From contig JAURDW010000009.1 of the NCBI GenBank assembly GCA_030827745.1, forward strand, positions 1-43,680: a stretch of DNA of 43,680 nucleotides, read 5' to 3'. The position numbers and the translations under genes were made by a program. Positions 1 to 43,680 of the stretch are shown piece after piece; positions within the stretch are counted from its first letter, which is position 1; every line of letters begins with the position of its first letter. The stretch is from Candidatus Poseidonia sp. (GTDB lineage Archaea > Thermoplasmatota > Poseidoniia > Poseidoniales > Poseidoniaceae). The notes beneath the pieces are model-generated. The model saw nothing but the letters and a program-made list of their open reading frames with translations, was not told the origin of the DNA and made no database searches.

Positions 1-134
1 CCGTCTTCGGGTCCGTCGGAAACAATTTCCTCTATGCCCGTTGTTGACAAGGGCTCATCGTCCGCTGTTTCGGTCGAGGAGGGTTCTACGGAGTATTCTC
101 CTTCCGGCCAGTCGCGTGACTCGCTGGTGTCCAT
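1..134 (-). CDS. N-terminus of an unknown acidic protein, truncated by the window edge
   Basis: Open frame on the minus strand from ATG at 134 to the edge (MDTSESRDWPEGEYSVEPSSTETADDEPLSTTGIEEIVSDGPED...), no stop, just downstream of the dnaG stop on the same strand. Confidence 0.45.
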   Translation of the reverse strand, partial: MDTSESRDWPEGEYSVEPSSTETADDEPLSTTGIEEIVSDGPED

Positions 135-178
135 GAGCCCCTGACGGCCCGTTGAGAACATTAACGCACCGATGCAAA

Positions 179-1420
179 TCAACGGTGGATTTCAGCGAAC
201 CAAACATCGATGCCTTCGGGGGATGCAAAGCCTTTGCCTTCCTTGGTCCCGACGACAACGCGAGCGGCGGATTTGTTGACATAGTCAAGCACTTTGTCCG
301 TCACCGGACCGTTCAAAATCAACACTTCAACCTCTTCGGATTCACTGATGGTTTGTTCAAGTTTGGAGGGGCCGATTTCCTCAGAAAAACTTCCGTCGGC
401 GAAACGGATGAGCGCCTTGTTTTTGCCCATGTCGTCGACTTTATCGAACAACTCTTGAATTTCGGCAGGAGCGGGTTCTCCAGCTCCAAATTCCTCGTCC
501 ATGCCCTTGTCCCAATCTTTGTCGCCGCCGTACTTCTGGTCGTCCTCGGCTATTTTTTTGTCCATTTGGTGCTTGAATTTGGTTGCTTCGACCTTCTTCT
601 GAAGGCACATCGTGACCGTCTTTTGAGGGAGCAATTCCCATTCTTGGCCGACAGGGGCTTGCGCCACGTGGTCGACCTTCATCATGTCGTAGAGCTGCAT
701 GAACAACATCTCGCCGCCCCGGTCGCCATCAATGGCAACGGTGACGCTTTCCTTGCCGTTGGCGAGGTCAATCAGTTCCTGTTTGATGTTGCCGGAACCG
801 TCAGCGCTGATGGCGTTCTTCACGCCGCAGTTGAGGAGGTTTCGGACGTCGTTTCGACCCTCAACGATGATGAGCGAAGACGACGATTCGACGTTTGGCC
901 CGGAGGTCAAGCCGTGGAATGAAGTGGCCGTTCCAACCGTCAAAACGGAACGCACTTCTTCAATGACCGTCTTTGAAGCCGCTTCGCCAGAATTGACCAT
1001 CGTGAGGAGGAGCTCTTTGGCTCGGTCGACCACAGCGGTTCGCTTGGTTGCACGAATGTCGCTGATTTGCATGACTTTGATGATGGCATCGCAGGGACCG
1101 ATGCGGTCAATGGTTTCGAGAGAACTTGCGATGATCGCTGTTTCGACGTTGTCCATGCTGCTGGGAATGGTGATGGTTCCGTGCACTTTGCCGTTCTTGG
1201 TTTCCATGTCGACATCCACGTGGCCAACACGCGCCGTGCGTTGCAGTTGGCGCAGCTCGAGGTCATCGCCAAGGAGACCCTCGGTTTGACCCATGATGGC
1301 CCCGATGATGTCCTTTCGTTGGACCGTTCCGTTCACCTTGATATCAGCCCGAATTTCGTATTTCATGGCCTTGCCTTTGTTTCCGCTTCCGCGGCTGGAA
1401 TTGTTGCTTTTTCGTCCCAT
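179..1420 (-). CDS. dnaG: Archaeal DnaG-like primase (TOPRIM domain)
   Basis: Archaeal DnaG pattern MKYEIRADIKVNGTVQRKDIIGAIMGQTEGLLGDDLELRQLQ; TOPRIM motifs IIVEGRNDV and AIDGDRGG. ATG at 1420 is preceded by GGAGAG; the ORF track extends to 1528 but 1420 is the likelier start. Confidence 0.95.
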   Translation of the reverse strand: MGRKSNNSSRGSGNKGKAMKYEIRADIKVNGTVQRKDIIGAIMGQTEGLLGDDLELRQLQRTARVGHVDVDMETKNGKVHGTITIPSSMDNVETAIIASSLETIDRIGPCDAIIKVMQISDIRATKRTAVVDRAKELLLTMVNSGEAASKTVIEEVRSVLTVGTATSFHGLTSGPNVESSSSLIIVEGRNDVRNLLNCGVKNAISADGSGNIKQELIDLANGKESVTVAIDGDRGGEMLFMQLYDMMKVDHVAQAPVGQEWELLPQKTVTMCLQKKVEATKFKHQMDKKIAEDDQKYGGDKDWDKGMDEEFGAGEPAPAEIQELFDKVDDMGKNKALIRFADGSFSEEIGPSKLEQTISESEEVEVLILNGPVTDKVLDYVNKSAARVVVGTKEGKGFASPEGIDVWFAEIHR

Positions 1421-1601
1421 TGGAATCTCTCCTTGCGTTGCACGTAACCGTTTTGCTGAGCCGTAACCTCCGAGGAGGTCAACGTCCTTTGCAACCACCC
1501 GACGAGCAGGTGAGGTGAATGTGAACAACTCTCCCAGCCGCCTTTTCCTTTTGAACCCTCTGCAAGGTTTTAGGCGAAGAAGCGGAATTCACCGAAACGG
1601 T

Positions 1602-2123
1602 TTGTTCAAGAAGTCGGAGTCTGTGGCATGGTTCGTGTCAACGGCAGAACTTGGGACCTTGGACGTTTTTCGTTCAACCGTCGAGATCATGCTGGCGGAC
1701 GGCGTCCTGACCCGAGAGGAAAAAAGGCTCATCATCAAACTCGCCAGTACCCTCGGTTTAGAATCCGATGAGCCCGCCTACGTGTACGAGGCCATCCAAA
1801 ACAAGGTCGAAACACGCGCTGGCGAGCCCATTTCGCCCGAAGACATGCGAACCATCTACACCAAGGTCTTTGAAGTGGCCATCGTGAATGCTTCACTCTC
1901 GAAAGACGAGTTTCGCGTGCTTGCCCATCTTCGCTCACAATTTGACATCAACGACGAGATGCATGCTGAAATTGAGCATGAACTACGCGAAATGGTAAAG
2001 GAAAAATTCGAGGACAAGGCCGTCATTGACACCTTGATGGACACGCTCAAAGATTCCGTTGGCCTGGTCGGCGACCTGTTTGACACTTTTCGGAAGAAGT
2101 CCAACGAAGGTGAACCGAATTGA
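1602..2123 (+). CDS. TerB-like (tellurite resistance TerB family) helical protein
   Basis: Frame 1515..2123; TerB-like pattern VEIMLADGVLTREEKRLIIKLASTLGL...; exact start uncertain (non-ATG start likely). Confidence 0.55.
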   Translation: MFKKSESVAWFVSTAELGTLDVFRSTVEIMLADGVLTREEKRLIIKLASTLGLESDEPAYVYEAIQNKVETRAGEPISPEDMRTIYTKVFEVAIVNASLSKDEFRVLAHLRSQFDINDEMHAEIEHELREMVKEKFEDKAVIDTLMDTLKDSVGLVGDLFDTFRKKSNEGEPN

Positions 2124-2740
2124 ACCCGTTTTTGGACGATTGGCTTGAGGGTCAATCGCCTCGGCAGCTGACCTCAAAACGCCGTGCGTTGAAGTTTCTT
2201 CATCGCGCTTACACAGCCTGCGTGAGCGATCTTCTCAACAAACCCCGAACGGATTTGACTTCAGAAAACAACGTCTTCTCGTTCCATCACGGCACACCGC
2301 TGCCTGACCTCCGGCTCATCACCTCTTGGATGTTAACCCACGCTCCAAACAAACGAGCACTTGCCCGATTGATACCGGCGCTTTGGAAACGTCACGGCAG
2401 GGAAGACCTCACCGTTGCAGGGATGCTGCTCGCAAACCTCGAGAACAAGGCCCTTGGCCAAGACGGGTGGATGGCGTTCATTCACCTCTTGCAGCGCCAA
2501 GAACCGCTGATGGTGGTCCTTGAAGTGGCGGAAGAATTGGTACGGGGTGGGCGTCCGGTCCCAAACGACGATTGGATGGAAGCCGCTGCCAGCCAAAGCC
2601 CCAACTGGCACCAATATTGCGTGCTGTTCTTGTCGCTTCGAAAAAACGGGGTTTCGTCCAAACGCCTTGTGTCGCAGGCCCCGAAAGGCGGAGAAATGTT
2701 TGAACGCATCCGGGCCAGACTTTTGGCGACGGAGGATTGA
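2120..2740 (+). CDS. Hypothetical helical protein, possibly HEAT-like
   Basis: 206-aa ORF with TTG start overlapping the preceding stop, preceded by GGTGA; no confident family. Confidence 0.6.
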   Translation: MNPFLDDWLEGQSPRQLTSKRRALKFLHRAYTACVSDLLNKPRTDLTSENNVFSFHHGTPLPDLRLITSWMLTHAPNKRALARLIPALWKRHGREDLTVAGMLLANLENKALGQDGWMAFIHLLQRQEPLMVVLEVAEELVRGGRPVPNDDWMEAAASQSPNWHQYCVLFLSLRKNGVSSKRLVSQAPKGGEMFERIRARLLATED

Positions 2741-2765
2741 TGGAGGGCGGCTTGAACTCAACGCC

Positions 2766-2975
2766 ATGAGTGAACGCCTGCTACCGGCTGATGACCCCGT
2801 CTTGGAAAATGTTCTCCGGTGGACCGTTGACCGAGACGCAAAAGACGTTCGTCGCTTGCTGGAATGGTTGCCTGAAGCCCGGTCAAGTCGAGAGCGGAAA
2901 GCCCTTCTGCAGCGCGTCCGGGGTTTGCTTGAGGAGCTTGAAGCAGCGCTTGATGAATTGGACAACATGCATTGA
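2766..2975 (+). CDS. Small hypothetical protein (~69 aa)
   Basis: MSERLLPADDPVLENVLRWTVDRDAKDVRRLLEWLPEARSS..., co-directional between two genes, compact spacing. Confidence 0.5.
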   Translation: MSERLLPADDPVLENVLRWTVDRDAKDVRRLLEWLPEARSSRERKALLQRVRGLLEELEAALDELDNMH

Positions 2976-2984
2976 GGGGCTGGG

Positions 2985-3524
2985 ATGAAGGTCACAGGAC
3001 TGATATTTGCTGGCGGTCAGAGCCGGCGAATGGGGCAGGACAAAGCACAGATGTACGGGGGCGTGGAGAGGTTATGTTCCGTCCTCAGCCAAGCCGGCGT
3101 TGAGGAGGTTGTCGTGCTTGCAGGAACCCAAGAGCGTGCCGATGGATTTGCCCAAGATGCCGTCGCCGACCCCGAAGGCGCCAATGGCCTCCACGACGTG
3201 ATACGATGGGCGCGTCGTCGCCTCAAAGGGACGCTACTTCTCGTCCCCTGTGATGCGTTTTTGCTCGATGCTAAAGCGGTAAAGTTCCTTCTTCAGCACG
3301 TTGAAAGTGGAGGGATGCCCCTCGATGAGGAGGGGCATCGACAACCGTTGTTCTCGATCATCACTGCTGAAACGGTCTTGCCCGAGAAAGCCAATTCTGT
3401 CAGCGCTCTTCTTTCAGCGCTGCCCAGCGTTCCATCGGGAATGCATGCAAAGGCCTTCACGAACTTCAACACACCCGATGAAGTGGAGCGCCATCGACTT
3501 GAGCACCGTCGGGGCCAAGCGTGA
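2985..3524 (+). CDS. mobA: MobA-like molybdenum cofactor guanylyltransferase / NTP transferase
   Basis: N-terminal GLIFAGGQSRRMGQDKA nucleotide-binding signature, LLLVPCDAFLL, C-terminal NFNTPDE. Confidence 0.85.
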   Translation: MKVTGLIFAGGQSRRMGQDKAQMYGGVERLCSVLSQAGVEEVVVLAGTQERADGFAQDAVADPEGANGLHDVIRWARRRLKGTLLLVPCDAFLLDAKAVKFLLQHVESGGMPLDEEGHRQPLFSIITAETVLPEKANSVSALLSALPSVPSGMHAKAFTNFNTPDEVERHRLEHRRGQA

Positions 3525-4152
3525 CGCGCCCCTCTGCAATCCATGAAAGCACCTGAGGGTAGAGGCGGTGCTCTTCGATTTTGATGCGCCTGCTTAACGT
3601 CGCTTCCGTATCGCCGGGAAAGACCGGTACACTCGCCTGCGCCAGAACAACGCCGGTGTCCATGCCTTCATCGACCAAATGAACGGTGCATCCGCTCATG
3701 TGTGGCCCGGCAGCCAAAACATCTCGATGAGCGTGGGCACCCGGAAAATGGGGCAACAGCGACGGGTGAATATTGACGATTCGCCCACCCCAACGTTCCA
3801 ACATCAACGGTGAGAGAAGACGCATATATCCAGCAAGCACGATGAATTCGACATTATGGCCCTCAAGTTCCTCAAGGAGTTGCCGTTCATGTTCCTCCCG
3901 TGACAAGCGCTCACCGCTGTTGTCAAAATGACCAACAACCGCATGGGGAACTCCGAGCCGACGGGCCCGTTCAAGTCCGTGAGCTTCGGGACGGTTGGAC
4001 AGCACCACCGCTGTGGTGTGAGCAAGACGAAGGGCGCGTTGTGCCTGCACCAACGCTTCCATCCCGCTCCCTGAGCCCGAGAAAAGGACGGCACACCGGA
4101 GCGGGTCTTCGGGGGTAGCAATTCGGCCACCGAGGGGCAAAGTTGGGGCCAC
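3466..4152 (-). CDS. purN: Phosphoribosylglycinamide formyltransferase
   Basis: VLFSGSGSGMEALVQA, LAGYMRLLSPLMLERWGGRIVNIHPSLLPHFPGAHAHRDVLAAG, HLVDEGMDTGVVLAQ. Confidence 0.93.
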   Translation of the reverse strand: MAPTLPLGGRIATPEDPLRCAVLFSGSGSGMEALVQAQRALRLAHTTAVVLSNRPEAHGLERARRLGVPHAVVGHFDNSGERLSREEHERQLLEELEGHNVEFIVLAGYMRLLSPLMLERWGGRIVNIHPSLLPHFPGAHAHRDVLAAGPHMSGCTVHLVDEGMDTGVVLAQASVPVFPGDTEATLSRRIKIEEHRLYPQVLSWIAEGRVTLGPDGAQVDGAPLHRVC

Positions 4153-4239
4153 ATCCCTGCTACAGCGCGGTACGATTCAACCCTTTCCCAACCAAACCAA
4201 GGGTTTTAGCCAGCGCTTCAATCGCTTTGGCTGAGGGCC

Positions 4240-4752
4240 ATGTCTGAAACACCCGTGTCCTCCTCAATGCTTCGGAAAACCGAGTCTCGTCGTCTTGCTG
4301 AAGCCTATGCTTCCCTTTCGGACAGCGAAGTCATCGATGCGGTGCTCGCCGAACACAAGCCGAGCACGAACCCCATCGTACGAAGTCTCTGGGTCGGATT
4401 CGGGAGCATTTTTGTGGTGCTCGCTGGGATCGGGGTCTTCGTCCCGGGCCTGCCCACCACATCTTGGCTTGTGCTCGCAGCGTACTGTTACGGTCGTTCG
4501 TCCCAGCGTTTGTTTCTGTGGCTCTTGACCAACAGGATGTTTGGCTCTTCCTTGCTTTCGTATTACCGGTCCGGAAAAGCGCTCCCGTTTCACTCTAAAA
4601 TCATCATCTGCGGCCTGATTTCGTTTGTTTCTGCCGCCTCAATATGGTACATCACCAAACTCGGCGACCCCGGATTTGGCCAGACGCTCATCGCCGTGGT
4701 CGCCGTCACGGGCGTGTGGTGGGTGGGGTGGCGCGTTCCCACCACCGCTTAA
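4240..4752 (+). CDS. DUF454 (YbaN-like) inner membrane protein
   Basis: LWVGFGSIFVVLAGIGVFVPGLPTTSWLVLAAYCYGRSSQRLFLWLLTNRMFG is typical of DUF454. Confidence 0.85.
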   Translation: MSETPVSSSMLRKTESRRLAEAYASLSDSEVIDAVLAEHKPSTNPIVRSLWVGFGSIFVVLAGIGVFVPGLPTTSWLVLAAYCYGRSSQRLFLWLLTNRMFGSSLLSYYRSGKALPFHSKIIICGLISFVSAASIWYITKLGDPGFGQTLIAVVAVTGVWWVGWRVPTTA

Positions 4753-4937
4753 GCAGGGTCTTCTTCCGTCAACCGATTGTAGACGGCCACAGCATCGCTT
4801 GCAGCGGTCGAGAACACGTTGGGATAGATGGCGTGTATCAGCAGCAACGGTACCGCAATGGTAAAGCGAAACGCCATGTGCAATGCTCTTCGAAAATGCC
4901 CCCAATATGTCTGATTGACGTCGTCTAAATGTCCCAC
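4749..4937 (-). CDS. Small membrane protein resembling DUF6356
   Basis: 62 aa: TYWGHFRRALHMAFRFTIAVPLLLIHAIYPNVFSTAAS resembles the DUF6356 TYxxH...LvHAlfP core. Confidence 0.6.
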   Translation of the reverse strand: MGHLDDVNQTYWGHFRRALHMAFRFTIAVPLLLIHAIYPNVFSTAASDAVAVYNRLTEEDPA

Positions 4938-4946
4938 TTTTTCACC

Positions 4947-6590
4947 TCAATGGCGGAACAAACGATGGCCGGTAAAGACCATTGAAACGCCCCGCGCGTT
5001 TGCTTCATCAATGACTTCCTGATCACGGATAGAGCCACCGGGTTGAACGATGGCAATGGCTCCAGCCTCGGCGGCTTGCTCCAATCCGTCTTTGAAAGGG
5101 AAAAACGCGTCCGATGCAAGAACGCTGTCTTTGGCTCGCTCGCCAGCCCGACGAGCGGCGATACGAACGGCCTCAACCCGGCTCGTCTGACCGGGCCCGA
5201 TCCCAACGGTGGCCGTACCTTGAACCATCACGATGGCGTTGGACTTGACCTGCTCGCACACGCGAACGGCGAATTTCATGCTGTCGAGTTGTTCGGCCGT
5301 GGGCTGAACTTCCGTAACGGTTTTCGCTTTGGTCCAGTCAATGACCGGGGGCTCTTCTGTTTGGACGAGGACGCCGCCCTCAATCGGTTTCCGAACCAAA
5401 CTTCGTTGAAGTGGGGCCAATCGCCCATTTGGCGAGTGGAGGGTGAGGAGGCGGCGGTTCTTTTTGGCCATCAACCGCGCTTTCGCTTCCGCCGTGTACC
5501 CGGGCGCCATCATCACTTCAACAAAGAGGTCGCCAACGGCCTCCGCCGTTTCCAGTTGAACCGCTTCGTTGAAACAAATGATGGAGCCAAAAGCAGATTC
5601 GGGATCGCTTGCAAGTGCGGCCTCAAACGCCTCACGCTGCGTCGCACCCAAGGCCGCACCGCACGGGTTGTTGTGCTTGACGATGACGCATGCATGCGGC
5701 GTCTGGGGCCACTCATCGGTGGACAACGACCGACAGAGGCGGAGCGTAGCGTCAGCGTCGCTGTAGTTGTTGTAGGACATGGCTTTCTCTCCTTCAACCG
5801 AAGCGGTGACCAGCGTTGAACCGTCGTCAGGCGCGTCATGGGCGACATACAGCGCCGCCGCTTGATGCGCGTTCTCTCCGTAGCGAAGCGTGGTGGTTTG
5901 GTGGCTAGCGGCGAGAAGAGACGCAGGGAGTCGCTCCCGTTGCTCCTCCATAACGTTCGTTTCAACGGGATCGCCTGCATAACGGCGATGCAATTCCTGA
6001 GCGATTGCCACATCGTAAGCAGCGGTGTGCTCAAAGGCCTCCAAAGCAAGTCCCTGGCGAACGTCCATGCCGACCTCCTTCACGCCACCGGCAGCCCGAA
6101 TCTCTGCGAGGATGGTGTCGTACCTGTCGGGGTTGGTGGCGATGAGAACATGCTGATGGTTTTTCGCTGATGCCCGGACCATCGTTGGCCCCCCGATGTC
6201 GACCATCTCGAGAAGGGCCGCATCCGAAAGAGGGGGATGCGTGGCCGCGGCATCAGCAAACGGATAGAGGTTGCACGCCACCACGGAGACCGGGGCGTAC
6301 CCGAGTCGTTCGAGTTCCCTTGCATCCTCTTCTTGGTGGAGGCGGGCGAGCAGGGGGCCGTGAATGGCGGGATGAAGCGATTTCACACGGCCGTCGAATA
6401 TTTCTGGATGCTTCGTGATGTCAGAGACGGACAGCACCGGAAGGCCGGCTTCAGAAAGGACGCGTGCCGTCCCTCCAGTGGAGACCAGTTCAAACCCGAG
6501 TTCATCCAAGCCTTTGGCAAATTCCACGATGCCGGTCTTGTTCCAGACACTGAGAAGGGCTCGTGGCGGCGGCGAGGAAACGACACTCAT
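4947..6590 (-). CDS. purH: Bifunctional AICAR formyltransferase / IMP cyclohydrolase
   Basis: LLSVWNKTGIVEFAKGLDELGFELVSTGGTARVL; LRYGENAHQAAALY; VIVKHNNPCGAA; full length 547 aa. Confidence 0.97.
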   Translation of the reverse strand: MSVVSSPPPRALLSVWNKTGIVEFAKGLDELGFELVSTGGTARVLSEAGLPVLSVSDITKHPEIFDGRVKSLHPAIHGPLLARLHQEEDARELERLGYAPVSVVACNLYPFADAAATHPPLSDAALLEMVDIGGPTMVRASAKNHQHVLIATNPDRYDTILAEIRAAGGVKEVGMDVRQGLALEAFEHTAAYDVAIAQELHRRYAGDPVETNVMEEQRERLPASLLAASHQTTTLRYGENAHQAAALYVAHDAPDDGSTLVTASVEGEKAMSYNNYSDADATLRLCRSLSTDEWPQTPHACVIVKHNNPCGAALGATQREAFEAALASDPESAFGSIICFNEAVQLETAEAVGDLFVEVMMAPGYTAEAKARLMAKKNRRLLTLHSPNGRLAPLQRSLVRKPIEGGVLVQTEEPPVIDWTKAKTVTEVQPTAEQLDSMKFAVRVCEQVKSNAIVMVQGTATVGIGPGQTSRVEAVRIAARRAGERAKDSVLASDAFFPFKDGLEQAAEAGAIAIVQPGGSIRDQEVIDEANARGVSMVFTGHRLFRH

Positions 6591-6665
6591 AGCGGTGAAC
6601 CCGTTATCGCACTTGCCCCGTGCGATGCACTTGAACCTAGCGCCACCAAGGCATGAACTTGAGAT

Positions 6666-8249
6666 TCAGTCGCCGCGAGCCGAAATCACCTGGTCCACGC
6701 GAAGCAAACCGCAGGCGGTTTCGGTGGCGGATTCCAATGCATGCCGAAGGGTTTCCGAGGGAAGCCATGTGGCGTGAATGTCTGCAACGTGGCCTTGTTC
6801 GTCAATGCCGGAACCCCATGCTCCGGAGCGATGAGCGGCCCGCAAAGCAAGCAAGGTATCAAGCCGTTCCACGCCAGCGTTTTGAGCCAGCGTGGAGGGA
6901 ACGGTTTCCAGCGCCCTTGCGAACGCCTCCATGGCCAATCGTTCCCGCCCGGCGTGGGTTTCTGCGGCCTCTTTAATCCGAAGCGAGGCCCCCATGTGAA
7001 TCGACCCGCCCCCACGTACCACCGAATTGCTGGCCATCGCCAACGACGTGGACCGGAGTGCATCGTACAACCCACGAATGATTTCTTCAACGGCGGTTCC
7101 GTCACCGCCGCCAACATCCAACGTCACCAAACCTGCGCTTGGACCCACGTGAAGGCAAAGGCGTTCCCGGCGGCCATCCAGGTCTTCGCTGGTCTCGATT
7201 TCCAAGCGCTCAAATTCACCGAGGCGTGCTTCGTTTGCGTCATCGAGATGGTCGCACATGGCGGCACCGGTCGCCTGAGCGATGTCTTCAACGCCCGAGC
7301 GCTCCAATCCACCCAACACAAAGCAACCGGCGTCGGTCAAATCGTGGAACAAGCTCGCTTCGATGGTCCCCGCAGAGAACACAGCGTTGGCCCCGGTAGC
7401 GAGCACCGCCTCCTTCTTTGCCTTCAGCAGGCGTTCTTTTGCGTCGATGAAGGAGAGCCATTGTTGAGCATCCTCCACCTCAATTTCAGCGTCCCGTACG
7501 GTCGCTTCCTCGTCGAGTGGGCAGGTCAGCACCAGGACGCGGCCGTGTTCAAGAACCCGTGGAAGTCGGTCGAGATGAAGGGCAGTCTCCAACACCAACC
7601 CCGAAATCAAACGGGTATCGGAAAGATTGCCTTGAGTGCGTTTGGTCATGCGAACATCCTCGTGGTCCACCCCTCCGGGGGATTGGACGAGGCGAAGGCT
7701 CTCGACCACAAGGGCCGCAAGGGTGGTGTCACCCGTGTCGGCTGATGTTCCGTTCATGGCCGTTCGAGCAACGGCCAAGAGGCGTTCATCGCTTGCATCG
7801 CAAGGCTCTGAGCGCTCATCAAGACAGTCCAAGGTGATGGAAAGTCCCTCCTGAAATCCATTGACGACAGCGAGGGGATGCAAGCCGCGTTCGAGCAATC
7901 GCCCTGCTTCACGCATCGCTTCGCTGGCAAAGAGCAAACAACCCGTGACGCCATCGCCACATGCTTGTTCTTGAGATTCTGCTAATTGAACGAAGGCCTT
8001 GGCAGCGGGGTGCTTCACCAAAAGTTCAGCGACGATTTTGGCCCCGTCGTTGGTCACGGCAGTTTCGCCGTTGGTCTTGTAGAGCATTTTGTCCAAACCT
8101 TGTGGTCCAAAGGTGCCCTGCATGAGGTCGCCAAAAGCCACCGCAGCCGTGACGAGTTTTTGGGTGACTTCCACGCCGCTGGTCACGGTGGTGGTTGGTC
8201 GAACAATGGCAACAGGAGCGCGTCCGCTACCGTCGTTTCCACTCGCCAT
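6666..8249 (-). CDS. Divergent group II chaperonin (thermosome/Cpn60) subunit
   Basis: TFGPQGLDKML, AVTNDGAKIVAELLVKHPAAK, GDGVTG in place of GDGTTT, NAGVERLDTLLALRAAH, LRVDQVI. Confidence 0.9.
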   Translation of the reverse strand: MASGNDGSGRAPVAIVRPTTTVTSGVEVTQKLVTAAVAFGDLMQGTFGPQGLDKMLYKTNGETAVTNDGAKIVAELLVKHPAAKAFVQLAESQEQACGDGVTGCLLFASEAMREAGRLLERGLHPLAVVNGFQEGLSITLDCLDERSEPCDASDERLLAVARTAMNGTSADTGDTTLAALVVESLRLVQSPGGVDHEDVRMTKRTQGNLSDTRLISGLVLETALHLDRLPRVLEHGRVLVLTCPLDEEATVRDAEIEVEDAQQWLSFIDAKERLLKAKKEAVLATGANAVFSAGTIEASLFHDLTDAGCFVLGGLERSGVEDIAQATGAAMCDHLDDANEARLGEFERLEIETSEDLDGRRERLCLHVGPSAGLVTLDVGGGDGTAVEEIIRGLYDALRSTSLAMASNSVVRGGGSIHMGASLRIKEAAETHAGRERLAMEAFARALETVPSTLAQNAGVERLDTLLALRAAHRSGAWGSGIDEQGHVADIHATWLPSETLRHALESATETACGLLRVDQVISARGD

Positions 8250-8297
8250 GTGCAGAGAGGCGGGGCCTCTCGTTCTTCAATGCTTATTCAGGAAGAA

Positions 8298-10361
8298 TCA
8301 CTTCTTCTTGTCCGCTGCCTTCTTGGCGTGCTTCCCAAGTTTGTGCGCTTTTTGGGCTTCGTTGTTGGACCAGTGGTAAGCCATCTTGAGCAAGTTGAGG
8401 TAGTGTTCGTTCCCGTCTTTCTTCATCTTGTCGTGAAGAACGTCGTTTGACATGAACACGTCGCCCCAAAGTTGGGCCGCAGTACCTTTGTCGCCCTTGG
8501 GCATGTCGAAAATTTCCCGTGTCGTGGGTTCGAGGAACGCCTTCCACACCCGTGCGGGGTTGACGGCCATGGTCACTTCGACCACAATTTCGTTTTCGTT
8601 GATCCCGGTTCCGGTTTGCCAGGTGTCTTCGCCGAGGTCAGCAAGGAACGGCAAGCAGAGGTCTTGGATGGAAAGGCTCGTCATGGGGTCGGCGTTGGTC
8701 AAGGAAGCGTACGCTTCTCGCATGCGACCACGGTCGGCCCCGCGGGATGCGGTTTGGAAGCGAAGTTTGTCAATCGAGGTGGGCACGAGGAAGCGCACAT
8801 CGGTGTAGTATACCAACGGATTGTCGTCGGCGGAGTTGAAGATGTGTTCAAACGGAGCGGCACCGGGGGATTCTCCGAGCAGGTCGGCGGGATAGACCGT
8901 CTTGAGGGCGTTGGTGGCCACGGATTGGACGATACGTCGCATCAAACGCTCGGGGGCAGCCGATACATCGTTGAAGGTGTCAAGGTACTCCTGCATGTTG
9001 AGGATATCGTAGCCGCGAACGGAAAGGATGGTGTGGACGTTGGGTCCAATCATCTTTTCTCCGTCCACTTCGGCTTGACTGATCCAGCGGGCACCGCGAG
9101 CGACATCAGAGGCGGCGACCAAATCGGCGTACGCCTTGAAGCGGCGCGTGACACGGTTCATGAAATCCGCTTGGTCAAGTTTGGTGAAGACTGTTGAACC
9201 GTAGTTGGACTTCAGGGCGTGGTCGGCCACCTGACTGGCGTTCGCACACGTCAAGAGGTTCCCTTGGTCGGCTGGGTACATGATGAGGCGACGACGCTTC
9301 GAGGCTCCACCGAGGGTGCCTACGAGTGGGTCGGTGAGAACATAACCAATGGTGGCACATACTTCGAACAAACGGCTGTATTTGTCCTCGTCGCTGGAGT
9401 TCCCAATCCATTCATCAAGGCCGGGTTCGATGCAGTGGAATTCGAGCGGAACCATTTCCGAACCGGCGCCGAAGGCTTGGCGCACCGTTGAGGATTGCAT
9501 CATACCCATCATCGTGTAGAGGGAAGTTTTTCCAGTGGTCAAGTAGACATCGGAAATCCCTTCTTCGCCGAAAGACGACCGTCGGTCGGGGAGATTGACG
9601 AGGAGGTTGAAGGCGGTGGCCGTGTCTCGGTTGCCGTTGACAGCGGGCCAAATCCACGTGTTCGGCCGGGTCATCAAGTACCCGGAGGCATCTTTTCCAA
9701 AGCCAGCTGGAGAATAGCGGGTCCAACCAAGTCGGTTGTTGAACGACACGTTGCGGTGCATCAAGGAAGGATAGAACACGCGGTCAAGCGGGTCGGAGTC
9801 AGGGACAACGCCCCGGTGACCGAGGCCCCACATGATGACCTCCCACTCGGGAAACTCTTTGTCTTGCGTTCCGAGGAAGATGTGGTCGGCACGAAGGGTG
9901 TCGCCTTCCAGAATCGCTCCGCCCATGCGCTCTTCATCGCCGGTGGAACAGAAGAAAAACGTCTGCGTCGTGAACAGTTGTTTGGGCGTCCACATGTTGG
10001 CGTTGATGATGGTTTTCTGCTTCAGGAAATCGGCGATGTTTTCGATGCGGCGCTCAAACTTGAACCGGTCCGAATCGATCCACGAAGAGCCCAAAATGAG
10101 GTTCGTGTTCAAGAGTTTCGCATCGGCTGGCCCGATGTATCGCGTTCGAGCATCGGCACGGGAATGGTCCGATTCAGGAATCTCCTCCCAAGGGCCCTTC
10201 CGGGGGATGTACGTCATGAACGTCTCGGCGTCAAATTTGTCGCCTTGTGCTCGAGTCACGACGGCTTCAACTTCGTCCATCAACTTGACGTAGGTCTCGT
10301 TGGGCAAAATTCGGCCTGTTTCTTTGTATGTTTTGTCTGATACGCTGCGATGTTCCCACAT
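8298..10361 (-). CDS. Large conserved-looking orphan protein (687 aa) with Lys-rich C-terminus
   Basis: Single long ORF, ATG with upstream GGTG, 11 bp after the 245-aa membrane protein; no recognised family. Confidence 0.85.
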   Translation of the reverse strand: MWEHRSVSDKTYKETGRILPNETYVKLMDEVEAVVTRAQGDKFDAETFMTYIPRKGPWEEIPESDHSRADARTRYIGPADAKLLNTNLILGSSWIDSDRFKFERRIENIADFLKQKTIINANMWTPKQLFTTQTFFFCSTGDEERMGGAILEGDTLRADHIFLGTQDKEFPEWEVIMWGLGHRGVVPDSDPLDRVFYPSLMHRNVSFNNRLGWTRYSPAGFGKDASGYLMTRPNTWIWPAVNGNRDTATAFNLLVNLPDRRSSFGEEGISDVYLTTGKTSLYTMMGMMQSSTVRQAFGAGSEMVPLEFHCIEPGLDEWIGNSSDEDKYSRLFEVCATIGYVLTDPLVGTLGGASKRRRLIMYPADQGNLLTCANASQVADHALKSNYGSTVFTKLDQADFMNRVTRRFKAYADLVAASDVARGARWISQAEVDGEKMIGPNVHTILSVRGYDILNMQEYLDTFNDVSAAPERLMRRIVQSVATNALKTVYPADLLGESPGAAPFEHIFNSADDNPLVYYTDVRFLVPTSIDKLRFQTASRGADRGRMREAYASLTNADPMTSLSIQDLCLPFLADLGEDTWQTGTGINENEIVVEVTMAVNPARVWKAFLEPTTREIFDMPKGDKGTAAQLWGDVFMSNDVLHDKMKKDGNEHYLNLLKMAYHWSNNEAQKAHKLGKHAKKAADKKK

Positions 10362-10372
10362 GTTTTTTCACC

Positions 10373-11110
10373 TCAAAATTTCTTCTTTTCTTCGGGAGGC
10401 GTTTCCGCTTCTTCAGCCTCGTCCTCTGCCTCGGGTTCTGATTCTTCGGCATCGGCGGCTGCTTCTTCAGCCTCGTCCTCAGCCTCGGGTTCTGATTCGG
10501 ATTCTTCGGCATCGGCGGCTGCTTCTTCAGCCTCGTCCTCTGCCTCGGGTTCTGATTCGGATTCTTCGACGTCGGCGGCTGCTTCTTCAGACTCGTCCTC
10601 CGCCTCGTCCTCGATGTCTTCTACATCGGCATTCGGGTCAAGCATTTCGATGACGGTGTCTTCGGCAGTTTCCTTCGCCACCTCAGCGGCCGCCGCCACG
10701 GCAGCCTCTTCAGCCTTGGCGAGAATGCCTTCTTCGTCCATGCGCTCGCCCGACGCTTGCTGCAAAATCATGGCGGCGGTGGCTGCAATGGAGGCGTCAA
10801 CCGCAGGAGCCCCCCGGTAGACATACTGTGTAAAGAGGCCGAGCAAGCCAACGACGGCGCCAGAAGCGATGATGAAGCTGCTGTTGTTTCGCTGAAGGTC
10901 ATCGGGGTCGATGTTGGTCTCGGTGCCCGTTTCAAAGATGGTCAAGGGCTGGAGCCCGTGCAAATAGGTGTTGGAAAAGACCTCAAGAACGGCCCATACG
11001 GCGTAAACGATCATCAACACGGAGACGGGGTTCATCCAAGAACGATTTTCAAGAATGAACGAAGTGAGCGGGTTTGCGCTGTTTTGGGGGGCGTCTTGTT
11101 CGTTGGACAT
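10373..11110 (-). CDS. Two-TM membrane protein with long acidic repetitive C-terminal tail
   Basis: Hydrophobic segments WMNPVSVLMIVYAVWAVLEVFSN and FIIASGAVVGLLGLFTQYVY; tail of EEAAADAEESESEPEAEDEA repeats ending EEKKKF. Confidence 0.8.
   Translation of the reverse strand: MSNEQDAPQNSANPLTSFILENRSWMNPVSVLMIVYAVWAVLEVFSNTYLHGLQPLTIFETGTETNIDPDDLQRNNSSFIIASGAVVGLLGLFTQYVYRGAPAVDASIAATAAMILQQASGERMDEEGILAKAEEAAVAAAAEVAKETAEDTVIEMLDPNADVEDIEDEAEDESEEAAADVEESESEPEAEDEAEEAAADAEESESEPEAEDEAEEAAADAEESEPEAEDEAEEAETPPEEKKKF
10415..10588 (-). repeat. In-frame tandem repeat, 60-bp unit (last copy 54 bp), about 3 copies
   Basis: Lines starting 10441 and 10501 are nearly identical (attcttcggcatcggcggctgcttcttcagcctcgtcctc...), encoding EEAAAD(A/V)EESESEPEAEDEA. 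Confidence 0.95.
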
Positions 11111-11193
11111 GGAACAGCCTCAATGGTTGTGCGTCGCCACCTTTCATTAAAGGATATCCCTGTAATTGGGCTACTGGAATCGTGTTCTTCCCG

Positions 11194-12594
11194 TCAGCGT
11201 TTGGATTTGTTACGACCCGATTTCCCTCGCTTTTGAGAGCGTTCCCAACCTTTGTTTTGCCTTTTGTTTTCATACCAATGTCCGTTTGGCTGTTCCATGC
11301 CCTCTGGCATGTCGTCAAAGGATTCGATGCTGAGGCGAATGCCCCCGAGTTCATTCTGCAGTTGTTTGACGTTTTCTCCACCCTTCCCTACCAGCGTCGC
11401 AATCATGTTTGAAGGAGCGTAAACGACGGCAGAAGACTCGCCAGTGAACTTGACCTGGCATTCAACCCCAACCCATTGGCGAACGGTTTCAACGATGCGT
11501 TGCTTGGCCATGGCCTTCACGGGAGAATCGCCTTGTTGGCGGCCTTCAAGGGGGACGACGGCGATTTCGGAACCAAAGGCAAACATTTCATGGGTCAATT
11601 TCCCGCTTGGGAATTCAACGACTTCGATGACGGGGCGTGCGAGTTCTTCCTGCATGCCTGTGGGCGCTTTCACCGTCATGCGGAGTTCAAGCACTTGCTG
11701 AATGCGGCCGGATTCGACGTGAAGAATGGTGTCAAGGACTTGACTGACCAAGCCCAACTCCACCTTCCCAATCAAACGCTGAATGGCTTCGAGCGCTGAA
11801 TTGGCGTGCGTGACGCCCAAAAGCCCCACGCCGGCCAGGCGAACATCGGCGAAGATTTCGAAATCACGAGCTCGGCGCACTTCGTCAAAAATCACAAAGT
11901 CGGGCCGCACAAGGAAGATGATTTCGGCGGTTTTTTCCAAATCACCTTCCAACGGAGCGTATTGTGTGATACGGTCCGCCAGTTGCAAATCCCTTGGTGC
12001 TTCCATCGTTTTGACAAGGGCGCCGACATGGGTGTCGAGGTATTCTGCGATGGCTTGGGCGAGGGTGGTCTTTCCAGACCCTGGACGGCCGCAAATGAAC
12101 ACTCCCCGGTGATGATTGCGAAGACGCTCAACAAGCCGTTGGTCAAGATCGTAATCGCTCAAACTTAATTTCGCCACCGGTCGAACCACCGTGATTTCCC
12201 GGGCGTCGGAAAAAGGCGGCCAGGCCGACGTGATGCGCAGGTCGCCGAGTTGAATGACACGGCATCCTTTCCGGTCAATCTCCAAGAAACAATCGCTGCG
12301 GTGGCGGTGGGCTTCCACCAAGTCCACGAGGTCTTCTTCCAACTGCTCGAGACGGAGGGTGTCCCACACGGTTCCATCACCTTCAACCTCAACCAGTTGA
12401 AGCGCCCCGATGTCGCCACGTTTCACCCTCGGCGGGCAATCCGCTTTCAGAAAGACCGTGTGGACATCATCGCCAAGCAAGACCTCGAGATGGGCAGGCA
12501 AATCGGGGTGGTCGCCGTGGGTGGCCATGAAAGGCAGGTCGGGCCCGCAGGCCTTTGACACTTCGCACGGTACGAGGGGTTCGGACTCAGGCAC
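11194..12594 (-). CDS. PilT/VirB11-type ATPase with C-terminal KH domain; PINA-like but lacking the PIN domain
   Basis: Walker A CGRPGSGKTTLAQAIAEYL, Walker B FVIFDEVRRARDFEIFADVRLAGVGLLGVTHA, KH motif TLVGKGGENVKQLQ, basic tail; GTG start overlapping the upstream stop. Confidence 0.88.
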   Translation of the reverse strand: MPESEPLVPCEVSKACGPDLPFMATHGDHPDLPAHLEVLLGDDVHTVFLKADCPPRVKRGDIGALQLVEVEGDGTVWDTLRLEQLEEDLVDLVEAHRHRSDCFLEIDRKGCRVIQLGDLRITSAWPPFSDAREITVVRPVAKLSLSDYDLDQRLVERLRNHHRGVFICGRPGSGKTTLAQAIAEYLDTHVGALVKTMEAPRDLQLADRITQYAPLEGDLEKTAEIIFLVRPDFVIFDEVRRARDFEIFADVRLAGVGLLGVTHANSALEAIQRLIGKVELGLVSQVLDTILHVESGRIQQVLELRMTVKAPTGMQEELARPVIEVVEFPSGKLTHEMFAFGSEIAVVPLEGRQQGDSPVKAMAKQRIVETVRQWVGVECQVKFTGESSAVVYAPSNMIATLVGKGGENVKQLQNELGGIRLSIESFDDMPEGMEQPNGHWYENKRQNKGWERSQKRGKSGRNKSKR

Positions 12595-13006
12595 CGCTCG
12601 GTTGCATCATGTAGCCGGTGACCCAGAACGACCCAATGAAAGTGAGCGAAAGAACATAGGCGCCGACCGTGGGGAAGGCCCAAATGGCGACGGAAACTTG
12701 GGCAAAGATGACGATGCTCGCCAGAACCCCCAACATGCTCCACGGCCCGTTTCCTTTGAGGTTGAGGTGTTCGAACGTGGTCTCGCGCTCGGAAAGCCCC
12801 CAGACGAGGGCCGTGAGGGTACAAAGGGCGACCAGCGTCAGCATGCCGTCCATCAGGGCTCCCTGAAGATACCACACGCCAAGGCCAGCGATGAGGCTGG
12901 CGAGAAACATGCGTTGGACGGTCGTGATGTCAAGGCCCATGGAACCACCGAGGTGCAAGGGATTCTTGAAATCTCGCAACGCCGGACCTGCCACAGGTGC
13001 GTTCAA
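12587..13006 (-). CDS. Small multi-TM membrane protein
   Basis: 139 aa with several hydrophobic helices; overlaps both neighbours by a few nt, suggesting coupling. Confidence 0.7.
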   Translation of the reverse strand: MNAPVAGPALRDFKNPLHLGGSMGLDITTVQRMFLASLIAGLGVWYLQGALMDGMLTLVALCTLTALVWGLSERETTFEHLNLKGNGPWSMLGVLASIVIFAQVSVAIWAFPTVGAYVLSLTFIGSFWVTGYMMQPSGA

Positions 13007-13914
13007 CGCCCGTCATGGCGACCCAACCAACTGCCGAGGTCGTCCAAGGACACCGCTGGGGGGTAAACGGACCCTTCGCCAGCATCAATGCGCCTGAGGA
13101 AAAAACGCCATTCCTCAAGCAAGGGCTCACCGTGAAAACGTTCAACCAAGGAGGTTTGGAGGTCTTTTTGCAAAGCAGAGATCGACAGCGTGTTGGCACC
13201 AAAATCGAGCGTGGCTTGTCTGTTTTTCCCCTCAACGACCACAGAACGAATTTCTTCATCGCTCTGCCAAGCCACATCAATGGAGGCGCTTTGGCCTTCA
13301 GTTGGGGCATCAAATGCAATGCGAGCGGAACGGTCGTCCACCTCAAAAAGAACGGTTTGAAGGGAGTTCAGAGGCTTGTCAAGCAACCACGAAGTCAAGT
13401 CCAAACCGTGAACGGCAAGAGTCGTCAGTGGCGTGGCCCCAGGGGGTTTGGCCCTTTGTGTTCGCCGAACATAACGAATGCCGTGAAGCGCTCCTAACAC
13501 GTCCTCTTCGAGCAGCGATTTGACCCGGTGCAAGCCGGGATGGTGACGAAGCAAGTAGCCCACGACCACCACCGCATCGGAGGGCAGGTTCGCCAAGGCA
13601 ATCGCAGACTCTTCATGGCGGTCGCTCAGGGGTTTCTCAAGCAACACCGGCAAACCGACCGCAAGGGCCTCCTTCAACAGTCCAAGGTGGGTAGCCGGTG
13701 GGGTTACGAGAGCAACGGCGTCAAGGCGTTCCTTAGCCATCATCAATGCGGCGTCGTGGTACACCGCATCGGCGTTCAAGTTGGCAGTAGCCTCTGGCTT
13801 GATGTCGCACACTGCGAGAAAGGAAACCAACCCTTCCTCTCGCAGCCTCTGAAGAGTTTGATAGTGGTTCAAACCCCAGCGCCCGCAGCCCACCAAGCCG
13901 ATTCTTTTGGCCAC
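13003..13914 (-). CDS. Gfo/Idh/MocA-family oxidoreductase
   Basis: Rossmann start RIGLVGCGRWGLNHYQTL; VTPPATHLGLLKEALAVGLPVLLEKPLS. Confidence 0.9.
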   Translation of the reverse strand: MAKRIGLVGCGRWGLNHYQTLQRLREEGLVSFLAVCDIKPEATANLNADAVYHDAALMMAKERLDAVALVTPPATHLGLLKEALAVGLPVLLEKPLSDRHEESAIALANLPSDAVVVVGYLLRHHPGLHRVKSLLEEDVLGALHGIRYVRRTQRAKPPGATPLTTLAVHGLDLTSWLLDKPLNSLQTVLFEVDDRSARIAFDAPTEGQSASIDVAWQSDEEIRSVVVEGKNRQATLDFGANTLSISALQKDLQTSLVERFHGEPLLEEWRFFLRRIDAGEGSVYPPAVSLDDLGSWLGRHDGR

Positions 13915-13923
13915 GGCCCCACC

Positions 13924-14862
13924 TCAACGGTACACCGAACGCAACCAGCGCCCGTCATCGCTTTGGTACCTCATGGCGTACTCGGGAGGGAGGTTTTCTA
14001 CCTCCCACTGCCACCATCCTTGGTCGTTGAAGCCCATGAGATCGTACACTTCTGGCGTACAGTGAACGCCGGTTTCGCCGAAATAGTGGGCGTGCGAAAC
14101 CCGGGTAGTGAGGCGATGCAGGCCGGCCATGTACATCGCCAACGAGGTGATGGCGTCTTGGCTCGTGGGAGCCGTACGCCAAGGAACGGTTGGAAAGGGA
14201 GTGTGAACGGCTTCTTGAGGAGGGTTCAGCGCCACGCCCTCGTGCCTTTTTCGACCTTTTTTCAGGCACCGTCGCATGAACCAGCGAATGCGGTAGTGTG
14301 GGCGTTGACCGTACGGGCGACCGTGGAGGTAACGTGCTTCGTAATCGTAGAGAACGGGTTTGATGATGTCCCAAACCCGTTTCGTCAAACAGTAAGTGAC
14401 GAAGTGGCGGTTGGTTAACTCCACCTCATGCAGGTGCGGGAGCAGCGCCGACCTGTCGCCCGGTTCAACATTCCACACTTGCACCGTCCCGACATCGCTG
14501 TAGGTTTCAGCCCAGTCCGAAAGCCGAAGCAGGGCCGTCAAGTAGGTAGGGCCAACCTCAATGTCGTCCTCAACCAACACCATTCGGTCAAACCCTTGGT
14601 CATCAAGCAACTCCCTCCGGGCGGAAATCAGTTGACGGCCCACGCCAAAATTATCGCTCCGAGCAACGATGGAGTTGAAAGGGACCCCGCTGGCCTGAAT
14701 CACCTCGCGAAGAGCGTCTTGCTCGCTGCCCACGCCGCCGTCGAGATAGTGGTAAAGTTCGACTTCACCGTTGAGGACCTCCGGACATTGTCCCAAGGCG
14801 CTGAGCATGCGTTTGAAATGGTCGGGGCGACCAAAACCAAAGGTCGCCACGGCGGTGCGCAT
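13924..14862 (-). CDS. GT-A fold glycosyltransferase (GNT-I/family 2-like)
   Basis: VATFGFGRPDHFKRMLSAL...; MVLVEDDIEVGPTYLTALLRLSDWAE resembles GNT-I-type EDD motif. Confidence 0.75.
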   Translation of the reverse strand: MRTAVATFGFGRPDHFKRMLSALGQCPEVLNGEVELYHYLDGGVGSEQDALREVIQASGVPFNSIVARSDNFGVGRQLISARRELLDDQGFDRMVLVEDDIEVGPTYLTALLRLSDWAETYSDVGTVQVWNVEPGDRSALLPHLHEVELTNRHFVTYCLTKRVWDIIKPVLYDYEARYLHGRPYGQRPHYRIRWFMRRCLKKGRKRHEGVALNPPQEAVHTPFPTVPWRTAPTSQDAITSLAMYMAGLHRLTTRVSHAHYFGETGVHCTPEVYDLMGFNDQGWWQWEVENLPPEYAMRYQSDDGRWLRSVYR

Positions 14863-14984
14863 GCCTCGCTGACACCGCGCTCTTTCATGAGCGTGATGCT
14901 CAACCGAGCGGCACCGGGCTCAAGACTTGAGCGAGGCGGCTCATGGAGCCCCCTCATGCATTATCCCGAGAAGGGTTTGGCCCT

Positions 14985-17294
14985 CTACGAAGACGTTTCC
15001 TTGGCCTCTTCACCGTCGGATTCAGCGTAAGCCACGTCATCTTCGTACACGTGGTCGTTGTATGGCGAAGAATACGCTATGGGCAGTCGAGCGGATTCGG
15101 TGAGCGTTGTGAGGTTGGTGGCGGTGATGCCTGCTGCCGATACTGCATAGACAAAGTCACCCATGAAAATTGAGCGACGGATGTTCCTGTCATCCCACCA
15201 TCGGTTTTCCCCGTCGGTGCTGTCGTACAGCGACGAATGGTTGACTTCGCCGTACACCTCAAGGGTCCCGGCCGTCTCGTTGACCTCCACCAAGACCAAT
15301 TTCGAGATGTACTGATACGACCAGTGGTACCGCCCGTTTTCGTAAGTATCCACGCTTCGGTACGTTGAGAGGGGAATGGCGAGCATGTTCTTTGGCCCCC
15401 AGTACTGGAAGGCTTTGGACTCGTACGTGGCCTCGGACCAGGACCAGGACCACATGCGGGCATTTTCACGGCTCACGGGCGATACTCGCAACGCGGCGTC
15501 TTGCGTGGGCGTTGTTGGGTCCGACACATCAAACAGCGAAATCTGGGTTCCGGACCAATCCAGGCCCGTGCCGTCCTCGTTGGCCGGAGAAAGGCCGATG
15601 GTCAGCAGATGATCGCGAGACAACGGGTGGATGTAAGTGGACACACCGGGAACTTTGAGCTCACCCAGAATCACAGGCTCCGTTGGGTCGGCCACATCGA
15701 TGACCCAAAGCGGGTCAATTTGCTCAAAGGTGACGATGTAGGCGCGGTCACCATCGTAACGAGCGCTCCAAATGCGTTCCCCTGGAGCAATGCCGTCCAC
15801 TCGGCCGGCCTCAATCAAGACTTGCTGGTCTGTTTCCACATCAACTGAGCGCACAAGGGTCACCAACTGCGACGACATCGGCTCGGGGTCGGTCAACCAC
15901 CACCGCCCCCACTGACCGGTGGTCGTGGCTACACGAAGCACCCCCTCGTGTTCGGAAAGGGCAAATTGGTTCACGACGGTGCCGTTCACGCGGCCCGAGC
16001 CCGTGTAGACGGTTTCATCAGGCAAACTGATGTCAAAGGTGTGGAGGTTTGTCATTTCGTTCAAGCCATCGTTGCCCCAAAACCACCACCAGTCAAAGGC
16101 GGCCTCGGCCAAGACAAGCACGTCGGTGGAGGCGTAGACTTGCGGGTAAGTTCCGACAACGTGGTCCACTTCGTATGCAAAGGAAGACGAGGTCAGGTCG
16201 AGAGAAAAGATGCTCGAAATGCCTCGGTTAAAACCGTCTTCGGGTGCCACGAATTCTTGGCAGGCGTTTTCACTCATCTCGTGAGTGGTGACCGTCCCGT
16301 AACTGTATTCGTAGACTTGCGGAATCAAGTCTTCCAAGGTCATGGACGCAAGAGCTTCGGCATTGGATTGCATGGTCTGCCAGGCCACTTTTTCTCGGAT
16401 TTCACGACGGAGCGGGTCGTCATAGTCAAGATTCCAATACCCGTTGGGCAAGTTCAACCATGACTGGAGGCCTTCAACATTCATCCATGCATGGGTGACG
16501 GTACGCACCGTTCCAGCGACTTCCCGTGCCGTGATGTAGTGGCCTTCGATGTACAGCTCCCGGTCAACTTCCGGCTGGCTTCGGTTGCTGATGTCCAACA
16601 CCGTAAATTTCGTGAGGCTGTTCGTTCGCCAGTTCCCGTAGGCTTCGTCCCAACCCATCGCATCCACCACGGGATGTGAGCGAGATATGCCCCATGGGTT
16701 GATGTTTGAAAGAACAACCAGTCGGTCGCCGTCGAGCATCATGGCCACCGGCGTTCCCGAGAGCGTAAGGGTGGATTCCGCTTCAAGGGACCCGAATTCG
16801 GGTACACCAAAGATGTGAAGGTTTTTGCCCTGGAGGTAGTAGATGTGGTAGCCATCCGTCTTTAGGAAATCCGCTTCATCGACGCCCGCTTCTTGGTTGT
16901 TGGTGCCGGAGAAATCTTCGCCCTCAACACGGTTGGGCGTGCTTCGGGGCGTGCTGGTCGGTGCGCCTGTGGTGGCGCTGGCATCGTCCATGGCCATCTC
17001 TGCGCCGTCCTCGAGCCAAACACCGCCGCCGTGGAAGTACGTTTCTTCAACGGCCTGCAGGAGTTGGGTACGGTATTCTTCCTCGAGGGAGCGCTTCAGT
17101 TGACGTTCGAGGTCTTCGCAGTCATCGTATGCGTGCAGTTGAGGGCTTGAAACCGACCGAGATGCCGTCGTCGACCAGTCGTCGGGGAGGACCACATCGG
17201 GGACGTCTACATCGCCCTCGTAGGACAGGCACCCCGACATCAACATCGTCAAGACCAAGCCAAGAGCGCTTGCTTGCTTTCGGTTCATGCCCAA
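14985..17294 (-). CDS. Secreted lipoprotein with C-terminal beta-propeller domain (COG4880-like)
   Basis: Lipobox-like LGLVLTMLMSGCLS; NNQEAGVDEADFLKTDGYHIYYLQG and WSARYDGDRAYIVTFEQIDPLWVIDVADPTEP are typical of this family. Confidence 0.88.
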   Translation of the reverse strand: MGMNRKQASALGLVLTMLMSGCLSYEGDVDVPDVVLPDDWSTTASRSVSSPQLHAYDDCEDLERQLKRSLEEEYRTQLLQAVEETYFHGGGVWLEDGAEMAMDDASATTGAPTSTPRSTPNRVEGEDFSGTNNQEAGVDEADFLKTDGYHIYYLQGKNLHIFGVPEFGSLEAESTLTLSGTPVAMMLDGDRLVVLSNINPWGISRSHPVVDAMGWDEAYGNWRTNSLTKFTVLDISNRSQPEVDRELYIEGHYITAREVAGTVRTVTHAWMNVEGLQSWLNLPNGYWNLDYDDPLRREIREKVAWQTMQSNAEALASMTLEDLIPQVYEYSYGTVTTHEMSENACQEFVAPEDGFNRGISSIFSLDLTSSSFAYEVDHVVGTYPQVYASTDVLVLAEAAFDWWWFWGNDGLNEMTNLHTFDISLPDETVYTGSGRVNGTVVNQFALSEHEGVLRVATTTGQWGRWWLTDPEPMSSQLVTLVRSVDVETDQQVLIEAGRVDGIAPGERIWSARYDGDRAYIVTFEQIDPLWVIDVADPTEPVILGELKVPGVSTYIHPLSRDHLLTIGLSPANEDGTGLDWSGTQISLFDVSDPTTPTQDAALRVSPVSRENARMWSWSWSEATYESKAFQYWGPKNMLAIPLSTYRSVDTYENGRYHWSYQYISKLVLVEVNETAGTLEVYGEVNHSSLYDSTDGENRWWDDRNIRRSIFMGDFVYAVSAAGITATNLTTLTESARLPIAYSSPYNDHVYEDDVAYAESDGEEAKETSS

Positions 17295-17343
17295 TTCTCC
17301 TCAACCGTTTGTTATTAAGAAGTTGGTAAATTGATTGGACATG

Positions 17344-18198
17344 TTATTCAATTTCCTGAAGCGATTTGCTCACTTGAAGCCGTTGCAACCCGGCGGAGGA
17401 AGTGCGCCACGCACGGGTACCTTTGCCGGTGGATTCGATCAATTCCTTGCCTTTGAGTTCATTGAGGTGGTGACTGAGCAACTGGCGTGAAATTTCAAGC
17501 CGCTCTCTTAATTCCCTCGTCGTTGTGCCGAGCTGACCCTTTTCGGCAAGCACCTCAAGGACAGCAAGTCGGGTGCCCGTGAGTGGGTTTTGGAAGCGCC
17601 ATCGTTCGGTTTGAGAGACGAAAGAAGACGCGTATCGTCGGTTCTTTCCTGCTTTCCATGAGAAGATTTTTCCCTCCCGTTCAAGGTTGTTCGTGTGGTA
17701 AGCGGTCACGCCGTTAGCAAGACCAAGACCATCGCGTAATGCCGAAAAGTGAATGCCTGCGTTGGCTTCAATAAATCCGAGAACTCTCCCTTTGGTCAAA
17801 TCATCGCCACGATGATGGCCTTTTCGTGCGAGCATGGGCGCGACAAGGGCAACCAACAAAATCACGCGCATGAACTCAAAGACCATTCCCGAAAAAAACA
17901 CCAAGCCCATGCCGAGCAACCCTCCGGTCAAGAAGAATGCAGGGCGAGCCCCCGTTTCCCCTCCGTTGTCTTCGGGGGCTTTGGCTTCGGCGACGGGGGC
18001 ATCAAAACGGTCAGATTCGGTATCAGCGGATTCGTCGGTTTCTGTTGCTTCGTCGGTGGTTTTTGGGCCAAACGCTTCGTCGCTGGGGGCGGCCTTCTCG
18101 CTTGCAAGCCAGCCGTCGGAAGATGCCGTGTAGCCGCCGTACGCCGCCGAGAACAAGCAAGTCAACAAGAGAAGGCGGACCGGCCAAACCCCTCGCAT
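17344..18198 (-). CDS. Membrane-anchored winged-helix transcriptional regulator
   Basis: N-terminal signal/TM, acidic linker, TM segment (FFLTGGLLGMGLVFFSGMVFEFMRVILLVALVAPML), then two wHTH-like segments (GRVLGFIEANAGIHFSALRDGLGLANGVTAYHTNNLEREGKI; LGTTTRELRERLEISRQLLSHHLNELKGKELI). Confidence 0.8.
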   Translation of the reverse strand: MRGVWPVRLLLLTCLFSAAYGGYTASSDGWLASEKAAPSDEAFGPKTTDEATETDESADTESDRFDAPVAEAKAPEDNGGETGARPAFFLTGGLLGMGLVFFSGMVFEFMRVILLVALVAPMLARKGHHRGDDLTKGRVLGFIEANAGIHFSALRDGLGLANGVTAYHTNNLEREGKIFSWKAGKNRRYASSFVSQTERWRFQNPLTGTRLAVLEVLAEKGQLGTTTRELRERLEISRQLLSHHLNELKGKELIESTGKGTRAWRTSSAGLQRLQVSKSLQEIE

Positions 18199-18252
18199 GA
18201 GAAGAACAAAACAACGAAGGCTATCAGCGCCGTGGTAAAATGCTTTGACGCC

Positions 18253-18921
18253 TCAAATCGGAAGCAGCCCTTGAGATGCGGCGTAACCAAGCCCCGCCAA
18301 CAGGCCAACCAAGAGCAAAACAAGGCGGCCTCGCTTTCCCTTTTTCTTTGGAGTTGGTTCGGCTGTGACGGGCACGACCACAGGAAGTTCGGGAAGCGCA
18401 TCCAAAGGGGGCAATTGACCGGGCAGAGGCAGAGGGAGAGGAGCGATCATCGGTCCGGTATCCGCTTCAATCTGAACGCGGTCTGGGTAGAGTTCATCGA
18501 GGTCTTCAAGGCCCGGGGCGGTTGGAATCGGCCCGAGAATCGTCGACCACGCAGCTTCGAGGGCTTCGTTTGAAATCGGTTTTTGCAACCACGTCACCGC
18601 TCCGGCTGAAAACGCAGCATCCCTTGCCACCTCGGCCATACGGCCAGGAGCGACAAAGACGATTCGACTTTCGCCGCCGTGTTCCCGCATTTCTAACGCT
18701 GCCAGATGGCCATCAAGCGATGGAATGTCCAACGAGAGCACGACCAATTCGGGGTCGAGGCGGATATATTCATCCACTGCCCTGTCGCCGTCTTCGCAAC
18801 TTTCAATCACAAAATTTCGTGTCTTGAACAAGTTCGCCAAACGCATGGATGACATCGGGTTGTTGTCAACGATCAGCACGGTGGGTGCGGTTTCGTCCTC
18901 AACCTGCGTCACCAATCCCAT
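18253..18921 (-). CDS. Response-regulator-like (pseudo-receiver) protein with C-terminal TM anchor
   Basis: Receiver fold pattern VLIVDNNPMSSMRLANLFK...ELVVLSLDIPSLDG...WLQKPIS; C-terminal KKKGKRGRLVLLLVGLLAGLGYAASQGLLPI. Confidence 0.8.
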   Translation of the reverse strand: MGLVTQVEDETAPTVLIVDNNPMSSMRLANLFKTRNFVIESCEDGDRAVDEYIRLDPELVVLSLDIPSLDGHLAALEMREHGGESRIVFVAPGRMAEVARDAAFSAGAVTWLQKPISNEALEAAWSTILGPIPTAPGLEDLDELYPDRVQIEADTGPMIAPLPLPLPGQLPPLDALPELPVVVPVTAEPTPKKKGKRGRLVLLLVGLLAGLGYAASQGLLPI

Positions 18922-18965
18922 GCGAATCGTTTCGTGGGAGAGGGCGCTGGCTCATCAAACAACCG

Positions 18966-19346
18966 CTATTCTTCCTCGTTCTCTGCTGGAGTTGACAGGT
19001 CTTCTGTCGGCCCGGCCCGGGGCTGAGCAAAGGTTTCCCTCACCACTTCGCTCTGGGCTTGCTCTTCCTTTCGCTTTTGATGGACCTGAGGGGCTTTCGT
19101 GAAGTGCATTTGGAGTTCGCTGATCACCGCTCGAAGCATTTGCGTTTCACGGTCGCTCAGGTTCCCCAGTGTTTTTTTCTGAAACATTCGCAGCACCTCG
19201 ATGCCCTCTTTGGCTTCGAGAAGGTTGTAGTGGAACCCACCCTCATGGTCGGGCACGTACCCCATGTGAAGCATCGTCGACCTCTGGAGCATTTGGACGA
19301 CTTGGAAGAAACGGGCAGCGTCTTCGTCAGCAAACATATCGGCCAT
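18966..19346 (-). CDS. DUF1844 family protein
   Basis: MADMFADEDAARFFQVVQMLQRSTMLHMGYVPD...NLLEAKEGIEVLRMFQKKTLGNLSDRETQMLRAVISELQMHF; likely start 19346 rather than 19505. Confidence 0.75.
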   Translation of the reverse strand: MADMFADEDAARFFQVVQMLQRSTMLHMGYVPDHEGGFHYNLLEAKEGIEVLRMFQKKTLGNLSDRETQMLRAVISELQMHFTKAPQVHQKRKEEQAQSEVVRETFAQPRAGPTEDLSTPAENEEE

Positions 19347-19383
19347 GGAATACGCTGGACGCCGGGGTTCTTTTGTCCTGCGC

Positions 19384-20784
19384 TTAAGCAAAGAGTTGGT
19401 CCAACAGCCACGTGGGTTGGAATTGCAGAAGGTCACCGTATTCTTGGCCAATGCCGGCAAACACAATTGGGCGGCCGGTCGCAAAGGCAATCGAGAGGCC
19501 GGCACCGCCTTTCGCGTCGGTGTCCATCTTCGTCAGCACGGCCCCGTCAAACCGCATGATGTCCTGGAACATCTTCGCTTGCTCAACAGCGTCGTTGCCT
19601 GCCAGCGAATCGCCAACGAACAGGGTGAGGTGCGGGTTGGTCACCTTGCGAACTTTGTTCAGTTCGTTCATCAAGTTGGTTTTGTTTTGCATCCTCCCAG
19701 CAGTATCGACCAGGACCACGTCAATTCCCTTGGCCTTCGCAGATTCAATCGCATCGCGAGCGATAGCGGCGGAGTCGCCGCCACGCTGGCTGGAGATGCA
19801 ACGAATTCCGAGGCGGTCGCAATGAGATTCCAGTTGTTGAATGGCTCCGGCGCGGAAGGTGTCGCCTGCTGCGGCGATGACGGAATGCCCGTTGTTGAGC
19901 AATCGGTGGGCGATTTTCGCCGCCGTGGTCGTCTTTCCGGTTCCGTTCACGCCCACCAGCATGATGACAACGGGGACGTCTCCGCTGTCAAGGAAGCCCT
20001 TGACGGTGGCATCAAAATCCCAGTAACCGGCCTCCAAGAGGCCGTGAAGCGCTCGCTTGAGCGCTGCTTCCAACACCTTGGAAAGTTCGGCTCCTTTTCG
20101 GAGGCGAGCGCCGACCAAGGCGGAGCGCAAACTGTCAATGATGGCGTTCGTGGCGTGATGCGAGATGTCGGATTCAAGCAACACCCATTCAAGTTCCTCG
20201 AGCAGGTTTTCCAAGGCTTCACCGGCCTTGATGATGCGTCCGCCTTCAGCGACCACACCACCACCGAGGTCCACGTTGATGCTGGAGCCAACCTCGGTCT
20301 GAATGGATGTGGACTGAGTTCCGCCTCGCGGAGCATGCTGAACCTCGACCAATTGCCTGCCCGTTGTCGTTCGCATCATAGCAAGGTCCACGCGGGAGCC
20401 TTCGGGCCGAGCCACTTCGACGCCACCGCGTTTTTTCATCGCCTTGGCTGCTGTGGCTGCTTTTCGTTCCTCGTCGCGTTTTTGTCGCTCCATCCGTTTC
20501 CGTTCTTTCTTTGAGAGATGGAGAGGGGCGGTGGGTTCATCGTCGTCCCACGTGTCCCATTCATCCTCGGCCGAAGCATGTGACGTCGAAGGCGGGTGTT
20601 CCGTGGACGGAGTATCGTCCACGGCGTCGACATCGTCCCAATCCTCATCAGGAACCGTGCCGGGCGTGGCGGTGGCGAGGTGGTTCTTGGCCTCCTCGGA
20701 GTCGGCTTCCACCGAAAGGGAGTCCCCGTCGGTTTCGTTTGCAACCTCGTGGATTCGTTTGCGGAAGCGGTCAAACAATCCCAT
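19384..20784 (-). CDS. ftsY: Signal recognition particle receptor FtsY
   Basis: VGVNGTGKTTTAAKIAHRL, DTFRAGAIQQLE, VLVDTAGRMQNKTNLMNELNKV, LTKMDTDAKGGAGLSIAFATGRPIVFAGIGQEYGDLLQF. Confidence 0.97.
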   Translation of the reverse strand: MGLFDRFRKRIHEVANETDGDSLSVEADSEEAKNHLATATPGTVPDEDWDDVDAVDDTPSTEHPPSTSHASAEDEWDTWDDDEPTAPLHLSKKERKRMERQKRDEERKAATAAKAMKKRGGVEVARPEGSRVDLAMMRTTTGRQLVEVQHAPRGGTQSTSIQTEVGSSINVDLGGGVVAEGGRIIKAGEALENLLEELEWVLLESDISHHATNAIIDSLRSALVGARLRKGAELSKVLEAALKRALHGLLEAGYWDFDATVKGFLDSGDVPVVIMLVGVNGTGKTTTAAKIAHRLLNNGHSVIAAAGDTFRAGAIQQLESHCDRLGIRCISSQRGGDSAAIARDAIESAKAKGIDVVLVDTAGRMQNKTNLMNELNKVRKVTNPHLTLFVGDSLAGNDAVEQAKMFQDIMRFDGAVLTKMDTDAKGGAGLSIAFATGRPIVFAGIGQEYGDLLQFQPTWLLDQLFA

Positions 20785-20795
20785 AGCGTTCCCTC

Positions 20796-21368
20796 TCAGT
20801 CATCCAGTGTCAAATCGTTGCCGAACATGCCCCGTTTGCGTGGCCGGCGAGCGGGCGCAGGTGTGGAAGGGGGGGTCTCTTCTGATGTCGCTGTTTCCGA
20901 TTCATCCGCAGGAGAAACTTGAGCAGGGGCCTGCTTCATTTGCTCAGCGAGGGCGTTGAAGGTTGTGGCCGCTTTGGCCAAAGATGCTTCCGTCTGGTCG
21001 GCTTGAACGTTGAGTTCATTGCGCAAGTGCTGGATATCGCTTTGGCGGTCGGCCGTGATGGTGCGTGCTTCGCTCCAAGGCCGTTCGCCGAAGATGCCCG
21101 AGCCGAGGTCAACCAACGCCACACCTTCCGCTTGACCGGTGTGGCGGTAAGGAAGGCTCACCCCCGAGCCAATTGGCAAGTGGGTCGAAATAGAGTGTCC
21201 GCTTTCATGACCCAACAAAGCGTTGAGAACGGCGTCCGTAACAGCATGTTCAGCAAGCACGGTGTCGACCTGCTCAATTCGCAGGTTGATTTCGTCCAGT
21301 CGCTTTCGCAACCCCTCGACTTCTTGTGCCAAGCGTTGGAGTTGGGCACGGTCCACCATGGCGTTCAT
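20796..21368 (-). CDS. pfdA: Prefoldin alpha subunit-like protein
   Basis: Coiled-coil / beta hairpin / coiled-coil pattern; LPIGSGVSLPYRHTGQAEGVALVDLGSGIFGERPWSEA; start 21368 or 21359 (ORF extends to 21461). Confidence 0.78.
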   Translation of the reverse strand: MNAMVDRAQLQRLAQEVEGLRKRLDEINLRIEQVDTVLAEHAVTDAVLNALLGHESGHSISTHLPIGSGVSLPYRHTGQAEGVALVDLGSGIFGERPWSEARTITADRQSDIQHLRNELNVQADQTEASLAKAATTFNALAEQMKQAPAQVSPADESETATSEETPPSTPAPARRPRKRGMFGNDLTLDD

Positions 21369-21515
21369 GCCTCGGAGTTGCTTGGGGTTGAAGAAGCCGG
21401 CGCTGCACGGAGGTGGCCCTGTGCGTGATGCTGGTGATGGGTTGGACCGAGACTCATCCATGTGCGGGGGCTCTGGGACGGTCTGTCAAATCCAGCGACC
21501 GTCCGAGGGGTTCAC

Positions 21516-21788
21516 TCACTCTTCTTCTGCAACGGGGGCAAGCGTGCCGCCTTGGGCGGCGATCTCGTCGCGGAAGTGGTGAAGAACGGTTGGTTCGGTG
21601 GAGGTGCGGGGGTCAATTTCGCTCGTTCCGTCAATGTGAATGCTCCGTCGCTTCATCCGATGACGAGAGCCGAGGATGGAGTAAACATGTTCGTTGGCTG
21701 CCTCTCCGCTCGGTGCGGGGACATCGTAGGAAAAGGGCTGTCGTTGGCTGCCAAAGGGCGCCGTTCCAGTTACACGGTAGGCCTTCAT
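21516..21788 (-). CDS. rpl18a: Ribosomal protein Rpl18a / LX (L20Ae)
   Basis: MKAYRVTGTAPFGSQRQPFSYDVPAPSGEAANEHVYSILGSRHRMKRRSIHIDGTSEI. Confidence 0.88.
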   Translation of the reverse strand: MKAYRVTGTAPFGSQRQPFSYDVPAPSGEAANEHVYSILGSRHRMKRRSIHIDGTSEIDPRTSTEPTVLHHFRDEIAAQGGTLAPVAEEE

Positions 21789-21886
21789 CGGTCCGCCGAC
21801 TTCCCATCCAACTTTAAACGCGCTGGCGCGTGGTGGCTTGAACAAGCAACCGATAGATTGAGGCAAAACCGACGACTGGAGTTTCC

Positions 21887-24800
21887 ATGCGGGCTGAATG
21901 GATGGTGCTGTTGCTCCTCCTTCCCTTGGCCTCGGGCTTGCAAACGCCGGGAACGCCCCACGCGCCCCCCTTGCCTGTGGTCTCGGGCCACGAGCGACTT
22001 CTCGTGCTCGATGAGGGGGTCTGGACCTCAGCCGACTGGCAAAACCTCTTGAAGAAGGGCGTTCAACCGTTGCGTTCTGTTTCACCTGAGGCGTTGCTGG
22101 TTTGGCAAGAAGGTCAAGTGGATTGGGGCGATAACGTCGCCGTTCTCCCGTTCAACGATGTCGCCTACCTCCAACCGCTCCATCCCCAACAAGATGGCCA
22201 CGGGGCTGTCCGAGTTGTGTTTGAGCCTCGGCTGCCCCAACCTGCGGTGGACCGCATCAACGAACGTCTCTCGGCAATGGCTTCCGTCCCACCAACGGCC
22301 AGCGAAGGCGTTGCCTCCTTGCCTGCATCGTCGGTTATCGATTTGGTGAATCCTTGGTCGGTCACCGACCTTCTCGACCTCGAAGGGGTTCTTTGGGTTG
22401 AACCGGTGCTCACACCATCCGCACGGAACGGTCAAGCGTCCGGCCTCATTCAAGCAGGAGCGTTGGATTCGGAGCCGTTTTGGAGCGTGGGACTGAACGG
22501 CCAAGGCGTGGTGCTGGGGGTCGCTGATAGCGGTCTTGATGCCGACCACGCCTGTTTTCGAAACGCCTCCACGGCCACTGGACCTCACTCAGAACCTTCG
22601 GCAACGTACCCCGCCGTGGGGGTCTTTGGCGAAAGCCATCGCAAAATTCTCCACCTCAACACCTCCATCGACGGCAACGATACGCCGGGTCATAGCGATT
22701 ACCGGCACGGTACGCATGTGATTGGTTCCTTGGGGTGTTATGACGTGGAAGCTCATCGCAACGCCGACTTCCCGGCCAACGGCTCAACCGTCGCCTACGG
22801 GACAAAATTGGTCGTGCAAGACATCGTCTCGGAGGACGGGTGGTTGCCGCCTTCTGTGGACGAGTTGTTGTGGGAAGCGTCTTCTTACGGGGCCGTGATT
22901 CACTCCAACTCGTGGGGCGATGACACCACGGCCTACACGCAGCGAACGGGCACGTTTGATGCGTATGCTCGAGCCATGCCTTGGTCCGTTGCGGTCATCG
23001 CCCCAGGCAACAGCGGGGAAGGGGTTCTTGAACCTGCGAACGGTCGTAATGTGGTCGCTGTAGGTGCCAGCACCAAAGCGTCTGAACCGGAACGATGGTC
23101 AAGCTCGTCTTACGGCCCTACCGAAGCAGGAACGGACGGTGTGTTTGTTCTCGCGCCGGGAGCCTCCATCATGTCTGCAGGGGGTGACGGTTTCTGGTCA
23201 ACGAACAACAACAACCTGCGCCCTTCGTCCGGGACAAGCATGGCCACGCCACTCGCTTCGTCCGCAATGGGCATCCTGCAGCAAATGTACGAAGACGGTT
23301 GGCTTCACGGTGCTCATGAACCCCTGGCATCGGTGACGATGGAGCGACCTGCTTGGTCGTCTGCCACGGTACCGGACAATGTTCTGCTGGGTGAGGGTTT
23401 TACGCCGTCGGGCCCACTTCTACGGGCCACCCTCGCTCTTGCGACGCATCCTCTGAGCGACGTTGAGCGAAACGGAGGAGAGGGGGGCGATATCCTCCAC
23501 AACCCCTACGACGGCTGGGGTGTCACGAATCTTTCTCGCCTCATCGATATCTCGGCGTTGGAAAACGGTACGTCGCCCTCCTCTTCGTTGTGGGTCCACG
23601 ACAGTTACCGTCTGGACAAGGGGGGCGTTTCACCGTGGTTCCAAGACCACGCAAGCGAAGCAAACAACCTCACGGGATTCGCCAACACCTCGTGGGACGG
23701 CGCGGGTGCTTCGGGTCCGTTTCTTCAGACCGGCGATGTGTTTGAACAGCGCTTTTCCCCCCTCTCCAACCGGTCTGTCCGCTTGCGATTGGCCTTTCCA
23801 GCCCAACCCGAACCCGCTCTGGTGGACGATCTGCAGTTGCGTGTGGTGCTCGAGGACGGGCGCGTGCTGCTTGCCGACCGATTGAATGCCTTGGGAGAGC
23901 CCGTGAAATACAATGCCACCGTGGCGGATTTCAACGATTTCGATGTTTTTCCCAATTCAAACGAGACCGTGGTGGGCCTTGATGTCCCGGCCCACTACTT
24001 GGCCAACGCTTCTTGGTTTGATGTTCAGGTGGTCGCGCGCTACGTTCAACCGGGCGGCGTTCAAGGAAGCGTTGGCTTGGACGGGGACGCTACGGGGTTC
24101 AGCCTGGTGGTTCAAGGTGTTGAACGGGATGCCACCGACCATCTTGACGGGGACGGAGACGGCGTGGCCAACTTCAACGACCGTTGTCCATTTGAGGACG
24201 CTTCGGCAGCCGATGCCGACCGAGACGGGTGTTTGGACGATGGCGACGGTGATGGTGTCGTCGACCCCGTGGACGAATGTCCTTCCATCAACGCCTCTGA
24301 ACACGATGCAGACCTCGACGGTTGCTTGGACGACAGCGACGGCGACGGTGTAACGGATGATGTGGATGCGTGCTTCACCCAAGACATTGCGTGGCCGGTC
24401 ACCGCCACAGGGTGCTATCCAGTTGATGTTCCCCCCTCACTCAACGTGCACCTTGCCCCCTTGAACAACTCCACGCTGGTCGATACGGTGCAGATTGAAT
24501 GGTCCCTTGAAGATGCAGACGGAGACAACGCCAACGTCAGCATCAGCCTCGTGTTTTCTGGACAGTCTACCCCCCCGTTAGCAAGCTGTTCAGGCACCGT
24601 TCTCGTCTCGGAGATTCAATCCTGCGAATGGGAGATTCCTGCCGATCTTGCACCGTACTTCATCGCAGGGGCCACCTATGACATCATCGCAAGCGTTGAG
24701 ACTGGCAACCGATCACCCGCATCAGCAACGGGCGACCGAATCTTGGTTCTTGTGAGCGGTGTCGCCCTTCCCGAAAAGGCCGACGCAACTTCAGAAATGT

Positions 24801-24985
24801 CGGAGGCTGAAGTTGGGCAATCGGCGGTCTTTATCGCCCTCTTTGGCCTTCTGCTGGGCGCCCTCGTGGCGCGCTGGAACCGCTCTCGCTCCCGAGTCAA
24901 CGACCACTTGGAGATTGCGGCTCCGTTCCGAGAGCGACATGAAAACGAGGTCCCGGTGGCTTTGGATGAAGAATCGCCTTCTTGA
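21887..24985 (+). CDS. Secreted/cell-surface subtilisin-like (S8) protease with TSP3-type Ca-binding repeats and C-terminal TM
   Basis: Triad motifs LGVADSGLDADH, HGTHVIGSLGC, SGTSMATPLAS; DGDGDGVANFNDRCPFEDAS repeats; TM FIALFGLLLGALVARWNRSRSR; N-terminal signal peptide. Confidence 0.95.
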   Translation: MRAEWMVLLLLLPLASGLQTPGTPHAPPLPVVSGHERLLVLDEGVWTSADWQNLLKKGVQPLRSVSPEALLVWQEGQVDWGDNVAVLPFNDVAYLQPLHPQQDGHGAVRVVFEPRLPQPAVDRINERLSAMASVPPTASEGVASLPASSVIDLVNPWSVTDLLDLEGVLWVEPVLTPSARNGQASGLIQAGALDSEPFWSVGLNGQGVVLGVADSGLDADHACFRNASTATGPHSEPSATYPAVGVFGESHRKILHLNTSIDGNDTPGHSDYRHGTHVIGSLGCYDVEAHRNADFPANGSTVAYGTKLVVQDIVSEDGWLPPSVDELLWEASSYGAVIHSNSWGDDTTAYTQRTGTFDAYARAMPWSVAVIAPGNSGEGVLEPANGRNVVAVGASTKASEPERWSSSSYGPTEAGTDGVFVLAPGASIMSAGGDGFWSTNNNNLRPSSGTSMATPLASSAMGILQQMYEDGWLHGAHEPLASVTMERPAWSSATVPDNVLLGEGFTPSGPLLRATLALATHPLSDVERNGGEGGDILHNPYDGWGVTNLSRLIDISALENGTSPSSSLWVHDSYRLDKGGVSPWFQDHASEANNLTGFANTSWDGAGASGPFLQTGDVFEQRFSPLSNRSVRLRLAFPAQPEPALVDDLQLRVVLEDGRVLLADRLNALGEPVKYNATVADFNDFDVFPNSNETVVGLDVPAHYLANASWFDVQVVARYVQPGGVQGSVGLDGDATGFSLVVQGVERDATDHLDGDGDGVANFNDRCPFEDASAADADRDGCLDDGDGDGVVDPVDECPSINASEHDADLDGCLDDSDGDGVTDDVDACFTQDIAWPVTATGCYPVDVPPSLNVHLAPLNNSTLVDTVQIEWSLEDADGDNANVSISLVFSGQSTPPLASCSGTVLVSEIQSCEWEIPADLAPYFIAGATYDIIASVETGNRSPASATGDRILVLVSGVALPEKADATSEMSEAEVGQSAVFIALFGLLLGALVARWNRSRSRVNDHLEIAAPFRERHENEVPVALDEESPS

Positions 24986-25094
24986 GCCTCAATTTCCCCC
25001 TTGCTAGGAGGAAAAAAAGCCAAACTTGCGAGGTGAACCTTGAAGGCCAGTGCCTTGCTCGGTCAACCTGCCCCAAGCGGCAAGGTGACGAAAA

Positions 25095-26099
25095 ATGAGC
25101 GACCGCCTGTATGTTGGAATTGACCTAGGAACCTACCAATCAACCATCGCCTCGAGCGCTGGAAAATTGCACACCATCGAAACCGTCGTTGGACGCCCAA
25201 AGGACCCCGTGGCCCGGAACTTCCTCGGCCGTGACGTGCTGTTTGGTGACGATGCGCTCAAGAACAAACTTGCATGCAACCTTTACCGACCCATGGCCGC
25301 AGGCGTCACCCAAGACGATGAAGCGAACCTAGCAGCAGCCAAGGCCTTCGTTTCCCACCTCCTTGAAACCGTTGACCCCGAAGAGTTTGATGAGGTCCTC
25401 GGCGTCATCTGTTCGCCCAGCCACGTTTCGTTCACGGACAAATCCAACCTTGTAGCAACACTCCGCGGCCAGGTGAACGCCATCATGGTCGTGACCGAGC
25501 CCTTCGCTACCGGCTACGGGATTGACCAGCACATGGGTTCGATTGTGGTTGACATCGGGGCAGGGACCACCGACATCGCTCGCCTCTACGGAACCTTCCC
25601 CACTGACGAGGACCAGGTGACCATCACCGAAGCCGGGGACTGGTTGGACAACGAACTCATGACCCTCATCAAGAAGAAGTACACCGGCGCTCAAGTGACC
25701 AAAGACATGGTCCGCAAGTGGAAAGAAGCCTCCTCTTACATCGGGAGCGAAACCCGGGAAGTCACGGTTGACCTCTCTGTGGAAGGAAAGCGTCAAGTCG
25801 TCGATATTGGAGATTTGATTCTTGAAGCCTGCGAACTCATCGTACCGAAGATTGGAAACGCGATCAAGAAGATCGTCGCAGGCGCTGACCCTGAGTACCA
25901 ACAACTCTTGCGCAACAACATCATCCTCTCTGGCGGAGGCTCCCTCATTGAAGGCGTTGCTGAGCGCATTGCCAAGGAAATTTCCGACATCGGTGACGTC
26001 AAGGTTTGGTGTGTTGAGGACCCCATCAACTCGGTGGCAGCAGGCGCGCTCAAACTCGCCAGCGAAATGCCAGACGACATGTACACCGCCATCAACTGA
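25095..26099 (+). CDS. MamK/MreB-type bacterial-like actin
   Basis: Phosphate-1 GIDLGTYQSTIAS, VVGRPKD, TEPFATGYGID, phosphate-2 IVVDIGAGTTDIA, DEDQVTITEAGDWLD, adenosine motif ILSGGGSLIEGV. Confidence 0.88.
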   Translation: MSDRLYVGIDLGTYQSTIASSAGKLHTIETVVGRPKDPVARNFLGRDVLFGDDALKNKLACNLYRPMAAGVTQDDEANLAAAKAFVSHLLETVDPEEFDEVLGVICSPSHVSFTDKSNLVATLRGQVNAIMVVTEPFATGYGIDQHMGSIVVDIGAGTTDIARLYGTFPTDEDQVTITEAGDWLDNELMTLIKKKYTGAQVTKDMVRKWKEASSYIGSETREVTVDLSVEGKRQVVDIGDLILEACELIVPKIGNAIKKIVAGADPEYQQLLRNNIILSGGGSLIEGVAERIAKEISDIGDVKVWCVEDPINSVAAGALKLASEMPDDMYTAIN

Positions 26100-26179
26100 A
26101 ACGGCGGCGAATCCGGGGTGTGAAATACGCCCTGTGAACCCGATGCCGTGCGGGAAGGTTCAAGTGTGGTAAATCTGCG

Positions 26180-27460
26180 ATGCGTTGCCGTATGGCCGTA
26201 GAGAGTTCTTCACCCGGTGGTATCCGACGCGTCGGAAGCACAACCAACGACGAGCGAGCGGCGCTTGAAGGGATGCTCAAAGGCTACCCCGTCGAACAAC
26301 TGGTCGATGAGGTCTTGGTGGCTTGGGATGAATTGGGCAAGCGCAACGACGAACTTGTCACCGTGAAGCAACGGCTACGCGTGGTCGAACTCGACCTCGC
26401 CGAACGTCATGACAACGTCGCCCCAGAAATCGCTCGTCTCGCCGAGGCAGAGCAGACGTTGAAGGCCAACGATGCAAAAATTATCCACCTTGAACGGATG
26501 CTGGAAGACACCAAAACCGAACTGGCAGCCCAGCAATCTTCGCTTTCCCAGGAAGAGCGGACCTCCATGGAGACCGAAGTGTCCCAGCTTCGAGAACTCA
26601 CCGCGCAACAAGACGATGTGATCGGTGAATTGGAAGGACGGATGGCACAAATGGTCACGGCACTGGAGAAGGCTGCCGATGCAGGATTGACTTCGGTCAC
26701 TGCTGAGGAAGTTCGTTTGCTCAAGCAACAGGTCGATGAACGTCAACGGCAACTCGACGTGGAGCGCGCCGCAGCAGAAGCACTGGAAGAAGAGCGGCAA
26801 CGCCTCCGTGACATCGCCGACCGTCTTCGGGGCTTGTTGGACGCCCGTGATCGCCGCCTCGGAGAATTGGAAGAACAGCTCGAGCGCGTGATGCAAGGCC
26901 CTCGCTCTGTTTCGGCAGAACACGATTACCTTGTGGAACAAATCGAAGAACTCAAACGCCGCCTGTTGGAAAGAAATCGCGAATACGAATCGCTCCGTCG
27001 CCGAGAACGTCGCCTGCACAACGATGTCTTTGAGCGCGACGAACGCTTGCAACAAATGACCCTCACCATGACCGATTTGGAAGCCGCCCTCCAGGACCGA
27101 ACCGCCGAACTTCGGGAACTTGAGGAGCGACGCAGTTCTATGGAGCATGAACTCCAATCCGCCCGACGCAGCGAACGTACCCGAGAAGTCGTGGGCCGCG
27201 TCTTTGCGGATTCGCTCTCGTTGGTGCGAAGTCACGAAAGCCGCGAACTGAAACGGGAACTCTACGCCAACGCTCCCGATGTAGAACGCACCATCAAAGC
27301 GCCCTCCGCTGACGACATGACGAAACTCGCTGAAGGCGAGGAAGTGGCGCTGTCCACCGAAGAAACCGTGATTGAGAAGGGCATGGAAGTTGACGATGTT
27401 CGCCCGCCATCCCCAGGTGGAAGCGGCGACCCCGTTTTGTTTGACGACGAGACAGAGTGA
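26180..27460 (+). CDS. Long coiled-coil protein
   Basis: 426 aa, continuous Glu/Arg/Leu heptad-like sequence from ~aa 45 to ~345, then acidic tail; start may be 26195 (MAVESS...). Confidence 0.85.
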   Translation: MRCRMAVESSSPGGIRRVGSTTNDERAALEGMLKGYPVEQLVDEVLVAWDELGKRNDELVTVKQRLRVVELDLAERHDNVAPEIARLAEAEQTLKANDAKIIHLERMLEDTKTELAAQQSSLSQEERTSMETEVSQLRELTAQQDDVIGELEGRMAQMVTALEKAADAGLTSVTAEEVRLLKQQVDERQRQLDVERAAAEALEEERQRLRDIADRLRGLLDARDRRLGELEEQLERVMQGPRSVSAEHDYLVEQIEELKRRLLERNREYESLRRRERRLHNDVFERDERLQQMTLTMTDLEAALQDRTAELRELEERRSSMEHELQSARRSERTREVVGRVFADSLSLVRSHESRELKRELYANAPDVERTIKAPSADDMTKLAEGEEVALSTEETVIEKGMEVDDVRPPSPGGSGDPVLFDDETE

Positions 27461-27461
27461 G

Positions 27462-28322
27462 TCATTCTGTGCAAGCAGAGATCAACGAGGTCAACCGCCC
27501 TCGGAGTTCTTCGATAGAGCCCGCATCCTCCGTGACCGTACCGGTAACAACCCACCTCGCACCTGCTTCAACGGCCGAGCGAACGGCTTCCGGTGTCCTC
27601 AATCCACCTCCGACCAGGAGGGTCAAGCCTTCAACATCCGCTGCAGCACGAATCAAATCCGTGTGAACAGGCGTGGACGCCCCGCTCCCTGCTTCCAAAT
27701 AGAGCAACGAGAAACCGAACATTTTCGCACACAGAGCATACGAACGAGCAAGTTCGGTATCGCTTGGCTGGAGAAGTTCAGCCCCGCCAACTTCCCCTAC
27801 ACGCCCGCCTGGCGCACACACAACGTACCCTGTCGGCAAGGCTTCCACCTCAAAGCGTTCAAGATACGGAGCGCCGCGGACTTGTTCGCCAACCAAGAAC
27901 TCCCTCTTGGTTGAGTTCATGAGCATCATGAACGTGATGGCGTCCGCAGCCGGCGATAAGGCATGAGCGCCCCCCGGGAAGAGCACAACGGGAACATCCC
28001 ATAGGGTCTCATCACCTTCAGGGTCTTGACTTGCTGCGAACATCCGAAGTTCAAGCGCCTCCTGAATGGCCACACAGGTGGCATGAACCACGGTATCGGG
28101 CGTATCGGTTGACCCGCCAACAAAAATCATCGATGAACCGCATTCCACCGCCACCATGCTGCGTTGTGCGGCGACCTCGGGTGTCTGCTTGGCCGGGTCG
28201 ATGAGCGTGATGTGCCCTGCTCCATTTCGTTGCCTGCAGACTTTGGAAAGCACCGAACCTTCACCGACATTCATGGGACTCGGTTGGAGGTTGATGAGGA
28301 AAGGGCATAGGGCTTGCGCCAC
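27462..28322 (-). CDS. Geranylgeranylglyceryl phosphate synthase
   Basis: HITLIDPAKQTPE, FVGGSTDTPD, VVLFPGGAHALSPAADAITFMMLMNS, LYLEAGSGAS, LLVGGGLRTPEAVRSAVEAGARWVVTGT; internal start at 28274 possible. Confidence 0.93.
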   Translation of the reverse strand: MAQALCPFLINLQPSPMNVGEGSVLSKVCRQRNGAGHITLIDPAKQTPEVAAQRSMVAVECGSSMIFVGGSTDTPDTVVHATCVAIQEALELRMFAASQDPEGDETLWDVPVVLFPGGAHALSPAADAITFMMLMNSTKREFLVGEQVRGAPYLERFEVEALPTGYVVCAPGGRVGEVGGAELLQPSDTELARSYALCAKMFGFSLLYLEAGSGASTPVHTDLIRAAADVEGLTLLVGGGLRTPEAVRSAVEAGARWVVTGTVTEDAGSIEELRGRLTSLISACTE

Positions 28323-28370
28323 TCGCCGACCAAAGCGAGTGTTCTCAAGGGGTCACTTGCTGGGCAGTCC

Positions 28371-30149
28371 ATGAGCGAAGGCGGTCCGTTTCGGCGTTTG
28401 CTCACCTACATGCGCCCTCACCGAGGGACTGTGCGCTTGGCATCCTTCTGTTCGGTCGTCAACAAGATTTGGGACCTGGCTCCGCCTTTGCTGATCGGTC
28501 TGGCCGTGGACGTTGTCGTTCTCAAAGAAGAATCAACCCTGGCCGGCCTCGGTTTGGTTGACCCGTGGCACCAACTCGTGGCTCTTTCGATGCTAACCTT
28601 CGCGATTTGGGGGTTCGAATCCTTGTTCGAATATTTCTATGGCGTGCTGTGGCGCAACTTGGCTCAAACCGTGCAGCACGAACTGCGCTTGGACACGTTT
28701 GACCACGTCCAACAACAAGGCATGGCTTGGTTCGATGATCGACAGAAGGGCGACATTCTTGCCATCTTGAACGACGACATCAATCAGCTTGAACGTTTTT
28801 TGGATAAGGGGGCCAACGACCTTCTGCAGGTCAGTACAACCGTTCTCGTTGTGGGGGCCGTTTTCCTCGCCATCTCATGGCAGGTCGCGCTGTTTGCTGT
28901 CTTGCCCATTCCCATCATCGTTTGGGGCTCGTTCAGATACCAACGAAGCCTTGAACCACGGTACGCTAAGGTTCGCACGGCTGCTGGTCAGATGAATGCC
29001 CTGCTGGAAAACGACCTCTCGGGCATGTCAACGGTTCAATCCTTCACGGCGGAACAGCACGAACTGGAACGGGTTCGAACGTTGAGCGACGCATACCGAG
29101 AAGCCAACCGAGAGGCGATCCGCCTTTCTGCTGCCTTCACGCCGCTGATTCGCATGGCCATTCTTGTGGGGTTCACGGCCACGCTTCTCTTGGGAGGTTG
29201 GTTGACGCTGGAGGGGGGGATGGCGGTCGGCGCCTATTCTGTCCTGGTCTTCATGACCCAGCGGTTGCTCTGGCCCCTAACGCGCCTTGGCGAAACCTTT
29301 GACCTGTACCAACGAGCCATGGCTTCGTCGACACGGGTCCTTGACGTGCTGGATGCACCTGTCGAGCTACAACAGGGAGCGTTCGAGCCGGATGCTTTCG
29401 CAGTGAGTTCAAGTCCCATCGTTCTCGATGATGTTTCGTTTGGTTACGCCGGCCGCAATGCTTTGTTTGACGGGTTCACGCTGACCTTTGAAGCCGGAAA
29501 AACCACCGGCGTCGTGGGTTCAACGGGGGCAGGGAAAACCAGCCTCATCCGTCTCTTGTTGCGTTTTGCTGAACCCACGGGTGGTCGTGTCCTGTGGTGC
29601 GATGAGCCCCTTGAAGCATGGAGACTTCGAGCATTGCGCTCCTCCATCGCGTTGGTTGACCAGCACATCACGCTGTTCCCGACCAGCATTCTCGAAAACA
29701 TTCGTTACGGGCGACCGGATGCAAGCGACGAGGATGTTGTCAGAGCGGCTGAAATTGCTGAAGCCGCAGCTTTTGTTGAGAGCCTTCCTTCCGGGTGGAA
29801 CACATTGGTCGGCGAAGGAGGGCATCGCTTGTCAGGAGGGCAGCGCCAAAGAGTTGCTATCGCTCGAGCCGTCCTCAAAGATGCCCCTTTGCTCGTTTTG
29901 GACGAAGCGACGTCGGCGGTTGACAACGAAACCGAAGCGGCCTTGCAACGCAGCATTGGACGCATCTCAAAAGGACGAACAACCATCGTCATCGCTCACC
30001 GCCTCTCCACGGTTCGTCATGCCGACCGCATTGTGGTTCTCGATCAGGGCAAAGTGGTTGAAGATGGCACACATGAATCGCTTGTGAAGAAAGACGGTGT
30101 TTACGCCAAACTGTGGTCGGTGCAGACGGGCGAGGCTGGAAACCGTTAG
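28371..30149 (+). CDS. ABC exporter, fused TMD-NBD half-transporter
   Basis: Walker A GSTGAGKTSLIRLLL, signature LSGGQRQRVAIARAVL, Walker B LLVLDEATSAVD, H-loop IAHRLSTV; N-terminal six-TM region. Confidence 0.95.
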   Translation: MSEGGPFRRLLTYMRPHRGTVRLASFCSVVNKIWDLAPPLLIGLAVDVVVLKEESTLAGLGLVDPWHQLVALSMLTFAIWGFESLFEYFYGVLWRNLAQTVQHELRLDTFDHVQQQGMAWFDDRQKGDILAILNDDINQLERFLDKGANDLLQVSTTVLVVGAVFLAISWQVALFAVLPIPIIVWGSFRYQRSLEPRYAKVRTAAGQMNALLENDLSGMSTVQSFTAEQHELERVRTLSDAYREANREAIRLSAAFTPLIRMAILVGFTATLLLGGWLTLEGGMAVGAYSVLVFMTQRLLWPLTRLGETFDLYQRAMASSTRVLDVLDAPVELQQGAFEPDAFAVSSSPIVLDDVSFGYAGRNALFDGFTLTFEAGKTTGVVGSTGAGKTSLIRLLLRFAEPTGGRVLWCDEPLEAWRLRALRSSIALVDQHITLFPTSILENIRYGRPDASDEDVVRAAEIAEAAAFVESLPSGWNTLVGEGGHRLSGGQRQRVAIARAVLKDAPLLVLDEATSAVDNETEAALQRSIGRISKGRTTIVIAHRLSTVRHADRIVVLDQGKVVEDGTHESLVKKDGVYAKLWSVQTGEAGNR

Positions 30150-30182
30150 AAACGGGGCGCGAAACATAGCAAAAATACACCC

Positions 30183-30191
30183 TTTTATATA
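30183..30191 (+). promoter_or_regulatory. Putative archaeal TATA box for the rhodopsin gene
   Basis: TTTTATATA preceded by A-rich AAAATACACC, ~31 nt before ATG at 30222; spacing fits a short 5' leader. Confidence 0.6.
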
Positions 30192-30221
30192 CTCCATGAA
30201 AAGGTGGTCCGCTTGAGAACT

Positions 30222-31103
30222 ATGAAAACTGAGAATTTCTCGAAAACAACGAGCCTGCTTTTGATCGCCACCTTCGCCCTTGCCTTGGCAGGGAGCGTGT
30301 CTGCCGCTGACGCTGCCGTACCATACGAAAAGTCGTCAAATGGTTTGCCAACGTTCCTTTCTGACGGCCTTGGCGACGACACCTTGGAATTGGTGACGTT
30401 CTTCCTCTTCTTTGTAGGATACATCGCCATGGGTGCTGCCTTCGTCTTCTTCATGTCGGAGCGCAACAGTGTGGCACCACAATACCGAACCACGATGACC
30501 ATCTCTGCGCTCATCGTTGGTATTGCCGCCTTCCACTACTACTACATGCGAGGCGTGTACGCTGACTACGGCGAAGTCTCCATCGAGTACCGATACATGG
30601 ACTGGATCATTACCGTTCCTCTCATGGCGCTCAAGTTCCCCTCTCTGGTGGGCAAAGACGCTATCACCGATGCCAAGTTCCTCGGAATGGGCTTCACCGG
30701 TGTTTGTTTCTCCGGTGCTCTCATCATGATTGGATTCGGCTACCTCGGCGAGTCCGGCGCCATTAACGGCATGCTTGGCCTCATCCTTGGCGGTGTTGGC
30801 TGGGCCATGATCATCGTGGCCACCGGCACCCCGTGGTCCTCCGGAAAGGGTGTCGATAACGACAAAATTGCTCCAGAACTCATGTGGAGCACCAACGCCC
30901 TCCGCTGGTTCATTGTGGTCGGCTGGATCATCTACCCCATCGGTTACCTGTTCAACCCAACCGCAGGCGTCTCCGACGCTGTTTCGGCTGAAATCATGGC
31001 TGTCCTCTACAACATTGCTGACATCATCAACAAGATCGGTTTCGGTATCGTTGCTTGGATGGGTGCCAAGAAGGCTACCGAAGCCTTGGCAGCTGCCGAG
31101 TGA
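30222..31103 (+). CDS. Proteorhodopsin-like light-driven ion pump with N-terminal signal peptide
   Basis: Helix C RYMDWIITVPLMALKF; helix G NIADIINKIGFGIVAWMGAKK with Schiff-base Lys; signal peptide LLLIATFALALAGSVSA. ORF extends to GTG at 30204. Confidence 0.95.
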   Translation: MKTENFSKTTSLLLIATFALALAGSVSAADAAVPYEKSSNGLPTFLSDGLGDDTLELVTFFLFFVGYIAMGAAFVFFMSERNSVAPQYRTTMTISALIVGIAAFHYYYMRGVYADYGEVSIEYRYMDWIITVPLMALKFPSLVGKDAITDAKFLGMGFTGVCFSGALIMIGFGYLGESGAINGMLGLILGGVGWAMIIVATGTPWSSGKGVDNDKIAPELMWSTNALRWFIVVGWIIYPIGYLFNPTAGVSDAVSAEIMAVLYNIADIINKIGFGIVAWMGAKKATEALAAAE

Positions 31104-31133
31104 AACCTGAACGGTTCTCACCAACAACCCCCC

Positions 31134-31163
31134 GAGGCGGGGCGGCGTCTGCTGCCCTGCCTC
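31134..31163 (+). other. GC-rich hairpin in the rhodopsin 3' flank (13-bp stem incl. two G-U, 4-nt loop)
   Basis: GAGGCGGGGCGGC-GTCT-GCTGCCCTGCCTC; stem checked base by base. Confidence 0.7.
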
Positions 31164-31219
31164 CTAGGTTGAAGACGGTACGTGCGCATGCTTTTGGCGA
31201 AGCGTGGTGACCAGCCTCC

Positions 31220-31858
31220 ATGGAGGTTGGCCTCATTCTCGGTTTGGCTGCGGCTGGAACGATGCTTGGTGTCGTTGAGGGGTTGAAGCCTGGACCGTTG
31301 CTGACGATGGTGATTCGAGAGACTCTCTCGGATGGCTTGCGAGCAGGGGTATGGACGGCAGCCGCTCCGATCTTCTCGGACGGCCCGTTGGTCATTTTGA
31401 GCTTCTTCGCTGCGGCATGGATAGCGACGAACCCTTCGGTGTTGCTCGCCATCACCGTTGCAGGTGCACTCTTCCTCGCTAAAATGGGCTTGGAGTGTTT
31501 TCGCCTTGACCCCCCGGTCATCAACCGAGGGGACGTTGGGGTGCCGACGACCTCGTTTCTGAGGGGCGTGATGGTCAACCTTCTCAACCCGAACGCCTAC
31601 GTGTTCTGGTTCTTGATCGGTGGGCCACTGATGGCATCTGTGGTCGAAGAGGAATGGCTTGCCCCCGTGGCGTATGCACTTTCCTTCCTCATCACGCTGG
31701 TCTTCACCAAAGCTGGTGTAGCCTATGCCGTCCATCGGGCAAGCGACGGGATTTCGGAAACGACCTACAAGTTTCTGCTCGGCGGTTGCGGTGCCGTGAT
31801 GCTTGGGTTTTCGGTTTTCTACGCCGTCAAGGCGTACGCCCTGTTCACGCTAGGATGA
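31220..31858 (+). CDS. LysE-family translocator
   Basis: GVVEGLKPGPLLTMVIRETLSDGLRAGVWTAAAPIFSDGPLV; FLRGVMVNLLNPNAYVFWFLIGGP. Confidence 0.88.
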   Translation: MEVGLILGLAAAGTMLGVVEGLKPGPLLTMVIRETLSDGLRAGVWTAAAPIFSDGPLVILSFFAAAWIATNPSVLLAITVAGALFLAKMGLECFRLDPPVINRGDVGVPTTSFLRGVMVNLLNPNAYVFWFLIGGPLMASVVEEEWLAPVAYALSFLITLVFTKAGVAYAVHRASDGISETTYKFLLGGCGAVMLGFSVFYAVKAYALFTLG

Positions 31859-32881
31859 AATTCCTGGTCGACTCCACCGCCGCCAAGCCGATTCGAGCGT
31901 CCAACGAGGCCACCGCTTCCACCAGAAGGTGCCAAGCAACATCCACGCAGCCGTGTAGGTCACCGTGGCCACCATGGCTGCATTGAGACCCCAACCTCCC
32001 TGTTCATCCATGGTGTGAAGCCAAAACAACGGAACGAAATGGGCAACATACAGGGAGAGACTGCACCGCCCTGAAGCTGCAAGTGCATGCAACCAAGGCC
32101 TCCCCTCCACCACCAACCACATCAAGCAAACGCCGGTCAGAGCTGCAATCAAAAAGGGCCCGTTCGCCGGAAAGAAGGTGAGGCTCGCCTCCCCGGTGGG
32201 CAGCGCCCAAGCGGTCTCATTGATGATGGCATGAACGAGAATCACAACCGAGACAGCCATACCTGTTGCTAAACCAATGGCCACCGGCCGCCGCCCCGGT
32301 TGAAGAGCGAGCGTAGCACCAAATGCTCCAAACAAAACCCATGGAACAAATGGATACGTCCCCGTGAGGAGCGTGTGCATGCCCACATCGTACAACGTAC
32401 TGGTTTCGATTCTCGCTGACCAGTTTGAAGGCCCTTGCAGAGGTTTAGCATACCAAACGAAAGACAACATGACCAGCATAACGAAGGTGAACGAGATGAA
32501 GGGAGAACGACTTCTCCGAAGAAAGGCGGTCCACTGCGGTTCGCAGAGAACCATGACCCCCATCAGAGAAAGCACGCCTGGGGTCAACGGCTGGAACAAG
32601 TGAGGGGCCGAGATGTTCACGACCGCCTGACACATGAACAGAAAGGACGCCTGGCGTAAACGCTCTTGCCAAGGCCGTTTCCGCTGCATCAAGCCCCAGC
32701 CAAACAGCACAACGAAAAGAGGGGCGGCAAGGCCACCAAGTCCGGACACCATCGATGCCAGCAAGGTCAATTGAGAGGTGTCTGAAGGGGTCCATGTTGC
32801 CGCCGCATGAACCATGATCATCAGCAGGACCGCCAACCCACGGAGTGCGTCAATGGAGGTTTGACGCTCCACATCTGACAT
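31850..32881 (-). CDS. Multi-TM membrane acyltransferase-like protein (DUF1624/DUF418-like)
   Basis: N-terminal RQTSIDALRGLAVLLMIMVHAAATW; ~10 hydrophobic segments. Confidence 0.7.
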   Translation of the reverse strand: MSDVERQTSIDALRGLAVLLMIMVHAAATWTPSDTSQLTLLASMVSGLGGLAAPLFVVLFGWGLMQRKRPWQERLRQASFLFMCQAVVNISAPHLFQPLTPGVLSLMGVMVLCEPQWTAFLRRSRSPFISFTFVMLVMLSFVWYAKPLQGPSNWSARIETSTLYDVGMHTLLTGTYPFVPWVLFGAFGATLALQPGRRPVAIGLATGMAVSVVILVHAIINETAWALPTGEASLTFFPANGPFLIAALTGVCLMWLVVEGRPWLHALAASGRCSLSLYVAHFVPLFWLHTMDEQGGWGLNAAMVATVTYTAAWMLLGTFWWKRWPRWTLESAWRRWSRPGISS

Positions 32882-32884
32882 GGT

Positions 32885-33733
32885 TCAGCCTCGATGGGTC
32901 GCCTTCACATGGTCAACGGCGTTCCGAAAAATCTGCAGGCCCTCCCCTTCCCACCCGTCGAGTGCTTCGCCAGAAGGCTGCGATGACGGGTGCGTGTGGT
33001 TGGGGTGAAGCCAGCGAGCATACACCGCCTCTGGATGGGGCATTAAGCCGAACACGAGCCCGGTGCTGTCGCAAATACCTGCAATGTTTCGCATGCTCCC
33101 GTTCGGGCTGGTGGGATAGGGCAGGACCGTTTCATTGGCTCTACCCCCGAGGTTTGTGGACGGGTCAACATAGCGGACCGTTACTTGGTGGTTGGCTTCA
33201 AGGCGGTCCAAGTCGCTGGCGGTTGGCATGACGAATTTTCCTTCGCCGTGACGCACCGGACATTCCATTCTCGTCATTCCCTTGGTCCATATGCAGGGGC
33301 TTTCGGGATCAAATTCGAGCGTCACCCATCGATCTTCGTAGCGCCCGCTGTCGTTCAAAGTCAGGCTGGCACGCTGAATGAAGTCCGGAGATTCGCCAGC
33401 ATCTGGGCCCGGAAGGAGACCGGTTTTCACCAACACCTGAAATCCGTTGCAAATGCCGATGATGGGTTTGCCAGCATCAACAAAGGAGCGCAACGCATCT
33501 CGCATGGCGAACCGCATCCGATTGCCAAGAAGACGCCCGCTGCCAAGGTGGTCACCAAACGAAAACCCGCCGGGGACAGCGAGAATGTCGTACGTATCTA
33601 GCGAGACATCGCCGGTCACAAAGCGGTTCACGTGAACCCGTTCCGCGGTCGCGCCGACGAGTTCAAACACGGCTTTGGTTTCGTGATCGCAGTTGATGCC
33701 AAAACCGAACAGAACGGCCACATGAGGGGTCAT
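32885..33733 (-). CDS. purQ: FGAM synthase glutaminase subunit
   Basis: VAVLFGFGINCDHETKAVFELVGA, AVPGGFSFGDHLGSGR, GICNGFQVLVKTGLLPG, LMPHPEAV; ATG at 33733 overlaps the purL TGA (TGATG). Confidence 0.95.
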   Translation of the reverse strand: MTPHVAVLFGFGINCDHETKAVFELVGATAERVHVNRFVTGDVSLDTYDILAVPGGFSFGDHLGSGRLLGNRMRFAMRDALRSFVDAGKPIIGICNGFQVLVKTGLLPGPDAGESPDFIQRASLTLNDSGRYEDRWVTLEFDPESPCIWTKGMTRMECPVRHGEGKFVMPTASDLDRLEANHQVTVRYVDPSTNLGGRANETVLPYPTSPNGSMRNIAGICDSTGLVFGLMPHPEAVYARWLHPNHTHPSSQPSGEALDGWEGEGLQIFRNAVDHVKATHRG

Positions 33734-36700
33734 CAGACAACACCCCCGGTCAAGTCCAATGTCCCCTTCCACGCTTCGACCAGGGCTTCAACCGGGGAGC
33801 GAAGGAGTTCTTCGTCACCGTCCAAAACCAGCAAGTCGTCGGTACCGTTGACCGTGCCGAGGACGGTGAGCGGATGGCCTTTCATCGCCGAACAGAACGC
33901 TGTCTCGTCTGCGGGAGCAACGGCCACCACGATGCGGCCCAGCGACTCGCCCCAAAGTCGTCCCCAAAGGTCGCTCGGGCCGGTGCCGTCGATGTCAATT
34001 TCAGCCCCAAGGCGTCCGCCAATGCACATTTCGGCCAATGCCACGGCAAGCCCGCCCTCGCTGCAGTCGTGAGCGGTTCGCACGAGGCCTTCTCGGATGG
34101 TTGATGCCAAGGCCCGATAGGTGGAAAGCTGCGCTTCGGGCCGCTCCAACCGTGGAACGTTGCCGCCAATGCCGTTCGCGGCCCCGGCTTCGGTCATCAT
34201 AAAGGCCAATTCTGATGCTCCGAGTTCGTTGTGGGAGGTGCCGACCAGGTAAATCCGGTCGCCGGCTTGTTTGAAATCGCTCGTGGCGGTGAAACGAACA
34301 TCGGGGTGGTCGCCAAAGAGGGAAAAGAGAAGTGTTGGAGGAATGGAAATCTTGTCCGGCCCGGTTCCATAATCGTTCTTCATGGAATCCTTTCCGCTAA
34401 CGCAAGGCAGGCGATACGCACGGCACACACGCTCCAATTCTCGGTTGGCCCTCACGAGTTGGGCAAGTTTGAACCGGCCGTCAGGTGTTTTGCTGGATTC
34501 GATGGGGTCTGGCCAACAAAAATTATCCAATCCAGCCATTTTGTCAACGTCAAGACCGACGCAAACCGCATTGCGGACCGCTTCGTCAATGGCTGCTGCG
34601 GCCATGGCTCCAGCGTCGATGTCCGCATACCTCGGGGCGATGCCACATGAGATGACGAGACCGTGGGGGTTGCCGTGGATGGGAGCGATGAGCCCGGCAT
34701 CGCCCGGTCCGTCACGCTCAACGCCAACAAAGGGTTTCACGGCAGTTTGGGCAATGACTTCGTGGTCGTATTGGCGCACCCATGTCTCCTTGCTGGCGAT
34801 GTTGGGTCGCTGCAGCATTTCCAGCAGCAGCTGGTTGTGGTTTGCGTCGCTTGGGGGCGAGAACGATGGGTGCTGGGGCGGAGCCCACGCCGATTCAAGT
34901 TCAAGTTGGGGGACCCCGTCATGAAGGAATTCAATGGGCAAATAGGCCACCGTGGTTTCGTTGTACCGAACATGGAAAACGCCGGTGGAGGTGAACGTTG
35001 CAACAGGTGTCGCCTCAACCTCGTGCAAGCGAGCAAGGTGTTCGAAAGCGGGCTGGTCTTCGGGGCGGACAGCGATGGTCATGCGTTCTTGGCTCTCTGA
35101 AACCAAGATTTCCCATGGGGAGAGCCCCGCCTGCTTCAACGGTACGCTGGCGAGGTCAATCTCGCACCCGTTCGTGTATTCTGCCATTTCCCCGATGGAC
35201 GAGGAAAGCCCCCCCGCACCGTTGTCGGTGATGCATGAAATCAAGCCAGCATCTCTGGCCTCAAGGACCATATCGACCATCTTCTTTTGGGTGATGGGAT
35301 CGCCAATTTGAACAGCACTTGAGGGCGATTCTTCGGTGAGTTCAAGCGAGGAGAACGTCGCACCATGAATGCCGTCGTAACCTACACGGCCACCCACCAT
35401 ATAGACGATGTCGCCTGCAACGGGCGTCTTCACATGGGATGGCCGCCCGTCGGCAAGGGTTCGAGGCATGATGCCCACGGTACCGCAGTAGACGAGGGGT
35501 TTGCCGATGTAACGGTCATCGAAAACGATGGCTCCGTTGACCGTAGGAATCCCCGATTCGTTGCCTCCAACGCGCACACCGGCATGAACGCCCCGTAACA
35601 CTCTGGAAGGATGGAACAGGTTGTCAGGCAAATCCCCCTCCCAGTCGGGCGGGCCAAAGCAAAACACGTCCGTGTTCGCAATAGGGCGAGCCCCCAGACC
35701 GGTTCCCAAAATATCCCGGTTGACGCCTACAATCCCGGTCATCGCACCGCCGTACGGGTCCAAGGCCGAAGGGGAATTGTGCGTTTCAGCCTTCATACAG
35801 ACGCTCCACTCATCGTCCCATGCGATCACGCCGGAGTTGTCGTGAAACACCGACAGGAGCCAGTCAACTTCGGTTTGCATGTCGTGCGTTGGCTTCATGA
35901 TGTGAGTTTTGAACAGGGAATCTATGACCGAGTCTTCGCCCGTTTCTTCATCAATATGATGAATTTTTGATGCAAAAATCTTGTGCTTGCAATGCTCACT
36001 CCATGTTTGAGCAAGACATTCCAGTTCAACGTCGGTGGGTGCATCGGGAGAAATGCCGACGGCTTCTCGAACAGCCCGAGTGGTTGCATCTCGATAGTGC
36101 GCTTGGATGGCATGCATTTCAGCCAAATTAAGCGCCAGCAACCCCTGGGTCGAAATGGATTCAAGTTCCTCATCCGCCACCTCAAGATCAACCGCTTGGG
36201 GCTCAATGAAGACCTGCTCGGGGGGCGTTGGATAGTCAAGTTGAGGCCACGCACGCGCCGTGCAGTCCTGGGCCGAGCCCACCACGGCTCGCTCGATCAA
36301 CCCGTTGTGAAGGGTGTTCGCCAGCCAATGCAGATCGCACCCCTCGGGCAAGCCATAGAAGGCGTAAGTGATGTAGGTGGAAATTCGAGCGTTTTGGTCG
36401 TCGGGGAACAACGTGAGAAAGCCGTCCGTGGCCGCTTTGCCCGGGTTGTCGGTCACACCGGGTTTGAACCCGACCGAAACGACGCCTTCGGGAACGCTTT
36501 CGAAGTGGGCCGAAGAAAGCAGCAATTCGTTGGTTGCACCGTGTTCGATGATGGGGTCTGCAAACACGTCGGCAACCCGGAGAGCAATGGCTTCCGCAGG
36601 GGTTTCAGCATCGATGAGATAGCCACAAATCGTGCGAACACGTTCAACTTCAATGCCGTGGTCGGCGTTGAGCTGGCGGCGGACCACATCGCCGCGGACA

Positions 36701-36762
36701 TCGCGCATTCCTTCCCCTTGTCGAGGCGTCACTTCCACGCGTGTGATTGGCATACGGTGCAC
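33733..36762 (-). CDS. purL: FGAM synthase PurL with N-terminal tandem PurS-like domains
   Basis: [65 protein letters not shown]-like [19 protein letters not shown]; N-terminal ~165 aa resemble two PurS units. Confidence 0.95.
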   Translation of the reverse strand: [1009 protein letters not shown]

Positions 36763-36816
36763 CGTGTCCTGAGGACATGCTGCGGTTGTTGAATGCGCTC
36801 TTTGTAGTCTGCGCTC

Positions 36817-39786
36817 TCATTTGTTTAGCATCTTGGCGAGGAAATGCCCGGTTGGGCTGGACGGGGATGCGGCAATTTCCTCAGGAGTGCCCGTAGCGAT
36901 GATTTGCCCACCACGCTCGCCCCCCTCTGGGCCCAAGTCGATGACCCAGTCGCAGGATTTGACCACATCGAGCTGATGTTCGATGATGACCAGCGTGTGA
37001 CCTTTGTCGCGAAGTTGGTGGAGCACCTGAATCAATTTCGCCACGTCGCTCAACGAAAGGCCGGTCGTGGGCTCGTCAAGAATGTAGACCGTGTGTTTGT
37101 TCGGCATCCTTCGCAATTCGCTGGCGAGTTTGACACGTTGCGCTTCTCCCCCCGAAAGCGTCGTGGCGGGTTGCCCTAACCGGATATAACCGAGGCCGAC
37201 TGCATCCAGAGTTTCGAGCGTTCGATGAATTTTTCGGTGGTTTTTGAAGAATTCAACGGCGTCTGCGACGGGCATCTCAAGAACATCGTGGATGTTACGC
37301 CCTTTCCACAACACTTCGAGGCATTCTCGGGTGTATCGCTTTCCATCGCAAATATCGCAAGTGATCCACACATCGGGCAGGAAGTTCATTTCCAATTTGA
37401 TTGAACCCCCTCCGGAACACGCTTCGCACCGTCCGCCTTTGACGTTGAAACTGAATTGGCCGGGTTTGTATCCCCGCTCTTTCGCCAATTTCGTATCGGC
37501 GAACAAACTGCGAATTTCATCGAAAACTTTGGTGTAGGTGGCCGGATTGGACCGGGGCGTTCGCCCGATGGGTGACTGGTCAATGATGATGGTCTTGTCC
37601 ACGTGTTCAACGCCCTCAATGCTTGAGTGGCGGCCTGGAACCGTTTCGGCACGATGAACCGCCCTCTGCAAGGCAGGAGCAAGGATCCCGGAGACGAGGG
37701 ATGATTTTCCCGAGCCTGAAACGCCGGTGACGGCCGTCATGCACCCGAGAGGGAATGCGGCGGTGACGTTTTGCAGGTTGTTGTGGCGGGCCCCCTTCAC
37801 AACGAGGTGTTTTTTCTTGGGTTTTACCCGTTGTTCGGGCCAAGGTATGCTCTTCCGCCCGCTCAAGTAGGCGCCCGTGACCGAGGCTTCAACCTTCATG
37901 ACCTCTTCTGGGGTTCCGTTGGCGACGATTTCGCCTCCTTCAAGCCCAGCACCCGGTCCCAAATCGCACAACCAATCGGCCTGGCGCAAGGTGTCTTCGT
38001 CGTGTTCGACGACCAACAAGGTGTTGCCTAAATCGCTCAATTCACGGAGGGTCTTCAACAGGCGGTCGTTGTCGCGCTGATGCAAACCGATGGAAGGTTC
38101 GTCGAGCACGTACATCACGCCGGTGAGGCGGCTCCCGATTTGGGTCGCCAAACGAATGCGTTGACTTTCACCGCCTGAAAGGGTGTTCGCCTTTCGGTCG
38201 AGGGTTAAGTAATCCAGACCAACGCTGTCCAGGAAGCCAAGTCGACCTTCGATTTCCTTGATGATTTCATGACCGATGAACTGGCTTCGGTCGTCAAGGG
38301 TTTCCAACACGTCTTCAAAGGCTTCGGGCGGGCCTTCGCCCTCTGGGAACCAAGCACGAACCAACCCCAGGGCGTCGTGCACAGAACAGCGACTCACTTC
38401 GGGCAAGCGAACGCCTCCGACAGTAACATAGCGAGCGGCACGGTTCAGTTTTTCACCGGAACATTCGGAGCAGTCGAGGTCCGTCATGCAGCCAATAAGG
38501 CGGTTTCGTGTGCGTTCTGAAGTGGTCTCTGCGTAGGTCTTCTCAAGGCGAGGGACGATGCCCTCCCAAGGTTTGCTGTACTTGTATTGGGAGCCGTTTT
38601 CTGATACAAATTCAAAGTGAATCACCGTTGACCCCGAGCCGTACAGCAAGATGTCTTTCTCGTCTTCCTCCAACATGTCAAAGGGCAAGGTGGTGGAGAT
38701 GTTGTAGTGTTCGCATGTGCACTCCAACAGTTTTCGGTACCATGAGGGCGACATGGATTGCCTCCAAGGCAGCACACAGCCGTTCGAGACGCTCAGGCTA
38801 CCGTCAACGATGAGTTCGGTGTTGAATTGGCGCTGCACACCGAGACCCTGGCAGGTCCCGCAGGCGCCCAAAGGAGAATTGAACGAAAACACCCTCGGGG
38901 AAAGTTCGGGCATGAAAGCTCCGTGCTCAGGGCATGCGAAATCTTCGGACCAAGCGATGGTTTGCCCCTGTTCGGTAGCGAGAGCGTTTGAATTTGGACT
39001 CAGTTCCGTCCCTTCTTTTGGTGCTTCGAGGCTTTCAACGGCCAAGGTGCCTCCCCCGAGGCGCAAAGCGGATTCGACCGCTTCGGTCATGCGCTGCCTT
39101 CGGTCACGGGTGCATCGTAATCGGTCGATACGGACGTCGATGTCGTGCCTGAAATTTTTATCGAGCGTGGGCGGTTCCTCAAAGGAAGTTTCGTGACCGT
39201 TGACGCGCCCGTTGAGGTAGCCCTGCTCGACCAATTGCCTGAAGAGTTCTGCATGGGTGCCCTTCCGGGCCCTTACAACCGGGCTCCAGACAGCCACTGC
39301 ATGGCCTTCCATTTGCCAGAAAACGTCGTCAACGATTTCCTGCACGGTTCGGCGAGCCACTTCTCGGCCGCATGAAGGACAGTGGGGTTTGCCGACGCGA
39401 GCCCAAAGAAGCCGGAGGTAATCCTGGATTTCCGTTACGGTGGCCACGGTTGATCGGGGGTTGTGGCTGCCTTGCTTTTGGTCGATGGAAATGGCTGGTG
39501 AAAGGCCCTCAATGGAATCGCAATCCGCCTTTTTCATTTGCCCGATGAACTGTCGGGCGTACGAAGAAAGGCTCTCCACATACCGCCGTTGCCCTTCTGC
39601 GTACAAGGTGTCGAAGGCAAGGCTGGATTTCCCGGACCCTGAAACCCCTGAGATGACAACGAATTTGCCTTTTGGAAGGTTGACGGTGATGTCTTTGAGG
39701 TTGTGGGTTCGAGCCCCTTTGACCTCAATCCAACCCTCCTGCTGAGCGTGATGCAAAGTGGGACCTCCGTGTTTTCCAACCGCCAA
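36817..39786 (-). CDS. uvrA: Excinuclease ABC subunit A
   Basis: IEVKGARTHNLKDITVNLPKGKFVVISGVSGSGKSSLAFDTLYAEGQRRYVESLSSYARQF; zinc motif CEACSGGGSIKLEMNFLPDVWITCDIC; two ABC signatures. Confidence 0.98.
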   Translation of the reverse strand: MAVGKHGGPTLHHAQQEGWIEVKGARTHNLKDITVNLPKGKFVVISGVSGSGKSSLAFDTLYAEGQRRYVESLSSYARQFIGQMKKADCDSIEGLSPAISIDQKQGSHNPRSTVATVTEIQDYLRLLWARVGKPHCPSCGREVARRTVQEIVDDVFWQMEGHAVAVWSPVVRARKGTHAELFRQLVEQGYLNGRVNGHETSFEEPPTLDKNFRHDIDVRIDRLRCTRDRRQRMTEAVESALRLGGGTLAVESLEAPKEGTELSPNSNALATEQGQTIAWSEDFACPEHGAFMPELSPRVFSFNSPLGACGTCQGLGVQRQFNTELIVDGSLSVSNGCVLPWRQSMSPSWYRKLLECTCEHYNISTTLPFDMLEEDEKDILLYGSGSTVIHFEFVSENGSQYKYSKPWEGIVPRLEKTYAETTSERTRNRLIGCMTDLDCSECSGEKLNRAARYVTVGGVRLPEVSRCSVHDALGLVRAWFPEGEGPPEAFEDVLETLDDRSQFIGHEIIKEIEGRLGFLDSVGLDYLTLDRKANTLSGGESQRIRLATQIGSRLTGVMYVLDEPSIGLHQRDNDRLLKTLRELSDLGNTLLVVEHDEDTLRQADWLCDLGPGAGLEGGEIVANGTPEEVMKVEASVTGAYLSGRKSIPWPEQRVKPKKKHLVVKGARHNNLQNVTAAFPLGCMTAVTGVSGSGKSSLVSGILAPALQRAVHRAETVPGRHSSIEGVEHVDKTIIIDQSPIGRTPRSNPATYTKVFDEIRSLFADTKLAKERGYKPGQFSFNVKGGRCEACSGGGSIKLEMNFLPDVWITCDICDGKRYTRECLEVLWKGRNIHDVLEMPVADAVEFFKNHRKIHRTLETLDAVGLGYIRLGQPATTLSGGEAQRVKLASELRRMPNKHTVYILDEPTTGLSLSDVAKLIQVLHQLRDKGHTLVIIEHQLDVVKSCDWVIDLGPEGGERGGQIIATGTPEEIAASPSSPTGHFLAKMLNK

Positions 39787-39840
39787 CGGTTCTTCAAGTC
39801 CTGCTTCCTCTCGTCTTACGGCCTTTCTGCCCGGTTCCGT

Positions 39841-40710
39841 TCAGGAAAAGGCCGGTGGCAGCGGCGCTTCGAAACGAACTGGGTCATCGGTTTCGGGATG
39901 AAGGAATTCCAATGCGCTTGCGTGCAGAAGGATGCGCCCCTGCGGGTTCGTTGCTGCTCCGTGGCGCTCGTCACCAACCACCGGGGACCCCAGGTGCTGC
40001 ATCGCCATTCGGATTTGGTGGCGACGACCGGTTTCGATCATCACATCGACCATGGAGGTGCTTTCGTCCGAGGAAGTCACGCTGTAATGGGAAATCGCCT
40101 CTTTTCCCCGAGGGTGGTCCGGATTCACCGCCTTCACGTTGAGGTGCTTGTCTTCCATCAGCCATGTCCGCACGGTGCCCGTAACAGGGTCGGGCCGCCC
40201 TTCGACTTTGGCGGTGTAGAGTCGGTGAACGCTTCGCTCAGCAAATTGCGATTGGAGTTCCCGCTTGGCGTCCTTGGTTTTCGCAAGGACCATCACGCCA
40301 GAGGTCTCCCGGTCGAGACGGTGGACGATAAAGCACCAAGCGTTTTGGTCCGAGCGTTTGATGTGTTCAACGCAGCGGCTGTGAAGGGTGTCAACTTCCA
40401 AGCGGTCGGTGGCCACGGACAATTGGTGTGCGGGTTTGTTGACCACCAGCAAGGTTTCATCCTCAAAAAGCACCTCGATGTCCACGGGTGTAGGCGCAGG
40501 TGGCGGCGTAATTTCTTCCGCCTTTGCACGGGGGAGAACCTTGACCACATCGCCGACGCAAACCTCGTGTTTCGCACGGTGGACGACGCTGTCGTTCACC
40601 GTCACGCGCCCTTGCGTGAGCATTTTTCGTAACGTGGTGGTGCTGGAATTGGGATGAAGTGTTTGGAGAACCCCCAAGAGGGGGCCGTCCTGTTCTACCA
40701 TCGCCTCCAT
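39841..40710 (-). CDS. RluA-family pseudouridine synthase with S4-like N-terminus
   Basis: VHRLDRETSGVMVLAKT catalytic motif; GRRHQIRMAMQHLGSPVVGDERHG; S4-like TLRKMLTQGRVTVND. Confidence 0.92.
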   Translation of the reverse strand: MEAMVEQDGPLLGVLQTLHPNSSTTTLRKMLTQGRVTVNDSVVHRAKHEVCVGDVVKVLPRAKAEEITPPPAPTPVDIEVLFEDETLLVVNKPAHQLSVATDRLEVDTLHSRCVEHIKRSDQNAWCFIVHRLDRETSGVMVLAKTKDAKRELQSQFAERSVHRLYTAKVEGRPDPVTGTVRTWLMEDKHLNVKAVNPDHPRGKEAISHYSVTSSDESTSMVDVMIETGRRHQIRMAMQHLGSPVVGDERHGAATNPQGRILLHASALEFLHPETDDPVRFEAPLPPAFS

Positions 40711-40719
40711 GATGGTCCC

Positions 40720-41931
40720 CTAGAGCACCACCACATCAATCCATTCGCCAACCTCGCCAATTTCACCGGGTTGAAGCATGGTGAGGCCGCTGGCGCTCGC
40801 CAAACTGTCAAGATTGCCTGAACCCTGATGCTTGGGCTGATACGCCATCATGCCTTCGTCGGTTGAAACGAGTTCCACCCGTCGCAGCGTTACGCAATCC
40901 ATCGTCGATTTGACGCGGTCGCAGAGTTTCGCCCGCACCGTCCACTCCCTTGGCCCGTCGCTTTGAAGGGCGTTCCGAATGTAGTCGGCAACCAACATTC
41001 GAAACACAACATGGCTTGAAACGGGGTTTCCAGGAAGCCCGAAAATCGGCGTCCCGTTCCACGTCCCAAAGAGTGGGGGGGAGCCGGGGCGGATTTTCAT
41101 GCGCCAGAAATGAATGTCTCCCTCGGTTTCCATGAGACGTCGCACATAGTCAAATTCACCCATCGACACACCGCCTGATGTGAGCACGACATCGCATTCT
41201 GCTGAGGCTTCGTTGAGGGCGGTGCGCAAACCGTCCATGGAGTCAGCGACGGCTTGGTACCGCACGGGTTGATGGCCCAGCCACCTTACCAATCCGGCTA
41301 GGCCAAAGGAGTTGGATTCGTAGATTTCGCCGTGCTGCAGGGATTCTCCCGGCAACTTGAGTTCATCCCCGGTTGAAATGATCGCCATTTTGAGACGGCG
41401 ATAAACGGGGACGGTGGCGTGGCCCATCGTGGCGCACAAGCCTACACGGGCTGGAGTCAGCAAGCTTCCTTTGCTGAGGGCGGTGCTGCCTTCTAGCAAA
41501 TTTTCACCCTTTTTTCGGACAAAATGGGGTTTTGGAGCTTCGTTCAGGACAACAAACTGACCGTCCTTTGAAACGGCACACATTTCGATGGGAAGAATCG
41601 CATCGGTTCCTTCGGGCATGGGTGCGCCGGTCATGATGCGTGCTGCTTGACCGGCACCGACGTTGAGCGGCAGGTTATCGCCGCTGGCGGCCTGTGTCCC
41701 AAGCACCGATAGGGTGAGTGGATAGGTGGCGTTTGAGTCGTACTTACACGCAAACCCGTCCATCGATGAGTTGTCAAAGGGCGGGTCGTTAACGAGGCTT
41801 TTGAGGTCAACCGCAAGCGTGCGTTGGTGAGCGTGGTCCAAATCCACGTGTTCAACAGACAATGCAGGTGGTGTTTTGCTGCACAAGGCTCTTGCCTCTT
41901 CCAGTCGAATAAAATACGGTGTTTCGGTCAT
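40720..41931 (-). CDS. moeA: Molybdopterin molybdotransferase
   Basis: PPFDNSSMDGFACK, RIMTGAPMPEGTDAILPIE, ISTGDELKLPGE, LTSGGVSMGEFDYV, GLPGNPVSSHVVF. Confidence 0.95.
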   Translation of the reverse strand: MTETPYFIRLEEARALCSKTPPALSVEHVDLDHAHQRTLAVDLKSLVNDPPFDNSSMDGFACKYDSNATYPLTLSVLGTQAASGDNLPLNVGAGQAARIMTGAPMPEGTDAILPIEMCAVSKDGQFVVLNEAPKPHFVRKKGENLLEGSTALSKGSLLTPARVGLCATMGHATVPVYRRLKMAIISTGDELKLPGESLQHGEIYESNSFGLAGLVRWLGHQPVRYQAVADSMDGLRTALNEASAECDVVLTSGGVSMGEFDYVRRLMETEGDIHFWRMKIRPGSPPLFGTWNGTPIFGLPGNPVSSHVVFRMLVADYIRNALQSDGPREWTVRAKLCDRVKSTMDCVTLRRVELVSTDEGMMAYQPKHQGSGNLDSLASASGLTMLQPGEIGEVGEWIDVVVL

Positions 41932-42105
41932 GGGTTCATCTCCAGTTTGACATCGCCGACAAAGTCATTCTACCCTCGGTGAAGGTCGACAGCGGGTGGA
42001 AAACACGGTTTGGGCACAACCGGTCGCCATGCAGTGGGCAGAAGCCGCTCCTGCTTGAGGGTGATGGTAACGGTAAACTCATGGGGGGCTCGGCGATGCG
42101 GTTGC

Positions 42106-43428
42106 ATGGTGGATAGCGTTGCTGTGTGGCAGGCCATCCAAACCACCTTTCTCGCCAGCGGTACCGCCACGCTCTTGGCAACCATTTTGGGGGTGCCTCT
42201 TGGGGCCTGGTGCGCTCGTCAACCCGGCGTTCACTTTCGGCGCCTAAAGACGATGGTTACGGCGTTGTACGGCTTGCCACCCGTTGTCGTCGGTGTTTTC
42301 ATTTACGCCTTGTTCTCAAAATCAGGTGCGTTTGGTGGCCTTGACTTGCTCTTCACGGTCGAAGCCATGATCATCGCACAAACCGTGCTGATTTTTCCAC
42401 TCGTCCTGGGCGGTGCGTGGACGGCGTTTGAAGGAGTGGGGGAGGCGTACAGCGACACCTTGTCAACCCTTGGTATTCGGAATCGGACACGGTTGCGTAT
42501 GGAAATCCAACTTGCGCAAAACGGCGTTTACCACGCTGTTGTCATCGCCTTTGGCAGAGCCATCGCCGAGGTTGGGGCCGTGATTATGGTGGGCGGCAAC
42601 ATCGCGGGAAAGACACGCGTCATGACCACGAGCATCGTGCTTGAAACATCCAAAGGCAACATGGAGGTTGCTGGCCTCTTGGGGTTGCTCCTGCTCCTGC
42701 TCTCCTTGCTGTTGGTGGGCTTGGCGACCTTGGTGCAAACGAGGCGTCGTTTGGTGAGCGTCCCGCTTGAAGGCGATGATTTACCAATTCCACAACCCTA
42801 TGCCGAGAAGAGCATCCTCCACAGCTCCGTAAAAAAAGATGGAGTTGACCTGCTCAAAGGTGTCGAGGTGACCCTCGCTCCTGGCACCGTCACGGTCGTT
42901 GTGGGCGAATCGGGCGCTGGGAAAACGACCCTTCTGCGTTGGTTGGCCGGGTTGGAGACGGAGCCTGTTGTTTGCGGACCGCAGCACTGTGTGTATGTTC
43001 AACAGCAACCCGTCCTCCTCTCAACCACGGTGGGTTCTGAACTCATGCTGCCAAGAACATGGTTCAACGATTTACCGCCTTTCGCCGCTGGTTATGCCAG
43101 ACTCTTTGCTCTTGAACGCAAAGCAGACCAAATGGTGGAAGAATTGTCTGGTGGAGAACGCCAGCGACTCGTTCTGGCTCGTCAATTGAGTTTGATGCCT
43201 TCGCTGTTACTGCTTGATGAATGCACGGCAAATTTAGGATGGATGCATGTTCAAACCATTGAAAAGGAGCTTTTGCGGCTCAAGAAAGGGGGGGTTTGCA
43301 TCGTCATGGCCACGCACAGCATCTCCCAAGCCCATCGCCTTGCCGACCGCATCATCGTGCTCAAGGACGGTGCGGTCGTGCCCCACGAAGAGCCCTACGC
43401 ACAGAACATGCTTGGAAACCCCGCTTAG
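42106..43428 (+). CDS. Fused tungstate/molybdate-type ABC transporter (TupB-like permease + TupC-like ATPase)
   Basis: Permease part YGLPPVVVGVFIYALFSKSGAFG...FGRAIAEVGAVIMVGGNIAGKTRVMTTSIVLETSKGN; ATPase part VVGESGAGKTTLLRWLAG, LSGGERQRLVLAR, LLLLDECTA, ATHSISQA; no stop between. Confidence 0.9.
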   Translation: MVDSVAVWQAIQTTFLASGTATLLATILGVPLGAWCARQPGVHFRRLKTMVTALYGLPPVVVGVFIYALFSKSGAFGGLDLLFTVEAMIIAQTVLIFPLVLGGAWTAFEGVGEAYSDTLSTLGIRNRTRLRMEIQLAQNGVYHAVVIAFGRAIAEVGAVIMVGGNIAGKTRVMTTSIVLETSKGNMEVAGLLGLLLLLLSLLLVGLATLVQTRRRLVSVPLEGDDLPIPQPYAEKSILHSSVKKDGVDLLKGVEVTLAPGTVTVVVGESGAGKTTLLRWLAGLETEPVVCGPQHCVYVQQQPVLLSTTVGSELMLPRTWFNDLPPFAAGYARLFALERKADQMVEELSGGERQRLVLARQLSLMPSLLLLDECTANLGWMHVQTIEKELLRLKKGGVCIVMATHSISQAHRLADRIIVLKDGAVVPHEEPYAQNMLGNPA

Positions 43429-43436
43429 GAAGAAAG

Positions 43437-43679
43437 TTAGACGTAAAAGGCCGACTCGCCGTTGATGGTGTACGTGGCGATGGTGTGGCGGCCTTCGTTG
43501 AGCAAATAGTCGAGAAACAACCACGAGGTTTCGACGTCGCCTCCTGTGACAGGAAGGAAAGCGTAAGGATTGTGCAGCGAGCTGTCGTTGTATTCGTAAC
43601 GCTTCAAGTCTATTTTTGGTTGAAATTGGAGGGCTGTGCCTCGGTCAGCGAGGGTGATGCATTCCTTCTCGTTGGCCAT
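43437..43679 (-). CDS. Unknown small protein, possibly truncated at the right edge
   Basis: 80-aa ORF MANEKECITLADRGTALQFQPKIDLKRYEYNDSSLHNPYAF...; an upstream start outside the window cannot be excluded. Confidence 0.5.
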   Translation of the reverse strand: MANEKECITLADRGTALQFQPKIDLKRYEYNDSSLHNPYAFLPVTGGDVETSWLFLDYLLNEGRHTIATYTINGESAFYV

Positions 43680-43680
43680 G

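Follow-up and report, generated by a model that had tools for sequence, protein, structure and literature searches.

The window, i.e. the whole 43,680-nucleotide stretch of DNA analysed here, is part of contig C117, in an assembly of 1.74 Mb from a member of Poseidoniales. The named organisms nearest to it are Poseidonia and further Euryarchaeota of Marine Group II (MGII), an uncultured group to which it belongs and which has been reported to outnumber all other planktonic archaea in surface waters (PMC6461757). Three genes follow one another on its forward strand: a membrane-anchored extracellular subtilase of family S8 (21887..24985), with a C-terminal transmembrane segment and a short tail; a MamK-like actin-fold ATPase of 334 aa (25095..26099), termed here actin A; and a coiled-coil protein of 426 aa with an acidic tail (CC, 26180..27460), whose start lies 80 bp past the actin A stop. 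To the left is the SRP receptor gene ftsY (19384..20784, reverse strand) and to the right the gene for geranylgeranylglyceryl-phosphate synthase of the PcrB family (GGGPS; 27462..28322, reverse strand), an archaeal marker; both are placed outside the system, and they and the subtilase were assigned by Pfam and synteny. Other neighbours in the window are an ABC transporter, a rhodopsin and two adjoining reverse-strand open reading frames (ORFs) of ~1000 aa each (33733-36762 and 36817-39786). The rhodopsin and the GGGPS, like the names borne by close relatives, speak for an archaeal origin.

Judged from its sequence, ORF 25095-26099 encodes an actin-fold ATPase that is intact, and the nucleotide motifs GIDLGTYQSTIAS, VVDIGAGTTDIA and ILSGGGSLIEGV listed for it in the initial annotation are all present. 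Against NCBIfam profiles actin A scores 345 bits for MamK, 212 for BeeR, 85 for MreB, 34 for salactin and 19 for ParM, the MamK score far exceeding these others and that for FtsA, whilst the general Actin Pfam model gives 57 bits and the best PDB match is MamK (5jyg, 228 bits); the kinship to MamK put forward in the initial annotation therefore holds. Hsp70, FtsA and PilM, judged from profiles only, score far lower than MamK. The AlphaFold2 monomer model (pLDDT 89) agrees best with the MamK subunit in its filament state (5ljv; TM 0.93, 1.6 Å) and fits BeeR less closely. Residues E143 and D161 of MamK, mutation of which reportedly abolishes ATPase activity, correspond to E135 and D153 in actin A and to E136 and D154 in a second paralog, actin B, described below; the 14 A and 12 B sequences taken into the tree all have this catalytic pair.

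This kinship does not extend to membership of the MamK family proper, and the original description of a MamK/MreB-type actin is to be narrowed in that respect: the scores of actin A (345 bits) and actin B (363 bits) lie below the curated NCBIfam cut-off of 400 bits (NF040964), which no Poseidoniales protein reaches in the 390 genomes of the phylum, the only one to pass (435 bits) coming from G129. Actin A likewise lies outside the neighbouring families. It scores 212 bits against a BeeR cut-off of 530 (NF053558), is without the N-terminal extension and falls outside the BeeR clade; for MreB it scores 85 bits against 293 (NF010539) and again falls outside the clade; and for salactin actins A and B score 34 and 60 bits, respectively, against 400 (NF053533). 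In a tree of 50 proteins, MreB is set apart, at 100/100 support, from a group that holds MamK, BeeR and the proteins of Poseidoniales, so that actin A does not sit inside ordinary MreB, an outcome on which the initial annotation had made its reading depend. The actin A and actin B clades are each fully supported in this tree, their grouping with one another has support of 66/26, and a grouping of A, B and the G129 protein is not rejected (p 0.49). The position matching MamK A278, at which an A278D mutant has been described as non-polymerising (PDB 5ljw), is occupied by D, E or N in B proteins; because MamK-like proteins of Desulfamplus and an Omnitrophota bacterium carry D, E or N as well, no inference was drawn from it.

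The initial annotation recognised actin A as a single actin; that gene stands, but it is not the only one, as the same genome encodes actin B, a second MamK-like paralog of 341 aa, on contig C25. Actin B and the zinc-ribbon protein adjoining it are found at L047:11221-12246 and L048:3296-4306. In all 13 loci compared actin B comes after this ~336-aa zinc-ribbon protein, and the two occur in an identical set of 35 of the 59 related genomes that make up our comparison set, whilst the genes for actins A and B are unlinked. The C-terminal part of the zinc-ribbon protein gives a weak TerB match; its model is of low confidence (pLDDT 64), with no convincing fold match.

CC was first described as mostly coiled coil with an acidic tail and as beginning ~80 bp beyond the actin, a description that is borne out: by a simple heptad index devised for this analysis a share of 0.50 of the protein rates as coiled coil, compared with 0.15 for shuffled sequences, and its last 66 residues carry a net charge of -13. 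It also weakly matches SMC coiled coils in NCBIfam. Across 13 homologs conservation peaks at residues 26-75, at 151-175 and most strongly at 226-300 (26855..27079, forward strand), where the consensus is GPRSxSAEHDYLVEQIEELKRRLLERNREYEaLRRRERRLH.DVFERDER. Because this last block is best conserved where the actin is present and is missing in actin-less relatives, it is the best candidate for an actin-binding site.

The heptad index and co-occurrence mark CC as a candidate partner of actin A. The 38 of the 59 genomes that have actin A are precisely those that have a full-length-type CC, in some cases cut off by the end of a contig, and in 37 of them the two genes adjoin, the exception being G033 (genus g5), where CC is separated from actin A; the conservation of the gene pair, to which the initial annotation had looked as a check, is thus observed. 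Both actins have been lost in one clade of Thalassarchaeaceae (this family and Poseidoniaceae being named here from the names of close relatives). At the syntenic site, read in eight actin-less genomes of that family, the subtilase and actin A are absent and a coiled-coil gene of 140-166 aa is still there (L177:9125-9592, L178:8693-9187 and L183:8416-8916 in actin-less MGIIb genomes), adjoining c25 in all eight and also GGGPS, except on one short contig, L180. The short protein aligns to residues ~5-165 of CC and has the same end point (161-171) in every one of the eight, the sole part left in actin-less relatives corresponding to residues ~6-165 in the window (26195..26674, forward strand). 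That this short CC is kept in actin-less MGIIb genomes indicates that the N-terminal part probably has a role that does not require actin.

The actin-less genomes in the sample fall into a single clade when a tree is built from FtsY and GGGPS, and the co-loss and CC trimming were therefore counted as one event, which may have taken place amid genome shrinkage in which other genes were perhaps lost too. The pattern is suggestive of a link between actin and CC, not proof of it. One further apparent absence, in G038, was set aside: its contig breaks off within the S8 gene, immediately ahead of where the actin would lie, and the genome clusters with G042, which has actins, so that its lack of actins is probably an assembly gap.

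An actin pair, together with a CC that is trimmed where the actins are lost, suggests an undescribed internal skeleton. On balance we think it probable that the locus encodes a MamK-type filament with CC as its dedicated adaptor, which with a second, actin B system would constitute a shape or positioning scaffold for non-magnetic cargo. Actin A would most likely bind ATP and polymerise into a two-stranded filament in the MGII cytoplasm, and CC, the product of the next gene, would be its dedicated partner, the central block (226-300) binding the filament and the N-terminal part (30-165) binding another cell component that persists without it; the latter part would bind something other than actin because it is kept once actin is lost. 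Actin B and its zinc-ribbon companion would join actin A and CC in this scaffold, which would be analogous to that of MamK and Mad28 with the coiled-coil Mad proteins, but with non-magnetic cargo. A more far-reaching version, which we offer tentatively, is that MGII possess an undescribed two-filament cytoskeleton of actins A and B, with CC and the zinc-ribbon protein as lineage-specific adaptors, that positions some cell structure, and that this cytoskeleton was dismantled in one Thalassarchaeaceae clade, where the adaptor lost its filament-binding half.

Comparison with known systems bears on which of these functions is the more plausible. The likeness of the Poseidoniales actins to MamK is whole-length (345-363 bits) and includes the conserved E143 and D161 and, for the actin A model, the TM of 0.93 to the filament subunit; they differ in scoring below the cut-off, in being archaeal, in having a coiled-coil partner of their own and in being without nearby mam genes or MamA. 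None of the former was seen among the genes flanking either actin, and MamA is absent (profile score 47.5 bits against a cut-off of 200), in keeping with the original caution that magnetosome function is not implied. MamK itself forms a double-helical, non-staggered, ATP-dependent filament, and actin A is known from a monomer model only, which fits the filament conformation. In deep-branching magnetotactic bacteria, magnetosomes are organised by interacting proteins, namely MamK, Mad28 and the coiled-coil Mad proteins (PMC12748827), and these systems (PMC12748827, PMC12713370) resemble the present one in having two actin-like proteins and coiled-coil partners per genome; unlike them, Poseidoniales have no magnetosome genes and their paralogs are unlinked, and CC is likened to the Mad proteins by coiled-coil character alone. 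MamK and Mad28 act together with coiled-coil partners, and given the kinship of the present actins to MamK we would favour positioning over shape.

BeeR of Verrucomicrobiota (PDB 8r2n) offers a precedent for a MamK-related actin outside magnetotactic organisms, from which actin A differs in its score (212 bits), in its position outside the BeeR clade and in lacking both the N-terminal extension and the 12-residue insert of BeeR. Salactin, from haloarchaea, is an archaeal actin for which MamK has been reported as the nearest relative (PMC10746226); the Poseidoniales actins match its profile with just 34-60 bits and, by these profile scores, stand much nearer to MamK than they do to salactin. 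No description of a cytoskeletal actin of MGII was found in the literature searched, which lay mostly outside subscription journals. An archaeal MamK-type filament outside magnetotactic bacteria bears on the origin of organelle-positioning actin systems, and from the clade in which both actins were lost naturally and the partner was shortened, the filament-binding part of CC can be predicted directly.

That the system is instead a determinant of cell shape, with membrane-bound actin A filaments guiding envelope growth like MreB or crenactin and the arcadins, and CC as an intermediate-filament-like scaffold, seems to us unlikely. Crenactin belongs to the eukaryotic-actin side. Its system resembles ours in that an archaeal actin gene is clustered with an SMC-like gene, that of arcadin-4; for crenactin a part in shape upkeep has been proposed (PMC5173319). 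No arcadin-like neighbour was identified beside actin A. A role in shape would agree with a chromosomal actin A conserved across all Poseidoniaceae and with the membrane protease that adjoins the actin A-CC pair. However, similarity to MreB is much weaker than that to MamK, a scan of the flanking genes identified none for cell-wall synthesis, and an entire MGII clade lives without the actins. An essential role of the actins in division is argued against by the tubulin-family genes, which are present in 59/59 genomes, actin-bearing or actin-less, so that division appears independent of the actins. The Poseidoniales tubulins (genomes G000-G058) are usually two FtsZ-like proteins and a weaker third family member.

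The place of the subtilase requires separate consideration, as S8 immediately precedes actin A at all A loci compared, including that of G033 from which CC has moved away. The order of S8 and actin A has even fewer exceptions than that of actin A and CC, and CC may therefore not be the sole partner; S8, which is included in the conserved gene block, may act as cargo of the filament or as its anchor, its role in the system being uncertain. One could go further and regard S8 and actin A as the conserved unit, the filament positioning or clustering a surface protease for polymer degradation with CC as a bystander or secondary adaptor; the absence of S8 from the syntenic site in actin-less relatives also speaks for this reading. 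We consider this distinctly improbable: the cytoplasmic tail, which we rejected as an actin anchor, is short and poorly conserved, S8 diverges far more quickly than the genes around it (73% identity against 97% for actin A), synteny extends to the neighbouring genes in any case, and the truncation points toward CC. The subtilase also bears aspartate-rich DxDxDG calcium-type repeats. Assemblies of genus g10 break within its gene, and in G055, from a genus otherwise actin-less, an S8 gene lies on a 3.7-kb contig (L194:1-1636), as contamination or a remnant.

A system positioning the archaellum or a type IV pilus is a very improbable reading of the same genes. ArlJ-like genes occur in nearly all actin-bearing Poseidoniaceae genomes and T2SF/pilus-like matches track actin-bearing genera, but ArlJ (NF004704) does not strictly track the actins, since g12 and G042 have actins but no ArlJ and g9 has ArlJ but no actins, and the pilus-like matches are distributed along the species tree and are not independent; PF04659 has no match in any of the 59 relatives. 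Actin-fold filaments commonly segregate DNA, and CC has its SMC matches, but a ParM-like filament segregating chromosome or plasmid is hardly to be credited, given that any coiled coil gives such matches, that the ParM score is only 19 bits, that no DNA-binding adaptor gene was identified among the flanking genes scanned and that the actin A genes are core chromosomal, with FtsY and GGGPS on either side, a location that speaks against plasmid partition.

Within the 390 genomes of the phylum, MamK-like actins are found throughout Poseidoniaceae and, in Thalassarchaeaceae, in genera g12, g14, g21 and part of g10. In other classes a match to MamK this strong occurs in one genome only, G129, of another Thermoplasmatota family, where the actin of 435 bits is followed by a charged, probably helical protein of 618 aa (L093:12128-13225 and 13423-15279). 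From reading of the translations, its contig presumably also carries archaeal RNA polymerase and Kae1-like genes. As this assembly is 7% contaminated and the sole one of its order in the sample, the G129 actin is treated as a lead; its long charged neighbour fails the heptad index and showed no homology to CC. MamK-like proteins also occur in Acidobacteria, Planctomycetota and one further bacterium (L101, L102, L103, L107).
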